A stretch of 64,000 bases of DNA from Oscillospiraceae bacterium (GTDB taxonomy: Bacteria; Bacillota; Clostridia; Oscillospirales; Oscillospiraceae): contig JAFTXW010000016.1 of NCBI GenBank assembly GCA_017461445.1, forward strand, positions 62,001 through 126,000. The letters are read 5' to 3'. The translations under genes were made by a program, and so were the position numbers. This document shows positions 1 through 64,000 of this stretch, piece after piece. How positions within the stretch are numbered: position 1 is the stretch's first letter; the number at the start of each line of letters is the position of its first letter. The notes under the pieces were generated by a model, which had not been told where the DNA came from, ran no database searches, and saw only the letters and a program-made list of their open reading frames with translations.

Positions 1-422
1 GCCCCCCATTCCACCCAGCGGCAGATTCGTTCCGCCCATTTCCCCGCGAGCAGCCGGGCAATACATTCCAGTGCCCGGCCCCCATCCAGGGGATAAATGG
101 GAAGCAGATTATAGGCGGCATGAAAAAATGCACAGAGGGCCGTCCGGGGCAGCCAGCGGAACAGGCACACCAAAAGCAGGCTCCCCGTCGGGCCCGCAAG
201 GGCGCAGAGCATTTCCCGCCCGGGAGACATTACGCCCGTCTCCATCGCCGCGCCGCCGATGCTGAGCTTTATACCATAGACCTGTCCCCCCAGCAGCCGG
301 ATGGCAAGAAAGTGGCAGAATTCATGGAACGCTGCCGCCAGAACCGCCGCCAGCAGCCATTTCAGGGGCAGGGTCAGCAGGAGTACCGCCCCCAGAAAGC
401 ATACCGCCCAGTCAGCCCGCAC
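1..422 (-). CDS. M50-family site-2 metalloprotease, partial (SpoIVFB-like)
   Basis: This gene runs off the left edge of the window, so its C-terminus is missing. The visible part has a hydrophobic N-terminus, a zinc motif HEFCH (HExxH, about residues 33-37) in a membrane segment, and the second family motif LPIYPLDGGR about 75 residues later. Both are diagnostic of M50 intramembrane proteases such as SpoIVFB, which cleaves pro-sigma-K in sporulating Firmicutes. I chose a GTG start at 422 because an in-frame TAG lies two codons upstream. The start overlaps the end of the preceding gene by 11 bases, which suggests translational coupling. Membership of M50 is seen directly; a SpoIVFB role is inference, since other M50 proteases share these motifs. 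Confidence 0.82.
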   Translation of the reverse strand, partial: MRADWAVCFLGAVLLLTLPLKWLLAAVLAAAFHEFCHFLAIRLLGGQVYGIKLSIGGAAMETGVMSPGREMLCALAGPTGSLLLVCLFRWLPRTALCAFFHAAYNLLPIYPLDGGRALECIARLLAGKWAERICRWVEWG

Positions 423-690
423 CTGCTATCACCTGCCGGCAGAAAATCTCCGCCGCATCCCCGAAGGACAGACCGCACTGCACCGAATCCAGAAACACTT
501 CCGCCGCTTCCAGCGTGGCTTCCCGATCTCCCGGCAGCAAAACCGTCAGCAGCACTTCCCTGCCTTCCGGCCAAAAAGTCCAGACAAACACCAGAAAGCA
601 AACAAGAACCAGCCAGGTAAGCTCCCTGCGCCGTGCCCCGGGCCTGTCCCCCTTCCGGGGCTCCGAAGAATATGTAATTTGATAACCCAT
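412..690 (-). CDS. Small single-pass membrane protein upstream of the M50 protease
   Basis: This 92-residue protein has a basic N-terminus, one hydrophobic segment (about residues 26-41, LVLVCFLVFVWTFW) and an acidic tail predicted outside the membrane. It overlaps and precedes the M50 protease gene, an arrangement like spoIVFA-spoIVFB, where the first product anchors or inhibits the protease. No SpoIVFA peptidase-like domain is visible, so a partner role is only inferred from position. The ATG at 690 is preceded by a weak GGGTGAT-type ribosome site. Confidence 0.6.
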   Translation of the reverse strand: MGYQITYSSEPRKGDRPGARRRELTWLVLVCFLVFVWTFWPEGREVLLTVLLPGDREATLEAAEVFLDSVQCGLSFGDAAEIFCRQVIAGAG

Positions 691-784
691 AGCATCACCC
701 CTGCAAGACTATGGCGGAACATTTGGAAAAATACCATTTAAGCCTTGACAGCCGGGGCTTTTTCCCATATAATATATAGGCTAT

Positions 785-861
785 CGGGGTATGGCGAAGT
801 TTGGTATCGCGCTTGGTTCGGGTCCAAGAGGCCTCGGGTTCGAATCCCGATACTCCGACCA
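785..861 (+). tRNA. tRNA-Pro (anticodon CGG)
   Basis: The 77-base cloverleaf has a seven-pair acceptor stem (CGGGGTA with TACTCCG), an anticodon stem CTTGG/CCAAG holding loop TTCGGGT (anticodon CGG, reads CCG), a T-arm TCGGG-TTCGAAT-CCCGA and an encoded 3' CCA. A perfect hairpin terminator follows directly. Confidence 0.95.
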
Positions 862-900
862 AAATTAAAAGGGCTGCTCTGGCAGCCCTTTTAATTTTGG
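862..900 (+). terminator. Terminator of tRNA-Pro
   Basis: The arms AAAATTAAAAGGGCTGC and GCAGCCCTTTTAATTTT are perfectly complementary around a TCTG loop, starting on the base after the tRNA CCA. Because the arms end in A and T runs, it can act in both directions. Confidence 0.8.
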
Positions 901-904
901 CTGG

Positions 905-1000
905 GCTAAGGGATTCGAAAGGCCGGCACCAGTCTGCAAACTGGTGCAAAAAGTGTCCGGTGGACACTTTTTAGGCCGTGGGAGAATCCATTGCTTTTAG
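905..1000. repeat. Hairpin-rich non-coding stretch downstream of tRNA-Pro
   Basis: The 313 bases between the tRNA and the next gene hold no credible gene. Two perfect inverted repeats lie back to back: GCACCAG...CTGGTGC (926-947) and AAAAAGTGTCC...GGACACTTTTT (948-972). The preceding GGGATTCGAAAGG resembles a tRNA T-arm fragment. The block may be a dispersed repeat or a scar of integration beside the tRNA; the sequence alone does not decide. Confidence 0.45.
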
Positions 1001-1075
1001 AACGCATCCCGTAGGCATGTGGGATGAAAGCAATCTTGTTGGTTCTTTGAAACTCTACAATTACACTCCGATCAC

Positions 1076-1112
1076 CAAGCCCGTGGAATCTGTCTGATTC
1101 CACGGGCTTTTA
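1076..1112. terminator. Hairpin terminator between the repeat and the phosphotransferase gene
   Basis: AGCCCGTGGAATC and GATTCCACGGGCT are complementary around a short loop and followed by TTTTAT. It lies about 65 bases beyond the minus-strand gene that ends at 1175. Confidence 0.65.
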
Positions 1113-1174
1113 TAACTTTTCCGAAGATTTTCAAACTGGGATTCCGGGGGCATCTGCCTTCGGTCTGCAAGCTA

Positions 1175-2086
1175 TCAGATACAACTAAACTTATTCATTT
1201 GCTTCCAGAAATAGTTTATTGCTTTTTCACTCTTTCCTTTCTGATGGTTTTCTTCTAAGATATTTGCTAAAATCCCTCGGGCAAACCAAAGTTGGAAATA
1301 CTTTGACAGAAGATCACGGTCTAGCGGAACATTATATTCGGCGTATGTCTGCGTAAATACGGAAATATGCCTATCAAGAATAGCAGTATCTTCTGTTGAA
1401 GAAAGCAAGGAAGAAACGATTGCTGCTACATCAAAGTAAATGCTTCCTTTTCGGCACTCGCCAAAATCGATTACCATAACCTTCGCGTTATCAGAAAGCA
1501 GGTTCCATGTTCCCAAATCACCATGTATCCATTGATGATATTCTCGATCATAGCCAGTAAGGGATTGACAAAGTTTCCTGAACTTTTCTATCCCGCCCTC
1601 CTGTGTAATAAGCGTGTCTTGCAGGTTATCCCATTTGCAGCTTTCCAACAGTCTCAACAAGGAAAATCTGTCAGCCATATCCAAGTCATCCGTAAGCGCG
1701 CTCATCGCTTTATGCATAGTGGCCACCGTCTTTGCAGCCTGCTGAAGCAAAGGCTCATCACAAAGATGTACTTGCTTACCACGCACATAATCCTGCAAAT
1801 TATAGTAACTTCCTTCAAACGCAACAAAGGAATGTCCCGAACAACTGGGGATAATTCTGGGCGAGATTTTCAAAGGTGACAGAACAGCTGCTATTTTGTC
1901 TTCCATATAACCTTGCTGCCAGCTTGAGAGCCTGCGAAGTATATATTTCGTATCACCTTTCGTTATCAAGCAGGCATTTGAGCTGATTCCTTTGTCCAGG
2001 ACTTCCATACGAACATCCGCCATCATCCAATTCGAAAGAAGCTCCTGCTTGATTCTGCAAACGCCGCAGCTGTCTTGCGTATACAT
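1175..2086 (-). CDS. Aminoglycoside phosphotransferase/choline kinase-family protein
   Basis: The 303-residue protein has the kinase-like fold signature of the APH family: HGDLGTWNLL (catalytic loop, HxDxxxxN) and VIDFGE (metal-binding DFG equivalent) about 20 residues later, plus an N-terminal nucleotide-binding half with KYILRR. Such proteins phosphorylate small molecules (aminoglycosides, choline, homoserine, fructosamine) or act in spore coats (CotS-like), and the substrate cannot be told from sequence. The start at 2086 has a strong GGAGGT site. Codon use is visibly AT-richer than the neighbouring genes, and the gene sits beside a tRNA and hairpin repeats, so horizontal acquisition is plausible. 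Drug resistance should not be assumed. Confidence 0.75.
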   Translation of the reverse strand: MYTQDSCGVCRIKQELLSNWMMADVRMEVLDKGISSNACLITKGDTKYILRRLSSWQQGYMEDKIAAVLSPLKISPRIIPSCSGHSFVAFEGSYYNLQDYVRGKQVHLCDEPLLQQAAKTVATMHKAMSALTDDLDMADRFSLLRLLESCKWDNLQDTLITQEGGIEKFRKLCQSLTGYDREYHQWIHGDLGTWNLLSDNAKVMVIDFGECRKGSIYFDVAAIVSSLLSSTEDTAILDRHISVFTQTYAEYNVPLDRDLLSKYFQLWFARGILANILEENHQKGKSEKAINYFWKQMNKFSCI

Positions 2087-2179
2087 GATCTGACCTCCAA
2101 AGTGAATTATTGATCGTAGTTTAGCATCAAATAGCTGCTAAATCAAGGCATCCATTTATGAAACAAAATTTAATACTAC

Positions 2180-2212
2180 TTTTTATTAGAAATCTTTAAT
2201 TTCTAATAAAAA
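2180..2212. terminator. Strong AT-rich hairpin
   Basis: TTTTTATTAGAAAT and ATTTCTAATAAAAA form a perfect 14-pair stem around CTTTA. It sits between the divergent phosphotransferase and pullulanase genes, so what it would terminate is unclear. It may be an imperfectly understood repeat. Confidence 0.45.
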
Positions 2213-2232
2213 GGGCACTGCCTGACGGCATT

Positions 2233-2272
2233 GCCGATTTTGTATTTTCGGAAAGAAAATAGCAAAACCGGC
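2233..2272. repeat. Forty-base imperfect palindrome upstream of the pullulanase gene
   Basis: Complementary arms (GCCGATTTTG.TATTTTC with GAAAATA.CAAAAC.CGGC) enclose a GGAA-type loop. It lies about 120 bases upstream of the pullulanase promoter, in a 390-base gap (2087-2476) that otherwise shows only the hairpin at 2180 and the promoter. It could be a regulator site or a small transcript end. Confidence 0.4.
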
Positions 2273-2388
2273 ACGGGTGGCAACTGCTGTTGTTTAAGTG
2301 CCACTCACGAAGCATATGGTCAAGTTGCTCAAAAACGGGTTTCGAAACTTAGCGAAACTCCGAATTTTTCAAAAGGCGGGAAATGTTG

Positions 2389-2417
2389 TTTACTTGCGGG
2401 TTTTCGGGCGTTATAAT
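2389..2417 (+). promoter_or_regulatory. Sigma-A-type promoter of the secreted pullulanase
   Basis: TTTACT (2389-2394) and TATAAT (2412-2417) are 17 bases apart, 60 bases before the gene start. The -10 is perfect and the -35 matches four of six positions. Confidence 0.6.
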
Positions 2418-2476
2418 TCGAATTGGTCATGGACACACGAAACCTGCCATGGTCAATACAGTTTGGAGGAAAGAAC

Positions 2477-5400
2477 ATGAAAAAGCAAATCAGCCTGCTT
2501 CTGGCACTGGTTATGGTTCTGAGCCTGATCCTGGTTCCCGGCGTTTTCTCTCTCAGCGTTTCGGCTGAAGAATCCGCCTATCCCGTTCAGGTCAAGGTCC
2601 ACTACACCCGCGCCGACGGCAACTACACCGACTGGGATGTTTACCAGTGGGGCGGTGCCGAAGTGACCGCTTTCGAAGTTGCCGCGGACGGCAGCGAAGC
2701 AGTCGCCACCATTTTCGCAAACCCCAATACCGCTTCCATCGGCTTCATCGTCCGTTACGGCGGCGACAGCTGGACTGACCGGGAGATGGTCGATGACAGC
2801 ACAGGCGACCGTATGGTCGAAGATGTGTATGCGGAGCTTCCCAATGTGGTCAGCGGCACCATCCACGTTTATGTGGATTCCGCCAACCCCAGCGTGACCA
2901 CTCTGGGTGAATGCGACGTTGTCACCGGCGTAGCAGATGCTCCGGAATACGACATCACCATCAAGGTCCACTACTACCGGGAAGATGGCGACTACACCGA
3001 TTGGGAAGTCCACATGTGGAACGGTGTGGAGTCCCTGAATGCTACCCGTGCCTTCGACGAAGAGGACGAAAACGGCTGGAAGGTCGCTACATACTATGCA
3101 GACGCCTCCGACACTTGGGCCGGCTTCATCGTCAAGAAGCCCGACTGGACCAAGGATCCCGACGGTGACCGGAAGATCGACCTGTCCGATGTCACCGGCG
3201 GCACCGTCCATGTCTATGCCGTCTCCGGTTCCGCTCTGGAGGACTTTGAAACCGACAAATCCCAGGCTGTTCTGGGTGCGAAGATCTCCTCCGCTGTCTA
3301 TAATCAGGACACTGGCAACCTGACCGTCACCGTTTCCTATCCTATGGAGGAGCCTGCGACCCTGGACAGCTTCACCCTGGAGGGCCCCGACGGCGAAATG
3401 GGCATTACTGCCGTGGAAGCTGTTGACGAATACAACTATACCGTTTCCTTCGAAGGCACCATCACCGACGAGGAAGTCTACACCATGTACTTTGAGGGTG
3501 TTTCCTGCACCGTCACTGTCCCCAATATCTATTCCACCGAAGGCTTTGAGGCCGAGTACACCTACGAAGGCGACGATCTGGGTGCCACCTGGAGTGCTGA
3601 AAGCACCACCTTCCGTGTGTGGGCACCCACCGCTACCAAGGTCGCTGTGAAGCTGTACACCACCGGCTCTTCCAACGAAAGCGGCGCAGCCCTTCTGGAT
3701 ACCTATGAAATGACCCCTGATGTAAACGGCACCTGGGTCGTCACCGTGGACGGCGATCTGAATGGCGTTTACTACATCTATGCCGTCACCCGCTCCGGTG
3801 CCACCGTGGAGGCCTGCGACCCCTACGCCCGCACCGCCGGTATCAACGGCAACCGGGCCATGGTCATCGACCTGGATTCTACCGATCCCGAGGGCTGGGA
3901 AAAGGATACTTACGTCACTGTGGACAACTATACCGACGCTGTGATCTGGGAGACCCATGTCCGTGACTTCTCCATCGCTGAATCCTCCGGCATGGAAAAC
4001 AAGGGCAAGTACCTGGCCTTCACCGAGGAAGGCACCACCGTCAACGGCGAGGGCGAGATTGCTACCGGCGTTGATTATCTGGCAGAGCTGGGTGTCAACT
4101 ATGTCCACCTGCTGCCTGTGTATGACATCAACTCTGTGGATGAAGCCTCCGGCGGCTACAACTGGGGCTACGATCCCAAGAACTACAACGTTCCCGAAGG
4201 CTCCTACGCCACCAACGCATACAACGGCGCGGTCCGTGTGAAAGAATTCAAGCAGATGGTCCAGTCCCTGCACGCAAACGGCATCGGCGTTATCATGGAC
4301 GTGGTCTATAACCACGTTGCCGACGCAGGCAGCTTCTGCTTCAACCAGATCGTTCCCGGCTACTTCTCCCGGATCCAGGACGACGGCTCCTACCAGTCCA
4401 ACTCCGGCTGCGGCAATGACACTGCTACTGAGCGGAGCATGGTTCAGAAGTATATCGTGGACTCCGTCCTGTACTGGGCCGAGGAATACCACATCGACGG
4501 CTTCCGCTGGGATCTGGTGGGTCTGATCGACTATGAGACCATCAACGCTGCCATGGAGGCTGTCCATGCGGTCAACCCCAACATCGTGTTCTACGGCGAG
4601 GGCTGGGATATGTGCACCTGGACTACCAAGAATGGTTACACCGAAAAGATGACCATTCAGGACAATGATGCTGAAGTCAACACCGAGGCAGGCGTTTTCG
4701 CCTTCTTCAACGACACCATCCGCAATCTGATGCACGGCGGCGTTTTCACCGCTACCGACAAGGGCTTTACTTCCGGCAATCTCAGCGAGAGCACCGTTCA
4801 GTCCCTGATCGACAGCTACATGGGCAACTCCACCTGGGGCACCAACTCCACCTCCGTGGATACGCCCCTGCAGACCGTTAACTATGCCTCCTGCCACGAT
4901 AACTTCACCCTGTTTGACAACCTGACCATCGATGCCATGGATGCCACCGGCTTGACTGCCGAGGAAGTCCGTGAGCAGGCCGCAGCCATGAACAATCTGG
5001 CCGCAGCCTACTATCTCACCGCTCAGGGTGTGCCCTTCATGCAGGCCGGTGAGGAAATGCTCCGCTCCAAGCCCGACGCGGAAAGTGAAACCGGCTACAA
5101 TCACAACTCCTACGCCTCCGGCGATGAGATCAACGCCATCAAGTGGGACTCTCTGGCCGATGCGCTGGTATCCCAGACCCACGACTATTACCAGGGTCTG
5201 CTGGCCTTCCGCTCCGCCCACTCTGCCCTGCGGATGACCAGTGAGGAGGAAGTTCTGTCCGCTATGTCCGCCATGGAGACCGGCAGCAATGACGTTGTCG
5301 CGTTCCTCAACGAAGGCGGCAATGGCGAAGACGCACAGATCATCTCCATTTTCAACGCAGGCAGCGAAAATGCCGTGGTTTCCCTGCCCGAAGGCCTGTG

Positions 5401-5626
5401 GGGTGTCTGTGTAAACAAGAGCACTGCCGGTACCGGGATCCTGTACACCGTCAGCGGTGAGGTGGAGATTGAAAACCTGTCCGCCATGATTCTGGTCAGC
5501 ACCGATGAAGCCGTCGCCGCTCCCACAGAGGAAGCTGACAGCTCCATGACCCCCGTGATCATCGCAGTGCTGTCCATCGCCGCTCTGGCCGCTGTGGCAT
5601 TTGTCCTGAAAAAGCGCGAGCACTAA
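2477..5626 (+). CDS. pulA: Secreted, membrane-anchored type I pullulanase (GH13)
   Basis: The 1049-residue enzyme should cleave alpha-1,6 branches in pullulan, starch and glycogen outside the cell. A signal peptide (MKKQ then a Leu-rich core ending near VSAEE) is followed by two similar starch-binding domains of the pullulanase N-terminal type, each beginning VKVHY and containing YTDW (about residues 35-130 and 155-265), a linker domain, a CBM48 (from about 366) and the GH13 barrel. Family motifs are YNWGYDP (about 561), nucleophile Asp679 in GFRWD, acid/base Glu708 in GEGW, and Asp808 in SCHDN. A C-terminal hydrophobic segment with KKREH (1024-1049) anchors it, without an LPXTG motif. The ATG at 2477 has GGAGGA ahead; starting at 2423 would put 18 residues before the signal peptide. 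Confidence 0.95.
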   Translation: MKKQISLLLALVMVLSLILVPGVFSLSVSAEESAYPVQVKVHYTRADGNYTDWDVYQWGGAEVTAFEVAADGSEAVATIFANPNTASIGFIVRYGGDSWTDREMVDDSTGDRMVEDVYAELPNVVSGTIHVYVDSANPSVTTLGECDVVTGVADAPEYDITIKVHYYREDGDYTDWEVHMWNGVESLNATRAFDEEDENGWKVATYYADASDTWAGFIVKKPDWTKDPDGDRKIDLSDVTGGTVHVYAVSGSALEDFETDKSQAVLGAKISSAVYNQDTGNLTVTVSYPMEEPATLDSFTLEGPDGEMGITAVEAVDEYNYTVSFEGTITDEEVYTMYFEGVSCTVTVPNIYSTEGFEAEYTYEGDDLGATWSAESTTFRVWAPTATKVAVKLYTTGSSNESGAALLDTYEMTPDVNGTWVVTVDGDLNGVYYIYAVTRSGATVEACDPYARTAGINGNRAMVIDLDSTDPEGWEKDTYVTVDNYTDAVIWETHVRDFSIAESSGMENKGKYLAFTEEGTTVNGEGEIATGVDYLAELGVNYVHLLPVYDINSVDEASGGYNWGYDPKNYNVPEGSYATNAYNGAVRVKEFKQMVQSLHANGIGVIMDVVYNHVADAGSFCFNQIVPGYFSRIQDDGSYQSNSGCGNDTATERSMVQKYIVDSVLYWAEEYHIDGFRWDLVGLIDYETINAAMEAVHAVNPNIVFYGEGWDMCTWTTKNGYTEKMTIQDNDAEVNTEAGVFAFFNDTIRNLMHGGVFTATDKGFTSGNLSESTVQSLIDSYMGNSTWGTNSTSVDTPLQTVNYASCHDNFTLFDNLTIDAMDATGLTAEEVREQAAAMNNLAAAYYLTAQGVPFMQAGEEMLRSKPDAESETGYNHNSYASGDEINAIKWDSLADALVSQTHDYYQGLLAFRSAHSALRMTSEEEVLSAMSAMETGSNDVVAFLNEGGNGEDAQIISIFNAGSENAVVSLPEGLWGVCVNKSTAGTGILYTVSGEVEIENLSAMILVSTDEAVAAPTEEADSSMTPVIIAVLSIAALAAVAFVLKKREH

Positions 5627-5646
5627 GATTTCTTATTTAACCAAAA

Positions 5647-5680
5647 AGCTGCCTCACCAAAAGTGAGGCAGCTCTTTTTA
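5647..5680 (+). terminator. Terminator of the pullulanase gene
   Basis: AGCTGCCTCAC and GTGAGGCAGCT form an 11-pair stem around CAAAA, followed by CTTTTTA, 20 bases past the stop codon. Confidence 0.9.
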
Positions 5681-5782
5681 TCCGATAAACATGGTGTCAC
5701 CGATGTGCGTGGAGTTATAGGATATTGGGTATTTCTAGCCTATCATACAGCCTGGATTGTTTCCTTTCATGTCACAGAAATA

Positions 5783-5815
5783 GAAAAATCGGAGCATTGC
5801 TGCTCCGACTTTTAT
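5783..5815 (-). terminator. Terminator of the toxin-antitoxin operon
   Basis: A stem AAAGTCGGAGCA/TGCTCCGATTTT (read on the minus strand) with T-rich flanks abuts the stop codon of the antitoxin-like gene. Confidence 0.7.
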
Positions 5816-6036
5816 CACTGTGCATACTTGGCAAGGTTGTTCCAATCAATCTCTTCTTCAGCAACAAATCCGCTTTTCTCTGCAGCAGAGATTGCGGCGG
5901 CTTCCTCAGGGGTTACCTTGGTGAAATCAGGGTCCCACGCCTGAACCAATTTCTTGATAAATTCCAGAGCGAAGTTCTGATCTTCTTCGGGCAGCAGGTT
6001 CAGCATCCGTGCTGCATTCATTGCAATCTCAGACAT
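5815..6036 (-). CDS. Putative antitoxin, second gene of a type II toxin-antitoxin pair
   Basis: This 73-residue acidic protein is helical, with runs such as MNAARMLNLLPEEDQ and TPEEAAAISAAEKSG and no visible DNA-binding domain. It begins 12 bases after the RelE/ParE-like toxin gene and has a strong GGAGG site, so it is expressed from the same transcript. The position and acidic, small character fit an antitoxin that wraps around the toxin. The toxin-first order is less common but is known for higBA-type modules. The family assignment is not certain; the operon and partner are the main evidence. Confidence 0.65.
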   Translation of the reverse strand: MSEIAMNAARMLNLLPEEDQNFALEFIKKLVQAWDPDFTKVTPEEAAAISAAEKSGFVAEEEIDWNNLAKYAQ

Positions 6037-6048
6037 TGTGCTACCTCC

Positions 6049-6309
6049 TTACTTGTAGATGTCGCCACGATTACCAATGTCGACAACGAACAGGATCTCT
6101 ATGTCGTTCTCGGCACCGTATTTGTAAATAATCCGCCAGGAACCAACTCTCAGTCGCTTCCTACTATCAGTATACCCCTGCATCACCTTGATGTCACCGA
6201 CAGGTGGTGTCAGGGTCAGCCCCTGAATTGCCGTACGAATTCTGCTGACAGACTTGGCATCGAGCTTGCTCAAAAATTTCAAGGCATCTCTTGAATATTT
6301 GACAACCAT
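6049..6309 (-). CDS. RelE/ParE-family toxin
   Basis: The 86-residue basic protein carries the RelE/ParE pattern: an N-terminal helix with YSRDALKFLSKLD, a beta strand with RLRVGSWRIIYKY (the usual R.R.G.YRiiY core) and a final strand EILFVVDIGNRGDIY. Toxins of this fold are ribosome-dependent mRNA nucleases or gyrase inhibitors; which one applies is not readable here. I start at ATG 6309, eight bases after AGGTGG, rather than at the in-frame GTG at 6318, which overlaps that site. It is the first gene of a two-gene operon with its own near-consensus promoter. Confidence 0.85.
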   Translation of the reverse strand: MVVKYSRDALKFLSKLDAKSVSRIRTAIQGLTLTPPVGDIKVMQGYTDSRKRLRVGSWRIIYKYGAENDIEILFVVDIGNRGDIYK

Positions 6310-6348
6310 GTATACCACCTCTAGCTCAATGTCACTGTCTTTATCTAT

Positions 6349-6376
6349 ATCTTACCACATTGCCAGGTAATGTCAA
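6349..6376 (-). promoter_or_regulatory. Promoter of the toxin-antitoxin operon
   Basis: On the minus strand TTGACA and TAAGAT are separated by 16 bases, about 40 bases before the toxin start codon. The perfect -35 suggests a strong promoter, normally repressed by the toxin-antitoxin complex in this class. Confidence 0.75.
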
Positions 6377-6457
6377 TAAAATAACGGTAAATTATCCGGG
6401 AATACAACGAAATAGTATGCAAACCGTTTTTCACCAAAATGCGTAAATTGGCATCCT

Positions 6458-7480
6458 TTAACCAATGAACATCGCGTCCCCGAAGCTGAAGAAGCGGTAG
6501 CGTTCCTTTACGGCCTGCTCATAAGCTGCCAGCACATGCTCCCGGCCGGCGAAGGCGGAGACCAGCATCACCAGGGTGCTCTCCGGCAGGTGGAAATTGG
6601 TGATGAGGGCATCCATTGCCTTGAAGGTGTAGCCGGGGTAGATGAAAATCTCCGTCCATTTGGACCTGGCTTCGAAGGTGCCGTCTTCATTGACCAGGGA
6701 TTCCAATGTCCGGCAGGAGGTGGTGCCCACGCAGATGACCCGGCCCCCTGCGGCCTTGGTTTCGTTCAGGATCGCAGCGGTCTCCCCACTCATCATACAC
6801 AGCTCGGAGTGCATATGGTGCTCCAAAACGTCCTCCGCCTTCACAGGACGGAAGGTGCCCAGGCCCACATGGAGGGTCACGAAGGCGGTTTTGACCCCCT
6901 TAGCCCGGATCTTATCCAGCAACTCATTGGTAAAGTGCAGGCCCGCGGTGGGGGCGGCGGCGGAGCCTACCTCCCGGGAGTAGACGGTCTGATACCGCTC
7001 CTGGTCCTGCAGCTCTGCTTTGATGTAGGGCGGCAGGGGCATTTTGCCCAGGCGTTCCAGCACCTCCAGGAAAATACCCTCGTACTGGAACTCCACCACC
7101 CGGTTTCCATCTTCCTTCACTTCCACCACGGTGGCAGAAAGCTCACCGCTGCCGAAGATCACTTCGTTTCCGACCTGCATTTTGCGGCCGGGCTTGCAGA
7201 GGCACTCCCACCGCTTGTTTCCCAAATCCCGCAGCAGCAGCACCTCCACCGCGCCGCCGGTGGGGCGGTTGCCCAGCAGACGGGCGGGCAGGACACGGGA
7301 GTCATTCATTACAAGGCAGTCGCCGGGGCGAAGATAGTCCAAGATATCATAAAAATGCTTATGGGTCACTTCCCCGGTCTCCCGATTCAAAACCATCAGC
7401 CGGGAAGTATCCCGCTTTTCCAGCGGAGTCTGGGCGATCAGCTCCTCAGGAAGGTCATAATAAAAATCCTTTGTCTTCAT
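6458..7480 (-). CDS. queA: S-adenosylmethionine:tRNA ribosyltransferase-isomerase
   Basis: QueA transfers and isomerises the ribosyl part of S-adenosylmethionine onto 7-aminomethyl-7-deazaguanine in tRNA, the penultimate step towards queuosine at the wobble position. The 340-residue length is normal. Hallmarks are the N-terminal [24 protein letters not shown], the central PTAGLHFT with HVGLGTF, and the C-terminal [19 protein letters not shown]. The gene is single, transcribed from a probable TATAAT at 7576-7581, giving a 95-base leader. No tgt gene is nearby in this window. Confidence 0.97.
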
Positions 7481-7744
7481 GCTTTTAATCCTATCTTTTG
7501 CGGTTATTTTTTCTCCTCCACACAGATATTCAACGCGAAACGCAGTACCAATTATTGTGCAGCAGATTTTGGGTCATTATAGCATATCAGAATGCAAAAA
7601 TCTATAGGCAACCTCCAAAAACTACTTTTGCGGGACCGCAAAGCTGACATCAAATCGTCTGCTTCCTTGGTGCCGTGAATGCTTTCCTGCTCTGCTTCCG
7701 GCATCGTATTGAGCTAGCTGTCGAAATAAACTCTCATTCCGCTC

Positions 7745-7783
7745 TGAAAAATGGGTACCGCAAAAAGCAGTACCCATTTCCTC
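7745..7783 (-). terminator. Terminator of the flavodoxin-like fusion gene
   Basis: Read on the minus strand, AATGGGTACTGC and GCGGTACCCATTTTTC pair around TTTTT just after the stop codon. The rest of the 307-base gap (7481-7787) holds the queA leader and promoter and a short degenerate reading frame that I do not call as a gene. Confidence 0.7.
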
Positions 7784-7787
7784 TTTT

Positions 7788-9374
7788 TTATTTTCGCCGG
7801 GCAATCTTTTCGGGATACCATTTCTGAAACCATGCCGTAAACCAGCCCATGGCCATAGGGAGCACCGAATTGACGGCACCCGTCCAGGAACTGACCGCTG
7901 TGCCCATCAGGAAATAGGTCCAGACAGGCGTCAGCAGATACAGCACACCCCAGCAGGCAGTCAGGATGCGGTTGGTTTTCAGGAACAGCGGGTTGGAGAG
8001 CATTCCCTCTCCGCCGTAGTCATTCAATGAGTAGTGGGCGGTCAGAGGGATTCTGCACAGGCAGGACGCTGACCACATCAGACCAAAGCACAGGTATGAA
8101 AGAGGCACCACAATGCGTCCCTCCACACCCAGCAAGAGCAGCCCCGCGCAGAGGGTGACAAGCAGCGTGGAAAGGGTATCGAAAATGGTCTTTCGGTTGC
8201 GGAAATACACCAGCGGCACTGCCGCGCAGACCGCAATAGCGATCAGGGCACCATAGAAGCTATCGATTGACCCAGCCACCCAGAAGGTGATCCAGGGGAT
8301 CAGAAGGAGGTTCATATTGGTGGGACGTTCGCGGTTTTGGGCGGGGGCATGTTCCGGAGTGCTGCCGAAGTATTTCTCCCACTGGATCATCAGCTGAAAA
8401 TCGCCCTTAACACGGTACATCTGCTGCATCATGGCATCCTGCCCGGTGATCTCCCCGGCGGCAATGGCTTTCCAGAGGGTGTAGGGCGTTTCAATGCAGG
8501 TGGTATAATCCTGGAAATCATTCGTAAGCACCTTGCTGCCTTCTTTTGTCAGCAGGATCTGATACCGTTTGCCGATATCCGTATAATCCATTTCCAGGAC
8601 GATATTCTTCCCCGGCCAGGCGTTTTTGTTGTAAAGGGCCGCCATCTGGCGGGTGAAGATAAGGCTCTCGTCAGCGGCTTCCCCGGACTTTTCTACGCCC
8701 CAGCTGGCGTCGGCCATGGCCTCAAAGACCTCACGGGGATATAGCAGGGTATCCAGCTTTTCCCGGGTTTCCGCAGAAATGCCGCCCTGGCCAAACTCCT
8801 GTCCCGCCCGGGTCACATGGGAGAGGTACTCCCCTGTCCGGGCCTGCAGCTCCTTCACCCGGAACAGCTCCCCCTGACCGCAGAAAATGGCGGTATAGTT
8901 CCCTTTTCCGCAGATATGGTCAAAAATCGCCGTAACGCCGTCGTAATTCCCCTTTGCGGTATAAAAGCCACAGGTGGAGATGACCACATGCCGCTTTCCG
9001 CCCATGTCGTAACGGCTGGGATGGCCCCCGGATTCACTGTCTGCCGTCATGAAGGGCAGTACCATAGGCAGCTGCCGGTCCATCAGGTTTTTCAGAGGGC
9101 CGGGGACACTGAAATAATACAGCGGGAAGCTCCACAGGACCACATCCGCCCAGAGCATATTTTCGATCACGACCGCCATATCATCCCGCAGGCAGCAGAC
9201 ACCGGGGGTCTTATTCCAGCAGGAGAAGCAGCCAAGGCAGGGATTGATGTCCAGTCGGCTCACATTGGCTTGCCGCACCTCCGCCTGTCCCAGACCCGCA
9301 AGAAAGGCCTTCGTCAGCTGCCAGGTGTTGCTCCGCTCCCCCTTGGGGCTGCCGTTGATGGCAAAAACCTTCAT
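7788..9374 (-). CDS. NADPH-dependent FMN reductase/flavodoxin-like protein fused to a membrane domain
   Basis: The 528-residue protein has an N-terminal flavodoxin-like fold: INGSPKGERSNTW is the FMN-phosphate loop, and LPCxxCxxCW-like PCLGCFSCWNK and SFPLYYFSVPGPLKNLMDR are typical of NAD(P)H-dependent oxidoreductases of the iron-sulfur-flavoprotein-like group. The middle (about 190-345) lacks a recognisable motif but looks like a lipid- or SCP-like alpha/beta region. From about residue 355 onward there are five or six hydrophobic segments ending in KIARRK. It is one uninterrupted frame, so the fusion is real in this sequence. It probably attaches a flavin reductase to the membrane; substrate unknown. 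Confidence 0.75.
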   Translation of the reverse strand: MKVFAINGSPKGERSNTWQLTKAFLAGLGQAEVRQANVSRLDINPCLGCFSCWNKTPGVCCLRDDMAVVIENMLWADVVLWSFPLYYFSVPGPLKNLMDRQLPMVLPFMTADSESGGHPSRYDMGGKRHVVISTCGFYTAKGNYDGVTAIFDHICGKGNYTAIFCGQGELFRVKELQARTGEYLSHVTRAGQEFGQGGISAETREKLDTLLYPREVFEAMADASWGVEKSGEAADESLIFTRQMAALYNKNAWPGKNIVLEMDYTDIGKRYQILLTKEGSKVLTNDFQDYTTCIETPYTLWKAIAAGEITGQDAMMQQMYRVKGDFQLMIQWEKYFGSTPEHAPAQNRERPTNMNLLLIPWITFWVAGSIDSFYGALIAIAVCAAVPLVYFRNRKTIFDTLSTLLVTLCAGLLLLGVEGRIVVPLSYLCFGLMWSASCLCRIPLTAHYSLNDYGGEGMLSNPLFLKTNRILTACWGVLYLLTPVWTYFLMGTAVSSWTGAVNSVLPMAMGWFTAWFQKWYPEKIARRK

Positions 9375-9483
9375 TTATTACTCCTCCCCGCCCGTTCTAT
9401 CAGGATAAGTATACCGTAATTCGCCCTGTTTTTCAACAGCAAATTGAACACCTCCGCATAGAATGGCATGGAGGTATCAGCTT

Positions 9484-10368
9484 ATGAAACAACCCTTATT
9501 CACCGGGGCCTGCACGGCTCTCGTAACCCCATTTCTAAATGGAAAAGTCAACTATTCCATGCTGAAGCGGCTGCTGGACCGGCAGCTGGAGGCAGGCATC
9601 CGGGCCGTCGTCCTCAGCGGCACTACGGGAGAATCTCCCACACTGTCCGATGAGGAAAAGCTCACCATCTTCGCCTGCGCCAAAGACCACGTTGGCGACT
9701 GCTGCACCGTCATTGGCGGCACCGGCTCCAATGACACCCGCCATGCGGTGGCTCTCAGCCGGGCGGCGGAGGAAGCGGGGGCGGACGCGCTGCTGATCGT
9801 CAGTCCCTACTACAACAAAGCCACACCCGAGGGCCTTTACACCCACTACGCCGCCATTGCGTCCGCAGTACATATCCCCATCGTGGTCTACAATGTCCCC
9901 TCCCGCACCGGGGTGGATATCCCTGTCAGTGTTTACAAGCGGCTGGCGGAGATTCCCGGCATTGCCGGGGTCAAGGAAGCGTCTGCGGACATTGTAAAGA
10001 CCGCCCGGATCAAAGCTGCCTGTTCCGCGGATTTTACCGTTTGGAGCGGCAACGATGACCAGGCGGTGCCCGTTATGGCTCTCGGCGGGCTGGGGGTCAT
10101 TTCCGTTCTTTCCAATGTGGCCCCGGTGGAGACCCAGGCCATGGCCCAGGCCGCCCTGGCGGGAGATTTCGACACTGCGGCGGCGTTGCAAATTGAGCTG
10201 CTTCCCCTCATCGAGCTGCTGTTCTGTGAGGTGAATCCCATACCGGTAAAGGCCGCTATGGGGCTGCTGGGCTATGACTGCGGAGAATGCCGGATGCCGC
10301 TGACACCTATGAGCAAAGAAAACTGCGCCAAACTGGAAACCACGCTTCGGAAATTAACGGCAGGTTAA
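9484..10368 (+). CDS. dapA: 4-hydroxy-tetrahydrodipicolinate synthase
   Basis: DapA condenses pyruvate with aspartate semialdehyde, the first committed step to lysine and diaminopimelate for peptidoglycan, and to dipicolinate in spores. The 294-residue TIM barrel shows ALVTPF at the start, LSGTTGESPTL (Thr-Thr of the catalytic relay), YNVPSRTGVDI (catalytic Tyr) and IAGVKEASAD (Schiff-base Lys). I use ATG 9484, preceded by GGAGGTATC, instead of the in-frame ATG at 9463. No other lysine genes are adjacent. Confidence 0.96.
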   Translation: MKQPLFTGACTALVTPFLNGKVNYSMLKRLLDRQLEAGIRAVVLSGTTGESPTLSDEEKLTIFACAKDHVGDCCTVIGGTGSNDTRHAVALSRAAEEAGADALLIVSPYYNKATPEGLYTHYAAIASAVHIPIVVYNVPSRTGVDIPVSVYKRLAEIPGIAGVKEASADIVKTARIKAACSADFTVWSGNDDQAVPVMALGGLGVISVLSNVAPVETQAMAQAALAGDFDTAAALQIELLPLIELLFCEVNPIPVKAAMGLLGYDCGECRMPLTPMSKENCAKLETTLRKLTAG

Positions 10369-10399
10369 GTTTCTATCCCAAAGATTAACAACCGCTCGA

Positions 10400-10428
10400 T
10401 TGCCAAATTCCCTCCAAATTGGTATAAT
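10400..10428 (+). promoter_or_regulatory. Promoter of the XRE-family regulator gene
   Basis: TTGCCA (10400-10405) and TATAAT (10423-10428) are 17 bases apart and lie about 50 bases before the start codon. Confidence 0.7.
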
Positions 10429-10476
10429 CAAGGCATGAAAGGCTTTTCGGATCATCTCAATTTGGAGGAATTTTTA

Positions 10477-11532
10477 ATGGCAATGAATCTCGTCATTCAG
10501 GAGAAGCGGCGGGCACTGGGGCTGACACAGGAGCAGGTGGCGGAGCACATGGGCGTGTCCACCCCCGCCGTCAGCAAATGGGAGACCGGGCAGACCTGTC
10601 CCGATACCGCCCTTCTCCCCCGGCTGGCCCGTCTGCTGAAAACCGATCTCAATTCCCTTTTTGCATTCCAGGAATCCCTTTCTTCGGAAGAAATTCGGGA
10701 AATCTGCACCTCTATCCGGGAAACCGGGCAGAAGGATGGTGCTCCCGCCGCCTTCGCCCTGGCAGAGGAACAGCTGCGAAGCTTCCCCCATTGCGAAGAA
10801 CTGCTGCTGAACACCGCTTTTTCCCTGAAATCCGTCACCAACCTTTCCCCAGCGGATACCGCCGCTTATGGGGATAAGGTGGACGCTATGTTTGAAAAGC
10901 TGGCAGAAAGCAGCGATCTCTCCATCCGCAACAGTGCAAACTTCATGCTGGCAAACAAGTACATCCGCAGGGGCGAACTGGAGCAGGCCCAGCAGGTTCT
11001 GGATCGGATGCCTGATAAACAGGATATCACCCGGGAGCTGGCGGATAAGATGATGCTGCAGGTAACCATATACCAGCAGCAGGGAAAATATGAGGAAGCT
11101 GCGGAAAAGCTGGAATATGCCATGCTGACCACTGCCACCCGTATGCAGACCCTGCTGAGCCAGTACATCGGTCTGGAAATGACCGCCGGGAATCCCGACC
11201 GGGCAAAGGTCGCGGCGGACAAGGGAATGGCCTTCGGAAACTTGTTCCAGCTGTGGGAGTACACCTACTATGTGGATGAATATATGGTCGCCCTGAAAGC
11301 CAGGGACGCGGGTGCCGTGCTTTCCCTGCTGCGCAAGCTACTGACCGCGCTGACGCAGCCCTGGAACACGGCGGACACGGTTTTGTTCCGGCATGTTCAA
11401 TGGAACATCTCCCCGGAGCAGTACAAGGATGTCCGTACCCAGCTTCTTGCCAGCCTGGAGCAGGACGCGGAATATGAATTTCTGCGGGAAACCCCGGAGT
11501 TTGACACCCTGCTGAAGGATTTTCGCACATAA
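10477..11532 (+). CDS. XRE-family transcriptional regulator with a tetratricopeptide-like C-terminal domain
   Basis: The 351-residue protein starts with a canonical helix-turn-helix (KRRALGLTQEQVAEHMGVSTPAVSKWETGQTCPD trimmed here to its core, residues about 9-60). The rest, from about residue 90, is alpha-helical with repeats such as KYEEAAEKLEYAM and ELEQAQQVLDRM that look like TPR-type hairpins. Proteins of this layout often respond to a peptide or protein ligand through the helical domain. The ATG at 10477 follows TTGGAGGAA; the ATG at 10435 is too close to the promoter to be likely. Its target genes are unknown. Confidence 0.82.
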   Translation: MAMNLVIQEKRRALGLTQEQVAEHMGVSTPAVSKWETGQTCPDTALLPRLARLLKTDLNSLFAFQESLSSEEIREICTSIRETGQKDGAPAAFALAEEQLRSFPHCEELLLNTAFSLKSVTNLSPADTAAYGDKVDAMFEKLAESSDLSIRNSANFMLANKYIRRGELEQAQQVLDRMPDKQDITRELADKMMLQVTIYQQQGKYEEAAEKLEYAMLTTATRMQTLLSQYIGLEMTAGNPDRAKVAADKGMAFGNLFQLWEYTYYVDEYMVALKARDAGAVLSLLRKLLTALTQPWNTADTVLFRHVQWNISPEQYKDVRTQLLASLEQDAEYEFLRETPEFDTLLKDFRT

Positions 11533-11563
11533 GGAAACGCCGCCCTCACGGGCGGCGTTTTGT
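11533..11563. terminator. Bidirectional terminator between convergent genes
   Basis: AACGCCGCC and GGGCGGCGTT pair around CTCAC and are followed by TTGTTAT. It separates the XRE regulator from the GNAT operon. Confidence 0.8.
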
Positions 11564-12018
11564 TATAGATTCATCAGCATACCGTGATTGGCAATATGCA
11601 GGCCGCATTTTTTGTAGAATGCGATGGCGTTTTCATTGGGGGCATCCACATAGAGCTGTATCGCGGAACAGCCCTCGACCTGAGCCAGTTCCCGCAGGTC
11701 TGCCATCATCCGCTGGCCGATGCCCTGATTTCGGAGAGACTGCTCCACCCCGATATCATCGATGCTGACCATTTTCCGCCGGGCGGCAGCGGGGCCGCCT
11801 GCCTGCCAGAAATAAAAGAGGAGGTAGCCAACCACAGTACCATTGCGCCGGGCGGCATACAGCTTCTTTTCCCGGATACATTCCAGATAATAGTCCATGG
11901 GATAGGGACGCTCCACCACCTGCCCGGAGCCCCAGGAGGCGTGAAGCTCACACACCTGCCGGGCGATGCGGTTGATATCCTCCCAATCCTCAGGACGGGC
12001 AAGTTCCAAAAACTCCAT
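11563..12018 (-). CDS. GNAT-family N-acetyltransferase (downstream copy)
   Basis: This 151-residue protein has the GNAT core: IDDIGVEQSLRNQGIGQRMMADL contains the acetyl-CoA loop (Q/RxxGxG/A as RNQGIG), and LYVDAPNENAIAFYKKCG is the usual motif B. It is a paralogue of the gene immediately upstream, same length and aligned throughout (both begin near ELARP and contain RNQGIG). The ATG at 12018 lies two bases after the previous stop codon and follows AAAGG. It is the last gene of the T-box operon. The acceptor substrate is unknown. Confidence 0.88.
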   Translation of the reverse strand: MEFLELARPEDWEDINRIARQVCELHASWGSGQVVERPYPMDYYLECIREKKLYAARRNGTVVGYLLFYFWQAGGPAAARRKMVSIDDIGVEQSLRNQGIGQRMMADLRELAQVEGCSAIQLYVDAPNENAIAFYKKCGLHIANHGMLMNL

Positions 12019-12020
12019 AT

Positions 12021-12476
12021 TCAAACCTTTCTCTGCATATCGATACTGCGGATAGTAAACCCGCACTTCTGGTAAAACGCAACCGCATCATCGTTCTGGG
12101 GGTAGACACCCAGCTGCATATCAGTGCAGCCGAAGGCCTTTGCCAAGGCGCGGACATCGGCCATCATTTCTTTGCCGATGCCCTGATTGCGGCAGGTCTC
12201 CTCCACGCAGATTTCGTCAATGATCATCACGCGCCGTTTCACATGGCCGGGCATATCGTAATTGCGGATTTTCAGAAGCACATAGCCCACAACGGTATCC
12301 GCCAGCCGGGCAACATACAGGTTCCGATTCTGAGTTTCCGCCTGAAACCGCTCCTCCGGGTATAGCTCCTCAGGCATCACATAGATGTCGGGCCGCCAGA
12401 CCACATGGAGGGCGTGGACTTCCATGGCTAGAGCGTTTACCGCCTCACGGTCAGAAGGCCGAGCCAGTTCCAGCAT
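12021..12476 (-). CDS. GNAT-family N-acetyltransferase (upstream copy)
   Basis: This 151-residue acetyltransferase has IDEICVEETCRNQGIGKEMMADV (acetyl-CoA binding) and VYPQNDDAVAFYQKCGF. It begins in the stop codon of tyrS (TAATG), so its translation is coupled to the synthetase. With its tandem paralogue it sits in a tyrosine-controlled operon. An amino-acid or tRNA-related acceptor could be imagined, but nothing in the sequence shows it. Confidence 0.88.
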   Translation of the reverse strand: MLELARPSDREAVNALAMEVHALHVVWRPDIYVMPEELYPEERFQAETQNRNLYVARLADTVVGYVLLKIRNYDMPGHVKRRVMIIDEICVEETCRNQGIGKEMMADVRALAKAFGCTDMQLGVYPQNDDAVAFYQKCGFTIRSIDMQRKV

Positions 12477-13699
12477 TACTCCAGCACCGCCTTGTGGAAG
12501 ACCTTCTTACCCTTGCGGATCTTGACACCGTTTTTGAGCATCTCTTCCGTTACGGTAAAGCTGGCAGTAACGACTTTCTCATCGTTGACAAAAACACCTC
12601 CACCCTCAACCAATCGACGCGCTTCTTTGTTGGAGGATGCCAATTTACAAGCAACCATCAGAGAAAGGATGCCAATCATAGCTTCTTTCAGCAGTTCCGC
12701 AGCAATTTTGGTCGTGGGCATATTGGCATCGTCGCCGCCGCCCACGAACAGGGCCTTGGCAGCAGCCTTGGCCTTGTCGGCCTCTTCCTCGCCGTGAACC
12801 AGCTTGGTCAGCTCGTAGGCCAGAATTTCCTTGGCGGTGTTCAGCTGGGCATCCTTCCAGTCGGCCATGGCGTCGATCTCTTCCAGAGGCAGGAAGGTCA
12901 GCATACGGATACATTTCATCACGTCAGCATCCTCCACGTTCCGCCAGTACTGGTAGAAGTCGAAGGGAGTGGTCTTGTTGGGGTCCAGCCAGACCGCACC
13001 CTTGGCGGTCTTGCCCATCTTCTTGCCCTCGGAGTTCAGGAGCAGGGTGATGGTCATGGCGTGGGCATCCTTGCCCAGCTTCTTGCGGATCAGCTCGGTG
13101 CCTCCCAGCATATTGCTCCACTGGTCATTGCCGCCGAACTGCATATTGCAGCCGTAGTTCTGGTACAGGTGGTAGAAGTCGTAGGACTGCATGATCATGT
13201 AGTTGAATTCCAGGAAGCTGAGGCCCTTCTCCATGCGCTGCTTGTAGCATTCGGCCCGCAGCATGTTGTTGACAGAGAAGCAGGCACCCACCTCCCTCAG
13301 AACGTCCACATAGTTCAGATCCAGCAGCCAGTCGGCGTTGTTGACCATCTGGGCCTTGCCCTCGCCGAACTCAATGAAACGCTCCATCTGCTTCTTGAAG
13401 CAGTCACAGTTATGCTGGATGGTCTCCTGGGTCATCATGGAGCGCATATCGGTACGGCCGGAGGGGTCGCCGATCATGGCGGTGCCGCCGCCGATCAGGG
13501 CAATGGGCTTGTTTCCAGCCATCTGGAGCCGCTTCATCAGGCACAGGGCCATGAAGTGGCCAACGTGCAGGGAGTCGGCGGTGGGGTCAAAGCCGATGTA
13601 GAAGGTGGCCTTGCCGTTGTCGATCATTTCGCGGATCTCGTCCTCATTGGTCACCTGGGCGATCAGACCCCGGGCAACCAGTTCATCATACAGTTTCAT
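12476..13699 (-). CDS. tyrS: Tyrosyl-tRNA synthetase
   Basis: The class I synthetase charges tRNA-Tyr. The 407-residue protein shows the nucleotide-binding HVGH (HIGH) motif in DSLHVGHFMAL, the tyrosine-specific QFGGNDQWSNM, the KMGKT variant of KMSKS and a C-terminal S4 RNA-binding domain (LVEGGGVFVNDEKV). It is the second gene behind the tyrosine T-box leader and overlaps the next GNAT gene by one base. Confidence 0.97.
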   Translation of the reverse strand: MKLYDELVARGLIAQVTNEDEIREMIDNGKATFYIGFDPTADSLHVGHFMALCLMKRLQMAGNKPIALIGGGTAMIGDPSGRTDMRSMMTQETIQHNCDCFKKQMERFIEFGEGKAQMVNNADWLLDLNYVDVLREVGACFSVNNMLRAECYKQRMEKGLSFLEFNYMIMQSYDFYHLYQNYGCNMQFGGNDQWSNMLGGTELIRKKLGKDAHAMTITLLLNSEGKKMGKTAKGAVWLDPNKTTPFDFYQYWRNVEDADVMKCIRMLTFLPLEEIDAMADWKDAQLNTAKEILAYELTKLVHGEEEADKAKAAAKALFVGGGDDANMPTTKIAAELLKEAMIGILSLMVACKLASSNKEARRLVEGGGVFVNDEKVVTASFTVTEEMLKNGVKIRKGKKVFHKAVLE

Positions 13700-13714
13700 A
13701 GTCTAATTCCTTTC

Positions 13715-14650
13715 TTATTGGGCCGCGTCACTGCTCACCATAGTGATAAGGGCAGCGCGCAGAATATTGACGTTGGTTTCTTCCAGGATGGTATCCCTGG
13801 GAGTGTGGATGCGGGCGTAGTAATGGCCCACCCACTTGTGTTTATGGAACGCGGCGATGGCCACGCCATAGGGGAAGTTTCCCTGGTCAGAGGGATAGAC
13901 GGTGAAGCCCTTATCCCGAACCAGGACGGATTTCTTACCGAAATAGCCGGTGCATTTATACAGGGGCCGCAGCTTTTCTACGTTCTTTTTCAGCTTCTTG
14001 CTGGGCATCAGCAGAATGTGGTCGCCGTCGCCCACGCAGTCCATATTCAGAACCACCTGATTTTCCGTGGTCTTTTTGTGGGCCTTGCGGTAGGCGGCGG
14101 AGCCGAGAAGTCCCGCCTCTTCCAGGTCGAACAGGACGAAGCAGACCTTATGCCGCTGGTTTTCAGGCAGAGTGCGGGCAATTTCCAATAGTGTTACTAC
14201 GCCGGAGGTGTTGTCGTTGACGTTGCTGGGATTGGCGGGGCCAACCATCATACAGATCAGCAGTGTCCAGTATACCACAACTGCTGCAAAGGTGCCCAGC
14301 TCCACATTCATGGTAAGAACGCCCAATGCCACACCCACAAGAAACGAAACCAGCATCATCACGGCCACCATAGCCAGCTGATAAGCAAGGTAAACAAACA
14401 CATTGCAGGGGGTGACGATATTGGGGAACAGCATCCGGGCGCAGGTGTCATAATGGGCGGTGATCAGGTATTGGGCCTGCTCCGGGTCGCCGACGACCAG
14501 ATTCCGAACGCCCATACTCCCCTTTTCGACGCTGCATTCATATCCCAACCCCTGGGCATAGGACTGCACAGCATCCCGGAAGGCCTGCTTCTGTGCCTTG
14601 GACTTCCGCACAGGGAACAGCTTCACCACATCCATGGGATTTGCCAGCAT
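13715..14650 (-). CDS. M28-family metallopeptidase with membrane segments
   Basis: This 311-residue protein has the M28 aminopeptidase zinc-site pattern: ITAHYDTC (His, Asp), NDNTSGVVTLLEIAR (bridging Asp), LFDLEEAGLLGS (catalytic Glu and zinc Glu), MDCVGDGD and a late IHTPRD. Two hydrophobic segments lie at about residues 90-150. That makes it a membrane-bound dipeptidase or aminopeptidase-like protein. I use ATG 14650 after GAGAGGAGA; the longer frame would start inside the T-box terminator. It is the first gene behind the tyrosine T-box, 15 bases before tyrS, so it should be induced by uncharged tRNA-Tyr. Confidence 0.85.
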   Translation of the reverse strand: MLANPMDVVKLFPVRKSKAQKQAFRDAVQSYAQGLGYECSVEKGSMGVRNLVVGDPEQAQYLITAHYDTCARMLFPNIVTPCNVFVYLAYQLAMVAVMMLVSFLVGVALGVLTMNVELGTFAAVVVYWTLLICMMVGPANPSNVNDNTSGVVTLLEIARTLPENQRHKVCFVLFDLEEAGLLGSAAYRKAHKKTTENQVVLNMDCVGDGDHILLMPSKKLKKNVEKLRPLYKCTGYFGKKSVLVRDKGFTVYPSDQGNFPYGVAIAAFHKHKWVGHYYARIHTPRDTILEETNVNILRAALITMVSSDAAQ

Positions 14651-14672
14651 GATATCTCTCCTCTCTGTAAAT

Positions 14673-14936
14673 AAAAAACGCCCTCTATCCATACGGATAG
14701 AGGGCGTAAAAATACGCGGTACCACCTCTAATTCGGCATTTCCTCACGGAATATGCCCTCACGGCGTCCAACAACGCCTCTCGCTGTCTCGGGCGACCCC
14801 GTCCTCCCCTACTTTGTATATTTTCAGGCAGGCCACTCCGGGAGGTATTTCGGCGGATCTCCCCACTGCCTTGCACCAACCGGCAGCTCTCTGGCGGGAA
14901 ACGGGACGCTTACTTCTTCCCTTCACAGTGTTACTT
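14673..14936 (-). promoter_or_regulatory. Tyrosine T-box riboswitch
   Basis: Read on the minus strand the leader contains the T-box core GGTGGTACCGCG (14715-14726) after AATTAGA, and ends in a terminator (CGCCCTCTATCC with GGATAGAGGGCG, then TTTTTT, 14673-14706). In the 3' side of stem I, GAAATACC presents UAC at 14845-14847 where the specifier codon is expected, which means tyrosine. Uncharged tRNA-Tyr should stabilise the antiterminator and switch on the M28 peptidase-tyrS-GNAT-GNAT operon. Confidence 0.92.
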
Positions 14937-14941
14937 GCATT

Positions 14942-14970
14942 ACTTTAACAAAAAGGTAGGCTTTTGTCAA
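14942..14970 (-). promoter_or_regulatory. Promoter of the tyrosine T-box operon
   Basis: TTGACA and TAAAGT are separated by 17 bases on the minus strand, immediately before the T-box leader. Confidence 0.8.
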
Positions 14971-15012
14971 GCGTTTTCTGCCAAATACTTGTGGAATTTG
15001 TCCAATTTCCAT

Positions 15013-16662
15013 TCAAATGCGCAGCATCTCCTCCGCGCTTTTGAGGGTGGTTTCGGTGATATTGGTGCCGCCGATGATTCTTGCCAGCTCCCGCTTGCGT
15101 CCTTCCAGATCCAGCGGGGTCACGGAAGTAAATGTACGCCCGTTCCGCTCACTCTTGGCGATCAGCAGATGGGTATTGGCAAGGGCCGCCAGCTGGGGAA
15201 GGTGGGTAACGCAGAGCACCTGCTTGTGGGCGGCGACAGATCGCAGCTTTTCAGCTACCTTCTGGGCGGCACGACCGGAAACGCCGGTGTCCACCTCGTC
15301 GAAGATCAGGGTGTTCACCTGATCCTTTTCCGCCAGCACGTTCTTCATGGCAAGCATAATCCGCGCCAGCTCACCGCCGGAAGCCACCTTGCTCATGGGC
15401 TTCAGGGCCTCGCCTGCGTTGGCGGACATGTAGAAGGCCACGGCATCCGCGCCGTTGGGGGTCAGATCCAACTCCCGGAACTGCACCTCGAACTGCACCC
15501 GGGGCATATCCAGCTGGGCCAGCTCCGTGAGGATCCGGGCGGACATAGCCTTAGCGGCGGCCTTGCGGTTCTCCCGGAGGGCTATAGCGGCCTCCCAGGC
15601 GGTCTTTTCCGCCTTTTTCAGCTTCTTTTTCAGCTGCTCCAGGTGGTCATCGGCAAATTCAATTTCGTCCAATTCCTTTTTGGCCTTGGCGAGATAGTCC
15701 AGAATGTCGGTGCAGGTAACGCCGTACTTGCGGCGGAGCCTGTGGATCACATCTAAGCGGGACTCGATCTGCTCCAGCTCGTCGGCGGAGTAGCTCAGCT
15801 CGTCCCGGGCGTCCCGAACCTCCTCAGCTACATCCTGCACCTGGTATTTCAGGTCTGAAACCCTTTCATGCAGGGACTGGAAGCTGTCGCTGAACCGGAT
15901 GAGTCGGGACAGGGCGTATTCCGCCTGGGCCAGCAGGCCTGCCGCGCCGTCGGTATCGTCGCCGCCATAAAGGCATTCCACTGCCTCGTCCATGCCGTTA
16001 GAGAGCTTTTCCGCATTCTGCAGCAGCTTGCGGCGATCCTCCAGGGCTTCGTCCTCCCCTGGTTCCAGCTCGGCCTTTTCGATTTCGGCGATCTGGTATT
16101 TCAGGGTCTCCATGCGGCGGAGCTTCTCGCCCTCATCCATGGTCATCCGGTCGATCTCCCGGCGAAGTTTGGCAACGGCTTCGTATTTTTCGGCATAGCC
16201 CGCCCGCAGGGCTTCGTTATCACCGAAGGCATCCAGGAAGGTCAGGTGGTTATCCTCGTCAAAAAGAGACGCGGAATCGTGCTGGCCGTGAATGTTGATC
16301 AGCTGGATACCCAACTTGTGGAGAATGGACACGGAAACCAGGCTGCCATTGACCCGGCAGACATTTTTTCCGTCCAGATGGATCTCCCGCTGGATCACCG
16401 TCTCGGGATCGTATTCCACCCCATTGTCAGCAAACCAGGGAAATTCCGGCACATCGGTGAACACCGCCCGGACGGAGGCCTTGTTGGTTCCGGTACGGAT
16501 CATGTCCCGGTAAGCCCGTTCGCCCAGAATGGCGGAAATGGCATCAATGACGATAGATTTACCGGCACCGGTCTCACCGGTCAGGACATTAAAGCCCTGG
16601 TCAAAGGAAATATCCGCGCTCTCAATGACCGCGATATTCTCGATATGCAGCAAGCTCAGCAC
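15013..16662 (-). CDS. recN: DNA repair ATPase RecN
   Basis: RecN is an SMC-like ATPase acting at double-strand breaks. The 549-residue protein has the Walker A TGETGAGKS near residue 30, a long coiled-coil middle (about 150-370), an ABC signature VASGGELARIMLAMK, and Walker B LIFDEVDTGVSG followed by HLPQLA. Length and order are normal. In most Firmicutes recN follows argR directly; here a membrane-protein gene lies between them. Confidence 0.97.
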   Translation of the reverse strand: MLSLLHIENIAVIESADISFDQGFNVLTGETGAGKSIVIDAISAILGERAYRDMIRTGTNKASVRAVFTDVPEFPWFADNGVEYDPETVIQREIHLDGKNVCRVNGSLVSVSILHKLGIQLINIHGQHDSASLFDEDNHLTFLDAFGDNEALRAGYAEKYEAVAKLRREIDRMTMDEGEKLRRMETLKYQIAEIEKAELEPGEDEALEDRRKLLQNAEKLSNGMDEAVECLYGGDDTDGAAGLLAQAEYALSRLIRFSDSFQSLHERVSDLKYQVQDVAEEVRDARDELSYSADELEQIESRLDVIHRLRRKYGVTCTDILDYLAKAKKELDEIEFADDHLEQLKKKLKKAEKTAWEAAIALRENRKAAAKAMSARILTELAQLDMPRVQFEVQFRELDLTPNGADAVAFYMSANAGEALKPMSKVASGGELARIMLAMKNVLAEKDQVNTLIFDEVDTGVSGRAAQKVAEKLRSVAAHKQVLCVTHLPQLAALANTHLLIAKSERNGRTFTSVTPLDLEGRKRELARIIGGTNITETTLKSAEEMLRI

Positions 16663-16681
16663 GGTTTCTTCCTCCCTTTTC

Positions 16682-18406
16682 TCATTCTCCCGGCAGGCGG
16701 ATCACACGCTGCCCCGCCTCCCCGGGAAAGTTTTCAGCAATATAGGACATGACCTCTTCCGTGTCATCGAAAGCGATCAGGTAATCGTAGTTGTTTAGAA
16801 TTTCATCTGCTGCCGTCAGATCCACCGTATACTGTACATCGATTCCCGTGGGATCCAGCAGATATCTGGATAAGTATTTTAGGAATGTCCGGAAGGTGCA
16901 GTCCGAATCTACCAGCAGCAGATACCGGGACTGGGACGGGATATCGTATTCCTCGATCAGCGCGTCGTATTCCATGCGGTAGACACCACGGATATTTTCC
17001 GTAAGTACCTGTTTCCTGTAAGAATCGAAGGAAGGCGATACCGTGTAAAACACCATCAGGACGCACAGGACTATCCCTGCCGCCTGCTGCCAGAGCTTCC
17101 GTCCGGGAATGGCTTCCAGTGCCCGGACTGCGCCAAGCAGAAGCAGACCCGATACGAAGATCAGGATAGTATCGTGATAGCGGAAATATTCCGCCAGCCT
17201 TGTTGCTTCGTTTACGGGCATGGTAAACAGATACATGCCCAGCATCATGGCCTGATAGGTTAGATAGGAAAGCCCCGCCAGCAGGGCCAGCTCCCGAACC
17301 TCCCGCCGGTATGGCTTCCCGGCCCGGCACATCACCGCCAGCAATGCGGCAAGCAGGATGCAGGCAAAAAGCACTTCATTGGAAAACGAGAACATTTTCT
17401 GTACAAAGGCAGACAAAATGGTCTGGATATCCTCTGTTCCCTTTTTTTCAAACATCTTCTGAAAGTATTCCAGCGACACGGAATGAAAGGTCATCATGCC
17501 GTCGTCGAATACCAGCTTTACATGCTTCTGCCACAGCAGCAGCACGCCGAAGGGGCACAGGGCATTCACCAGCCAGAGCTTCCCTTCTTTGGGATTTCTG
17601 ACCTTTGTCAGCAGATACACCAGAATGACCAGCGTAAAGAAAATACCGCTATTCTTCACGGTAATGAGAAAGACCGTATAGGGCATGACCCACCAGCTCT
17701 TTTCCCACAGCTCCTCCCGGTAGTACATGCAGAAGGCCACCGCGCCAAGGGCTGTGATGGGAAGCAGAGTATCCACCAGAAGCTCTACGAAATTCATGTT
17801 GCCCGCCAGCAGCATGACGCAGCCCGCTGCAGTCAATATCCTCTGGGGCCAGCTTTTGGCAAACGCGAACAAGCCCGCGCAGATGCCGCTCATCAGGATG
17901 GCCTGGGCATACATCTGCATCCATTCCGTGGGGATGCCAACGATTTTCACAATATAGTAGATGAAAGAGGCATAGCCCAGCGGATAGGACTGAAACAGGA
18001 TATTGATATCCGAATAATTGGGAAAGCGGTCATTTTCCAGGATAGACTTTGCGGCGATGGCCCAATGGCTGAAATTGTCATCATGGATGAACAGGCTGTG
18101 GTGCAGAAGGAAAAAAAAATAAACGCAGGATACCGCAAAAAACACCGTCCCCGCCGACAGAAGATGCCGCACCTCATCCCTGCGCAGAACGGAACGGACT
18201 GCCAGGTAAACGCCCAGCAGGCAGATGACCATAGCTGCTTCCGGCAGGATATTCAGAATTCCCGCAAGAAACATGGCGGTTCCGATGGAAACAAAGGTAA
18301 TGCCAATGGAAAATTCCACTTTTATCTTTTTGCTGACCGTCTGGATATAGCCGTAACAGGATACGGCCAGCACCAACAGCCGCAGGGCGGAAAGGATCTG
18401 GCTCAT
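16682..18406 (-). CDS. Polytopic membrane protein, glycosyltransferase-C-like
   Basis: The 574-residue protein has about ten or more hydrophobic segments and a soluble C-terminal tail of about 110 residues. The short loop HDDNFSHWA after the third segments is acidic, as in GT-C glycosyltransferases (ArnT/PMT-like) where an Asp pair is catalytic. I do not recognise the family beyond that. It is inserted between argR and recN, nine bases before argR's stop region, in an otherwise highly conserved gene order. The fold class is inference. Confidence 0.6.
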   Translation of the reverse strand: MSQILSALRLLVLAVSCYGYIQTVSKKIKVEFSIGITFVSIGTAMFLAGILNILPEAAMVICLLGVYLAVRSVLRRDEVRHLLSAGTVFFAVSCVYFFFLLHHSLFIHDDNFSHWAIAAKSILENDRFPNYSDINILFQSYPLGYASFIYYIVKIVGIPTEWMQMYAQAILMSGICAGLFAFAKSWPQRILTAAGCVMLLAGNMNFVELLVDTLLPITALGAVAFCMYYREELWEKSWWVMPYTVFLITVKNSGIFFTLVILVYLLTKVRNPKEGKLWLVNALCPFGVLLLWQKHVKLVFDDGMMTFHSVSLEYFQKMFEKKGTEDIQTILSAFVQKMFSFSNEVLFACILLAALLAVMCRAGKPYRREVRELALLAGLSYLTYQAMMLGMYLFTMPVNEATRLAEYFRYHDTILIFVSGLLLLGAVRALEAIPGRKLWQQAAGIVLCVLMVFYTVSPSFDSYRKQVLTENIRGVYRMEYDALIEEYDIPSQSRYLLLVDSDCTFRTFLKYLSRYLLDPTGIDVQYTVDLTAADEILNNYDYLIAFDDTEEVMSYIAENFPGEAGQRVIRLPGE

Positions 18407-18414
18407 AGTGCCCC

Positions 18415-18867
18415 TCAGCTCATCAGGCTTTTGATCTCCCCGCAGAAGGCTGCGGCGGAGTTGGTGTCCCGCATGACCACCATAACGGTGTCGTCGCCCG
18501 CCAGGGTGCCAAGGACAACGCTCATATTCATGGCATCCAGCGCAGAGGCGGCAGCGTTGGCAAGGCCTGGCAGGGTGTGGATGACGATAATGTTCTGGGC
18601 ATAGTCAAAATTGGTGACGCATTCCCGGAAAATGGTATTCAGCCGGCCGGAAAAGCCGCTGGGAACCTCCCGGGCGGCGGTAGTGTAGCGGTAGGTGCCA
18701 AAGGTGGTCAGCTCCTTCACGATCCGCAGCTCCTTGATGTCCCGGGAAATGGTGGCCTGGGTGCTGGTAAAGCCGGCATCCTGCAATGCGGCAAGCAGCT
18801 GCTCCTGGGTTTCCACATTGGTGGTGGAGATGATCTCCATGATCTTTGCCTGTCTTTTGGATTTCAT
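18415..18867 (-). CDS. argR: Arginine repressor ArgR
   Basis: The 150-residue protein has the N-terminal winged helix (QEQLLAALQDAGFTSTQATISRDIKEL, shown here only by its core TQATISRDIKEL) and the C-terminal hexamerisation/arginine domain with VVLGTLAGDDTVMVV. It represses arginine biosynthesis when arginine is bound. In Firmicutes, argR sits between nadK and recN, as here except for the inserted membrane-protein gene. Confidence 0.95.
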   Translation of the reverse strand: MKSKRQAKIMEIISTTNVETQEQLLAALQDAGFTSTQATISRDIKELRIVKELTTFGTYRYTTAAREVPSGFSGRLNTIFRECVTNFDYAQNIIVIHTLPGLANAAASALDAMNMSVVLGTLAGDDTVMVVMRDTNSAAAFCGEIKSLMS

Positions 18868-18881
18868 TGCGTGGACACCTC

Positions 18882-19745
18882 TTAAACATTCTTGAATTTC
18901 GCGTTTACCACATCATAGAAGCTCCGGTCCTTCAGGCGGATCAGCCGGGTCTCCAGATTGGATTTCTTGACGGTCACCACATCGCCCATATTCAGCCGGA
19001 AGGCCTTGCCGCCGTCCACGGAAACATAGGCATTACGCCGGGCGTTGCGGACCATCTGGACAGTAACCACCCGCTTGTCCGATGCCACGATGCACCGGCT
19101 GCCCACATCGTGGGCGCAGATGGGGGTGATGATGATATTTTTTGCCTCCGGCTCCACGATGGGGCCGCCGGCGGACAGGCTGTAGGCAGTAGAGCCGGTG
19201 GGCGTGGACACGATAACGCCGTCACCGCCGCATTCCATAGCTTCCACCCCGTCGCAGTTCACCTGCAGGTGGACGATCCGGGCAACGGCACCCTTGGTGA
19301 TCACCGCATCATTCAGGCAGATGTCATGGAAAATGATATCCCGCTCCCGCTGAACGGTCACATCCAGCATCATGCGGCTGTCCACGGTGTAATTCCCGGC
19401 GGCAAGCTGGGCCAGCTTATCCAGCTCGGTGCTTTCCAGCTCTGCCATAAAGCCCATGGTACCGATATTCACACCCAGAATGGGGATACCCTTCCGGGTG
19501 GCAGTCTTTGCCATGTGGAGGATGGTACCATCCCCGCCGAAGCAGATCACCAGGTCGGCATTGGGCAGTTCCCGGTCCAGCCGTGAGAAGCGCAGGTCCC
19601 GGGGCAGATCGTAACTGCGGTCCACCTCAAAGGGCAGGCACAGCCGGGGCTGAATGCCCGCGTTTTTCAGGATGCTCATGGCATCCCGGACAGTCTGGAA
19701 ATTCTTATCCCGGTAGGGATTGGGGGTCAAGATCACATTTTTCAT
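18882..19745 (-). CDS. nadK: NAD kinase
   Basis: NadK phosphorylates NAD to NADP. The 287-residue protein has the GGDGT loop (FGGDGTILHMAK), NIGTMGFMAE, and the NE/D substrate loop with GDGVIVSTPTGSTAYSLSAGGP. The ATG overlaps the tlyA stop codon (TGATG), so the two are translationally coupled. It belongs to the dxs-tlyA-nadK-argR series. Confidence 0.96.
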   Translation of the reverse strand: MKNVILTPNPYRDKNFQTVRDAMSILKNAGIQPRLCLPFEVDRSYDLPRDLRFSRLDRELPNADLVICFGGDGTILHMAKTATRKGIPILGVNIGTMGFMAELESTELDKLAQLAAGNYTVDSRMMLDVTVQRERDIIFHDICLNDAVITKGAVARIVHLQVNCDGVEAMECGGDGVIVSTPTGSTAYSLSAGGPIVEPEAKNIIITPICAHDVGSRCIVASDKRVVTVQMVRNARRNAYVSVDGGKAFRLNMGDVVTVKKSNLETRLIRLKDRSFYDVVNAKFKNV

Positions 19746-20557
19746 CAGTTTGCCCCCTTGTCAAGTGCGGCGTGGGCCTGCTCCACCACCAGAGCGGTAT
19801 CGGGCCGGATGCCTGTCACTTCGTCCAGGCTCAGGTGGCCCAGAAATTCGATATTCCCCTCGGGCCCCTTCACAGGAGAGAAGGTCAGTCCCAGGATCTT
19901 AAATTCCAGTTCCTCCGCCAGAGCCACGAAATGATCCAAAACTTCCTTATGGGTAGACTTTTCCCGGACAACGCCCTTCTTGCCCACCTTTTCCTTCCCC
20001 GCCTCAAACTGGGGCTTGATCAGGCACAGCACCTGGCCCGTGGGCTTCAGGAGCTGCTTGATGGTGGGCAGGACGATCTTCAGAGAAATAAAGCTCACAT
20101 CTACGACAGACAGATCCAGCGGTTCTCCCAGATCCTCCGGGGTCACATAGCGGATATTGGTGCGCTCCATGACCACCACACGGGGATCGGAGCGGATCTT
20201 CCAGTCCAGCTGGCCGTAGCCCACATCAATGGCAAAAACCTTCTTGGCACCCTGCTGCAGCAGGCAGTCGGTAAAGCCGCCGGTGGACGCGCCGGAATCA
20301 CTGCAAACATAGTCCTTGGGCTTCACGCCGAAGTCCCGCAGGGCTTTTTCCAGCTTCAGGCCGCCCCGGCTGACATAGGGGCAAACGGCACCCCGGACTT
20401 CCAGCTCCACCGTCTCCTCGTAGGAAACGCCGGGCTTATCCGCCTTCTGGCCGTTGACATAGACCTGGCCGCTCATAATGATGGCCTGGGCCTTGGAGCG
20501 GCTGTCCGCGTAGCCCTGCTCGGTCAGCAGAACGTCCAGTCTCTTCTTCACTTTCAT
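19745..20557 (-). CDS. tlyA: TlyA-family rRNA 2'-O-methyltransferase
   Basis: The 270-residue protein has an N-terminal S4 RNA-binding domain (KKRLDVLLTEQGYADSRSKA) and a Rossmann methyltransferase of the FtsJ type (VCSDSGASTGGFTDCLLQQGA, AIDVGYGQLDW, VVDVSFISL). TlyA proteins methylate ribose in 16S and 23S rRNA; in mycobacteria loss gives capreomycin resistance. The ATG at 20557 overlaps the dxs stop (ATGA). The longer upstream frame lies inside dxs and is not likely. Confidence 0.93.
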   Translation of the reverse strand: MKVKKRLDVLLTEQGYADSRSKAQAIIMSGQVYVNGQKADKPGVSYEETVELEVRGAVCPYVSRGGLKLEKALRDFGVKPKDYVCSDSGASTGGFTDCLLQQGAKKVFAIDVGYGQLDWKIRSDPRVVVMERTNIRYVTPEDLGEPLDLSVVDVSFISLKIVLPTIKQLLKPTGQVLCLIKPQFEAGKEKVGKKGVVREKSTHKEVLDHFVALAEELEFKILGLTFSPVKGPEGNIEFLGHLSLDEVTGIRPDTALVVEQAHAALDKGAN

Positions 20558-22401
20558 TGGGACAGCACCTCCTTTGTATAAGCGGCGATGGATTCGGCAT
20601 CCAAGCCGCAGCATTCATAAAGCTTCTTCTGGGCACCGTGGGTCACGAAATCAGGCCCCAGGTCGATGCCCTCCACATGGCAGTCCTTCAGCTCCCAGGC
20701 CAATGCCTCCCGGATACCGGAGCCGTAGCAAACCTCCTCTGCCACGATCACTTTTTTGGTTTCGGACAGCTGCGCCGCGATCTGGGCGGTATCCAGGTCA
20801 GAGACGCTCAGCAGGCGCAGGACGGTGGCTTCGATCCCCTGCTGTGCCAGCTTTTCCGCTGCGGAGAGCACATTCTCCAGCAGGCTGCCGTAGGTGATGA
20901 GGGTTACATTCTTGCCCTTCCGGTGGCACTTGACGGTATGTGCCATTCCCTGCCAGTCGGAGGCGGTGTAAGTGCCCTCGGTACCTCGGGGATAGCGAAT
21001 CGCCACAGGGCCGTCGTATTCCTCCACAGCCCAGCGCAGCATGTCCTGCTGCTCTTTCAGGCTGACGGGGTTCAAAATGCGCATTCCCGGTACCTGACGC
21101 AGGAAGCCAACGTCAAAAACACCGTGATGGGTGGGGCCGTCATCGCCCACAAGACCCGCCCGGTCGATGGCGAAGACCACATGCAGATGCAGCATTGCCA
21201 CATCCTGAATGATCTGGTCGTAGGCCCGCTGCAGGAAGGTGGAGTATAGGGCCACCACAGGGATCATCCCCTGCTTGGCAAGGCCGCCTGCCATAGAGAC
21301 GGCGTGCTCCTCCGCAATACCCACATCAAAGAGCCGCTTGGGGTAGGCGTCCATGAATTTCAGCAGGCCGGTGCCGCCGGGCATGGCGGCGGTGATGGCG
21401 CAGACACGGTTATCTCTGCCTGCCAGCTCCACCATGGTCTCGCCGAAGGAATCGGAGAAGGTCTTCACCTTCGGCCCCAGCTTTTTGCCGGTAAGCGGGT
21501 CAAATTTTCCGATGCCGTGGAATTTTGCGGGGTCTTCCTCCGCGAACTTGTAGCCATAGCCCTTTTTGGTGACCACATGCACCAGGACAGGCTCCCGCAG
21601 CTCCTTGGCAGAGGTCAGGAGTGTGATCAGTCCCGGCAGATCATGACCGTCCACGGGCCCCAGATAGGTAAAGCCCATGTTCTCAAAAATGGTGCTGGGC
21701 AGCAGGAACCGCTTTAAGCGGTTTTTCAGCTGGCTGGTGAAATTGTACAGGGAATTGCCGCCGGGCAGCTTTTTCACCACATGGCGGTACCACCGCTTGG
21801 CATCCAGGTAATTCTCGCTGGATCGAAGCCGGGACAGATGGCGGGAGACACCACCCACATTCCGGCCGATGGACATTTCATTGTCGTTGAGAATGACCAC
21901 CATAGGCTCGCCGCTGACGGCGGCATCGTTCATACCCTCGTAGGCCATGCCGCCGGTGGCCGCGCCGTCGCCGATCAGTGCCACAACGTCATAATTCTCC
22001 CCCAGCAGCGTTCTGGCCCGGGCCATGCCCAGGGCAATGGACACGGAACTGGAGGCGTGACCTGCCACGAAAGAATCGGTGACGCTCTCACTGGGCTTGG
22101 GGAAGCCGGACATGCCGCCGAACTGGCGCAAATGCGCAAAATCCGCCCGGCGACCGGTCAGCATCTTATGGACATAAGACTGATGGCCAACGTCAAAAAC
22201 CAGGCGGTCAATATTGGTATTAAAAACGGTCTCAATGGCGACGGACAGCTCCACCGCACCCAAATTGCCGGCGAGATGCCCGCCGGTCTGGGAAACGCCG
22301 GAGATCAGGAATTCCCGGATCTCCGCACATAAAATCTTTCTTTCTTCGTCGCTGAGGCGAAGCAGATCCTCGTGACCGTTTACTTTCTCTAAAATGCTCA
22401 C
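20554..22401 (-). CDS. dxs: 1-deoxy-D-xylulose-5-phosphate synthase
   Basis: Dxs condenses pyruvate and glyceraldehyde 3-phosphate with thiamine diphosphate, the entry to the MEP isoprenoid pathway. The 615-residue protein has the N-terminal GHQSYVHKMLTGRR, the thiamine motif GDGAATGGMAYEGMNDA, HVVTKKGYG and the transketolase C-terminal DRAGLVGDDGPTHHG. It lies directly downstream of oapA, and it leads the dxs-tlyA-nadK-argR genes with start/stop overlaps. The usual upstream ispA and xseAB are absent from this window. Confidence 0.97.
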   Translation of the reverse strand: MSILEKVNGHEDLLRLSDEERKILCAEIREFLISGVSQTGGHLAGNLGAVELSVAIETVFNTNIDRLVFDVGHQSYVHKMLTGRRADFAHLRQFGGMSGFPKPSESVTDSFVAGHASSSVSIALGMARARTLLGENYDVVALIGDGAATGGMAYEGMNDAAVSGEPMVVILNDNEMSIGRNVGGVSRHLSRLRSSENYLDAKRWYRHVVKKLPGGNSLYNFTSQLKNRLKRFLLPSTIFENMGFTYLGPVDGHDLPGLITLLTSAKELREPVLVHVVTKKGYGYKFAEEDPAKFHGIGKFDPLTGKKLGPKVKTFSDSFGETMVELAGRDNRVCAITAAMPGGTGLLKFMDAYPKRLFDVGIAEEHAVSMAGGLAKQGMIPVVALYSTFLQRAYDQIIQDVAMLHLHVVFAIDRAGLVGDDGPTHHGVFDVGFLRQVPGMRILNPVSLKEQQDMLRWAVEEYDGPVAIRYPRGTEGTYTASDWQGMAHTVKCHRKGKNVTLITYGSLLENVLSAAEKLAQQGIEATVLRLLSVSDLDTAQIAAQLSETKKVIVAEEVCYGSGIREALAWELKDCHVEGIDLGPDFVTHGAQKKLYECCGLDAESIAAYTKEVLSQ

Positions 22402-22418
22402 GAATCCACAACCTAACG

Positions 22419-23006
22419 TTACTTTTTCTTTTTCCGGAACAGATCCGGCAGATGGTGCAGTGTATACAGCATCCGGCCCACCGTATGGACGATGGCAGTG
22501 CAGGAATTCACTGCAAAGGACTTGCCGATGGCCTTGCCGCCCACCGTCAGACCCGCCGCCAGGGCGGACATGAGGAGGGAAACGATCTGGGGCCAGGACA
22601 TATCGAAATTACGCAAAATCTGAGCCGCAATGGTAGCGGAGGCAGAGCCGGACACAACGCCGCAGATATCGCCCACCACATCATTGCAGATGGAACTGAC
22701 GCGCTCGGCATTGCGCAGCAGAGAGATCGCCTCCTGAGCACCGGGCACCTTGCGGGCCGCCATGGAATGGAAGGGCTTTTCGTCTGCCGTAGCCACCGCC
22801 ATGCCGATAATGTCAAAAATGATGCCCACCAGAATGATAACCAGCAGGATCAGAAAGGCCACGACCATGGAGCTGTTTTCCATGATGATGTCGGACAGGG
22901 CAGAAATGGTTCCAGAAATAAGAATGGTTACAAAGAAAATGCTGACGACCCAGCGGGTCGCCTTTTGCCGCTCCCGTTTCTGCGCGGCAGGGTCAGATTT
23001 TGCCAC
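22419..23006 (-). CDS. oapA: OLE RNA-associated membrane protein OapA
   Basis: The 195-residue protein has a basic N-terminus (AQKRERQKATR), two or three hydrophobic segments (about residues 20-80), the conserved-looking block DEKPFHSMAARKVPGAQEA and a second block CNDVVGDICGVVSG containing DxxxD, then another hydrophobic stretch and a KKKK tail. Layout and position directly between a 620-nt non-coding RNA and dxs match OapA, the membrane protein that binds OLE RNA in Halalkalibacterium. I start at GTG 23006, eight bases after GAGGT; a TTG at 23021 is also in frame. The family call rests on memory of gene order and motif pattern and not on a search. Confidence 0.8.
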   Translation of the reverse strand: MAKSDPAAQKRERQKATRWVVSIFFVTILISGTISALSDIIMENSSMVVAFLILLVIILVGIIFDIIGMAVATADEKPFHSMAARKVPGAQEAISLLRNAERVSSICNDVVGDICGVVSGSASATIAAQILRNFDMSWPQIVSLLMSALAAGLTVGGKAIGKSFAVNSCTAIVHTVGRMLYTLHHLPDLFRKKKK

Positions 23007-23029
23007 TTTATGATACCTCAAAAAGTTAA

Positions 23030-23655
23030 TAATTTAGAAAGACGGTAGCAGACAGGATAAATCTTACGGCTTAGGTCGGGTTGGTTTTCCCCGGACGGAA
23101 CCTGCCGTTGCCGTACAGGCCGTTTCCATTTGATCCGTCCGTTCAAGTGTTGCCAAATTTGACTACCCGATTGCCACTTAGTCCGTACTGTAATCCCCTG
23201 TCTGCCCAGTTACGACAGCCTAGGTGATTTCCACGGCAGGATGCACCATAGTCTTAGCCTCTTTTGCAAGCATGGTTTCCAGGAGCGATGTCGGCAACCG
23301 TTATGGCCATAACGATCAGCCGCCTGATCTCCTTTCCCCGCAGGCTCACTCAAGGCAGGCTACGCTGCACGCAGCACACGATTCTGTGCACCACCTTGCA
23401 GGTTCTTTTCCCGGCCCGTACGCGGACGGATCCCCTTGCGGAGGACGTTAGCCGCCGTCGCACAATACCAGGTCTCCACGGAAACCGGGTCGTATGCTCC
23501 ATGCCATTGGAGCGCGCCCGGGATCCTTAACCCCCAGCATCCACCCTAAACTGGGCGTAAAAAGCAGACACCAGGGACTTCATCGATGTGCCCTTCATAG
23601 GATTTTTAGGCCCTACCTGGAAGATGGCCATCCTGACTAGGATACTGCACCGTCA
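23030..23655 (-). ncRNA. ole: OLE RNA (ornate large extremophilic RNA)
   Basis: About 625 bases on the minus strand between a promoter (23662-23690) and oapA contain no credible gene, yet are GC-rich and full of local complementarity, for example ATCCT-AGTC-AGGAT near the 5' end. Length (OLE is about 600 nt), orientation, and immediate position upstream of oapA and dxs match the known OLE locus. The RNA forms a membrane-localised ribonucleoprotein with OapA and affects tolerance to cold, short-chain alcohols and magnesium in Halalkalibacterium. RNase P and 6S RNA were considered and do not fit. Ends are approximate; the RNA may be part of the oapA-dxs transcript. Confidence 0.8.
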
Positions 23656-23661
23656 ACGTGT

Positions 23662-23690
23662 ATAATAGCATATAATTTGTGAATATACAA
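23662..23690 (-). promoter_or_regulatory. Promoter of the OLE RNA-oapA-dxs transcript
   Basis: On the minus strand TTGTAT and TATTAT are 17 bases apart in a very AT-rich stretch, with transcription expected to begin near 23655. Confidence 0.65.
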
Positions 23691-23735
23691 GTATTTTTTC
23701 AAAAATTGTATATTTGTTTACAAGTATATACATTT

Positions 23736-24206
23736 TCAGGGCATATTCACAAACCAGTCCTCCACGATATCGCTGTGAGTAATGGCGATCTCGATATCTT
23801 TCAGTTCTTCCTTCGTGAAGAAGCGCAGTTCCTTGGATTCACTGCTGATGCGCATGGCAGGCTCCTCCTCGAAATCCAGGCCGTAAACCACGATTACCAT
23901 GCGCCAGATGCTGCCGTCCCGGTAGGCAGCGATGCGGCCTGGGTCGTCGTAGACTGCCAGTTTTTCAAACTTGTCCTTGTGGATGCGCAGGCCAAGCTCC
24001 TCGTATACCTCCCGGGCGATGGCATCCCGGCCGGTCTCAGTCTTTTTACAGCCGCCGCCCACCAGGCCCCATATATCGGAATCCCGCCGCTTCTCCAGCA
24101 GCAGTCTCCCCTTGCAGGTCAAGATCGCGTTGGCCCCCAAATGGGCGGGCATGGTAGTTTTCGGAGCATTCTTCGGGTCGCCCCGGTAAAAAGTCACGAT
24201 GGCCAT
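23736..24206 (-). CDS. Nudix hydrolase
   Basis: The 156-residue protein has a complete Nudix box (GGGCKKTETGRDAIAREVYE then ELGL), giving the metal-binding REVYEE. Such enzymes hydrolyse nucleoside diphosphates linked to another group; the substrate is unknown. The start codon at 24206 follows GGAGG. The gene ends 45 bases before the OLE promoter without a clear terminator. Confidence 0.9.
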   Translation of the reverse strand: MAIVTFYRGDPKNAPKTTMPAHLGANAILTCKGRLLLEKRRDSDIWGLVGGGCKKTETGRDAIAREVYEELGLRIHKDKFEKLAVYDDPGRIAAYRDGSIWRMVIVVYGLDFEEEPAMRISSESKELRFFTKEELKDIEIAITHSDIVEDWFVNMP

Positions 24207-24303
24207 AGAAATTCCTCCAAAAGAAATCGCAGAATATCACACAGGGTCAAACCCTTGTTTATATCTTACAACATTCTTTCTGTTTTTTCCACCCCATTCA
24301 TAA

Positions 24304-24335
24304 AAATAAGGACCACCGATGGTGGTCCTTATTTT
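24304..24335 (-). terminator. Terminator of tmRNA
   Basis: AATAAGGACCACC and GGTGGTCCTTATT pair perfectly around GAT; TTTT follows the 3' arm as read on the minus strand (through 24299). It lies on the base next to the tmRNA CCA end. Confidence 0.9.
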
Positions 24336-24684
24336 TGGTGGAGCCGAGGGGAATCGAACCCCTGTCCGAAAGCAACTTGGAAAGAACTTCTCCGGGCGCA
24401 GTTTGTTATTTACATTCCCTCATCCCGGCGGGAACAAACACCCTACGGGAATCAGTAGCTTCATAATGCATGGCACGCGCAAAGCTTTGCGTACGCACGT
24501 TCTCCACTCAAATCACACCCGAGCCCGGCTCGTGGACCTTCCGGGGCGGATGCGCGCCTAATTAGGCAGCGATTGCAACAGTATTGTTGTCAGTTAAATT
24601 TAAAAGGTTGCCCGTTTTATCGTGGCCAGGCACCACGGCCCGCTATTCCAGCCTCACTACCCCCGTCGAAACCAGTACGGCCCC
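24336..24684 (-). ncRNA. ssrA: Transfer-messenger RNA (tmRNA)
   Basis: The 349-base RNA begins GGGGCCGTACTGGTTTCGACGG (the first 20 are the family's 5' consensus) and ends with a tRNA-like T-arm GGTTCGATTCCCC and encoded CCA. The internal tag frame ends in ...LTDNNTVAIAA and a TAA stop, matching the usual hydrophobic AA-ending degradation tag. It rescues stalled ribosomes with SmpB, whose gene lies 630 bases upstream on the same strand with ppiB between them. Confidence 0.96.
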
Positions 24685-24691
24685 ATATTAA

Positions 24692-24776
24692 GAGTGGAGT
24701 TTGGAGAGTGAAGAGTGGAGTTATGAGAGTGGGGTGTGGAATCAACTCCACACTCCACTCTTCACATTTCACACTG
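24692..24776. repeat. Purine-rich short-repeat element between tmRNA and ppiB
   Basis: Units of GAGTGGAGTT and GAGAGTGAAGAGTGGAGTT recur in direct order, followed by the complementary ACTCCACACTCCACTCTTCAC. The element can fold into a hairpin. It resembles short intergenic repeats at 34931 and 44017 in style. Confidence 0.55.
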
Positions 24777-24778
24777 AA

Positions 24779-25318
24779 TTAAAAGCGTCCGTAGGGATCG
24801 GGGAGCTTATTGGGCTCGGGGTAGGTTTCGCCGTGGGTATCCACGGTGATGGAGGCGATCTTCTGCTCCTGGATGGGACGGTCGCCCATGCCGGTTCTGG
24901 TAGCAGCAATGGCATCCACCACGTCCATGCCGGAGGTGACCTTGCCGAAAGCGGCGTACTGCTTATCCAGGTGCTTGGCATCCTGGTGCATGATGAAGAA
25001 CTGGCTGCCTGCGGAGTTGGGAGACTGGCTTCTTGCCATGCTCAGAACGCCACGCTTATGCTTGATGTCATTCTTGGGGAAGCCGTTGAACATAAACTCG
25101 CCCTTGATGCAGTAGCCGGGGCCGCCCATGCCGGTGCCCTCGGGGCAGCCGCCCTGGATCATAAAGCCCCGGATGACCCGGTGGAAGATCAGGCCGTCAT
25201 AATAGTTGTGATTGCACAGGTCGATGAAGTTGTAAACGCTCTGGGGGGCCTTCTCGGGGTACAGCTCGCCCTCGATGACGCCGCCGTTTTCCATGGTGAT
25301 CTTAAAAGTAGGGTTCAT
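24779..25318 (-). CDS. ppiB: Peptidyl-prolyl cis-trans isomerase, cyclophilin type
   Basis: The 179-residue protein is a single-domain cyclophilin with [14 protein letters not shown] (catalytic Arg and Phe), [19 protein letters not shown] and [15 protein letters not shown]. It has no signal peptide, so it works in the cytoplasm. The ATG at 25318 overlaps the stop codon of smpB (ATGA). The upstream extension to 25411 lies inside smpB. Confidence 0.96.
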
Positions 25319-25779
25319 CTGAATCTCTCCTTCATAGCCCGGTCGATCTGACGCTTCATGTCCCGCTCGGCCGCGGCTTGTCTTTTGTCGTATAGCTTTT
25401 TGCCCTTGCACAATCCCACGTTCACCTTTACCCGGCTGCCCTTGAAGTAAACGGACAGGGGGATCAGGGCGTAGCCGTCCTGCTTGACCTTGCCGTAAAG
25501 CCGCATGATCTCCCGCTTGTGCATCAGCAGGCGGCGGGGGCGGCGGGGGTCGGGATTGAAGCGGTTTCCGTGGTCATAGGGGGAGATGTGCATCTGGTTC
25601 AGGAGCATCTCTCCGTCCTTGATGCCGCACCAGGCGTCCTTCAGGTTCAGGGTGCCCGCCCGAATGGACTTGACCTCCGTACCCATCAGCTCAATGCCCG
25701 CTTCCAGTTCCTCTTCCACGAAATATTCGTGATAAGCCTCCCGGTTCCGGGCCATGACTTTGATACTTGCCTTTTCCAG
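25315..25779 (-). CDS. smpB: SsrA-binding protein SmpB
   Basis: SmpB brings tmRNA to stalled ribosomes. The 154-residue protein shows [36 protein letters not shown] and the C-terminal [14 protein letters not shown]. The start is unusual: the likely first codon is CTG at 25779, seven bases after GGAGGT, giving a normal family length. The first in-frame ATG (the one in VMARN) has no ribosome site and would trim conserved residues. ATG 25836 is too far upstream. Confidence 0.93.
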
Positions 25780-25865
25780 ATGTCTCACCTCCTGGGAAAC
25801 GGGCCGATGTGAGTATCGACCCCTACAATGGTTCAATTAGCATTATAACACAACTGTCAAGAGGA

Positions 25866-26249
25866 TTAAACGGTAATTTCAATGAGATTACCTTCAAATC
25901 CCAAAATACAGCTTTCATAGTAGCCATCCCCCGTGGTTCTGGGGCCGCTGATGGTGGGATAGCCGTCGGCTTTCAGCGTTTCGGTGAGGGAGTCCACCGC
26001 TTCCTTGCTTCCCACACTGAAAGCGATATGGGCGTAGCCGAAGCGGTTCAGGAAATCCCCGGAATCGGTCAAGTCGGGCTTGGTCATAAGTTCCAGCCGG
26101 GAGCCGTCACCGAAGGTCAGAAAATAGGAGCGGAAATCCGTTCTTGGATTGTAGTAGCCCTCGTTGGAGACTGCCGTAAAGTATTTCACAAAGAAATCAC
26201 GGGCTTTTTCCAGGTTGTTGACGTACAGGGCAATGTGTTCGATTCTCAT
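25866..26249 (-). CDS. VOC-family (glyoxalase/bleomycin-resistance fold) protein
   Basis: The 127-residue protein has two beta-alpha-beta-beta-beta modules: IEHIALYVNNLEKARDFFVKYF in the first, with YAHIAFSVGSKEAVDSLTETLK and YYESCILGFEGNLIEI in the second. It resembles lactoylglutathione-lyase-like proteins; substrate unknown. The ATG at 26249 starts one base after the HAD gene's stop, so both are in one operon. Confidence 0.9.
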   Translation of the reverse strand: MRIEHIALYVNNLEKARDFFVKYFTAVSNEGYYNPRTDFRSYFLTFGDGSRLELMTKPDLTDSGDFLNRFGYAHIAFSVGSKEAVDSLTETLKADGYPTISGPRTTGDGYYESCILGFEGNLIEITV

Positions 26250-26250
26250 A

Positions 26251-26916
26251 TCATACCTCACCAAACAGGAAATTTTCCAGATCTTTCGTCGAATCAAAGG
26301 AAAAATCACATAACCGCCGCATTTCCCCGGCGATTTCCGGGTAATCCTTCCGTCCCCAGGCGGCGAAGGCGATGGGAACGCCGGCTTTGCTTGCCATCTC
26401 GTAAGCAGGCTTCATATCGTCCACTACCAGCAGCTGGTCAGGAGAAAGGCTGTATTTTTCCATGATCTGCTCCAGGGCGTAGGTACTGGGCTTGCGCAGA
26501 TGCTCCGGCAGGTCCCAGCTGTAGATATCATCTGGCACCATGCCGAAATGGGTTCGGTAATCCCGGAGGATGTTGGTATCGCTGGAATGGGACACCACGC
26601 AGATGATGCCGCCTTCCGCCTTCTGGCGGCGGATGATCCGCTCAATGCCGGGGAACGGGGCAGGAATGTGGGATTTGATGTATTCCTGCCATCCCCGGTA
26701 TTCCTCCACCAGCTCCTGCTCCGTAAAACCGTACCACTGGCGGCACATATCCGCAAAACCCAGATGGCAGCAGCCGTGGACATATTCCTCCAAAGTGATG
26801 GTGGTTCCGGGTCGGAACTGATCCAGAATATAAACAAAATAGGGATAATTGATGGTAGCTTCGCTCTGGACAACCGTGTCATCATGGTCAAGAACGAGAC
26901 AAGGGTATTTCAGCAT
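26251..26916 (-). CDS. HAD-superfamily hydrolase
   Basis: The 221-residue protein contains LDHDDTVVQS (DxDxT, catalytic Asp pair), VVSHSS (motif II) and VVDDMKPAYEMA (motif IV), placing it in the phosphatase branch of the HAD family. It is the middle gene of a three-gene run with the AadA-like gene upstream (12 bases away) and the VOC gene downstream. Substrate unknown. Confidence 0.88.
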   Translation of the reverse strand: MLKYPCLVLDHDDTVVQSEATINYPYFVYILDQFRPGTTITLEEYVHGCCHLGFADMCRQWYGFTEQELVEEYRGWQEYIKSHIPAPFPGIERIIRRQKAEGGIICVVSHSSDTNILRDYRTHFGMVPDDIYSWDLPEHLRKPSTYALEQIMEKYSLSPDQLLVVDDMKPAYEMASKAGVPIAFAAWGRKDYPEIAGEMRRLCDFSFDSTKDLENFLFGEV

Positions 26917-26928
26917 AGGCTTTCTCCG

Positions 26929-27684
26929 TTATGTATGTTTGTTGATTTCTTCCAGCATCGTTACAGCAAAATCCCGCAGGGCCGTTTCTTCCGCCCGGAA
27001 AGCCGTTGTTCCTTCGTAAGCGGTCAGGGCATTTCCGATCAGCTCCCGATACTCCGGGCAGTGTTCCATGCCCCATTGGCCGCCCTGAGACTTGGACAGC
27101 ACCAGGCCGTCCTTTAAAAAGGCAAGCACCCGGCACAGGTTCAGGATGTAATAGACAGGCTGTTCGGCGATCTCCTCCTCCGCCTCCTGCACATCGCCCC
27201 GAATGCTGTCCCAGTAGGCAGCCTTTGGGATCTCGGCGAAAACTTCTTCAATGGGCTTTCCCAAAAGGGTCCGCCCCACATGTCGGATCACGGTAACATG
27301 CGCGGCTAAGTCTTTGTCCGTGCCGTTCATGGTGCGGCAGTATTCGGAAAGGTTCTCCCGGCATCGGGCCTTGTGGGCATTGGAAAAATGCAGTTCGAAG
27401 GGCGTGGGATAAACAAAAGGGTTACAGACAGCTTCCAGAACCACGCTCATTTCAAAGCCCTTGGGCGGTGCATAAATATCCAGTTCCAGCAAAGAGGAGA
27501 TCAATCTCTCCTTTTCCGCCTGTGTAAGGGGCTCGGTTACCACCGCCAGAAAGTCAATATCGCTGACCTCCCAGCGAAAACAGCCAAAAGCCAGGGAGCC
27601 GTGGACATAGATACCTGTAAGCTTTGGGCCCAGGATGGTAGCATAGGATTCTTTGATTCTTGCAAGCAGTTCACCTGGTGTCAT
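26929..27684 (-). CDS. AadA-like aminoglycoside nucleotidyltransferase-family protein
   Basis: The 251-residue protein has an N-terminal nucleotidyltransferase domain with GSLAFGCF and SDIDFLAVV (GSxxxG and DxD metal site) and a C-terminal helical domain of the adenylyltransferase type (YYILNLCRVLAFLKDG, KSQGGQWGMEHCP). Length and layout match ANT(3'')/ANT(9) AadA enzymes. Similar chromosomal proteins exist in gut Firmicutes without proven resistance, so this is only a candidate for streptomycin/spectinomycin modification. The ATG at 27684 follows GAGAGG. Confidence 0.75.
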   Translation of the reverse strand: MTPGELLARIKESYATILGPKLTGIYVHGSLAFGCFRWEVSDIDFLAVVTEPLTQAEKERLISSLLELDIYAPPKGFEMSVVLEAVCNPFVYPTPFELHFSNAHKARCRENLSEYCRTMNGTDKDLAAHVTVIRHVGRTLLGKPIEEVFAEIPKAAYWDSIRGDVQEAEEEIAEQPVYYILNLCRVLAFLKDGLVLSKSQGGQWGMEHCPEYRELIGNALTAYEGTTAFRAEETALRDFAVTMLEEINKHT

Positions 27685-27869
27685 AGGTAAGCCTCTCAAA
27701 AGCCGATGCCGCCATCGGCTTCCCATATATTTCAGAAACATTATAGCAAATCTCCTCCTTCCAGGCAACCACTAATTCGCATCCCGCGCCCGTACCACTT
27801 CCTCGAATTTTCTCGGTCAAAAAAGGTAGCATCCGCCCTTCCCTCTGTGCTATCCTATAGGTAAGATTT

Positions 27870-27876
27870 TGTCGAA
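27870..27876 (+). promoter_or_regulatory. Candidate Spo0A box
   Basis: TTTTGTCGAAA contains the core TGTCGAA, the Spo0A-binding consensus, 16 bases before the Spo0A-like gene and just after a possible -10 (TATCCT at 27851). Binding here would be expected to repress. Confidence 0.5.
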
Positions 27877-27891
27877 AGGAGGGACGGGGGA

Positions 27892-28584
27892 ATGACGGTT
27901 CTGATCGTAGAGCCTCAGGAGGATTTTCGTCTGAAGCTGACAGCGGAATTCCAAAAACAGTACCGTGTCTTTTCCAGCGGCGATGGCAATGAAGCCATGG
28001 TATTGCTGCGGCAGCATAAGCCGGATATTCTGGTGCTCTCGCTGTTCCTCCCCGGCATGGACGGCCTGTACTTTTTGGAAGAGGCCGGCGATGCCTGCCC
28101 TCCCGTGATCCTGTGCACCACCGCCAACGCCCCGGATTATGTGCTTTTAGCGGCCCAGGAGCTGGGCGTGGGCTATGTCATCCGCATCCCCTGCCCTGTC
28201 CAGGCGGTTCTGAGACGGGTTCGGGATATGCTCCGCCTGCAAAGTTCCCCGGCACCCGAAAACCCGGAGACCATCACCGCCGGGCATCTGGCAAAGCTGG
28301 GATACGCGAGACACAAGGGCGGCTTCCAGATGCTGAAGATCGGCGTTCCCCTGTTTGCCCAGGATCCCAATCAGTATCTGTCCGACGAACTGTACCACCA
28401 CATTGGAAAGCTCTGCGGTGGAAAAAGTGCCGGTGCCGTGGAAACGGCCATCCGCACCGCCACCAAGGAGGCCTGGGAGACTGGTCCCCGGGACATTTGG
28501 CTGGAATACTTCCCCGGCCACAGGGCCTATCCAAGCAACAAGGAGCTTCTGACCCGCCTGGCTGAGCTGCTGCCGGACCGCTGA
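27892..28584 (+). CDS. Spo0A-like regulator lacking the phospho-acceptor aspartate
   Basis: The 230-residue protein has a receiver-like N-terminal domain (about 1-115) and a C-terminal domain (about 125-228) matching the Spo0A DNA-binding fold: AGHLAKLGYARHKGG, then AVETAIRTATKEAWETG in place of the Spo0A recognition helix. In the receiver, the residue aligned with the phosphorylated Asp is Ser50 (VLSLFLPGMDG against Spo0A's VLDxxMPxxDG), the acidic pair near residue 8 is reduced to Glu-Pro, and the conserved KP is altered (RIPCP). It is therefore likely phosphorylation-independent. AAAGGAGGG precedes the ATG and a TGTCGAA box lies upstream. A canonical Spo0A is not in the window. Confidence 0.8.
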   Translation: MTVLIVEPQEDFRLKLTAEFQKQYRVFSSGDGNEAMVLLRQHKPDILVLSLFLPGMDGLYFLEEAGDACPPVILCTTANAPDYVLLAAQELGVGYVIRIPCPVQAVLRRVRDMLRLQSSPAPENPETITAGHLAKLGYARHKGGFQMLKIGVPLFAQDPNQYLSDELYHHIGKLCGGKSAGAVETAIRTATKEAWETGPRDIWLEYFPGHRAYPSNKELLTRLAELLPDR

Positions 28585-28585
28585 T

Positions 28586-28614
28586 CCCCTTCCCGATTTT
28601 GGGAAGGGGCTTTT
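28586..28614 (+). terminator. Terminator of the Spo0A-like gene
   Basis: CCCCTTCCC and GGGAAGGGG pair around GATTTT and are followed by CTTTTG. Confidence 0.8.
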
Positions 28615-28639
28615 GTTCGGGAAAATATGCCCTTTCCCC

Positions 28640-28669
28640 TTGCGTCCATCCCCGGTTCCATGTTACAAT
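28640..28669 (+). promoter_or_regulatory. Promoter of the VanY-type gene
   Basis: TTGCGT and TACAAT are separated by 18 bases, about 34 bases before the start codon. Confidence 0.5.
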
Positions 28670-28702
28670 AGGCCCAGAATTTTCGGCAAAAGAGGGCGTA
28701 TT

Positions 28703-29917
28703 ATGAAAAAAATTATCATAGGTGCAGCAGTCCTTCTGCTCCTGACCGCAGGGCTTTTCAGCGGCTGCGCAGACACCCGGGATACCAGCGGCTGGACAGA
28801 GGAAAACGGTGCCGCCTATTACCGGAATGCTGAGGGCGACCCAGTGACCGGATGGCAGGAGGTGGAAGGCGTTCTCTACTGTTTCCGGGAGGACGGTATC
28901 CTGTGCACCGGCTGGCAGACCATCGGCGGCCAGCGGCACTACTTCCGGGAAGACGGCACCCCCGCCGCAGGCTGGCTGACGCTGGATGAGGAAACCTACT
29001 ACTTTGAAGCCAAGGGTGTCCCCTTCACCGGATGGAAGGAACTGGATGAAAACCGCTTTTATTTTGATGCTGAAGGAAAGATGCTGACCGGCGATCAGGT
29101 GATCGACGGGGTCTCCTGCTCCTTCCGGGAGGATGGCACCCTGGTCACAGGCTGGCAGGAGGGCCGCTATTACTTGGAGGATGGCTCCCTGGCCACAGGC
29201 TGGCAGACCATCGAGGAAGCAACTTATTATTTTGATGAAGGCGGCGGGATTTACTCCGGCTGGCTCACCGAAGGGGACTATGACTACTATCTCCTGGAGG
29301 ATGGTACCATGGCCGTTGGCCCCACCGAGATCGACGGACAGACCTACTATTTCAGCCCCCACGGCGTTCATCTGTGGTTGGTAAATCCCTGGAACTATCT
29401 CCATGAGGACTACGAGGTGGAGCTGGTTTCTGCCGAGGCGGGCTACCGGGTGGCAGAGTGCTGCGCCGAAGCCCTGCAGCAAATGCTGGACGACTGCCGG
29501 GCAGCAGGGCTGTACCCCTATCTGATCTCCGGCTACCGCAGCTACTGGGATCAGATGTCTCTCTATCAGGATAAGGTGGCGGAATATGGCACAGCTGCCG
29601 CCAAGCAAATCGTGGCGGTTCCCGGCACCAGCGAGCACCAGTTGGGTCTGGCCGTGGACATCACCGACTCCGGCTACACCAAGCTGGATAAGGCCCAGGA
29701 AGCCAAGCCCGTCCAGAAATGGCTGATGGAGCACTGCTGGGACTATGGCTTCATCCTCCGCTATCCCGATGACACCACCGATATTACAGGCATCATTTAC
29801 GAGCCCTGGCACTACCGCTATGTTGGCGTGGAGATTGCCCTGGAGCTGCGGGAGCTGGGCATCACGCTGGAGGAATACCTGGGCGCGGTACCAACCACCG
29901 GGGCACAAACAGAGTGA
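28703..29917 (+). CDS. VanY-family D-Ala-D-Ala carboxypeptidase lipoprotein with cell-wall-binding repeats
   Basis: The 404-residue protein has a lipoprotein signal (MKKIIIG, hydrophobic core, then SGC lipobox near Cys 22). About nine repeats of 20-24 residues follow (GWQ...YYFxxDG), the choline- or glucan-binding type that attaches to wall polymers. From about residue 230 it has an M15B peptidase domain with zinc ligands in SEHQLGLAVDI and EPWHYRYVG. It should trim the terminal D-Ala of peptidoglycan stem peptides at the cell surface. Only the ATG at 28703 yields a proper signal peptide. The next gene overlaps its stop codon. Confidence 0.9.
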   Translation: MKKIIIGAAVLLLLTAGLFSGCADTRDTSGWTEENGAAYYRNAEGDPVTGWQEVEGVLYCFREDGILCTGWQTIGGQRHYFREDGTPAAGWLTLDEETYYFEAKGVPFTGWKELDENRFYFDAEGKMLTGDQVIDGVSCSFREDGTLVTGWQEGRYYLEDGSLATGWQTIEEATYYFDEGGGIYSGWLTEGDYDYYLLEDGTMAVGPTEIDGQTYYFSPHGVHLWLVNPWNYLHEDYEVELVSAEAGYRVAECCAEALQQMLDDCRAAGLYPYLISGYRSYWDQMSLYQDKVAEYGTAAAKQIVAVPGTSEHQLGLAVDITDSGYTKLDKAQEAKPVQKWLMEHCWDYGFILRYPDDTTDITGIIYEPWHYRYVGVEIALELRELGITLEEYLGAVPTTGAQTE

Positions 29918-29919
29918 AT

Positions 29920-30756
29920 ATGAAACGGTTTCATAAAATTTACTTAGAAATATCCAACCTCTGCAACCTGAACTGCGCCTTCTGCCCCGGGACGAAGCGG
30001 GCGAAAAAGGCCATGTCGGAGGAAGCATTCTCTGCTCTTCTTCCCAAGCTGCGGCCCTATGCGGATTTTCTTTACTTCCATCTCATGGGCGAGCCCCTGT
30101 GCCATCCGAAACTGGAAAAATTTCTTTCCCTTGCGGGAGAAGCCGGATTTAAGGTGATCCTGACCACCAACGGCACGCTGCTTTCCAGGCAGAAGGAAGT
30201 TCTTCTTAACTCCCCTGCCCTGCACAAGGTCAACATTTCCCTCCACGCCTTTGAAGCCAACGACCTGGCTGTACCCTTTTCGGAATATCTGGACGGCTGT
30301 TTCTCCTTCGGTAAGGCCGCAGAGGGAAAAAAGCTGGTGGTCTACCGCCTTTGGAATAATGGCGGGGCGGATGAACGGAACGGAGAGATCCTTGCCGCCA
30401 TGGAACAGTATTTCCCCTGGCCCTGGACAGTGGAGCGGCGGGGTACCCGGATCGGACAGCGGGTATATTTGGAATACGGCGACAAATTCGACTGGCCCGA
30501 TCTGACCGCCCCGGATAGCGGCGAAACGGTATCCTGCTACGGCCTGCGGGATCAGATCGGCATCCTCTGCGACGGCACGGTGGTTCCCTGCTGCCTGGAT
30601 CACGAGGGCGACATTGCGTTAGGAAATCTGTTTACCGACGATTTGGAATCCATTCTGGCGACGGAAAAAGCCCAGGCCATTTACCGGGGCTTTCAGAAGG
30701 GCTATGCCGCCGAGGAATTGTGCCGCAAATGCGGGTATGCGCGGCGGTTTGTGTAA
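29920..30756 (+). CDS. Radical SAM protein with SPASM-like C-terminus
   Basis: The 278-residue protein has the CxxxCxxC motif (Cys15, Cys19, Cys22 in SNLCNLNCAFC) that binds the radical iron-sulfur cluster, the GEP-like LMGEPLCHP and a C-terminal Cys set (SCYGL, VPCCLD, LCRKCGY) that suggests a second cluster. This layout is shared by peptide and protein maturases. No peptide precursor gene is evident next to it, so its substrate is unknown. The first ATG is 29920; a GTG at 29914 overlaps the vanY-like stop. Confidence 0.85.
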   Translation: MKRFHKIYLEISNLCNLNCAFCPGTKRAKKAMSEEAFSALLPKLRPYADFLYFHLMGEPLCHPKLEKFLSLAGEAGFKVILTTNGTLLSRQKEVLLNSPALHKVNISLHAFEANDLAVPFSEYLDGCFSFGKAAEGKKLVVYRLWNNGGADERNGEILAAMEQYFPWPWTVERRGTRIGQRVYLEYGDKFDWPDLTAPDSGETVSCYGLRDQIGILCDGTVVPCCLDHEGDIALGNLFTDDLESILATEKAQAIYRGFQKGYAAEELCRKCGYARRFV

Positions 30757-30767
30757 GGGGGCACCGC

Positions 30768-31385
30768 ATGTTTAAAAATGTGAAATGGCTGTTCCTCGAT
30801 GTGGGTTCCACCCTTCTTGACGAAAGCATCGCCTATGGGCACAGGTTTCAGGATTTGGCCGTCCGGGCCAATCTTCCCTATGAAACGGTTTATGAGACTG
30901 CTCTGGCCTTTTACAAAGAAAACAAGAAAGGCGACAAGGAGACTGCAAAGCAGCTGGGTGTTCCCCTGTCCAAATGGTATTCGGAGGACGAAATGCTGTA
31001 CCCCGATGCCGAAAAGTGCCTAAAGGCCCTTCACAGCCGATACAAAATCGGCATCATCGCCAACCAGGAGCCTGGCACAAAGGAACGTCTGGCACGGCAC
31101 GGTATCCTGTCCTATATCGACCTGGTAGTAGCCTCGGCGGAAGAAGGGGTGGCGAAACCTGACCATCGAATCTTCGGGATTGCGCTGGAGCGAAGCGGCT
31201 GCGCTCCCCAAGAAGCAATTATGATCGGCGACCGCATCGACAACGACATTCTCCCGGCAAAGGAAATGGGGATGCGCACCATCTGGATCAAACAGGGCTT
31301 TGGACAATACTGGATGATCACAAGGGAAACCGAACAGCCGGATTCTACGGTAAACAGCCTGACGGAGCTTTGTACACTGCTGTAA
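30768..31385 (+). CDS. HAD-superfamily hydrolase
   Basis: The 205-residue protein has FLDVGSTLLDE (the second catalytic Asp is replaced by Ser), AKPDHRIFGIALERSG and MIGDRIDNDILPAK. It is in the 2-haloacid-dehalogenase-like group. The loss of the second Asp may mean altered or lost phosphatase activity. It starts 11 bases after the radical SAM gene. Confidence 0.85.
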   Translation: MFKNVKWLFLDVGSTLLDESIAYGHRFQDLAVRANLPYETVYETALAFYKENKKGDKETAKQLGVPLSKWYSEDEMLYPDAEKCLKALHSRYKIGIIANQEPGTKERLARHGILSYIDLVVASAEEGVAKPDHRIFGIALERSGCAPQEAIMIGDRIDNDILPAKEMGMRTIWIKQGFGQYWMITRETEQPDSTVNSLTELCTLL

Positions 31386-31477
31386 CCCCATTCGCAACCC
31401 CCGGTTGCGGAACTGCCTACCCGCGTATATGGCCTTTTGGCATTGATTTCGCTATAATGACCGTGAAAGGAGGAACC

Positions 31478-31936
31478 ATGGCACTTTCAGAAAAACTATA
31501 TGCACTTCGCAAAAAGAATGGCCTTTCACAGGAGCAGCTTGCGGAACAGCTGGGCGTGTCCCGGCAGGCGATATCCAAATGGGAATCCGGTACGGCAACG
31601 CCGGAAACGGAAAAGCTTCTTGCCATCAGCAATTATTTCCAGGTCTCGCTGGACTATCTGGTGAAAGAGAATGCGAAGCAGGAACCATCCTCTGCCAAAG
31701 AACTGGCGAGTAATCCTCCCAACAGGAAGACATGGCTCCCCGGAAGCATCGTCTGCATTGGCGGAATTCTCGGTTTGATCCTTTGGGGACTGCTTTCCCT
31801 CTTTCAGCCTGACCTCTCGGAGCAGATCGGCCAGTCCTCCGCCATCCATATCGACGGGAACGGCATTTTTCTGCTTCTTTCCGCTGCCGCCGTCATCGGC
31901 GGAGCTGCCCTGCTTCTGAAAGGCACAAAGAAGTAA
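31478..31936 (+). CDS. XRE-family regulator with two membrane segments
   Basis: The 152-residue protein starts with a helix-turn-helix (LRKKNGLSQEQLAEQLGVSR then QAISKWESG) followed by a short linker and two hydrophobic segments (about 87-110 and 126-148). Membrane-tethered regulators of this type often control a neighbouring membrane or stress gene. The ATG follows AAAGGAGGA and a TATAAT lies at 31453-31458. The next small membrane-protein gene starts 18 bases on. Confidence 0.85.
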   Translation: MALSEKLYALRKKNGLSQEQLAEQLGVSRQAISKWESGTATPETEKLLAISNYFQVSLDYLVKENAKQEPSSAKELASNPPNRKTWLPGSIVCIGGILGLILWGLLSLFQPDLSEQIGQSSAIHIDGNGIFLLLSAAAVIGGAALLLKGTKK

Positions 31937-31954
31937 CCGTTAAGGAGGCAGAGT

Positions 31955-32176
31955 ATGAAGCATCTTTCGACCATCTTTGGATTGCTGGCAGTTTTACTTT
32001 CGGACATTATGTGTGCGGTGGTAGCCTATCACTACTGCGCCCTGCAATGGGGCGGCAGATATGAAGCCTGGAGTTTCCCGGCCTGGACGGCATTTCTGCT
32101 GGTAATCCCCTACTCCATCGGCATTGCCGTATGTGTGATACTGGCAGTGGTTTTCAGAAAAAAGTATAGAATGTAA
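31955..32176 (+). CDS. Small two-pass membrane protein
   Basis: This 73-residue protein has two hydrophobic segments (about 4-28 and 41-66) and a basic C-terminus (FRKKYRM). A good AAGGAGG site precedes it, and it follows the membrane-bound XRE regulator in the same operon. It may be the regulated partner or an independent small membrane protein. I do not recognise the family. Confidence 0.7.
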   Translation: MKHLSTIFGLLAVLLSDIMCAVVAYHYCALQWGGRYEAWSFPAWTAFLLVIPYSIGIAVCVILAVVFRKKYRM

Positions 32177-32179
32177 CAT

Positions 32180-32210
32180 GAGCGGCACCCGGGGGTGCCG
32201 CTCAAAGTTT
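32180..32210. terminator. Bidirectional terminator between the small membrane gene and glyA
   Basis: TGAGCGGCACCC and GGGTGCCGCTCA form a near-perfect stem between convergent genes; AAGTTTTA follows on the plus strand. Confidence 0.75.
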
Positions 32211-33463
32211 TACTTATACAAGGGGAACTTCTCGCAAATCTCCGCTACAGTGGCGTGGACCTCTTCTTGGGTGCCTTCAAAATCCTTTGCGGTGAGGGCG
32301 ATGCAGTGGGCGATTTGCTTCATTTCTGCTTCGCCCAGGCCACGGGTGGTGACGGCGGCGGTACCGATGCGGACACCGCTGGTAACGGCAGGCTTTTGGG
32401 GATCGTTGGGGATGGCGTTCTTGTTCAGGGTGATGTGGTTGGCGTCGCAGCGGGTCTGCAGCTCCTTGCCTGTAATGTTCATGGGGCGTAGGTCGGCCAG
32501 CATCAGATGGTTGTCAGTGCCACCAGTGACCAGGTCAAAGCCTTCCGCCAGCAGAGCATCCGCCATGACCTTGGCGTTCTTTACCACATTGTGGGCATAG
32601 GTCTTAAATTCGGGAGCCATGGCCTCCTTCAGGCAGACAGCCTTAGCGGCGATCACATGCTCCAGCGGGCCACCCTGGGTGCCGGGGAACACGGCGGAGT
32701 TCAGCTTCTTGGCGTATTCCTCCTTTGCCAGGATCAGACCGCCCCGGGGACCCCGGAGGGTCTTATGGGTGGTGGTGGTAACGATGTCCGCATAGGGCAC
32801 GGGGCTCATGTGCGCGCCGCCTGCCACCAGGCCCGCAATGTGGGCCATGTCCACCATCAGCACTGCACCAACCTCGTGGGCAATGTCCGCGAACTTTTCA
32901 AAGTCGATGGCCCGGGGATAGGCGGAGGCACCCGCAATGATCAGCTTGGGCTGGCATTTCTTTGCCATATCCCGAATTTCGTCGTAATCGATCAGACCGG
33001 TATCGTGGTTCACATCATAGGAAACCACGTTGTAATACTTACCGGAAATGTTGGCGGGGCTGCCGTGGGACAGGTGTCCGCCGTTGGCAAGGCTCATGCC
33101 CATCATGGTGTCGCCGGGCTGCAGCAGGGCCAGCTGGACCGCCATGTTGGCCTGTGCGCCGGAATGGGGCTGAACATTGGCGAACTCCGCACCGAACAGA
33201 GCCTTGGCCCGGTCTATGCACAGCTGTTCGATCTCGTCCACAAAATGACAGCCGCCGTAGTAACGCTTGCCGGGGAGGCCCTCAGCATATTTATTGGTCA
33301 GAATAGAGCCCATGGCGGCAATAACTGCGGGAGACGCGAAATTCTCGGAGGCAATCAGCTCCAGGCCATCCTGCTGGCGGCCCAGCTCCCGGCCCATCAT
33401 AGAAGCCAGCTCGGGGTCAAAATCAGAAACAAATCCGATGGAATCAATGGGTTTACCGTACAT
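32210..33463 (-). CDS. glyA: Serine hydroxymethyltransferase
   Basis: GlyA interconverts serine and glycine with tetrahydrofolate and pyridoxal phosphate. The 417-residue protein has [11 protein letters not shown], the KRYYGGC loop, the PLP-lysine motif [14 protein letters not shown] and [12 protein letters not shown]. It is preceded by a glycine riboswitch, so high glycine should alter its expression, which fits a role in glycine use or supply. Confidence 0.97.
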
Positions 33464-33489
33464 TTTTATAATCCTTCTTTCTATTGTTC

Positions 33490-33650
33490 AAACAAAAAAG
33501 CAGTCCCAGACAAGGACTGCTCTGCATTGCTGCGTCTCTGTCCGTTTGCCTGAGAGATTCGGCTTCCGCCTTGCACCTTCGGCACACAACTGAATGTGTT
33601 CTCCAGAGAGTCCTCTGCCCACCGGTTTCCAAGATCCCGATGGGCTTCTT
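33490..33650 (-). promoter_or_regulatory. Glycine riboswitch controlling glyA
   Basis: Read on the minus strand, the leader contains ATCTCTCAGGCAAA and GGACAGAG, the signature of a glycine aptamer (about 33525-33620), followed by a terminator (AGCAGTCC with GGACTGCT, then TTTTTTG, about 33494-33522). I see one full aptamer; the sequence upstream may be a partial ghost aptamer but not a second complete one. Confidence 0.9.
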
Positions 33651-33677
33651 AGGTGTATTTTGTTTTTTCTGTATTTA

Positions 33678-33705
33678 AGTATACACAGAAATCCTGGTTT
33701 GTCAA
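33678..33705 (-). promoter_or_regulatory. Promoter of the glycine riboswitch-glyA transcript
   Basis: On the minus strand TTGACA and TATACT are separated by 16 bases just before the riboswitch leader. Confidence 0.8.
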
Positions 33706-33713
33706 CCCCAGGA

Positions 33714-33742
33714 TTGCATTTGTCCGTGATATGTGGTATAAT
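33714..33742 (+). promoter_or_regulatory. Promoter of the amidohydrolase gene
   Basis: TTGCAT and TATAAT lie 17 bases apart. The -35 is only nine bases from the divergent glyA -35, so the two promoters may interfere. Confidence 0.65.
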
Positions 33743-33771
33743 ACGGGAAATTCAACAAAGGAGAGATACAT

Positions 33772-34923
33772 ATGCTTCTGATTCAAAACGGATATGTCAA
33801 AACCATGGCAGGCCCCGATATCCCGGGCGGCTGTGTTCTGATCGGTGACGACGGCAAGATCGCCGCTGTGGGTGAGAATCTGACCGCTCCCGAAGGTACC
33901 CAGGTCATCGATGCCCAGGGCCGCCTTGTGACCCCCGGCTGTGTGGACGCCCACTGCCACATTGGCCTTGACAACCAGGCCATGGGCTGGGAAGGCCGGG
34001 ACTACAACGAGATCATCGACCCCATTACGCCCCACCTGCGGGCCATCGATTCCATTAATCCCATGGACGAGGCCTTCCCCCTGGCCTTGCAGGGCGGCGT
34101 CACCTCCGCCTGCACCGGCCCCGGCAGTGCCAACGTGGTGGGCGGTACCTTTGTGGCTTTGAAGCTTTACGGCAAGCGGGTGGATAAAATGATCATCAAG
34201 GATCCCATCGCCATGAAATGTGCCTTTGGCGAGAATCCCAAGCGGTGCTACGGCCAGAGCATGAAGAAGAGCCCCACCACCCGCATGGCTACTGCCGCCC
34301 TGCTGCGGGAGGTGCTGTTCAAAACCCAGCGTTACCTTGCCGACAAGGAAGCGGGCAAGAATCCTCCCTTTGACATAAAGCTGGAGGCCATGATCCCCGT
34401 TATTAAGGGCGAACTGCCACTGAAGGCCCATGCCCACCGGGCGGATGATATCCTCACCTCCATCCGCATTGCCAAGGAGTTTGGCGTGAAGCTGACCCTG
34501 GACCACTGCACCGACGGTTCCCTCATTGCCGACGAGCTGGCGGAGGAGGGCTATCCCGCCTTCGTGGGCCCCAGCCTTGGCGGCAAAAGCAAAATCGAGC
34601 TGGCAAACAAGAGCTTCACCACTCCCAAGGAACTGAGCGACGCGGGCCTGACCATCAGTATCATCACCGACGCGCCTGTGATCCCCATTCAGTATCTGCC
34701 CATGTGCGCGGCTCTCGCTATCAACGCAGGCCTGGACACCGAGACCGCCTGGAAGGCCATCACCATCAATCCCGCCAATTCCACCGGCATCGGCGACCGT
34801 GTGGGCAGCCTGGAACCCGGCAAGGACGGCGACGTTGTCATCTGGACCGCCGACCCCATGACCACCGTGGGCGCGGAGAGCTATACGACCATTGTGGATG
34901 GTAAGGTGGTTTATCAGGCATGA
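33772..34923 (+). CDS. Amidohydrolase (imidazolonepropionase-like)
   Basis: The 383-residue protein begins with the typical beta-sandwich (IQNGYVKTM), then VDAHCHIGLD (metal-binding HxH), LKAHAHRADDI, LTLDHCTDGS and SIITDAP (metal Asp). The late NPANSTGIGDRVGSLEPGKDGDVVIW is shared by imidazolonepropionase-like and related amidohydrolases. The substrate cannot be told. AAAGGAGAG precedes the ATG. No histidine-degradation genes are nearby. Confidence 0.88.
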   Translation: MLLIQNGYVKTMAGPDIPGGCVLIGDDGKIAAVGENLTAPEGTQVIDAQGRLVTPGCVDAHCHIGLDNQAMGWEGRDYNEIIDPITPHLRAIDSINPMDEAFPLALQGGVTSACTGPGSANVVGGTFVALKLYGKRVDKMIIKDPIAMKCAFGENPKRCYGQSMKKSPTTRMATAALLREVLFKTQRYLADKEAGKNPPFDIKLEAMIPVIKGELPLKAHAHRADDILTSIRIAKEFGVKLTLDHCTDGSLIADELAEEGYPAFVGPSLGGKSKIELANKSFTTPKELSDAGLTISIITDAPVIPIQYLPMCAALAINAGLDTETAWKAITINPANSTGIGDRVGSLEPGKDGDVVIWTADPMTTVGAESYTTIVDGKVVYQA

Positions 34924-34930
34924 CTGTGTA

Positions 34931-34965
34931 AATGCAGAATGCGGATACCACAATTCTGCATTTTT
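34931..34965. repeat. Short inverted repeat of the AATGCAGAATG type
   Basis: AAATGCAGAATG and CAATTCTGCATTTTT can pair around CGGATACCA. It lies just after the amidohydrolase stop codon, in front of the terminator at 34967, and shares the TGCAGAATGC core with the repeat at 44017. Confidence 0.5.
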
Positions 34966-34966
34966 A

Positions 34967-34998
34967 GGGCCTGCTCGGTTGAGCAGGCCCGGTTTTTT
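34967..34998 (+). terminator. Terminator of the amidohydrolase gene
   Basis: GGGCCTGCTC and GAGCAGGCCC pair around GGTT and are followed by GGTTTTTT. Confidence 0.85.
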
Positions 34999-35869
34999 AT
35001 GCGTAGCCGCCGTCCTTTTGGCCGGGGATGGTGAAGCCCAGCTCTTTGATATAGCCCATCATTTTGCTGGTGGACTTGTCCACGAACTCCGGCTTGCCGA
35101 ACGTCTTGCGGAGCCACTGGACGCTCAGCTCCTGCCACTGGGCGAAGGCGGGCTCCAGCATCTGGGAGCTTCCATCGGCGGTGACCTCGTTGGCCAGGGA
35201 ATAGCCGTGGGGGCCGTACTGGAAGATATGCAGCTCATACTTCATGCCAAGGTCACTGTAGGCCTTGGCAACGGGCAGCGCACCGTAGGCGGTCAGCAGG
35301 TCCTCGGCGGTGGCAGCCAGGAACACCGGGGGCGCATTCTTGGTGATCTGGTGCACCAGGTCGAACCGGGCGGCATCCTCGTTGGTCACCTGCTGCTTGC
35401 CAGTCAGCAGCTTCAGCATGAAGTTCATGCCGGGCATGTTGGGGCAGGAAGTGGCGGGATAGCCCAGGATCATGGCGTTGGGCTTGTTCTCCGCCAGCAG
35501 GCCGGAGGACAGGGCCAGATGGCCGCCTGCGGAGAAGCCGCAGACCGCGATCTTCTCTGGGGCGATATTCCATTCCGCCGCGTGCTCCCGGATATAGCCG
35601 ATGGCCCAGGAAACTTCTTTCAGAGGCGCGAAATCCGCCGCGTCCCAGCCGGTGGAATAGGTCAGCACAAAGGCATGGAAGCCCCGGGCGGCATAGCTGA
35701 GGGCCACCGGCTCCCCTTCCCGGGGAGAGCAGTATACATATCCGCCGCCGGGACAGACCACCACGGCAGGCCGGGCCTTCTCCTGGCCCAGGGTGATCTC
35801 GCAGTCGAGAATATAGCCGTCCAAAGTGGCTTCGGGATGGCCGGGAACGGTCATGTGGATCATTTTCAT
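34997..35869 (-). CDS. Alpha/beta-hydrolase esterase
   Basis: The 290-residue protein has VVVCPGGGYVYCS (oxyanion HGGG-like loop), the nucleophile elbow CGFSAGGHLAL, a late acid residue near ATAEDLL and the catalytic His in YGPHGYS. It resembles acetyl-esterase/BD-FAE-type enzymes. No signal peptide is seen, so it acts in the cytoplasm, for instance removing acetyl groups from imported sugars. It is the last of three co-directional genes with a HAD protein and a GH3 enzyme, about 55 bases apart. Confidence 0.85.
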   Translation of the reverse strand: MKMIHMTVPGHPEATLDGYILDCEITLGQEKARPAVVVCPGGGYVYCSPREGEPVALSYAARGFHAFVLTYSTGWDAADFAPLKEVSWAIGYIREHAAEWNIAPEKIAVCGFSAGGHLALSSGLLAENKPNAMILGYPATSCPNMPGMNFMLKLLTGKQQVTNEDAARFDLVHQITKNAPPVFLAATAEDLLTAYGALPVAKAYSDLGMKYELHIFQYGPHGYSLANEVTADGSSQMLEPAFAQWQELSVQWLRKTFGKPEFVDKSTSKMMGYIKELGFTIPGQKDGGYA

Positions 35870-35925
35870 AGGGATTCCTCCTTGTGGAAAAGGGGCCGCC
35901 CGTGGGCAGCCCCTGATTCTATTGC

Positions 35926-36777
35926 TTAGCCGCCCAGATTGTGCAGGAAGGCCTGCTTCTTCTCGGTGCCGTATTCCGCGTACTCGCCGGACTGGAGCTT
36001 GCCGAAGGCTACGGCAATGGCCTCGTCCCAGCTTTCCTTCTCGTGGTTGACCAGAATGGGATAGTAGTGAACGCCGTTCTTCTCGGCGGCATCGCAGTCG
36101 CCAGGAGCGTCGCCCACCATGAGCACCTTGTTCCGGTCATAGCCGAATTTCAGCATCTGGGCGATGCAGGCGGCCTTGGAGCCGATGTCCTGGGCCAGAA
36201 CGATGTCGGTATGTTCCAGCAGTCCGAACTTGCCCCACTCCTCCTCCACCGCGTCACGGTTGGCAGAAGAAACCATGGCAACATCCCCAAACTGGTGGGC
36301 AGCAGCCAGACCTTCCTTGGCACCGTTATAGGGCACCTTCAGCTCCTCGGGCAGCTTCACGATGGAAGCGTTGACGGCCTTGGACCAGCTGAGGGCCTTT
36401 TCCAGCACCAGCTTGGCATCGGGATCAGTGGCCTCCGCAGCAGCCTTGGCCACGGCATCGTTAGACAGAGCGGGCGCGGTGTCCGCCCAATGCTGCAATG
36501 CGGCGATACCGGTGATGGGAGTATACTTCTCGTTGATCTCCCCCAAGGCCATAGCCAGACCCTTGAAGCGGTTGATGCCCCGGGTCATGGAGAACAGGTT
36601 GATCACATTCCACCGATCCAGAATTTCGTCCTTCCACTCCTCAAGGCCCCACTCAGTAACCATGCAGGGGCCGAAGCAGTGGAAATGCTTGCAGTTCATG
36701 GTGTCCATGACGCAGCCGTCGGAGTCCACACAGACCAGGTAGTCATGCTTTCTCTCGAAAGAATCGAAAATAGACAT
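35926..36777 (-). CDS. HAD-superfamily hydrolase
   Basis: The 283-residue protein has VCVDSDGCVMDTM (DxDxC variant), SSANRDAVEEEWG and MVGDAPGDCDAAEKNG. A large cap insertion lies between about residues 30 and 150. It sits between the GH3 gene (15 bases) and the esterase gene in one operon, so it may dephosphorylate a sugar product of that pathway. That role is inference from context. Confidence 0.85.
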   Translation of the reverse strand: MSIFDSFERKHDYLVCVDSDGCVMDTMNCKHFHCFGPCMVTEWGLEEWKDEILDRWNVINLFSMTRGINRFKGLAMALGEINEKYTPITGIAALQHWADTAPALSNDAVAKAAAEATDPDAKLVLEKALSWSKAVNASIVKLPEELKVPYNGAKEGLAAAHQFGDVAMVSSANRDAVEEEWGKFGLLEHTDIVLAQDIGSKAACIAQMLKFGYDRNKVLMVGDAPGDCDAAEKNGVHYYPILVNHEKESWDEAIAVAFGKLQSGEYAEYGTEKKQAFLHNLGG

Positions 36778-36792
36778 ATTTCTCCTCCAAAA

Positions 36793-38568
36793 TTACATAT
36801 GGGTATCCCACATACCGCAGTAAGCGTCGATGGGATCCTGGCCCTTGAAGGCATCCGCACCGGTGACCAGTGCATCCACCAAAGCGTCCAGGGTATCGTC
36901 GTTGGAGTCGTAGGTATTGATGTAGGTACGCAGCATGGGAGCGTCAGCCAGCATGGTGGGCATATTCACGGAGATACCCACAACGGGAATCTCATGGACA
37001 TACCAGGGGATCTCACCGCCGCCCTTGCTCAGGCCAAAGGCAGGATGGCCATTGGCAACATTGAACAGGGAGATGACCAGATCCATGCCGGAAACGAAGT
37101 CGGAAATAGCGTTCTTGCCCGCAAAGTACAGATTCAGGCTGGGTTTCTCACCCCTGGCGATCTGAGCCTTGATCTTGTCCAGGGGGCTCTCGTAGATAAA
37201 TGCCTCAAAGCCCTTGGCGTTCAGACGCTCCGCCAGCTTCTCAGCGGGGGTCTTCCTGGCAGCACCGCCGCCCATAGCCATTGCGGCCAGAGCAGCCATG
37301 GGCCCCTCTGCACCCTTGATATTGACGATCATAATGCGCTTGGTCTTCTCAAGAGACAGGGGCAGAACATCCTGATCCTTATACTTGACCAGGGTCAGCG
37401 CATCCTTGCTGATCTGAGAGGAGTAGCCCCGGTACTCGGCGTTGCTCAGGACAGCATCCAGAGCCTCGGGCGTGCCGCACAGTTCGTCGGCAGACTTCTT
37501 GTGCATACCCTTGGAAGCCTTCAGGCCCAGAATACGGGTCAGAGCCTCCACCATGCGCTCCTCGCTGATGATGCCGGTCTTGTAGGCATTCAGCATGGTG
37601 CCGAAGTCCTCGTCGGGATCGTTGAAGAACAGGAACATATCGCAGCCGGCGTTGATGGCAGCAGGCAGCATATCGGCGCGCTTCATGCGGTTGGTCATAC
37701 CCACCATGTGGGAAGCATCGGTGACAACCATGCCGTTGAAGCCCAGCTTATCCCGGAGCAGGCCGGTCATGATCTCGGGGCACAGGGTAGCGGGCATCAT
37801 CTCGTCCATAGTGATGTCGGGGTTCAGCTCCTTCATGTACTCGGGCATCATGATGTGGCCGCCCATAATGGCCTCCATGCCGCCGTCGATCAGGGTCTTG
37901 TAGACGTGACCATAGGTCTGCATCCACTTCTCGTAGCCAAAATGGTTGATGTTATTGGACAGATGGGCATCACGGTAGTCCTGGCCGTTGCCGGGGAAAT
38001 GCTTGGCGCAGCAGAAAACGCCCTCAGTCTCGTGGAGGCCGTCCATATAGGCCTTGCCCATGGTGGCGACCAGCTCATGGTCGTTGCCGTAGGCGCGGCT
38101 CAGGGTCTCTTCACACATCCAGTTGTAGGTGATGTCCACAACGGGAGCAAAGGCCATATTGCAGCCGGTGGCGGCGATGGTGGCACCGGAAGCGCGGCCC
38201 ATAGCATGGGCGTACTCGGGCTTGCGGGTAGCACCGATCTTCACCTGGCTGGCCACGAAGGCACCATCAGGGCAAACGCCGTTAGCACCCTGCTCAGGGT
38301 TGCAGGCGATGAAAGCGGGAATCTTGGAGAACTTCTGGATCTTCTGGTTCTGGGCCAGAACCTTCTGACCGGGCATACCGTTATAGCGGCAGCCGCCCAG
38401 ATGATAGGTACCCAGCAAGTGATTCAGGTATTGTTCATCATCGGACAGACACAGCTGCCAGAACAGCTGGCCCACCTTCTCCTCGTCGGTCATGGAAGCG
38501 ATGGTACTTTCCACCCATGCGATATCCTCGTCACACAGGTTATAGGGCTTTGCGCGTAAATCGACCAT
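36793..38568 (-). CDS. GH3-family glycosidase (beta-N-acetylhexosaminidase-like)
   Basis: The 591-residue protein is a cytoplasmic GH3 enzyme: FAPVVDITYN, the KHFPGNGQD loop with DAH (NagZ-like acid/base region, where the second His is replaced by Asn), and the nucleophile Asp in GMVVTDASHM. A second alpha/beta domain follows from about residue 390. NagZ-type enzymes remove N-acetylglucosamine from peptidoglycan fragments; the changed loop leaves the substrate open. It starts at ATG 38568 after AAAGGAAA. It leads the GH3-HAD-esterase operon. Confidence 0.85.
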   Translation of the reverse strand: MVDLRAKPYNLCDEDIAWVESTIASMTDEEKVGQLFWQLCLSDDEQYLNHLLGTYHLGGCRYNGMPGQKVLAQNQKIQKFSKIPAFIACNPEQGANGVCPDGAFVASQVKIGATRKPEYAHAMGRASGATIAATGCNMAFAPVVDITYNWMCEETLSRAYGNDHELVATMGKAYMDGLHETEGVFCCAKHFPGNGQDYRDAHLSNNINHFGYEKWMQTYGHVYKTLIDGGMEAIMGGHIMMPEYMKELNPDITMDEMMPATLCPEIMTGLLRDKLGFNGMVVTDASHMVGMTNRMKRADMLPAAINAGCDMFLFFNDPDEDFGTMLNAYKTGIISEERMVEALTRILGLKASKGMHKKSADELCGTPEALDAVLSNAEYRGYSSQISKDALTLVKYKDQDVLPLSLEKTKRIMIVNIKGAEGPMAALAAMAMGGGAARKTPAEKLAERLNAKGFEAFIYESPLDKIKAQIARGEKPSLNLYFAGKNAISDFVSGMDLVISLFNVANGHPAFGLSKGGGEIPWYVHEIPVVGISVNMPTMLADAPMLRTYINTYDSNDDTLDALVDALVTGADAFKGQDPIDAYCGMWDTHM

Positions 38569-38723
38569 TTTGTTCACGTTTCCTTTCACTTTGTGTGTAA
38601 ACTGTCATAAGTACAGAATCATTCATACTATATCAAATATTACAGCCAAATGCAACACAAAATCGCAAATTTTAAGCACGATAATTGTACATTTTTTACA
38701 TTTCTGCTGTATCAAAATCCCGC

Positions 38724-38752
38724 TTGTGGATTTTACGGAAATATGCTATGAT
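38724..38752 (+). promoter_or_regulatory. Promoter of the phosphoglycolate-phosphatase-like gene
   Basis: TTGTGG and TATGAT are separated by 17 bases, 30 bases before the start codon. Confidence 0.6.
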
Positions 38753-38781
38753 AAAAGAAACAGACAGGAAGGACGTGTTTT

Positions 38782-39426
38782 ATGAAGAGATCCATCTTAT
38801 TCGACCTGGACGGCACCCTGACAGACTCCGGTGAGGGTATTCTGAATTGCGCCGCCTATGCCCTGGAGCAGCTGGGTATCCCCGTTCCCTCCCGGGAGGA
38901 GATGCGTGTATTCGTGGGCCCTCCCCTTCACGAAACCTTTATGAAGTTCGGTGTGCCGGAGCATTTGGCGGAGGAAGCGGTTCGGCTGTATCGCGTCCGG
39001 TATCTCCCCACCGGCATGCTGTTCGAAAACCGCCCCTACCCCGGCATTCCGGAGCTGCTGGAAACCCTTCAGAGCCGGGGGCACCGGCTGTACATCGCCA
39101 CCTCCAAGCCTGAAGAGATGGCCGTTAAGATCCTGAACCACTTTGACCTGGCCAAATATTTCACCCGCATCTGCGGTGCCAGCATGGATCCTTCCCGCAC
39201 CGCCAAGGACGCGGTCATTGCCTACCTGCTGCAGGAGACCGGTGAGGCGGGCAATATGATTATGGTAGGTGACACTGAGTTCGACGTGCTGGGTGCCAAG
39301 GCCCATGGCATTCCCGCCATCGGCGTCAGCTGGGGTTACGGTCTTGTGGAGAACATGGAAAAAGCAGGTGCAGCCGCCATCGCCTATGATACAGCGGAGC
39401 TGCTTTCCCTGCTGACAGAAGATTGA
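38782..39426 (+). CDS. HAD hydrolase, phosphoglycolate-phosphatase-like
   Basis: The 214-residue protein has all HAD motifs: LFDLDGTLTDSG, IATSKPEEMA (Thr/Ser and Lys) and MVGDTEFDVLGAKAHG. Cap pattern FVGPPLHETF and length match the Gph/PpaX branch, whose members act on phosphoglycolate or pyrophosphate. It is a single gene with its own promoter and terminator. Confidence 0.9.
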   Translation: MKRSILFDLDGTLTDSGEGILNCAAYALEQLGIPVPSREEMRVFVGPPLHETFMKFGVPEHLAEEAVRLYRVRYLPTGMLFENRPYPGIPELLETLQSRGHRLYIATSKPEEMAVKILNHFDLAKYFTRICGASMDPSRTAKDAVIAYLLQETGEAGNMIMVGDTEFDVLGAKAHGIPAIGVSWGYGLVENMEKAGAAAIAYDTAELLSLLTED

Positions 39427-39430
39427 CAAA

Positions 39431-39463
39431 AAAGCGGTCTTACCTTTACCCGGTAAGACCGCT
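39431..39463. terminator. Bidirectional terminator between convergent genes
   Basis: AGCGGTCTTAC and GTAAGACCGCT pair around a nine-base loop, with A- and T-rich flanks. Confidence 0.8.
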
Positions 39464-39469
39464 GATGCT

Positions 39470-39976
39470 TTATTCCTTGATGAGGTGTTCTTTCAGATAC
39501 TTTTTTGTCTGTTCGGCGTCCAGACCCATGACCACGGATATTTCGCCGGAGAGCAGCTTTTCCGCGTCCCGCAGAAAATTTTCATCGCTGAGATGACATT
39601 TTCTCCCGGCGGCTGCCTGGGCAGCTTTGTGCCGATATAGGCTGCGGACCATGCACATGAGCCGTGCCCGGTCACCGCTGCTGATAAGCTCCCGGTAGGT
39701 CTGCTTGCGCAGGTTCTCATCCCTGATCCAGCCGTCGGCCCGGACCGCTTCAGAATCGATCAGTGCTTCCAGTTCCTCCCGGGACAGCATCTGCTTCACC
39801 TTCGCCATGGCATTCTCGTTATGGGTGGGCACCAGAAACCGTGCCCCAGCCTGACCCACAGGCTCAAGCACCAGATAAGTGACCCGCTTGCGGTCCACCA
39901 TCCGTTCCTCCTGGTCCGCAACCAGACACACGCCATGGATGCCGTATACCACCTTATCTCCTACCTGATACGCCAT
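39470..39976 (-). CDS. CarD-family transcription factor
   Basis: The 168-residue protein has the N-terminal CarD/TRCF RNA-polymerase-interaction domain (YQVGDKVVYGIHGVCLV...YLVLEPVGQ) and a C-terminal helical domain with KCHLSDENFLRDAEKLLSGEI. CarD binds the RNA polymerase beta subunit and stabilises open complexes. I use ATG 39976, after a GGGGGT site, since the upstream extension is not CarD-like. Confidence 0.92.
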   Translation of the reverse strand: MAYQVGDKVVYGIHGVCLVADQEERMVDRKRVTYLVLEPVGQAGARFLVPTHNENAMAKVKQMLSREELEALIDSEAVRADGWIRDENLRKQTYRELISSGDRARLMCMVRSLYRHKAAQAAAGRKCHLSDENFLRDAEKLLSGEISVVMGLDAEQTKKYLKEHLIKE

Positions 39977-40111
39977 AATTACCCCCTGTATCAACGCTGG
40001 AACCCCTCGTACAGGATTTATTATAGCATACATTTTTTAAACTTTCACGTGGGGAAAATGCTGAATTTTCAACCGTTTTCCGCGGATATCCATGCGCAAA
40101 AGTACCGTTTT

Positions 40112-40150
40112 GCATAAAGCCGCCGCAGAGGGCCTTCCCTCTGCGGCGGT
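40112..40150 (-). terminator. Terminator of pyk
   Basis: GCCGCCGCAGAGGG and CCCTCTGCGGCGG form a long stem around CCTT downstream of the pyk stop codon; the T tract is short (CTTTATG). Confidence 0.6.
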
Positions 40151-40166
40151 CTGGTGTTTAAATGGG

Positions 40167-41579
40167 TCAAATGGTCTCGATCTTAATAGTATTGGTATTG
40201 CCGGACTGGCCATTGATGGGGCCGCCGGTGAGCACCACATTGTCGCCGGACTGCAGGTGCAGGGTCTCCACCGTAGCCTTCTTGGCATAATAGAACATGA
40301 CATCCATGTTGGGGAACTCGTCGGCCATAACGGGAGTAACGCCCCAGCTCATGGACAGACGACGCCAGATCTTCTTGTCAGTGGTCATGCCGATGATATC
40401 CACAGGCGTACGGAAGCGGCTGACCAGCATGGCGGTCTTACCGGAAACGGAGCAGACCACAATGGCCTTGGCGTTCAAATCGATGGCCATGGAGCAGACA
40501 GCGTGGGAAATGCTGTCCAGTGTATTTTTGCCTGTATACTCGGTGGACAGGAAACGGTGCTTATAGTCGGTGTGCTGCTCAGTATACTCCGCGATCTGAG
40601 CCATGGCCTTCACAGCCTCCACAGGATACTTGCCGGCAGCGGATTCGCCGGACAGCATAACGCAGGATGTACCGTCGTAAACGGCGTTTGCCACATCGGA
40701 AATCTCCGCACGGGTGGGACGGGGATTCTGGATCATGGATTCCAGCATTTCGGTGGCGGTAATAACGCGCTTGCCCATCATACGGCAGATACGGGTCAGC
40801 TTCTTCTGAACAGAGGGAACCTCCACATAGGGAATCTCCACGCCCAGGTCACCGCGGGCAATCATGACACCGCCGCAGGCGGAGCAAATCTCCTCCACAT
40901 TGTCCACACCGGACCGGTTTTCAATCTTGGCAATGATCTCAATATCCTCACCGCCGTTGGCATCCAGCAGTTCCCGGATGTCCAGCACATCCTGCTTGGT
41001 GGAAACAAAGGACGCGGCGACGTAGTCCACGCCATGCTGAATACCAAAGATAATGTCAGACTTATCCTGCTCGCTGAGGTAAGGACCGGACATGACCTTG
41101 TTAGGGAAGGACATACTCTTGCGGTTGCTTAAGGTACCGCCCACCAGGCACTTGCAGTGGATCTCAGAGCCGGCGATCTCCTGTACTTCAAACTTCACCA
41201 TGCCGTTGTTGACGGTGACGGTATCGCCGGGCTTCAGGTCCTTGTTCAGCTGCTTATAGTTGACGCTGACCCGGGTCTCGTCGCCCTCTACCTCGTCAAC
41301 AGTAAAGGTAAAATCAGCACCGGTCTTGATATCCACCTTGCCATCTGCGAAGGTCTTGATGCGGTACTCGGGGCCCTTGGTATCCAGCAGGATGGCGATG
41401 GGCAGATCCAGCTTCTCACGAACACGCTTGATCAGCTCGATCTTCTGCTCATGCTCAGGATAGGTGCCGTGGGAGAAGTTCAGGCGGGCAACGTTCATGC
41501 CGGCCAGGCACATTTGGGTGAGGACTTCCTCGTTCTCGCTGGCGGGACCGATGGTGCAGATGATCTTTGTCTTTCGCAT
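40167..41579 (-). CDS. pyk: Pyruvate kinase
   Basis: Pyk makes pyruvate and ATP from phosphoenolpyruvate. The 470-residue protein has KIICTIGPAS, NFSHGT, LLDTKGPEYR, the active-site IARGDLGVEIP and MLESMI...PTRAEISDVANAV. It is the short form, without the extra C-terminal phosphohistidine domain present in Bacillus. The ATG at 41579 follows AAGGAG. Confidence 0.97.
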   Translation of the reverse strand: MRKTKIICTIGPASENEEVLTQMCLAGMNVARLNFSHGTYPEHEQKIELIKRVREKLDLPIAILLDTKGPEYRIKTFADGKVDIKTGADFTFTVDEVEGDETRVSVNYKQLNKDLKPGDTVTVNNGMVKFEVQEIAGSEIHCKCLVGGTLSNRKSMSFPNKVMSGPYLSEQDKSDIIFGIQHGVDYVAASFVSTKQDVLDIRELLDANGGEDIEIIAKIENRSGVDNVEEICSACGGVMIARGDLGVEIPYVEVPSVQKKLTRICRMMGKRVITATEMLESMIQNPRPTRAEISDVANAVYDGTSCVMLSGESAAGKYPVEAVKAMAQIAEYTEQHTDYKHRFLSTEYTGKNTLDSISHAVCSMAIDLNAKAIVVCSVSGKTAMLVSRFRTPVDIIGMTTDKKIWRRLSMSWGVTPVMADEFPNMDVMFYYAKKATVETLHLQSGDNVVLTGGPINGQSGNTNTIKIETI

Positions 41580-41690
41580 AACGATATCTCCTTGTCTTTC
41601 TGACTGTATTCGGATGCCGATTTCCGATACTTTACGAAACATACTGTATCACGAAACCGGCAATTCGTCAATGAAAGTGTTTGTAAAATT

Positions 41691-43508
41691 TCAAAAAAGC
41701 AATTCCACACCATAGTGCCGCAGCCAGAAGTCCAGCTGGAGGAAATAGGCCATGGTCTGGGGCCTGCGCATCAGCTGGCCGTACCAAGGCCATTGGCTGT
41801 CCTGCGACAGAAGCTCCCGCAGGCCATCCCGGCTGACGATGGCAAACAAGGGACTGTCCCCGGCGTCCAATAGCTTTTCCAGCCGGGCAGCCATCAGCTG
41901 CTCATACCGGGGATCGAAGGTTTTGGGATAGGGGCTTTTCTTTCGGTACAGCACCTGCTCCGGCAGCAGACCTTCCACAGCCTTTCGCAGCAGACCCTTT
42001 TCCTTCCCCTGCCAGTCCTTGTATTCCCAGGGGACGCCGTACAGATACTCCGCGATGCGGTAATCGCAGAAGGGCACCCGGACCTCCAGGGAATGGTACA
42101 TGCTCATGCGGTCCTTCCGGTCCAGAAGAGTCTGCATGAACCAGCGGAAATTCAGGTTCACCATTTCCTTCGTCCGCCGCTCCACATCGGAATTGCCCGG
42201 CAGGATGTCGCTTTCCCGGCAGGTCTGGGTATAAGCATCCATGACGAATTCCTGCGGATCCCGGCTCAGCTTCGGCAGGAGGATCTCCGCCCGCTGCCGT
42301 GTGTTCTGCGCCCAGGGGAAGCCCGCTTTGGCCCGAATTTCCGGGTCCCGGTACCAGGGGTATCCCCCGAAGATTTCGTCTGCACACTCCCCAGAAAGGG
42401 CCACCTTTACCTCCCGCCGGATCTCGCCGCAGAAGGCCAGCAGAGAGAAATCCACGTCCGCCATTCCCGGCAGGTCCCGGGCAATGGTGGCCTCCTCCAG
42501 TACCGCCGAAAGCTGTTCCGGCGTCAGGACGGTCCAATGGTGATCCGTATTCAGCTGCTCCTGCATCAGGCGGATGTAGGCCCCATCGGAATTGGGCTGG
42601 AATTTATTGGCCACAAAGAATTTTTCGTTGTTTTCGTAGTCTACAGAGAAGGTGGAAAGCGTCTCTCCCCTGCAATCCAGCTCCCGGGCACAGACGGCGG
42701 TAATGATACTGGAATCCAGTCCCCCCGAAAGGAACGTCCCAATGGGGACATCGGAGACCATCTGCCGCCGGATGGCGTCCTGTACCAAAAAGCGTACCTT
42801 TTCCACCGTCTCTTCAAACGTATCGGTATGTTCCCGATCCAACAGCTTCCAGTAGCGGCGCAGGGTCAGCTTTCCAGCTTCCAAAAAGCCGCAGCAGCCC
42901 GGTTCGATTTCCCGAATGTTCTTGAATACACCACTGCCGGGGAGCCGTCCCGGCCCCAGCAGGATCAGCTGGGCGGCCCCTTCCCTGTCAAGCCGTGGCT
43001 TTACCGACGGGTGGGCCAGAATGGTCTTGATCTCCGAAGCGAAGATCAGGCTCCCCTCCCGTTCCCAATAAAACAGAGGCTTCACCCCGATTCGGTCCCG
43101 GGCAAGGAACAGCCGCCTTCGGTTTCGCTCCCAGACAGCGAAGGCAAAAATACCGTTGAAGCGGTCAAGACAGACTTCTCCCCACTGGGCGTAAGCATGG
43201 AGCACCACCTCCGTATCGGAATGACCCAGGAAGGAATGGCCCAGGGCCAGCAGCTCCCGGCGCAGCTCCTCCGTGTTGTAAAGCTCCCCGTTATAGACCA
43301 GGACGAAGGTCTCCCCGGCCCAGCTCAGCTCCATAGGCTGCCTGCCGCCCTCCGGGTCAATAATCGCAAGGCGGGCATGGAGCAGCGTCAGCTCCCCCTC
43401 CCGGCAGATGCCCCGGCCATCCGGCCCCCGGCGGTGCATGGTGGCCAGCATGTTTTCCAAAACAAAAGGATCCGCCTTCAGGCCAAACATTCCCGCTATC
43501 CCACACAT
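41691..43508 (-). CDS. asnB: Asparagine synthetase (glutamine-hydrolysing)
   Basis: AsnB makes asparagine from aspartate, glutamine and ATP. I start at ATG 43508 so that Cys2 becomes the N-terminal catalytic residue (MCGIAG). The N-terminal glutaminase domain has LAIIDPEGGRQP and VYNGELYN, and the synthetase domain has the pyrophosphate loop FLSGGLDSS and SGECADEIFGGY. The length of 605 residues is normal. An additional ATG lies one codon upstream. Confidence 0.96.
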   Translation of the reverse strand: MCGIAGMFGLKADPFVLENMLATMHRRGPDGRGICREGELTLLHARLAIIDPEGGRQPMELSWAGETFVLVYNGELYNTEELRRELLALGHSFLGHSDTEVVLHAYAQWGEVCLDRFNGIFAFAVWERNRRRLFLARDRIGVKPLFYWEREGSLIFASEIKTILAHPSVKPRLDREGAAQLILLGPGRLPGSGVFKNIREIEPGCCGFLEAGKLTLRRYWKLLDREHTDTFEETVEKVRFLVQDAIRRQMVSDVPIGTFLSGGLDSSIITAVCARELDCRGETLSTFSVDYENNEKFFVANKFQPNSDGAYIRLMQEQLNTDHHWTVLTPEQLSAVLEEATIARDLPGMADVDFSLLAFCGEIRREVKVALSGECADEIFGGYPWYRDPEIRAKAGFPWAQNTRQRAEILLPKLSRDPQEFVMDAYTQTCRESDILPGNSDVERRTKEMVNLNFRWFMQTLLDRKDRMSMYHSLEVRVPFCDYRIAEYLYGVPWEYKDWQGKEKGLLRKAVEGLLPEQVLYRKKSPYPKTFDPRYEQLMAARLEKLLDAGDSPLFAIVSRDGLRELLSQDSQWPWYGQLMRRPQTMAYFLQLDFWLRHYGVELLF

Positions 43509-43587
43509 CATCCATCACATCCTTTCCATCTGCCTATTCTATGCATGAACGGGGAAAAGATGTGCAAACTAGGAGCGGTGATGTGAA

Positions 43588-44016
43588 ATGAAAAACAGCA
43601 AAGAGATATTATCCTCCCTTCTGAAGACCACTCAAATGGGCCAGATCGGCATCCGCAGCGTTCTGGACACCAGTATGCGTCCGGGACTGCGGAAAGCCCT
43701 GGAATCCCAGCTTCACGAATATGACTCCATTGAAAGCGAGGCCCATGCCATTGCCACCCAGCGGGGCTGGGAGCTGCCGGAGCTGGATCCGACCGTGCGG
43801 TTTATGACCGACATGATGACCCGCATGAAGCTGACCCGGGGCAATTCCGACTCCCGCATCGCGGACATGATGATCCAGGGCAACACCAAGGGCATGATCA
43901 AGGGCCTGAAAAACATCCACCAGTACCCGGAGCAGGATCAGCAGATCAGTATCCTGTCCCAGAAGCTGCTGGACTGCGAGACGGCCAATATCCGGCAGAT
44001 GCAGGGTTTTTTGTGA
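43588..44016 (+). CDS. Small helical protein upstream of the SpoIID-like gene
   Basis: The 142-residue protein is helical and rich in Met and charged residues (FMTDMMTRMKLTRGNSDS, MIQGNTKGMIKGLKN). It has no signal peptide or Cys motif. Its length and pattern resemble four-helix spore-coat or ferritin-like proteins of Clostridia (DUF2383-like), but I do not recognise it firmly. It is the first gene of a four-gene run with the SpoIID/peptidoglycan-binding genes. Confidence 0.65.
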   Translation: MKNSKEILSSLLKTTQMGQIGIRSVLDTSMRPGLRKALESQLHEYDSIESEAHAIATQRGWELPELDPTVRFMTDMMTRMKLTRGNSDSRIADMMIQGNTKGMIKGLKNIHQYPEQDQQISILSQKLLDCETANIRQMQGFL

Positions 44017-44085
44017 ATGCAAAGTGCAGAATGCAGAGTGCAAATTTTTCACCATTCTGTATCTGCACACTTTTTCTGTCAGCCG
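44017..44085. repeat. Short-repeat element between the helical protein and the next gene
   Basis: TGCAAAGTGCAGAATGCAGAGTGCA is a series of near-identical units, and TTCTGTATCTGCACACTTTTTC is complementary to it. It starts on the base after the stop codon of the upstream gene. It shares its TGCAGAATGC core with the element at 34931. Confidence 0.6.
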
Positions 44086-44121
44086 CATAGCCTAATGGAG
44101 AACCCGAAAGGAGGGATTCTA

Positions 44122-44502
44122 TTGCCCGCCACAGGCTACATACAGGTAAACGCCTACGAAAGCTATGCCCGGCTGCCGCTGGAGAACGTGGCCGTGACCA
44201 TCACCGCTGCTGACGGCACCGCCATCGCCATGCGGCTGACCAACCGCAACGGCCAGATCGCCCCCATCGAGATCCCGGTGCCCGATAAGGCCGAAAGCCA
44301 AACTCCCGATCCCGGGGAGCGGCCCTTTGCGGTGGTAAACCTATATGCCCGGCTGAAGGGCTACGAGCAGGTGGAATCGGAAAACCTGCAGGTATTTGCC
44401 GATACCATCACCGACCAGAATCTGGAGATGATCCCCCTTGCTGAACTTCCAAACCAATGGGATCAGACGGTCATCTTCGATACGCCTCCCCAAAATCTGT
44501 AG
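44122..44502 (+). CDS. Beta-sandwich protein preceding the SpoIID-like protein
   Basis: The 126-residue protein has one carboxypeptidase-regulatory/prealbumin-like sandwich: ATGYIQVNAYESYARLPLEN (first strands) through VVNLYARLKGYEQVE. The start is TTG at 44122, seven bases after AAAGGAGGG; ATG 44095 and 44017 lack a ribosome site, and the latter lies in the repeat. It ends 10 bases before the SpoIID-like gene. It probably binds a partner or the spore surface; that is inference from the neighbours. Confidence 0.7.
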   Translation: MPATGYIQVNAYESYARLPLENVAVTITAADGTAIAMRLTNRNGQIAPIEIPVPDKAESQTPDPGERPFAVVNLYARLKGYEQVESENLQVFADTITDQNLEMIPLAELPNQWDQTVIFDTPPQNL

Positions 44503-44512
44503 GAGGTGACCC

Positions 44513-45736
44513 ATGCCCCCTGTAACGCCTTATATTCCCCAGCGGATCACGGTGCATCTGGGCGCGCCGGATTCCAATGCCCAGAACGTCACCGTCAACT
44601 TTGTGGACTATGTAAAAAACGTCGCTTCCAGCGAAATTTATCCCACCTGGGACGAAAGTGCCCTCCGGGCCAATATTCTCGCCATCGTATCCTTTGCCCT
44701 GAACCGGGTGTACACCGAATTCTACCGCAGCCGGGGCTATGATTTTGAGATCACCAGCTCCACCGCCTACGACCAGTTCTTTGTCAATGGGCGCAGCTAC
44801 TTCGAGAACGTGGCCCGGCTGGTGGATGAACTATTTAACGATTATCTGCGCCGCCCCGGCTTCGTGGAGCCCCTGGCGGCAAAATTCTGCAACGGTACCA
44901 CCGTCACCTGCGAGGGGCTGAGCCAGTGGGGCAGCCAGAATCTGGCCCGGCAGGGTTACACCGCTCCCCAGATTTTGCGCAGCTACTACGGCAATGTGGA
45001 GATCGTGAACAATGCCCCGGTGCAGGGAATCACACAATCCTATCCCGGCGTTCTCCGCCGGGGCACTTCCGGGCCAAGCGTGGTGGCCATTCAGGTGGCC
45101 CTGAACCGCATTTCCCAGAGCTATCCCGCCATTCCCAAAATATCCATGGTGGACGGCATTTTCGGTGCCCAGACGGAGGCGGCGGTCAGAAGGTTCCAGC
45201 AGATCGTAAATCTGACAGAGGACGGCATTGTGGGCCGGGCCACCTGGTATGCCATCGTGCGCTACTATACCGCCGTCACCTCCTTATCCGAGCTGCGCAG
45301 CCAGGGGCAGCGGTTCTACGCCAACTCCTGGGCCAATTCCAACCCAATTGAGGAAGGAGACCGGGGTGTCAAGGTAGAACATTTGCAGTATATGCTCTCC
45401 ACTCTCGCCGCCTACATCCCGGAAATTCCCAATGTGAACATCGACGGTGTCTTCGGTCCCGCCACCAGGGACGCGGTAATTGCTGCCCAGCGGCGGTTCG
45501 GACTGCCCCAGACAGGTGTCGTGAACTTTGACACCTGGGATGAAATCTATGACCAGTATTCCGGCATTGAGACTACCAGTTGGCGGGACCCGGAGGATTT
45601 CCCCCTGACCTCCCAGATCATCGGCAATCCCCATCCCCGGAACCGCTATTCCCGCTCCACCACCCTGACCCAGTTCCCCGGCAATGACCTGCGCACCGGG
45701 AACCAGGATCCCGTCCGCCAGGAGGTGATACGATGA
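44513..45736 (+). CDS. SpoIID-like/peptidoglycan-binding protein
   Basis: The 407-residue protein has an N-terminal half (about 1-180) with the SpoIID/LytB pattern (ANILAIVSFALNRVYTEFYR, SSTAYDQFFVNG, LAAKFCNGTTVTCEGLSQWG) and two C-terminal peptidoglycan-binding type 1 repeats (about 180-255 and 285-360; DGIFGAQTEAAVRRFQ, DGVFGPATRDAVIAAQRRFG). SpoIID is a lytic transglycosylase of engulfment; the wall-binding repeats suggest a spore cortex or coat role. No signal peptide is seen, which fits coat or cortex-lytic proteins. AGGAGG precedes the ATG. Confidence 0.75.
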   Translation: MPPVTPYIPQRITVHLGAPDSNAQNVTVNFVDYVKNVASSEIYPTWDESALRANILAIVSFALNRVYTEFYRSRGYDFEITSSTAYDQFFVNGRSYFENVARLVDELFNDYLRRPGFVEPLAAKFCNGTTVTCEGLSQWGSQNLARQGYTAPQILRSYYGNVEIVNNAPVQGITQSYPGVLRRGTSGPSVVAIQVALNRISQSYPAIPKISMVDGIFGAQTEAAVRRFQQIVNLTEDGIVGRATWYAIVRYYTAVTSLSELRSQGQRFYANSWANSNPIEEGDRGVKVEHLQYMLSTLAAYIPEIPNVNIDGVFGPATRDAVIAAQRRFGLPQTGVVNFDTWDEIYDQYSGIETTSWRDPEDFPLTSQIIGNPHPRNRYSRSTTLTQFPGNDLRTGNQDPVRQEVIR

Positions 45737-46266
45737 GACCCATGGAATCCTTTATCGGCCAGCCCATCCGAAGTTTGCAGACCATGCTGCGGGTCATCGC
45801 CGAGGATGACCCCAGCCATGTGCGCATCATTCCCGACGGCATCTACGGCCCGGAGACCGTCTCCGCCGTGTCCACCTTCCAGCGAAAGCACGGCCTGCCC
45901 GTTACGGGCGTTACCGACCTTGCCACCTGGGAGGCCGTGGTGGAGGCCTATAACCCTGCCCTTATCAACCAGGACGCGGCATATCCCCTGGATGTGATCC
46001 TGAATCCGGGACAGGTGATCCGCCGGGGCGAGCGGCACCCACACATGTATCTGGTGCAAGCCATGTTGACGGTGCTGGCGGAAATGTATGCCAGCATAGC
46101 CATGCCCGCTCTGACGGGCATTCTGGATGCCCCCACTGCCGACTCCCTGGCCTCCTTCCAATACCTGTCAGGCCTCCCCATGACCGGGGACCTGGATAAG
46201 CATACGTGGAAGCATCTGGTGCTCCAATACCCCCTGGCGGCAAATTTGCAGACAAGACCGGGCTGA
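45733..46266 (+). CDS. Protein with two peptidoglycan-binding type 1 repeats
   Basis: The 177-residue protein has repeats DGIYGPETVSAVSTFQRKHG and LTGILDAPTADSLASFQYLSG about 85 residues apart. It overlaps the end of the preceding gene (ATGA) and matches its C-terminal repeat domain, so duplication is likely. It has no catalytic domain or signal peptide. It is probably a wall- or cortex-binding helper of the neighbour. Confidence 0.85.
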   Translation: MRPMESFIGQPIRSLQTMLRVIAEDDPSHVRIIPDGIYGPETVSAVSTFQRKHGLPVTGVTDLATWEAVVEAYNPALINQDAAYPLDVILNPGQVIRRGERHPHMYLVQAMLTVLAEMYASIAMPALTGILDAPTADSLASFQYLSGLPMTGDLDKHTWKHLVLQYPLAANLQTRPG

Positions 46267-46313
46267 AATTTGTGAGAAATTTATTAAAATTTGAATTCCT
46301 TTTCAAGTTCTAC

Positions 46314-46342
46314 TTGATAATGGCGGCAAATGTGTCTATAAT
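46314..46342 (+). promoter_or_regulatory. Promoter of pgsA
   Basis: TTGATA and TATAAT are separated by 17 bases; a small hairpin GGTAATG...CATTACC lies in the leader. Confidence 0.75.
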
Positions 46343-46392
46343 ATATCCATTGTGGTAATGGCTGGAAGCATTACCTTCGGAGGATACGTCCC

Positions 46393-46974
46393 ATGTTTAT
46401 CAAAGACTGGAAAAAAGAAATATTTACCATACCTAATCTGCTGAGCCTGTTCCGTCTGGTCCTGATCCCGCTGTATGTGGTGATCTACCTGAACGCGGAG
46501 GAGCCCGGCGAATATTTTCTGGCGGGTGCCATCCTGGCCGTCTCCTGCCTGACCGACGCCATTGACGGAAAAGTCGCCCGGCATTTCAATATGATCTCCA
46601 CCGTGGGAAAAATTCTCGACCCCCTGGCGGATAAACTCACCCAGTTCACCCTGACCTTTTGCCTGTCGCTGAAATATCCCATTCTGAACCCGGTGCTGTG
46701 TCTGTTTGTCATCAAGGAGGTCTTCCAGCTGATCGCGGGCATCGTAAACCTGCGCAGGGGAAAGATGCTCCCCGGTGCCCTGATGGCGGGCAAAATCTGC
46801 ACCACCGTCCTGTTCATCAGCCTGATCGCCCTGGTGCTGTTCCCGGATATGGACCCCATGCTGGTAGACGGCATTGCGCTGGTGGATACGGTATTCCTGG
46901 TCATCTCTTTCGTCAGCTACATCCTGGCTTACTTTGGGAAAAACACCAAGGTGCAGGATTTGGAACAGAAATAA
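46393..46974 (+). CDS. pgsA: CDP-diacylglycerol-glycerol-3-phosphate 3-phosphatidyltransferase
   Basis: PgsA makes phosphatidylglycerol phosphate, the precursor of phosphatidylglycerol and cardiolipin. The 193-residue polytopic protein has the CDP-alcohol phosphatidyltransferase signature DAIDGKVAR...GKILDPLADK (DG-x2-AR-x8-G-x3-D-x3-D). A second, partial gene of the same type ends the window at 63798. Confidence 0.93.
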   Translation: MFIKDWKKEIFTIPNLLSLFRLVLIPLYVVIYLNAEEPGEYFLAGAILAVSCLTDAIDGKVARHFNMISTVGKILDPLADKLTQFTLTFCLSLKYPILNPVLCLFVIKEVFQLIAGIVNLRRGKMLPGALMAGKICTTVLFISLIALVLFPDMDPMLVDGIALVDTVFLVISFVSYILAYFGKNTKVQDLEQK

Positions 46975-46978
46975 CAAG

Positions 46979-47008
46979 AACCGCTGTCAATATTGGCAGC
47001 GGTTTTTT
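46979..47008 (+). terminator. Terminator of pgsA
   Basis: AACCGCTGTC and GGCAGCGGTT pair around a short loop followed by TTTTTT. Confidence 0.85.
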
Positions 47009-47013
47009 GGTGC

Positions 47014-47154
47014 AAAAAAATCAGCAGCGGCCCTACCGGTTTGGGCCGCTGCATTCGTTTCCTCTTTCTCAAGACGGGGCGTGTCACGGGTACGCCGTCG
47101 GGTTATCCGCAGATATTTCCGCGGCATCGGTTTCCCCCATCCCATCTTCTCTGT
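47014..47154 (-). ncRNA. Candidate small RNA
   Basis: The 298-base gap 46975-47272 holds a minus-strand unit of about 140 bases. It begins after a perfect TATAAT (47161-47166 on the minus strand) and ends in a strong hairpin (GCAGCGGCCC with GGGCCGCTGC) followed by TTTTTTT (47014-47020). Internal stems include CCGC...GCGG. The only frame of note runs through the terminator, so I call a structured RNA rather than a protein. No known RNA family was recognised. Confidence 0.5.
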
Positions 47155-47245
47155 ACCCACATTATACCATATCCTCTGTGCAAATGGTGAAGAAACCTTG
47201 AACAAGAAATAAATATTTTATTCAACATTCACAAAACGCGAAATG

Positions 47246-47272
47246 CCGCCCTTACAGACGGCATTTGTCCTT
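47246..47272 (-). terminator. Terminator of the 47273-47692 gene
   Basis: AAATGCCGTC and GGCGGCATTT pair (minus strand) around TGTAAG, just past the stop codon; the T-tract is interrupted (CGCGTTTTG). Confidence 0.6.
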
Positions 47273-47692
47273 TTATGCGGGGTATACGTTGCTGAACCAG
47301 ATCAGCAGGGGCAGGATCAGCGAGAAAATGCTGACCGCCCAGGGGTACAGGGCCTTCTTTGAGAAGAACATCAGCACCAGGCAGGCAGCCGTCACCGCCA
47401 GAGGGCCCATCACTGCGGCGTTGCGGGTGATAAGATCCGCAAAGGCACCGTTGGACTGCAGGTTCACGCCCACCATTTCCGGCAGGTTCTCCATATTATA
47501 GGATGCCAGCTTCAGGGCATAATACACGACGGGAATGGCCAGCACCACCTTGCGCAGGCGGAACAACACCATGACGATCACGCCGATAATGCTTTTGATA
47601 CGGGAATACAGGGAGCCGGTCTTGTCGATGCGGGAATCCACCTCTTCCCGGACGCTGGTGAGCTTCTCCGTGATCATATCCAATTTAACCAT
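47273..47692 (-). CDS. Membrane protein of unknown function
   Basis: The 139-residue protein has an N-terminal amphipathic region (KLDMITEKLTSVREEVD) and three to four hydrophobic segments (about 35-60, 88-110, 115-137). No catalytic motif is visible. The start has GGAGG 8 bases ahead. I do not recognise the family. Confidence 0.7.
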   Translation of the reverse strand: MVKLDMITEKLTSVREEVDSRIDKTGSLYSRIKSIIGVIVMVLFRLRKVVLAIPVVYYALKLASYNMENLPEMVGVNLQSNGAFADLITRNAAVMGPLAVTAACLVLMFFSKKALYPWAVSIFSLILPLLIWFSNVYPA

Positions 47693-47842
47693 AATCCACC
47701 TCCGGGAGCGTTTTTTGTATCATACCATATTTTTTACCGCCTTGCAAGACACAGGCGGGAGAATTCAGAAAATGTTAAAGTCCGTTTTATTGTACCATTC
47801 CTTTTGTATACTGATATCACAAAACAAAAGGAGGAATGCCCA

Positions 47843-48022
47843 ATGAAAAAGACCAATCAAAAGTACCGCCATCTGACCGTCCACTACTATCAGCCCAAGC
47901 CCATTTATCCCAATGCCGCAGACCCCAGCTATTTCACCGAAAAGGCACTGGATATCCTCACCGCCATCGTTTCCGGACTGGGCTTTGCCACCGCCATGCT
48001 GTTCCTGATCACCCTGGCCTGA
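47843..48022 (+). CDS. Small single-pass membrane protein
   Basis: The 59-residue protein has a basic, Tyr- and Pro-rich N-terminal part (MKKTNQKYRHLTVHYYQPKP) and one C-terminal hydrophobic segment (about 36-58). It has an AAAGGAGGAA site six bases ahead, and a longer frame to 47804 would omit this site. The terminal segment looks like a tail anchor. Function unknown. Confidence 0.7.
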   Translation: MKKTNQKYRHLTVHYYQPKPIYPNAADPSYFTEKALDILTAIVSGLGFATAMLFLITLA

Positions 48023-48104
48023 CGGCACCCACGGCTCCCTCGAAGGAGGGAGCCTTCCTCTGCCCATAGCTTGCGCCTGACAGAAAGGAATTAACCGGGG
48101 AGGT

Positions 48105-48599
48105 TTATGCCATTTCTTCCAGATCCCGATGGCTGATGATGCGGCAATTTTTGATTTTTCCGTTTTCCACATCCATAATAGCTGCGGTTCCGCCATAGCC
48201 GCCGCAGCTGCCGGGATTCAGCACCCACAGGCCGTCCTCCTGATAGCACTCCGCCTCATGGGTGTGTCCGTAAAGCACCGCCTGGACTTTGCACTCCCGG
48301 GCGTCACGGATCAGCTTGCCGGTGTACATTTTTACGTTATGCCGGTGACCGTGGGTCATGTACAGCTCCACCCCAAGCACCCGGTTAATCTGAATATCCT
48401 GAATACCGGGCGGGCAGCGGTAGCGGTCACAGTTACCGGGCACCCGGTACAGAGGGATATGGGGATACCGCTCCTTCAGTGCCTCGCTGTCATCATAATA
48501 GTCGCCCAAATGGATCATGGCATCGGGCTTCACCGTCTCCACACAGCTGTACATAAAGCTGAGAGACGCGTGGGAATCGGATAAAACAAGAATTTTCAT
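48105..48599 (-). CDS. YfcE/MJ0936-type metallophosphoesterase
   Basis: The 164-residue protein has all motifs of the calcineurin-like family: LVLSDSHA, HLGDYYDD, VPGNCDR, MTHGHRH and GHTHEAE, with NPGSCG near the end. Members are manganese-dependent phosphodiesterases of unknown physiological substrate. I use ATG 48599, at which the family's MKILVLSDSH begins; the longer start is a GTG at 48608. Confidence 0.92.
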   Translation of the reverse strand: MKILVLSDSHASLSFMYSCVETVKPDAMIHLGDYYDDSEALKERYPHIPLYRVPGNCDRYRCPPGIQDIQINRVLGVELYMTHGHRHNVKMYTGKLIRDARECKVQAVLYGHTHEAECYQEDGLWVLNPGSCGGYGGTAAIMDVENGKIKNCRIISHRDLEEMA

Positions 48600-48656
48600 T
48601 TCTGTCACTGTCCTTTTATAAACTGACAGGATTATATCATATACCGCGAAAAAAAG

Positions 48657-49526
48657 CTACTGTTCTTCCCGGTTTTCCAGGGTGACCTCCCGGAAAAACT
48701 TTCGTTTTTCGGAGGGCGTACAGCCATAGATTTCCCGGAAATACTGGCCCAGCATCTTGGGATCCCGGAAGCCGTGACGCTCCGCGATCTCGCCGATGGG
48801 GTCTTCGCTGGTCTCCAGCTCCCGGCAGACCGCCGTTGTACGCACCTGGTACAGGTATTGCAGATAGCTGACACCCATGTTTTTCTTAAACAGGCGGCAG
48901 AAATACTCCTTGTTCAGACCAATGGCGTTGGCGGCTCCCTCCAGGGTCAGCTCCTCTCCATGGTGCAGCTGGGTGAACTCCAAAATCGGCTCCAGCCGGG
49001 TCATATCGCTGCGCTGGAGCTTTGTCTCCTCCACCGCAAGCTTTTGGGAAAAATGGGTCACCAGGGTGGCGGCAATGTCAAAGAGCCGGGCATTGCACTC
49101 CAGCTTGCAGGCGGCGGAGGGTTCCTCCAAAAAATGCAGGATGTCCTCCATATCTCCCCGAAGACGCCGGTAGGCAGCGTCTTTTTCATCGTTTTCGGAA
49201 TCAAATTTCAGAGAAAAGCTTAGCTGGTCAAAATCCGGTACATACAGGCACATGCGGCTGGGCAGGATGTGAATACACAGGTACACCGCTTCCGGTGAAC
49301 AGCGGGTCTCATGCACCTCATGGCTGTTGATAAGATACAGGTCGCCGGGCTTTGCGTGAAGGGTCGAATTATCAAACTTGCAGGTTACCGTTCCCTTTAC
49401 GATCAAAAGCAGCTCTGCAGCCTGATGCCAGTGGGGCGGCGTATAGGCACTGAGGTTGTTTTCGTATTTAATGCCGAATCCGGTCTCCTCCAGGTTCGGC
49501 AATAATTTATGTTGGTAGTTTTGCAC
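48657..49526 (-). CDS. AraC-family transcriptional regulator
   Basis: The 289-residue protein has a cupin-like sensor domain (PHWHQAAELLLIVKGTVTCKF...HAKPGDLYLINSHEVHE, about 32-100) and a C-terminal double helix-turn-helix (TLEGAANAIGLNKEYFCRLFKK and IGEIAERHGFRDPKMLGQYFRE, about 195-285). Such proteins usually sense a sugar or small ligand. It is divergent from the two tandem small-peptide genes, sharing a 217-base control region, so it is the best candidate for their regulator. Confidence 0.88.
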   Translation of the reverse strand: MQNYQHKLLPNLEETGFGIKYENNLSAYTPPHWHQAAELLLIVKGTVTCKFDNSTLHAKPGDLYLINSHEVHETRCSPEAVYLCIHILPSRMCLYVPDFDQLSFSLKFDSENDEKDAAYRRLRGDMEDILHFLEEPSAACKLECNARLFDIAATLVTHFSQKLAVEETKLQRSDMTRLEPILEFTQLHHGEELTLEGAANAIGLNKEYFCRLFKKNMGVSYLQYLYQVRTTAVCRELETSEDPIGEIAERHGFRDPKMLGQYFREIYGCTPSEKRKFFREVTLENREEQ

Positions 49527-49601
49527 TATTTAACTCCTTTTTAGCACTTTCAAAGGCTTAATAATTTGTTCATAATGTCAATATCCTCCATAGGAAAGTC
49601 A

Positions 49602-49629
49602 ATTATACCACTTTTTCCCTGTCTGTCAA
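49602..49629 (-). promoter_or_regulatory. Promoter of the AraC-family gene
   Basis: On the minus strand TTGACA and TATAAT are separated by 16 bases. Confidence 0.75.
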
Positions 49630-49634
49630 GATGC

Positions 49635-49640
49635 TATAAT
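49635..49640 (+). promoter_or_regulatory. Minus-10 element of the tandem peptide genes
   Basis: TATAAT at 49635-49640 lies 104 bases before the first peptide gene and overlaps the region of the divergent AraC promoter. No good -35 is seen at the proper distance, so activator dependence is possible. The leader holds CAAGGGA...TCCCTTG. Confidence 0.45.
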
Positions 49641-49743
49641 AGCCACGCTTCAAGGGAAGCCGTAAGCACACGTCCCTTGCAAGTTTCATATATAGATTAT
49701 TCACAGACGATAGAAACGTCGATTATAAAGGAGGTATTTGACT

Positions 49744-49839
49744 ATGTCCCTGAAGAACGCCATTAAGAAGTACTTCGCCGATATCCTGGTCGAGTACGGT
49801 AAGTTCGCTGAGATGGAAGGCCGCACCTGGTACTTCTGA
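49744..49839 (+). CDS. Small peptide, VEYGK/GRTW type (copy 1)
   Basis: The 31-residue peptide (MSLKNAIKKYFADILVEYGK, then FAEMEGRTWYF) has a perfect AAAGGAGG site eight bases ahead. The first 20 residues form a plausible amphipathic helix. Its second half shares VEYGK-x2-EM-x-GRTW-x-F with the next peptide. The shared residues use different codons (for example GTC GAG TAC GGT against GTA GAG TAT GGC), so selection acts on the peptide. No Cys and no signal peptide. Function unknown; candidates are signalling or modified peptides. Confidence 0.75.
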   Translation: MSLKNAIKKYFADILVEYGKFAEMEGRTWYF

Positions 49840-49887
49840 TCCCGAACGAAAAATAAACAACGCACACCAATTTGGAGGTATTATTTT

Positions 49888-49974
49888 ATGAAGAACATCA
49901 AGCATTATTTGTATGAGGCCCTGGTAGAGTATGGCAAGCTGGTCGAGATGAACGGCCGCACCTGGCACTTCTAA
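49888..49974 (+). CDS. Small peptide, VEYGK/GRTW type (copy 2)
   Basis: The 28-residue peptide (MKNIKHYLYEALVEYGK, then LVEMNGRTWHF) has a TTGGAGG site and follows copy 1 by 48 bases. It ends just before a strong terminator, so both are on one short transcript. Identical spacing and C-terminal GRTW-x-F suggest that both are processed or recognised in the same way. Confidence 0.75.
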   Translation: MKNIKHYLYEALVEYGKLVEMNGRTWHF

Positions 49975-49981
49975 TGAAAAA

Positions 49982-50012
49982 TCAAACTGTCCGCTTCGGC
50001 GGACAGTTTTTT
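49982..50012 (+). terminator. Terminator of the tandem peptide genes
   Basis: AAACTGTCCGC and GCGGACAGTTT pair around a TTCG-type loop followed by TTTTTT. Confidence 0.9.
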
Positions 50013-50079
50013 TATGCACATCTGCCCTTTTCCCGCATATAGTAGTTCAGATACCATTACGCAACAGGGAGGAATTTGG

Positions 50080-50298
50080 ATGCGCAACAACGACCCTGCC
50101 ATGCAGGAGATCCTGCGGCTGGCCCAAAGTCCCGCGGGGCAGCAGCTGCTGACCCTATTGCAGCAAAAGGGCGGCAACGGATTGCAGCAGGCTGTGGAAA
50201 AGGCAGCCGCCGGGGACTATTCCCAGGCAAAGCAAGCCCTTTCAGATCTTATGACGGACCCGGAAGCGAAAAAGCTCCTGGAGCAGCTGGGGAGGTAA
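50080..50298 (+). CDS. Small helical protein of unknown function
   Basis: The 72-residue protein (MRNNDPAMQEILRLAQSPAG and then Gln- and Ala-rich helices) has no signal or membrane segment. GGGAGGAA precedes the start. It heads a run of three small unknown genes separated by 3-5 bases. Its PEAKKLLEQLG end is like several small Clostridial proteins found with sporulation genes, but I cannot name it. Confidence 0.7.
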   Translation: MRNNDPAMQEILRLAQSPAGQQLLTLLQQKGGNGLQQAVEKAAAGDYSQAKQALSDLMTDPEAKKLLEQLGR

Positions 50299-50301
50299 TA
50301 C

Positions 50302-50661
50302 ATGGACGGAATGGAAGAAAAACTGGGTTCCATATTAAATAATCCCCAGATGATGCAGCAAATCATGGCGATGGCCCAGAGCCTGGGCCAGTCCGCTCCT
50401 GCAGCACCCCCGCAGGAAAAAAGGCAGGAACCGTCGAATCCCATGCCCCAGATCGACCCATCCATGCTGCAGAAGCTCAGCGGCTTCGCAAATCAAAGCG
50501 GCATCGACAGCAACGAGCGGGCATTGCTGAAAGCCCTGGGGCCGTACCTCAGCCGAAGCAAGGTAACCAAGCTGGAAAACGCCATGCGGGCAGCAAAAAT
50601 GGCCCGCTTCGCCTCCGCCTTCCTGGGCAGCGGCGGAATGCAGCTACTGACAGGCAGGTGA
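50302..50661 (+). CDS. Small helical protein of unknown function
   Basis: The 119-residue protein begins with a helical segment (MEEKLGSILNNPQMMQQIMA), has a Pro/Gln linker and a second helical part (LLKALGPYLSRSKVTKLENA). It starts three bases after the previous gene and ends five bases before the next. It is soluble, and no motif gives its role. Confidence 0.7.
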   Translation: MDGMEEKLGSILNNPQMMQQIMAMAQSLGQSAPAAPPQEKRQEPSNPMPQIDPSMLQKLSGFANQSGIDSNERALLKALGPYLSRSKVTKLENAMRAAKMARFASAFLGSGGMQLLTGR

Positions 50662-50666
50662 ACACC

Positions 50667-51059
50667 ATGTATAACCGCTACATCCCACAAGCCGACGGAA
50701 CCTACCGCCGCAGCCGTGTCCCGGATCAGGTGCCGCCCCCACCGCCGCCTCCCAGAGAGGAACCGAAGCCCTGTCCGCCCCCGGAGCCGGAATGCGGACC
50801 GGAGCAGCAGGAGCAGAAGCCCCAGCGGCCCCGGCAGCAGAACCGAAGCAGCTGTCCCCCGCCCCGGCGTGAGCCAAGGCCCCAGAAGCAGGAACCCAGG
50901 CAGGAAACAAGCATCACAGGCTTTCTGCGGCAGCTGCTGCCCCGGGATTTTGACACCGGAGATCTGCTGGTAATCATTTTACTGCTTCTCATGTCCGGTG
51001 ACTGCGCTGATGATCAGAACACTGCCCTGCTGACGCTGGTGCTTTACGTTTTTATGTGA
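50667..51059 (+). CDS. Proline-rich protein with a C-terminal membrane segment
   Basis: The 130-residue protein has an N-terminal YNRYIPQADGTYRRSR, a long Pro/Glu/Gln/Arg-rich low-complexity region (about 25-85) with VPPPPPPP, and two short hydrophobic stretches at the end (LLVIILLLLMSGDC and ALLTLVLYVFM). It follows AGGTG and is the last of three linked small genes. The layout resembles small spore- or envelope-associated proteins, but that is only resemblance. Confidence 0.7.
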   Translation: MYNRYIPQADGTYRRSRVPDQVPPPPPPPREEPKPCPPPEPECGPEQQEQKPQRPRQQNRSSCPPPRREPRPQKQEPRQETSITGFLRQLLPRDFDTGDLLVIILLLLMSGDCADDQNTALLTLVLYVFM

Positions 51060-51086
51060 TTTAAAGAAACCTTAATACGACACAAA

Positions 51087-51115
51087 TTGCTTTCTTTCGA
51101 CAAACTTGGTATACT
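51087..51115 (+). promoter_or_regulatory. Promoter with candidate Spo0A box upstream of the CHAP-like gene
   Basis: TTGCTT (51087-51092) and TATACT (51110-51115) are 17 bases apart. TTCGACA, the reverse complement of the Spo0A box TGTCGAA, lies between them (51096-51102). Confidence 0.5.
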
Positions 51116-51140
51116 ATAAAAAAACTTGTCGGAGGATGCT

Positions 51141-51761
51141 ATGAAGTTAATAGAGAATATCCGAAAAAAGCATATCGTAATTTTGATACTGGTTCTGCTG
51201 CTTACCCTTCCCCTGCCCCTTACGGCCCTGTGGGAATACTGCCGGGAGCCATCATTCGAGGAAATGGCAATTCGAAAGAAAGTTGTGGAGACTGCCGAAG
51301 GCTGGCTGGGCTGTAACGAAGCGGACGGGAGCCATCAGGCCATCATCGACCTTTACAATACCCAGGAAGTCCTTCCCCGAAGTTATACCGTCACCTATGA
51401 GGACAGCTGGTGCGCCACCTTCGGCAGTGCTGTGGCCATGAAATGCGGCCTGACGGACATCATTCCCACGGAATGCAGCTGCGAGCAACAGATCGCCCTG
51501 TTCCGGGAATTGGGCCGCTGGCAGGAGCGGGATACCTATCTCCCCCAGACCGGGGACTATATCTTTTATGACTGGGAAGGCTCTCTCTTTCGCAGCAACA
51601 ACGGCTGGTCTGACCATGTGGGCATCGTGGTGGATACCTTCGGCCCCTTTCTGAAAGTCATCGAGGGCAATAAGGACGACAGTGTTGCCTACCGCTACGT
51701 GTTTATCCTTCACCCCGGCATCCGGGGTTATGGATTGCCGGATTACGAAAGCAAAGCATAA
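51141..51761 (+). CDS. Membrane-anchored CHAP/amidase-like hydrolase
   Basis: The 206-residue protein has an N-terminal membrane segment (about 10-30, HIVILILVLLLTLPLPL). The cysteine-peptidase domain follows, with the catalytic Cys in DSWCATFGS and the His in SDHVGIVVD, as in CHAP- and NlpC/P60-type peptidoglycan amidases. It probably acts on cell-wall peptide bonds outside the membrane. GGAGGA precedes the ATG. A Spo0A-box-like site lies in its promoter. Confidence 0.85.
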   Translation: MKLIENIRKKHIVILILVLLLTLPLPLTALWEYCREPSFEEMAIRKKVVETAEGWLGCNEADGSHQAIIDLYNTQEVLPRSYTVTYEDSWCATFGSAVAMKCGLTDIIPTECSCEQQIALFRELGRWQERDTYLPQTGDYIFYDWEGSLFRSNNGWSDHVGIVVDTFGPFLKVIEGNKDDSVAYRYVFILHPGIRGYGLPDYESKA

Positions 51762-51763
51762 AA

Positions 51764-51798
51764 AACTGCCTGTGGAATGCTCCACAGGCAGTCGTTTT
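51764..51798. terminator. Bidirectional terminator between the CHAP-like gene and trpS
   Basis: ACTGCCTGTGGA and TCCACAGGCAGT form a perfect stem around ATGC, followed by CGTTTTTT. Confidence 0.9.
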
Positions 51799-52827
51799 TT
51801 ACTTGGCAACAAAGCCCACCTTCTTATATACCTTGCGCAGGGTCTTTTCCGCCACATAGCTGGCCTTCTGGGCACCGTCCCGGTAGACAGATTCCAGGTA
51901 GCCCTTATCCTTCATCAGCCGCAGGGATTCCTCCCGGATGGGGCGCAGGTGCTCCACGACAGCTTCGCCGACCACGGGCTTGAACTTGCCGTAGCCGCAG
52001 CCGACGAACTCGTTCTCGATTTCCTCGTAGGTCTTGCCGGTGACGGCGGAGTAAATGGTCATCAGATTGGCAACACCGGGCTTGTTCTCCTTGTCGTAGC
52101 GGACGCAGTTTTCCGTATCGGAATCGGTGATGGCCCGCTTGAACTGCTTCATAATGACAGTGGGATCGTCCATCAGCAGGACACGGCCGGTGTCCTCGTT
52201 CTCGGACTTGGACATTTTGGCGGTGGGGTTGGTCAGGCTCATGATCCGGGCGCCCACCTTGGGAACGAAGGGCTCGGGGATCTTGAACACATCGCCGTAA
52301 ATACCGTTGAAGCGGCGGGCAATCACATGGGTCAGCTCCACATGCTGCTTCTGATCCTCACCCACGGGCACCAGATCGGGCTGGTACAGCAGGATATCGC
52401 CGGCCATCAGGCTGGGATAGGTAAAGAGGCCCGCGTTGATGTTGTCGGCATTCTTGGCGGACTTATCCTTGAACTGGGTCATGCGGCTCAGCTCGCCGAA
52501 CATGGAATAGCAGTCCAGCACCCAGCCCAGCTCCGCGTGCTGGTGGACATGGCTCTGGATGAACAGGGTGTTCTTTTCGGGATCCAGGCCGCAGGCGATG
52601 TACTGGGCCAGCTGCTCCAGCGTACGGCGGCGCAGGTCCGCAGGATTCTGGCGGACAGTGATGGCGTGAAGGTCAGCCATAAAATAGAAGCACTCGTACT
52701 GGTCAGCCCGCTCCGCCCAGTTCTTCACGGCACCCAGGTAACTGCCCAGAGTCAGATCGCCGGAGGGCTTGATGCCGGAAAGCATACGCTTCTTGGGCTG
52801 GTTGGTTTCGGTGATGATTTCGCTCAT
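51799..52827 (-). CDS. trpS: Tryptophanyl-tRNA synthetase
   Basis: TrpS charges tRNA-Trp. The 342-residue class I enzyme has the HIGH-like SGDLTLGSYLGA, GEDQKQHVELT and the KMSKS motif in PTAKMSKSEN. The start is ATG 52827, 46 bases after the methyltransferase gene's stop codon, without a separate terminator or promoter, so the leader attenuator upstream of that gene may also control trpS. Confidence 0.96.
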   Translation of the reverse strand: MSEIITETNQPKKRMLSGIKPSGDLTLGSYLGAVKNWAERADQYECFYFMADLHAITVRQNPADLRRRTLEQLAQYIACGLDPEKNTLFIQSHVHQHAELGWVLDCYSMFGELSRMTQFKDKSAKNADNINAGLFTYPSLMAGDILLYQPDLVPVGEDQKQHVELTHVIARRFNGIYGDVFKIPEPFVPKVGARIMSLTNPTAKMSKSENEDTGRVLLMDDPTVIMKQFKRAITDSDTENCVRYDKENKPGVANLMTIYSAVTGKTYEEIENEFVGCGYGKFKPVVGEAVVEHLRPIREESLRLMKDKGYLESVYRDGAQKASYVAEKTLRKVYKKVGFVAK

Positions 52828-52873
52828 AGGATTTCCTCTTCTTTCCGAAATAATTGAAAACATTTTAACACAG

Positions 52874-53680
52874 TTACGGGGATTGCGCAAGGGGATTCTT
52901 GCGGAATACGTCCAGAATATGGTGGGAAACACCCACCATGTCCGCCCGCTCGCAGATGGTGAAGTGGTAGCGCAGGTACAGTTTGAACAGTTCCTTCTCC
53001 ATTTCATCGATGGCAGTACGCATATAATTGGTCGCCATGTCGGTACCCACATAGTGGAGCCGGGTCACGGGGAAGCCCTGCATCAGTTCGTCAATGTCCT
53101 CTTTTCGGTAAAGCTGGAACAGCTCGGCGGGGTCAGAGGAGGCCTTGAAGGTCTCCATATCCACCAGCTCCATGTACCGCTGTTCCCGGAGCATTCCCCG
53201 GCCGAAGCAGTATTGCACCATGGTGGCATCGTTGCCGCAGTAGGCCGCAAAGATCACACCGCCGGGCTTTGTCACCCGGATAGCTTCGGACAGGGCCCGG
53301 TGCTGCTCCTCCACCGTGAACAGGTGGTACATGGGGCCCAGCAGCAGGGTCATATCATAGGTATCATCGGAAAACATCCCCAAATCCTTGGCGTTTCCCT
53401 GCTGAATGGTGATGTTCTCCCCCGGCTGGGTATTCTGTTTGAAAATCTCAATGTTGTGTTCCACCAGCTCCACAGCGTCTACCGTATAGCCCTTCCGGGC
53501 CAGGGTATGGCTGTACCGGCCCGTCGCTGCGCCGATCTCCAGGACGCGCATACCGGGCTGCAGATACTTTTCGATGTAGCGCATAGTTGTCAAAAATTCC
53601 ACGCTGCCGTGCTTCGAGAGCAATCGGCTGTCCTCGTCGTAGCCGGAATAGTAGTCCGTCAGTGCTTTCAGGGTTTCCAT
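52874..53680 (-). CDS. Class I SAM-dependent methyltransferase
   Basis: The 268-residue protein has the SAM-binding loop VLEIGAATGRYSH, the acidic residue after the second strand (AVELVEH) and motif IV-like LLLGPMYHLFTVEEQHR. It belongs to the large Methyltransf_11/25 group. The start is ATG 53680, seven bases after AGGAGG; the ATG at 53686 overlaps the ribosome site. A leader peptide and terminator precede it, so its expression is conditional on translation of the leader. The target may be rRNA, a small molecule or an antibiotic, and is unknown. Confidence 0.85.
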   Translation of the reverse strand: METLKALTDYYSGYDEDSRLLSKHGSVEFLTTMRYIEKYLQPGMRVLEIGAATGRYSHTLARKGYTVDAVELVEHNIEIFKQNTQPGENITIQQGNAKDLGMFSDDTYDMTLLLGPMYHLFTVEEQHRALSEAIRVTKPGGVIFAAYCGNDATMVQYCFGRGMLREQRYMELVDMETFKASSDPAELFQLYRKEDIDELMQGFPVTRLHYVGTDMATNYMRTAIDEMEKELFKLYLRYHFTICERADMVGVSHHILDVFRKNPLAQSP

Positions 53681-53695
53681 TTTCATACCTCCTAA

Positions 53696-53740
53696 AAATA
53701 AAAATCGGTGTAAGCCAACAGAAAAGCCAGCTTACACCGT
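53696..53740 (-). terminator. Attenuator terminator in the methyltransferase leader
   Basis: On the minus strand CGGTGTAAGC (53730-53739) and GCTTACACCG (53705-53715) pair around a 14-base loop, followed by ATTTTTATTTTT, 10 bases before the ribosome site. The 5' arm TGTAAGC can instead pair with GGGCTTACA at 53785-53795, forming an antiterminator. Confidence 0.85.
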
Positions 53741-53760
53741 TACATTCCCAATATGTGCGT

Positions 53761-53862
53761 TTATTCCCGCAAATCTGAGCATGACAATGTAAGCCCGTCC
53801 CAAGGCCAAAAAGCAGGAACGAACTGCGCTGCGGGATATGCAAAAGCGTTGCAGTTGAACAT
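53761..53862 (-). CDS. Leader peptide of the methyltransferase-trpS operon
   Basis: A strong GGAGGG site seven bases upstream serves a 33-residue frame that starts MFNCNAFAYPAAQFVPAFWP and continues WDGLTLSCSDLRE. It lies wholly between the promoter and the attenuator. Its start region GACAATGT is complementary to ACATTGTC in codons 25-27, whose neighbour GGGCTTACA is complementary to the terminator's 5' arm. That gives three exclusive helices, the classical design for ribosome-dependent attenuation. Two Trp codons (19 and 21) could sense tRNA-Trp, or drugs could stall the ribosome; the sequence does not decide. Confidence 0.8.
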   Translation of the reverse strand: MFNCNAFAYPAAQFVPAFWPWDGLTLSCSDLRE

Positions 53863-53890
53863 TGTCTTACCCTCCGCAAAGATTTTTCTT

Positions 53891-53919
53891 ATGGTAACAC
53901 CGAAAAATGGGAATGTCAA
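53891..53919 (-). promoter_or_regulatory. Promoter of the leader peptide-methyltransferase-trpS transcript
   Basis: On the minus strand TTGACA and TACCAT are separated by 17 bases, with transcription expected near 53884. Confidence 0.8.
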
Positions 53920-53932
53920 GCATTTTCCCGGA

Positions 53933-53961
53933 TTGATTTCTTTCCCCGGTTGTGCTATACT
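53933..53961 (+). promoter_or_regulatory. Promoter of gltX
   Basis: TTGATT and TATACT are separated by 17 bases; it is divergent from the leader promoter with 13 bases between the -35 elements. Confidence 0.75.
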
Positions 53962-53997
53962 TTATGCTAGAATTTTATGCAAAAGAGGTAGATACTT

Positions 53998-55641
53998 ATG
54001 GATCACAAAGCACTTGCTGAATTGCTTTTCCCGAATGTTACCATGACACCCGAGGAGGTAGAGGCCAAGTTTCCCCACCGAAATCTCCCTGAGGGCGCAG
54101 TAGTCACCCGTATGGCCCCTTCCCCCACTGGCTTTGTTCATATGGGCCATCTGGTGCAGGGCCTGATTTCTGAGCGCATGGCCCACCAGTCCGGCGGCGT
54201 TCTGTTCCTGCGTATTGAGGATACCGATGCCAAGCGTGAGGTTCCCGGTGCTGTGGAGGTTCTCATTGACTCCATGAAATATTACGGCATCCAGTTTGAT
54301 GAGGGTGCTACCATGGACGGCGACAGCGGCAATTATGGCCCCTACCGCCAGCGTCAGCGTGCGGACATTTACCATGTGTTTGCCAAAAAACTGGTTTCCG
54401 AGGGCCATGCCTATCCCTGCTTCTGCACCGAGGAAGAGCTGTCCACCATGCGTGAACAGCAGGAGGCAAACAAGGAGACCACCGGCTACTACGGCAAGTA
54501 TGCCATGTGGCGTGACCGCTCTATGGAGGATATCCAGGCCCAGCTGAACGCAGGCAACCCCTGGGTGCTCCGCTTCCGCAGTGAGGGCAGCATTGAGAAC
54601 CAGTTCAAGTTTGACGATCTGGTGAAGGGCAAGCTGACCATCACCGAGAACAATGTGGACCATGTTCTGCTGAAATCCGACGGCATCCCCACTTACCACT
54701 TTGCCCACGCGGTGGACGACCAGTTAATGCGCACCACCCATGTTGTCCGCGGCGACGAATGGCTGCCCAGCCTGCCCTTCCACATCCAGCTGTTCAAGAC
54801 CCTGGGCTTCAAGCTGCCTAAGTATGTCCACATTGGCCCCCTGATGAAGATGGACGGCAATTCCAAGCGCAAGCTCTCTAAGCGCAAGGATCCCGAGCTG
54901 GCCATGACCTATTACACCGCCGAGGGCTTCCCCGCCAAGGCTGTGTATGAATATTTGATGACTGTTCTGAACTCCAACTTTGAGGACTGGCGGCGGGCAA
55001 ACGCGGATGCTCCTGCGGACACCTTCAAGTTCAGCCCCAAAAAGCTGAACCCCGCCGGCTCCCTGTTTGACTACGCCAAGCTGGTGGACGTTTCCAAGAA
55101 CGTCATCTCCCGCATGAGTGCGGAAGAAGTCTACGACCTGCTGACCGCATGGGCCCAGGAGTATGACCCCGACTTCGGTGCCAAGCTCACCGCCGATCCT
55201 GACTATGCCAAGCGTATCCTGGCCATCGGCCGTGGCGGTAAGAAGCCCAGAAAGGATCTGGCCGTCTGGAAGGATGCCAAGCCCTACATGGGATTCTTCT
55301 ATGACGAGTATCTGGAAGTACCCCAGTTCGACGAGAAGTTTGACAAGGCTGTGGTCATAGACGTGCTGAACCGCTTCCTGGAAAAGTTCGACATCAACGA
55401 CGATTCCAATGTCTGGTTCGAGAAGGTCAAGGCCATCACCACCGAGATTGGCTTCACCACTGACATGAAGGCCTACAAGGCTGATCCCACCGCCTTCCCC
55501 GGCACTGTGGCGGATGTGTCCACCTTCCTCCGTCAGGCCGTCACCGGAAAGACCAACTCCCCCGACCTGTATACCGTCATGCAGATTTTGGGGCACGAGC
55601 GTACCGTTGACAGAATCAAGGCTACCATCGCCAAGCTGTAA
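53998..55641 (+). CDS. gltX: Glutamyl-tRNA synthetase
   Basis: GltX charges tRNA-Glu (and possibly tRNA-Gln, amidated later). The 547-residue class I enzyme has APSPTGFVHMGH (HIGH), FLRIEDTD, HVVRGDEWLPSLPFHIQL and KLSKRK (KMSKS). It is longer than the usual 480-500 residues because of about 35 extra N-terminal residues and C-terminal additions; this form is seen in Clostridia. It has its own promoter. Confidence 0.93.
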   Translation: MDHKALAELLFPNVTMTPEEVEAKFPHRNLPEGAVVTRMAPSPTGFVHMGHLVQGLISERMAHQSGGVLFLRIEDTDAKREVPGAVEVLIDSMKYYGIQFDEGATMDGDSGNYGPYRQRQRADIYHVFAKKLVSEGHAYPCFCTEEELSTMREQQEANKETTGYYGKYAMWRDRSMEDIQAQLNAGNPWVLRFRSEGSIENQFKFDDLVKGKLTITENNVDHVLLKSDGIPTYHFAHAVDDQLMRTTHVVRGDEWLPSLPFHIQLFKTLGFKLPKYVHIGPLMKMDGNSKRKLSKRKDPELAMTYYTAEGFPAKAVYEYLMTVLNSNFEDWRRANADAPADTFKFSPKKLNPAGSLFDYAKLVDVSKNVISRMSAEEVYDLLTAWAQEYDPDFGAKLTADPDYAKRILAIGRGGKKPRKDLAVWKDAKPYMGFFYDEYLEVPQFDEKFDKAVVIDVLNRFLEKFDINDDSNVWFEKVKAITTEIGFTTDMKAYKADPTAFPGTVADVSTFLRQAVTGKTNSPDLYTVMQILGHERTVDRIKATIAKL

Positions 55642-55649
55642 GATAATAG

Positions 55650-55680
55650 CCCTCCGGGAAATAACCCGGAGGGCGTTCTT
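55650..55680. terminator. Bidirectional terminator between gltX and the HD-domain gene
   Basis: GCCCTCCGGG and CCCGGAGGGC pair around AAATAA. Confidence 0.85.
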
Positions 55681-56336
55681 CATACCAACTGCTGTCCATT
55701 GATGCTCAGGTGGAATTCCAGGCCCAGCTTTTTGGCGGCCTGGCGGCACAGGAGCATCCGCTTCATAAAGATCTCAAAATACTCCATAACGGAGCTGACC
55801 TGTGTATCAACGCTGAGCCGCAGGAGGGCGGTTTTAGCTTCCGGGTCGATCTCCAGATGGGAATCGGTAACGGAGTAGTTGACCCGGTCGTGGATATCCT
55901 CCGCGATGTGGGCATTTTTGCGGACACGGCTGCGGCGGACATCGGATTTATCACCGATGATCAGGGCGGCAGCCACTGCGTTGACGGGCACGCCGGTGCC
56001 CTCATCATGGTTGCCGATGGCAGTGACAATGGCTGCAATCTCCTCTGGCGGGAAATTCATCCGGTCCAGGATGCGGAAGGCCATCACCGCGCCGCTCTGG
56101 CTGTGATCCACCCGGTTCACCACATTGCCGATGTCGTGGAGATATCCGGCGATCTTTGCCAGCTCCACCGTCCGGGCGGGATAGCCAAGGGTCTCCAGAA
56201 TGTACCCTGCAATCTCAGCCACCTTCGTCACATGGGCAAAGCTGTGCTCCGTAAAGCCCAGTGCCTCCATGGACGCGTCCGCCTGGGCGATATAGACCCG
56301 CACCGCGGCATCCTGTTTCACTTCTTCGTAGGTCAT
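55680..56336 (-). CDS. HD-domain phosphohydrolase
   Basis: The 218-residue protein has the HD metal site: HSFAHVTKVAEIAG, YLHDIGNV (HD) and NHDEGTG plus IGDKSDVRRSRVR. It probably acts on nucleotides or cyclic dinucleotides, but the substrate is unknown. It is a single gene. Confidence 0.9.
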   Translation of the reverse strand: MTYEEVKQDAAVRVYIAQADASMEALGFTEHSFAHVTKVAEIAGYILETLGYPARTVELAKIAGYLHDIGNVVNRVDHSQSGAVMAFRILDRMNFPPEEIAAIVTAIGNHDEGTGVPVNAVAAALIIGDKSDVRRSRVRKNAHIAEDIHDRVNYSVTDSHLEIDPEAKTALLRLSVDTQVSSVMEYFEIFMKRMLLCRQAAKKLGLEFHLSINGQQLV

Positions 56337-56435
56337 AGGTATCCCTCTTTCGCATTTTTCTTTCAGTATATATGGTATGAGAAAAAAATCAACAGAAACT
56401 CTGTAAAAATTTGCTAAACTTTTCGAAACATTTTC

Positions 56436-56464
56436 TTTACAGATACCGCAAACTATGCTATAAT
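56436..56464 (+). promoter_or_regulatory. Promoter of the pullulanase-Nudix gene
   Basis: TTTACA and TATAAT are 17 bases apart, 36 bases before the start codon. The same TTTAC/TATAAT form drives the secreted pullulanase. Confidence 0.7.
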
Positions 56465-56499
56465 TTTCTGGAATATGACTATAAGGAGTACCGCATCCT

Positions 56500-58821
56500 A
56501 TGCACGGTTTCTACTCTACCCACGCGTTTGAAAACGCCTTTACCTATATCGGCAATGACCTGGGTGCCGTCTGGACGAAGGACAAGACTGCCTTCCGTCT
56601 TTGGGCACCCACCGCCAGTGCCGTATCTGTCAACCTCTACCGCAGCGGCACCCAGGGCACCGAAGATCTGATGGAATCCATTCCCATGGTTTATGATGTC
56701 CAGGGTACCTGGATCGCCGAAAAGAATGGGGATATCGCCGGGGTTTATTATACCTACAAGGTCACCGTCGGGGGCAAGACCATCGAGGCCTGCGACCCCT
56801 ACGCCCGGACCACCGGTGTCAATGGTAACCGGGCCATGGTTATCGACCTGAACTCCACCAATCCCCAGGGCTGGGATACGGATACCGACCCCAACGCGGG
56901 CAAGGCCGTCACCGATGCGGTGATCTACGAGCTTCATGTCCGGGATCTGTCCATGGACCGCAGCTCCGGCATCAAAAACAAGGGCAAGTACCTGGGCCTT
57001 ATCGAAACGGGTACGAAAACCAAGTCCGGCATCCCCACGGGCCTGGATCACATGAAGGCTCTGGGAATCACCCACCTGCATCTGCTGCCCGTTTATGACT
57101 TTGGCTTCACCGACGAAAGCCGGGAAAAGCCCCAGTTCAACTGGGGTTATGATCCCGTGAACTTCAACGTACCCGAGGGCTCATACTGTTCCGATCCCTA
57201 CGCCGGTGCTGTCCGGGTGAAGGAAATGAAGCAGATGGTAAAGGGTCTCCATGATAACGGTATCAGCGTGGTTATGGATGTGGTGTACAACCATGTTTAC
57301 GAGCTGACGGATTTTTGCTTTAACACCATCGTCCCCGGCTATTTCAGCCGCATCGACGCAGCGGGCAAAATTTCCGATGCCTCCTGCTGCGGCAACGACA
57401 CCGCCTCCGAGCGGAGCATGGTGCGCAAGTATATCGTAGACAGCGTCAACTACTGGGCAGACGAATACCACATCGACGGCTTCCGCTTTGACCTGGTGGG
57501 TCTCATTGATACCCAGACCATCAATGAGATCGTGGAGACCGTCCACCGGAAGCACCCCAATGTGATCTTCTATGGTGAGGGCTGGAGCATGAACACCTCC
57601 ATGACCAAGCCCGGCTATTCCCTCACCGTTCAGGGCAATTCCGCCCAGGTCCCAGGCTTTGCTTTCTTCAGCGACACCATCCGGGATCTGCTGCGGGGCT
57701 CCGTGTTTGATGATAAGCTGCCCGGCTTCGTATCCGGTGCCGTCTGCTCCCGGGATCAGTTGGATGCCTGCTTTATGGGCGTGCCTCTGTGGGCCGCTGC
57801 ACCCAGCCAGTGCGTCAACTATGTGTCCTGCCATGATAACAACACCCTCATTGACCGTCTGGCTCTGGCAACGCCCAAGGCAGCCCGTGCCGACCAGGTG
57901 AAGATGAACAATCTGGCTGCGGCCTTTACCATGCTGTCCCAAGGCATTCCCTTCATGCAGGCCGGCGAAGAGCTGCTTCGCACCAAGCCCGCCAAGGGCG
58001 GCGGCTTTGATCACAACAGCTACCGTTCCCCCGATTCCGTCAATTCCATCAAGTGGAACGATTTGGATAAGGAAGAATATGCCAAGACCCTGTCCTATTA
58101 CAAGGGCCTGATCGCCTTCCGCAAGGCCCACCCTTCCCTGCGGCTGCTGAACCGGGACGACGTGTGGCGCACCATTCACCCTGTCCCCAGCGGCAATCCC
58201 CACATGGTGGCCTTCCTGATTGACGGAGACGAGGATCAGCGGATCTTCGCCGCCTTCAATGCCGACACCCATGGTGTCAGCATCACCCTGCCCGAGGGAA
58301 AGTGGGATGTGTGTATTCGGGATGACGCGGCCGGTACCGAACCTCTGGCAAACCTGGGCGGTTCCGTCACTGTGTCCCCCATCTCCGCCCTGGTGCTGAC
58401 CCAGAAAAAGGCCGCAAAACCCGTGGACGTGGTGGCAGCCCTGATTTGGGAGAAGGATAAGTTCCTGATCTGCCAGCGTCCCGCAACCAAGGCCCGTGGC
58501 CTGCTGTGGGAATTTGTCGGCGGCAAGGTGGAGCCCGGCGAGACCATGGCCCAGGCACTGGTCAGGGAATGCAAAGAGGAGTTGGACGTAACTGTAGGGG
58601 TGGAAAACCAGTTCATGCAGGTGATCCACGAATACCCCGATATTCTGATCCGGCTGACCCTGTTCCACTGCACCATCCCCCACGGCTTCCCCCGTGCCCT
58701 GGAGCATAATGACATCCGCTGGATCCACCCCAGTGAAATGGACGACTACCAGTTCTGCCCCGCCGATGCGGATATTCTGAAAGAAATCAAACGTGTATAT
58801 GGAAATAAGAAGCCGCTCTGA
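56500..58821 (+). CDS. Cytoplasmic type I pullulanase fused to a Nudix hydrolase domain
   Basis: The 773-residue protein lacks a signal peptide. Residues 1-105 are a CBM48-type domain, 105-630 a GH13 pullulanase barrel (QFNWGYDPVNFNVPEGSY, nucleophile Asp331 in GFRFD, Glu360 in GEGW, Asp446 in SCHDN). Residues 642-773 are a complete Nudix domain (VAALIWEKDKFLICQRP, box GGKVEPGETMAQALVREC then KEEL). In the box one Gly is changed to Asp (EELDV), while the REx2EE metal residues remain. It debranches alpha-glucans in the cytoplasm; the Nudix part resembles 8-oxo-dGTPase. Both domains lie in one unbroken frame. Confidence 0.93.
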   Translation: MHGFYSTHAFENAFTYIGNDLGAVWTKDKTAFRLWAPTASAVSVNLYRSGTQGTEDLMESIPMVYDVQGTWIAEKNGDIAGVYYTYKVTVGGKTIEACDPYARTTGVNGNRAMVIDLNSTNPQGWDTDTDPNAGKAVTDAVIYELHVRDLSMDRSSGIKNKGKYLGLIETGTKTKSGIPTGLDHMKALGITHLHLLPVYDFGFTDESREKPQFNWGYDPVNFNVPEGSYCSDPYAGAVRVKEMKQMVKGLHDNGISVVMDVVYNHVYELTDFCFNTIVPGYFSRIDAAGKISDASCCGNDTASERSMVRKYIVDSVNYWADEYHIDGFRFDLVGLIDTQTINEIVETVHRKHPNVIFYGEGWSMNTSMTKPGYSLTVQGNSAQVPGFAFFSDTIRDLLRGSVFDDKLPGFVSGAVCSRDQLDACFMGVPLWAAAPSQCVNYVSCHDNNTLIDRLALATPKAARADQVKMNNLAAAFTMLSQGIPFMQAGEELLRTKPAKGGGFDHNSYRSPDSVNSIKWNDLDKEEYAKTLSYYKGLIAFRKAHPSLRLLNRDDVWRTIHPVPSGNPHMVAFLIDGDEDQRIFAAFNADTHGVSITLPEGKWDVCIRDDAAGTEPLANLGGSVTVSPISALVLTQKKAAKPVDVVAALIWEKDKFLICQRPATKARGLLWEFVGGKVEPGETMAQALVRECKEELDVTVGVENQFMQVIHEYPDILIRLTLFHCTIPHGFPRALEHNDIRWIHPSEMDDYQFCPADADILKEIKRVYGNKKPL

Positions 58822-58835
58822 TGAGCGGCTTCTTT
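58805..58835 (+). terminator. Terminator of the pullulanase-Nudix gene
   Basis: AGAAGCCGCTC and GAGCGGCTTCT pair around TGAT across the stop codon, followed by TTTGC. Confidence 0.75.
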
Positions 58836-58880
58836 GCATAGTTCGGCACAAACCGCAAAAGCTATGTCCGGGGTGATGAT

Positions 58881-59036
58881 ATGAAGAAGAAAAAGAACGA
58901 CTGTGTCCGACTGGACCCGGAGGAGCGGCTGTGCCCTGCCTTTGACAGCACTTCCATCAAGCTTTTCGCTGCCCCGGACCGGGAGGAGATGGGCGTATAC
59001 GTCGTAGACAACTGTGCCGAAGAGCATATGCAGTAG
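58881..59036 (+). CDS. Small acidic protein of unknown function
   Basis: The 51-residue frame starts MKKKKNDCVRLDPEERLCPA and ends in VVDNCAEEHMQ, with three Cys. GGGGTGAT lies four bases ahead. It sits between two well-marked transcripts, and no homologue is recognised. It may be a genuine small protein or chance; the translation signal is moderate. Confidence 0.45.
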   Translation: MKKKKNDCVRLDPEERLCPAFDSTSIKLFAAPDREEMGVYVVDNCAEEHMQ

Positions 59037-59095
59037 CAGAGGCATCTCCTCTGCTGCCGCATTGTTACTTTTCTCCAAATTTCTTATCTTTTTAT

Positions 59096-59124
59096 TTGAC
59101 ATCCGCAGTCAGTTTGACTATAAT
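59096..59124 (+). promoter_or_regulatory. Consensus promoter of the cytidylate-kinase-like gene
   Basis: TTGACA and TATAAT are separated by exactly 17 bases, a perfect sigma-A promoter. Confidence 0.9.
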
Positions 59125-59166
59125 ATAGAAAAGAGAAGCACAGCATTCTCGGAAGGAGGCATTTCA

Positions 59167-59778
59167 ATGGAAAAGAAAATCATCACCATCAGCCGTGAGT
59201 TTGGTTCCGGCGGACGCACCATCGGACGCATGGTGGCAGAAAAGCTTGGCATCCCCTTCTATGACAAGGAGCTGGTTGACCAGATCGCCCTGGAATCCGG
59301 CTTCGCGCCTAAGTATGTGGAGGAGCACGGCGAGCATTCCCCCGGCAGCAGCCTGTTCTCTTATGCCTTCGCCCCCCAGGGGGTTCCCGGCGTGATGAAC
59401 GGCCTATCCACCGCCGACTTCCTGTGGAACATCCAGTGCAGCGTCATCCTGCAGCTGGCGGACAAGGGCCCCTGCGTCATCGTGGGCCGCAACGCCGACT
59501 ACATCCTGAAGGACCGCCCTGACGCGCTCCACGCCTATGTCTTCGCCGACACCCCCTACCGGGCAGAACGCATTGTGCGGCTCTACGGCGAGTCCGAAAA
59601 GAGCCCTGAAGCCCGTTTGAACGAAAAGGACAAACGCCGCCGGGTGAATTACCAGCACTATACCGGCCGCACCTGGGGCCAGGCTCAGAACTACGACATC
59701 TGCCTGGACACCGGCGTGCTCGGCATCGAACAGTGCCGGGATATCCTGGTCAGCATTGTGGAAAATTCCAGAAAGTAA
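59167..59778 (+). CDS. Cytidylate-kinase-like protein
   Basis: The 203-residue protein begins with ITISREFGSGGRTIGRMVAEKLG, where GSGGRTIG is a P-loop like that of cytidylate kinase, followed by FYDKELVDQIA. In place of the true Cmk core it has IVGRNADYILKDRPDALHAYVFADTP and KDKRRRVNYQHYTGRTWG. It is the Cytidylate_kinase2 family, whose substrate is not firmly known. The start follows GGAGGC. Confidence 0.85.
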   Translation: MEKKIITISREFGSGGRTIGRMVAEKLGIPFYDKELVDQIALESGFAPKYVEEHGEHSPGSSLFSYAFAPQGVPGVMNGLSTADFLWNIQCSVILQLADKGPCVIVGRNADYILKDRPDALHAYVFADTPYRAERIVRLYGESEKSPEARLNEKDKRRRVNYQHYTGRTWGQAQNYDICLDTGVLGIEQCRDILVSIVENSRK

Positions 59779-59787
59779 TACATACGC

Positions 59788-59822
59788 AAATGCCCTGCAC
59801 CATAACCGGTGCAGGGCACTTT
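59788..59822. terminator. Bidirectional terminator
   Basis: TGCCCTGCACC and GGTGCAGGGCA pair around ATAACC between convergent genes. Confidence 0.85.
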
Positions 59823-59825
59823 CAT

Positions 59826-60980
59826 TTACAAAACAGGAGCCGCTTCCTTATCGTTAATGTTGATGCTGACGCCGTTGACTTCCACGTCCTCGTCGGCACA
59901 GATCATGATGTACTTAATGCCGCCGATGATGCGGGTCTCAATCAGGTCGCTGCGGGTGGGGTCACACTTGATGACCACATCGGGAGTCTTGATTTCAAAA
60001 TGCTTGTTGTCGATCACGTTCTTGGGGTGCAGGTCCGCTTCAAAGCCGAACACCTCGTCGTAGTCCACGCTGAACTTCGCCACATGCTCGTCGGAGACAC
60101 CGCAGGAAGCCAGCACCTCCTTTACGTCCTCTTTAGAAACCATCAAAGGCTCGGGAACCTTGGCCTCCTTGTGCATTTCGATCCGCTGGCAGATCTGGTC
60201 ATGGACGGTCTGCACTACATCCAGGCTGCACTCCTCACCAAGAGAGGTGGTGAGCAGGGCCTCAAAGGACTTCTTCTGCTCGGCAGCGGGCTTGGGGATG
60301 GGGGCATTGAACAGGGCCTCCACCAGAGCCTCCTGGCTGTCCTTGATGTCCTTGGTGTAGTAGAGGGCATTGTAGATATTGGTGGAGCGGTCATCAAAGG
60401 CCGGGAACAGGAAGCCCAGGGTGGGGGCAGATACGCTCTGGATCATGGCACCGTCGTGGAACAGCTTCTCCTCGGGTACATAGTGCAGGGTCGCCTTGGC
60501 CTGCTTCACAGGGCAGATAGCACAGACCACATAGCGGTAGGTCTCCTCGGACTGATCCCGCTGAAAGGAATCATCCTTGCTCTTAAAGGGCACATCATAG
60601 GCATCGCAGCCCAGGAGGATCAAGTAGTTATTCTCCATCTGGACGGAATCGATGATTTTCTGGTAAAAGCCACGGCGGAATTCCTCGTCCTGCAGCTTTT
60701 CGGTGCGCAGATCCATCAGCAGCTGGTGCTCGGGAGAACCTGCCACCTGGGAGGTCTTAAAGGTGATGTCAATGAGATTCTTACCAATGGAACCGGAGAG
60801 GGCCCGGCGCAGGAGGGCAAAATACTTGTCCGATTCGTTCTCGGGCATCATGCCGGTAGACTGCCGGAATTCAGTGATGATCTCCTTATTTTCGTTGACG
60901 TAGCAGCCGTAAATGGCCGTCATATTGCTGCGGTCCCGGCGCAGATGCCGCCGAACCTCGCCAATTTCCTTATCGTTCAT
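59826..60980 (-). CDS. DUF4317-family protein
   Basis: The 384-residue protein matches the DUF4317 pattern from its start (MNDKEIGEVRRHLRRDRSNM, then YGCYVN, SGSIGKNLIDITF). It has no signal or membrane segment, and its function is unknown. The family is widespread in Clostridia. The ATG at 60980 follows GAGGT; the longer frame lacks a ribosome site. Confidence 0.85.
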   Translation of the reverse strand: MNDKEIGEVRRHLRRDRSNMTAIYGCYVNENKEIITEFRQSTGMMPENESDKYFALLRRALSGSIGKNLIDITFKTSQVAGSPEHQLLMDLRTEKLQDEEFRRGFYQKIIDSVQMENNYLILLGCDAYDVPFKSKDDSFQRDQSEETYRYVVCAICPVKQAKATLHYVPEEKLFHDGAMIQSVSAPTLGFLFPAFDDRSTNIYNALYYTKDIKDSQEALVEALFNAPIPKPAAEQKKSFEALLTTSLGEECSLDVVQTVHDQICQRIEMHKEAKVPEPLMVSKEDVKEVLASCGVSDEHVAKFSVDYDEVFGFEADLHPKNVIDNKHFEIKTPDVVIKCDPTRSDLIETRIIGGIKYIMICADEDVEVNGVSININDKEAAPVL

Positions 60981-61085
60981 GGTGTTACCTCGCTTATGTA
61001 AAAATGCCAGAGCATTATAGCATAGATACGAGGAAAAATCCAGTACAAAAACCAGGGAGGGCATCTCTGCCCTCCCCTTGCGCGC

Positions 61086-63107
61086 TTATTCCGTTCCCCG
61101 CATGATGTCCCGGGTTTCGATGGTGATTTTCTTGTAGCCATCCATGATTTCGTTCGCCTCGGCTTCGGTGATGGGATCCATCATACCGCAGCCGCCAGCC
61201 TGGTGGAACCAGGGATTCTCCGCATCCACCTCTGCGTTGTAGCTTACCAGCTCGATGCAATCCAGTTCCCCGCCGTCTACAACGCTGTAGCTGTAAATAC
61301 TGCTGGCCGCACCGCTGGAGCCTTCATAGGCGATCACATTGTTTTCGCACAAATAATAGCGGATACGCTCGCCGCTGGAGAGCAGGCTGATAACGCCATC
61401 GTTCTGCCGGGTATACAGATCATAGATCAGCTCCCCGTCGGACACGATCAGTTCCTCATAGCCGTTGCCGTCCAGATCGATATAGGTATAGCCGATATCC
61501 TGAATATCCTCCAGAGATGCGGTCAGATAACTGATACCCTTTTTCTGGCAGGTCTCCATATCCCAGTCCTCAGTAAAGGCAAAGGCATATTTCTCCAAAA
61601 TCTCCACATAGCTGCCGTCCGTAAAGGTTGGCTCGGTGGTGTCAGGCTCCTCCACCTTGCTGTCTGTGTCGATAAAGGTCAGATAATCAAGGGAAATTTC
61701 CACATAGGAATCCACGATCTCCATAGCCTCCTCTTCGGACACGGCCTCCGTTTTGATCTTCCGGGGGCCAGCCTCCCAGCCGTCATCTGTGCGGATGACC
61801 ACCTGTTCTTCCAGCAGGTCGATACCGTCGGACAGGCGGAAGAAGGTATAGTCAGTGGCTTTCATATCGGTGTAGCCCGTGTGCTTGATGATATTGTTTT
61901 CGCACAGAACGTAGGGATCCTTCTCTCCCGCGCAGAGCAGGTGCATCAAGCCCACCTCGTCATTGTAAGTGAACAGATCAAAGATCACATTGTCCGTGCC
62001 CACCAGCAGCTCCTCATAGCCGTTGCCGTCCAGATCCATCAGGCAGTAGCCCAAATCCTCCGGGTTCCGAAGATACAAGGGAAGATAACTCAGGTCATTG
62101 TTGTGATACTGGTCAATATTCCAATTCTGCTCCACGGCAGTCTGATACTTTTCCAGGATGTAGGAATATTCCTCCGGGAGCCAAACCTTGCCCGGTGTCA
62201 GGGAGTAATCGAAGGTCTCCGCAAAGGCTTCCAGGGCTTCCCGGGACATGGTTTGCTCGCCGTGGACAATATCACCGACCCTTAGTGATTTGACAATGAC
62301 AAGGACAAATGCATCCTCCTGTTCCGCAAAAACCAAGCCTTCATCATCCGTTACAAAAAAGAAAAGCGATTGATCATGAGAACTGGTATACTCCCAGCAC
62401 TCGAATTTTGTCAAGTCTCCATACCTCCACAAAACACGCGGAAAATATTCCTTTGGGAAATGGAAATACCCATATTCCACAGGATACTGCCAGAGGCTGT
62501 CCTCATAGAGCATCGTGGTACTCCCCTCGTAGGAAAAATATCCCTCTTTCTGGTAGGCTCCTCTATCGTTTTCATGTATTACCCCCTCTATCGGGTAAAA
62601 CAATTCCCCGATCCCAGATTCCTGTACAAACAGGGGGAAATCCTCCTGTAGGCAGGGGAGCAGGAGCTTCAAACCATAACGTTCACAGATTTCGTCCAGC
62701 TTAGCGACATCCCCACTGGATTGGCAGCAATATTCCAAATAAGGCGATACGATTCCACTGCTTTCTGCATACGCTATATCTGAATCTCCCAGGTGCTCAC
62801 ACCATTCCAATCCAGCCCGATAAAAATCGGATTCCAGCAGCCAGTCTGCTGCCCCACTGTTCTGCTGAATCACATCGGAACGGCCCATTCTTCCCAGCAC
62901 GAACATACCGCCCAAGAGCACGCAGACCAGCAGAGCGGCTGCGGCAACGGTGCCAAAGCGGCTGGGATGGGTCTGCTTCTGAACGTAGCGTCCGGGGTGG
63001 GAATCGGTTACGGGTGTTTCAGACAGAATGGCAGCGAGCATCTTGTCCTTCTGAGACCGAGTTGGGGTCATCATGTCGTAAGCGTTTCGGATTTCGGATC
63101 GTTTCAT
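61086..63107 (-). CDS. Membrane anti-sigma-like protein with duplicated external modules
   Basis: The 673-residue protein has a short cytoplasmic part (about 1-50), one membrane segment (about 53-73, VAAAALLVCVLLGGMFVLG) and a large external part. Two modules of about 150 residues repeat in it, each with DLDGNGYEELxV, then a DLY/DLF..ND...SL/HL, and xxYVLCENN or RYYLCENN. The DxDGNGxEE loop resembles calcium-binding repeats. The gene overlaps the sigma factor gene by four bases (ATGA), so it is likely its anti-sigma regulator and sensor. Confidence 0.75.
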   Translation of the reverse strand: MKRSEIRNAYDMMTPTRSQKDKMLAAILSETPVTDSHPGRYVQKQTHPSRFGTVAAAALLVCVLLGGMFVLGRMGRSDVIQQNSGAADWLLESDFYRAGLEWCEHLGDSDIAYAESSGIVSPYLEYCCQSSGDVAKLDEICERYGLKLLLPCLQEDFPLFVQESGIGELFYPIEGVIHENDRGAYQKEGYFSYEGSTTMLYEDSLWQYPVEYGYFHFPKEYFPRVLWRYGDLTKFECWEYTSSHDQSLFFFVTDDEGLVFAEQEDAFVLVIVKSLRVGDIVHGEQTMSREALEAFAETFDYSLTPGKVWLPEEYSYILEKYQTAVEQNWNIDQYHNNDLSYLPLYLRNPEDLGYCLMDLDGNGYEELLVGTDNVIFDLFTYNDEVGLMHLLCAGEKDPYVLCENNIIKHTGYTDMKATDYTFFRLSDGIDLLEEQVVIRTDDGWEAGPRKIKTEAVSEEEAMEIVDSYVEISLDYLTFIDTDSKVEEPDTTEPTFTDGSYVEILEKYAFAFTEDWDMETCQKKGISYLTASLEDIQDIGYTYIDLDGNGYEELIVSDGELIYDLYTRQNDGVISLLSSGERIRYYLCENNVIAYEGSSGAASSIYSYSVVDGGELDCIELVSYNAEVDAENPWFHQAGGCGMMDPITEAEANEIMDGYKKITIETRDIMRGTE

Positions 63108-63592
63108 TTGGTCTCACCTCCAAGGATGGTTCGCAGCCGGGCACGGGCACGGGACAGGCGGCTTCGGACGGTAGCTTCCGGGCAATGGAGATGCTGTGCG
63201 ATCTCCGCCGTGGAATAGCCCTCGTAATAGTACAGATAGACCGCCGTTTTGTAGTCCTTCGGTAACGCGAAGATGGCCTGCAGCAGCTCGGCGTTTCCTT
63301 CGCCGCTTTCCTGGGCCAGCTCCAGGCAGTCCCCGATGTCCTCATGCCGTCGCCACCACTTTTTCAGGTTGTCCTTGCAAAGGTTGGACGCGGTGACGAT
63401 GAGCCAGGCTTTTTCGTGTTTTTCGTTTTCAAACTCCTTGTCTGCCGAGAGCAGCCGCAGGAAGGTCTCCTGCACCATATCCTCGGCATCGGCCCGGTTC
63501 TTCATAAAAGAATAGCAGAGCCGGTAGACAGTGTCTACGTGACGGTTGTATACTAAGGTGATGTCCTTATTTGTGCGCAGCAAAGAAGGCAT
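63104..63592 (-). CDS. ECF-type RNA polymerase sigma factor
   Basis: The 162-residue protein has region 2 (HVDTVYRLCYSFMKNRADAED, here its core VYRLCYSFMKNRADAEDMVQ) and region 4 (LPKDYKTAVYLYYYEGYSTA, then EIAQHLHCPEATVRSRLSRA). These bind the core enzyme and the promoter -35 element. The likely start is ATG 63592, eight bases after AGGAGG. It is co-transcribed with the membrane anti-sigma-like gene, so it should respond to an external signal. Confidence 0.92.
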   Translation of the reverse strand: MPSLLRTNKDITLVYNRHVDTVYRLCYSFMKNRADAEDMVQETFLRLLSADKEFENEKHEKAWLIVTASNLCKDNLKKWWRRHEDIGDCLELAQESGEGNAELLQAIFALPKDYKTAVYLYYYEGYSTAEIAQHLHCPEATVRSRLSRARARLRTILGGETK

Positions 63593-63669
63593 TTCCGTCA
63601 CCTCCTCTCATAATGGATACGATTGGGCGGGGCAAAATGTTGCAGTTTTTTCAAAAAAGAAAAAAGCCT

Positions 63670-63783
63670 GTCATCCCGAGCAAGCGTCAGCGCGTCGAGG
63701 GATCCTCGCACTCCCGTTACTGCTAAGCAGAAAATCGGTGCGAAGATCCCTCGACTCACTTCGTTCGCTCGGGATGACAAGCT
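63670..63783. repeat. Palindromic intergenic repeat (about 110 bases)
   Basis: TGTCATCCCGAGC...GTCGAGGGATC...TCGCAC (63674-63712) is matched by the complementary GTGCGAAGATCCCTCGAC...GCTCGGGATGACA (about 63738-63780). The outer arms pair perfectly over 13 bases. This arrangement resembles a dispersed MITE- or REP-like element of Clostridia. Confidence 0.8.
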
Positions 63784-63797
63784 TTGGGGATATTCTG

Positions 63798-64000
63798 TTA
63801 ATCCCACAGGCATTTCCAGTTCTGGATGAAATACTCCACGCCGGAGTAGACAGTGGTGATGACGATGACGGCAATAACCAGCCAGTTGAGGATGGCGATG
63901 CCGGGCAGGGCCATCATGGCACACAGGCCTACCATGGTGCTGGCGGTCTTGACCTTACCGCTCCATCCGGCAGCGATGACGGTGCCCTTCTGGACGGCCA
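63798..64000 (-). CDS. Second pgsA-like phosphatidyltransferase, C-terminal part
   Basis: The frame enters from the right edge and ends at a TAA (63798-63800). The visible 66 residues contain SGKVKTASTMVGL, a hydrophobic segment (LNWLVIAVIVITTVYSGV) and the terminal EYFIQNWK, which match the C-terminus of glycerol-phosphate phosphatidyltransferases (GKxKTxxQ...GxDYFxK). The catalytic half is outside the window. It is a paralogue of the gene at 46393. Confidence 0.75.
   Translation of the reverse strand, partial: AVQKGTVIAAGWSGKVKTASTMVGLCAMMALPGIAILNWLVIAVIVITTVYSGVEYFIQNWKCLWD

What the first reader, a model, noticed from the sequence alone, without database searches (positions are those of the whole stretch)
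53696..53919. Leader-peptide attenuator controlling a methyltransferase-trpS operon
The sequence shows a promoter, a well-initiated 33-codon frame, and a terminator before the methyltransferase gene. Three segments can pair in exclusive ways: GACAATGT at the leader start with ACATTGTC in codons 25-27; GGGCTTACA with TGTAAGC (antiterminator); and CGGTGTAAGC with GCTTACACCG (terminator). Ribosome position in the leader would decide. The peptide contains FWPWDG with two Trp codons, and trpS lies downstream, so Trp-charging control is possible. Induction by a ribosome-targeting drug, as for resistance methyltransferases, is equally possible. I know of no described example with this peptide.
Basis: partly seen in the sequence, partly recalled or inferred. 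Interest (0 to 1): 0.8.

Follow-up and report, generated by a model that had tools for sequence, protein, structure and literature searches.

The report
Tryptophan-codon RNA switch for methyltransferase genes
A short RNA leader in gut bacteria appears to switch on a methyltransferase gene when ribosomes stall at a tryptophan codon, and relatives of the same switch sit in front of other probable detoxification genes, which suggests an inducible defence against poisons that starve ribosomes of charged tRNA.

Summary
The minus strand has a promoter, a 33-codon leader ORF and a terminator, with three mutually exclusive pairings, before a methyltransferase (MTase) gene. In 40 homologous leaders all three helices are kept, with compensatory changes. 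The leader peptide is hypervariable except for one tryptophan: 34 of 35 MTase leaders under about 40% alike contain Trp. Its codon most often starts 11-12 nt before the antiterminator strand (52 of 77). This fits stalling at a Trp codon better than a sequence-specific arrest peptide.

trpS is incidental: found beside the MTase only in the closest relatives, with its own promoter.

The same RNA also precedes GNATs, nucleoside phosphorylases, GNAT-MTase fusions, and single cases of an S66 peptidase, an S51 peptidase and an ANT(6)-like gene, mostly with other leader peptides. S66, S51 and GNAT families include enzymes that inactivate microcin-C-type tRNA-synthetase inhibitors (PMC9239234, PMC3817062).

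Best reading: a modular ribosome-stall attenuator whose MTase branch senses failure of Trp-codon decoding and probably controls a detoxification enzyme. My searches found no published description. Inducer and substrate are untested.

The parts
53891..53919 (-). promoter, TTGACA-17-TACCAT
   Evidence: score 10 of 12; -10 end 28 nt before leader ATG, 26-32 nt in most relatives
53871..53875 (-). Shine-Dalgarno GGAGG of the leader ORF
53859..53866 (-). strand 1 (GACAATGT), overlaps the leader start codon; pairs with strand 2 (anti-antiterminator)
   Evidence: covariation; energy
53764..53862 (-). 33-codon leader ORF with stop
53806..53808 (-). conserved Trp codon (W19), first nt 12 nt before strand 2; a second Trp codon, not a conserved position, is at 53802-53800
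53783..53796 (-). strand 2 (GGGCTTACATTGTC), antiterminator 5' strand, inside the end of the leader ORF
53730..53739 (-). strand 3, 5' arm of the terminator and partner of strand 2
53706..53715 (-). strand 4, 3' arm of the terminator, followed by a T-rich tract to about 53695
52874..53686 (-). class I SAM-dependent methyltransferase (270 aa; more likely start 53680)
52862..52890 (-). trpS's own promoter-like sequence (TTGCGC-17-TAAAAT), overlapping the MTase 3' end; a TTGC-17-TA...T sequence with at least 4 of 6 matches to TATAAT precedes trpS in 15 of 18 genus relatives
51799..52827 (-). trpS, the only match at E <= 1e-20 in this assembly (90.8% complete)

Best explanation
A ribosome-controlled transcription attenuator whose MTase branch senses failure to decode a Trp codon. 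Ordinary state (inferred): the leader ribosome passes the Trp codon, masks strand 2 and then leaves it to pair with strand 1 (the leader's own SD/start region), so strands 3 and 4 form the terminator. Induced state (inferred): a ribosome waiting with the Trp codon in its A site has its front edge next to strand 2 (about 12-13 nt past the first A-site nucleotide), separates strand 1 from strand 2, and lets strand 2 pair with strand 3, so RNA polymerase reads into the MTase. Shown by sequence: ORF and SD, three conserved and covarying helices, terminator, the near-invariant in-frame Trp codon and its spacing. Inferred: ribosome positions, Trp-tRNA shortage as the signal, and the MTase's role as a protective (detoxifying) enzyme against whatever causes the shortage.
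For: Covariation of all three exclusive helices in 40 leaders: 30, 11 and 60 cells changed on both sides against shuffled means of 14.3, 6.3 and 19.2, with 0 of 500 shuffles reaching any of them; sliding the partners by 1-3 columns drops pairing from 85-95% to 18-53%. Trp lies upstream of strand 2 in 73 of 77 distinct MTase leaders. In 60 of 77 its codon starts 9-15 nt before strand 2 (12 nt in 35, 11 nt in 17); no out-of-frame TGG lies in that window in any of the 77. Strand 2 sits in all three frames relative to the leader ATG (53, 4, 20 of 77), so Trp is tied to the reading frame and strand 2 is not. Trp is in 34 of 35 MTase leaders under about 40% alike, against 8 of 27 leaders of other target genes. 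In 42 leaders the other positions near Trp reach at most 1.24 bits of relative entropy, Trp 6.53 (those 42 were chosen for having a nearby Trp). Thirteen leaders of a sub-branch with a different peptide (e.g. L052-L059) keep a Trp too, 24-39 nt upstream. One MTase homologue lies between trpF and trpB of a trp operon; one is followed by DAHP synthase, one by aroB, and one is divergent from aroA.
Against: Most leaders have one regulatory codon, which in theory gives low sensitivity, or sensitivity only at very low basal expression (PMC1183508, passages). L042, L043, L051 and L070 have no Trp. Trp is not exclusive to this MTase: 12 of 36 leaders of other targets have one somewhere, including 6 of 8 of a more distant MTase group and the S66 case. 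Most of the 91 MTase loci show no Trp or aromatic neighbour, and trpS keeps its own promoter. Leaders of other targets show no fixed codon in my small samples. On weaker covariation measures some helices do not beat shuffles: pairs with a double change in 1:2 (371 of 500 shuffles as high), and further pair types in 1:2 (49), 2:3 (225) and 3:4 (348 of 500). In L009 the leader frame has no stop before the MTase. There is no experiment of any kind.
Confidence: 0.72

Rival explanations
1. Drug-induced attenuator of the erm/vmlR kind: a ribosome-binding antibiotic stalls the ribosome on the leader, at the start codon or at a preferred context near Trp, and the MTase modifies rRNA or the drug.
For: Same three-helix logic as vmlR, where a ribosome stalled on the uORF blocks an anti-antiterminator (PMC9226507, passages). 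Related attenuators precede resistance-like genes, including one streptomycin-adenylyltransferase-family protein (Pfam 4.3e-104) and GNATs. A stall at the start codon would also free strand 2.
Against: A general elongation or initiation inhibitor needs no Trp codon, yet Trp is near-invariant while the neighbouring residues vary. None of the 25 NCBIfam models listed for the MTase reaches its cut-off; Erm scores 20.1 bits against 212. Its four matches among solved structures are unassigned or quinone-MTase-related. This does not rule out an rRNA target.
Confidence: 0.2
2. Plain amino-acid regulation: the MTase is a Trp-metabolism or Trp-starvation gene, and the leader is an ordinary Trp attenuator.
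For: Trp codon; MTase inside a trp operon; DAHP synthase, aroB, aroA or trpS neighbours in a few loci.
Against: Recurring genes close downstream of the MTase look like GNATs (15 of 91 loci by my reading), PF01663 phosphodiesterases (7), nucleoside phosphorylases (2) and a kinase-like protein (2), against Trp or aromatic neighbours in 10 of 91, six of them the trpS clade (seven of these downstream genes tested by Pfam, six confirmed, the kinase-like one without a match). Siblings of the attenuator control unrelated detoxification-type genes. A single codon is poor for metabolic tuning (PMC1183508).
Confidence: 0.2
3. Constitutive leader with a strong terminator that happens to be conserved, with no regulated read-through.
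For: No expression data exist; no call tested expression.
Against: Helices 1:2 and 2:3 compete with the terminator and are themselves conserved with double changes; a near-invariant in-frame Trp has no role in this reading.
Confidence: 0.04

Closest known systems
vmlR attenuator of Bacillus subtilis (PMC9226507, passages only)
   Same: uORF near the 5' end, anti-antiterminator over the uORF start, antiterminator, intrinsic terminator; ribosome stalling decides
   Different: vmlR's uORF is a tripeptide, responds to drugs that stall initiating ribosomes, and controls an ABC-F protein; here the ORF is mostly 24-40 codons, a Trp codon is near-invariant in the MTase branch, and one RNA architecture serves several unrelated genes
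trp/his-type amino-acid leader attenuators
   Same: control codon just before the antiterminator strand, exclusive 1:2, 2:3 and 3:4 helices
   Different: usually one control codon instead of a run; target is mostly not an amino-acid gene. A 2010 paper knew of no such leader outside Proteobacteria and Actinobacteria before its own His leaders in bacilli (PMC2965389, passages)
Microcin C self-immunity enzymes MccE/RimL (GNAT), MccF (S66), MccG (S51) (PMC9239234 abstract and introduction; PMC3817062 passages)
   Same: target genes of sibling attenuators include S66 (1 case), S51 (1 case) and GNAT families
   Different: family level only; no substrate shown; no mcc cluster looked for; known microcin C targets AspRS, not TrpRS; MccF is said to cleave effectively only Asp and Glu adenylates; the S66 protein's best NCBIfam hit is a cell-wall carboxypeptidase model, below cut-off
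T-box leaders
   Same: sense uncharged tRNA to control aaRS and amino-acid genes in Firmicutes (recalled)
   Different: no T-box match in the leader; sensing here would be through a translated codon

Membership tests
Ribosome-mediated amino-acid (trp-type) transcription attenuator | short translated ORF with SD before the structural genes | tested here: met
   ORF with SD in 56 of 91 MTase loci; translation itself not shown
Ribosome-mediated amino-acid (trp-type) transcription attenuator | mutually exclusive anti-antiterminator, antiterminator and terminator helices | tested here: met
   (40 leaders)
Ribosome-mediated amino-acid (trp-type) transcription attenuator | control codons for one amino acid placed before the antiterminator strand | tested here: met
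   Trp in 73 of 77; 9-15 nt before strand 2 in 60 of 77; but usually one codon, not several
Ribosome-mediated amino-acid (trp-type) transcription attenuator | structural genes belong to that amino acid's pathway | tested here: inconclusive
   trp operon in L049 (a locus without the leader), trpS only in the closest clade; mostly not elsewhere
Ribosome-mediated amino-acid (trp-type) transcription attenuator | read-through rises when that tRNA is uncharged | not testable with these tools
   needs a reporter
Antibiotic-inducible leader (erm/vmlR type) | conserved stall motif or peptide | tested here: not met
   peptide hypervariable apart from Trp; vmlR itself tolerates uORF variants, so this is weak evidence
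Antibiotic-inducible leader (erm/vmlR type) | downstream gene gives resistance to the inducing drug | not testable with these tools
   sibling targets include one ANT(6)-like protein below NCBI's ANT_6 cut-off (248.9 against 420 bits)
T-box | T-box covariance-model match | tested here: not met
Any Rfam 15 family | gathering-score match over the leader | tested here: not met
Erm / rRNA methylase | family-model match above cut-off | tested here: not met
   (25 of 30 matching models listed)

The most novel reading that the evidence does not exclude
This is a family of interchangeable attenuators through which gut Oscillospirales detect poisoning of single aminoacyl-tRNA synthetases. A shared RNA switch is fitted with different leader codons. 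The Trp version reports TrpRS inhibition and turns on a methyltransferase (often with a GNAT, phosphodiesterase, nucleoside phosphorylase or kinase-like partner; sibling attenuators also drive GNAT-MTase fusions) that inactivates an aminoacyl-nucleotide-like toxin, plausibly by N-alpha-methylation. PMC3817062 reports that N-alpha-methylation abolished inhibition by the Leu- and Gly-sulfamoyladenosines it tested. The S66 and S51 branches would be versions against related toxins.
Probability: 0.28. Interest if true: 0.9.

Novelty: new variant of a known kind. Interest (0 to 1): 0.72.

Why it matters
Amino-acid leader peptides were thought rare in Firmicutes (PMC2965389, 2010). Here one RNA architecture with exchangeable leader peptides stands before six Pfam-assigned enzyme families (MTase, GNAT, PNP, S66, S51, ANT(6)-type) and a kinase-like one. 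If the leader codon names the poisoned synthetase, reading leaders would predict both the inducer and the substrate of uncharacterised detoxification enzymes. It would also point to unknown synthetase-directed antibiotics in animal guts. The Trp prediction can be tested with a simple reporter.

Tried and rejected
T-box or other known RNA: no Rfam match in the leader; none upstream of trpS in 20 relatives; no T-box in 20 MTase loci chosen as leaderless.

trpS as the controlled gene: rejected as the general rule.

Arrest-peptide sensing: tested by peptide conservation and disfavoured.

A fixed sensor codon for the other target classes: looked for by eye and not found; samples are 1-9 leaders per class.

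Mobile copies: no exact match to a 20-base strand-2 pattern in viral contigs. A Subdoligranulum plasmid MTase (61%) shows no such leader in the 400 bases upstream.

Taxonomic spread: model R2 at E <= 1e-5 hits 50 of 394 genomes drawn from the order, but 4 of 391 drawn from the class, only one of them outside the order. Searches over 40 genomes use stricter filters and score few candidates each, so these are lower bounds. The models were built from some of the same leaders, which match by construction.

Literature: searches listed no description of this leader; most subscription papers are not held.

Rows dropped: 35 of 91 MTase loci gave no leader (some contigs start too close, others have other genes directly upstream); four of these (L038, L079, L089, L092) had ORF candidates that I set aside by hand. 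A1 and A2 use 40 of the 56 leaders; the more divergent 16 were left out. Among fetched R1 hits, L194-L199 were dropped (weak or partial), and L174, L184 and L185 had no leader ORF by my rule, so they are not in the codon counts; L185 is a MetRS by Pfam. Of 119 distinct leaders, six with unknown target were left out of the comparison of 77 with 36. Leader start, strand 2, terminator and target class were picked by rule with some manual choices.

Full report
WHAT IS THERE. The minus strand from 53919 to about 53695 holds a promoter, an SD, a 33-codon ORF and an intrinsic terminator, in that order, before a 270-aa class I SAM methyltransferase. Strand 2 lies inside the last codons of the leader. 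It pairs either back to the leader's own start region (strand 1), or forward to the 5' arm of the terminator (strand 3).

IS IT CONSERVED. A scan of genome contigs gave 66 MTase relatives, and 23 of 150 genomes drawn from the family have a match at E <= 1e-40. Of 91 loci examined, 56 gave a leader ORF plus terminator. On 40 of these (alignment A1) the helices keep 85, 95 and 93% of their pairs. Cells changed on both sides number 30, 11 and 60 against shuffled means of 14.3, 6.3 and 19.2, with no shuffle of 500 as high; sliding the partners by 1-3 columns drops pairing to 18-53%. Against this: the shuffles do not correct for relatedness; for helix 1:2 the number of pairs with a double change (4) is not above shuffles (371 of 500 as high); and the number of further pair types is not clearly above shuffles for any helix (49, 225 and 348 of 500).

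WHAT THE LEADER READS. The peptides are hypervariable. In 42 leaders chosen for having a nearby Trp and less than 60% alike over the residues up to it, no other position exceeds 1.24 bits, against 6.53 for Trp. Without that choice, among all 77 distinct MTase leaders, 73 have Trp upstream of strand 2, and 60 have its codon starting 9-15 nt before strand 2, mostly 12 (35) or 11 (17). No out-of-frame TGG lies in that window. Indels shift strand 2 through all three frames relative to the leader ATG, so the strand is kept as RNA and the Trp as a codon. In sets reduced to below about 40% identity, 34 of 35 MTase leaders have Trp against 8 of 27 leaders of other genes. Thirteen leaders of a sub-branch with an unrelated peptide also keep Trp, but 24-39 nt upstream. 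Four of 77 have none: L042, L043, L051, L070. A toeprint edge lies 16 nt past the A of a start codon in the P site (PMC9226507, passage). A ribosome waiting with the Trp codon in its A site would therefore end next to the first base of strand 2, which is my reason for the proposed stall position (inference).

WHAT IT CONTROLS ELSEWHERE. A covariance model of strand 2 plus terminator (R1) found further copies in 394 genomes of the order (136 genomes at E <= 0.01, many with only partial, terminator-like matches). A second model from mixed targets (R2) hits 50 of 394 genomes of the order at E <= 1e-5, and 4 of 391 drawn from the class, one of these outside the order. In four families of the order: 9 of 21, 21 of 63, 4 of 20 and 14 of 200 genomes at E <= 1e-6. 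In the window's own genome R1 has one full-length match. Downstream genes include, besides this MTase and more distant MTases: GNATs (9 distinct leaders), PNP_UDP_1 phosphorylases (4), GNAT-MTase fusions (4 distinct leaders; L153 and L177 tested), a P-loop kinase-like protein with no Pfam match above cut-off (3), and one case each of S66 carboxypeptidase (L129), S51 peptidase (L161) and Streptomycin adenylyltransferase family (L179) (not each member was tested). One copy without a leader ORF by my rule precedes a MetRS (L185). The leaders share the RNA but mostly not the peptide: a Trp codon near strand 2 is in 60 of 77 MTase leaders and in 5 of 36 leaders of other targets (Fisher 9e-11; leaders are related, so this p is optimistic). 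The S66 case has a Trp-type leader close to that of an MTase locus (L144).

OPERON PARTNERS. By my reading, the gene close after the MTase is a GNAT in 15 of 91 loci, a PF01663 phosphodiesterase / nucleotide pyrophosphatase in 7, a PNP-type phosphorylase in 2 and the kinase-like protein in 2; Pfam confirmed the examples tested (L010, L012, L018, L024, L033, L054) except the kinase-like one (L027, no match). In L049 the MTase lies between trpF and trpB of a trpDCFBA-like operon; that locus has no leader of this kind. L021 has DAHP synthase and L080 aroB downstream, and L011 has aroA upstream and divergent. These aromatic links are suggestive; I noticed them after the fact and they are few.

trpS. 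Within the fetched flanks it follows the MTase in L005-L009 and the window (L004's contig ends before it, L008 holds only its start), and again in L274. In 13 of 18 genus relatives trpS lies beside gltX without an MTase in the stretch held. A TTGC-17-TA...T promoter with at least 4 of 6 matches to TATAAT precedes trpS in 15 of these 18, and the window keeps one across the MTase's last codons. So an MTase cassette seems to have entered the gltX-trpS gap, and trpS need not depend on the attenuator, though read-through could raise it. trpS is the only match in this assembly.

WHY A TOXIN READING. S66 (MccF), S51 (MccG) and GNAT (MccE2) enzymes inactivate microcin C, whose processed form is an aminoacyl-nucleotide that blocks AspRS (PMC9239234, abstract and introduction). 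RimL and MccE are said to acetylate many aminoacyl adenylates, and N-alpha-methylation abolished inhibition by the two sulfamoyladenosines tested (PMC3817062, passages). A set containing these families, phosphodiesterases, nucleoside phosphorylases and a methylating enzyme, with some GNAT-MTase fusions, fits modification of such molecules. A single rare codon gives a response that is low or off unless depletion is severe (PMC1183508, passages), which suits an emergency response better than metabolic tuning. All of this is inference from families; no substrate is known. Against it: MccF is said to act effectively only on Asp and Glu adenylates while the S66 case here has a Trp leader; the S66 and S51 cases are single; and the ANT(6)-like target does not fit a synthetase poison and keeps ribosome drugs in play.

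NOVELTY. The mechanism is of a known kind (ribosome-mediated attenuation). New, as far as the searches show, are this RNA family, its near-invariant Trp codon in Clostridia, and its use with different leader peptides before several detoxification-type genes.

Noticed in passing
window 23026-23669 (-): OLE RNA (440.8 bits) directly upstream of a 200-aa ORF (22419-23021, -) that may be its partner protein (recalled, not tested).
   Followed up: no
window 14697-14935 (-): T-box leader before a peptidase-like ORF (13715-14725) and a TyrRS-like ORF (12476-13699), names by my reading: in the same window tyrS looks T-box controlled while trpS is not.
   Followed up: partly
window 33528-33616 (-): Glycine riboswitch aptamer.
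   Followed up: no
L009 2330 onward: Leader frame has no stop and continues in frame through the terminator into the MTase; could be a fusion or an assembly error.
   Followed up: no
L042, L043: Closely similar leaders in which the Trp codon TGG is TCG (Ser) or TTG (Leu): possible decay or change of sensor.
   Followed up: partly
L153, L163, L168, L173, L177: Attenuator before a GNAT-MTase fusion (451 aa in L153 and L177, both domains by Pfam; the others by similarity), suggesting that acetylation and methylation may hit one substrate.
   Followed up: partly
L169 (G185:C8): One attenuator before a run of GNAT, P-loop kinase-like, unassigned and second GNAT ORFs, by my reading.
   Followed up: no
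L185 (G424:C13): R1/R2 match before a MetRS (Pfam tRNA-synt_1g), but no leader ORF by my rule.
   Followed up: partly
L240 (G898:C153): Trp-type leader followed by an IS200-like transposase ORF (my reading) instead of the MTase.
   Followed up: no
L038, L060, L067: MTase homologues without the leader; in L038 and L060 a regulator-like ORF lies upstream (no Pfam match for L038's), so the gene may be under other control there.
   Followed up: partly
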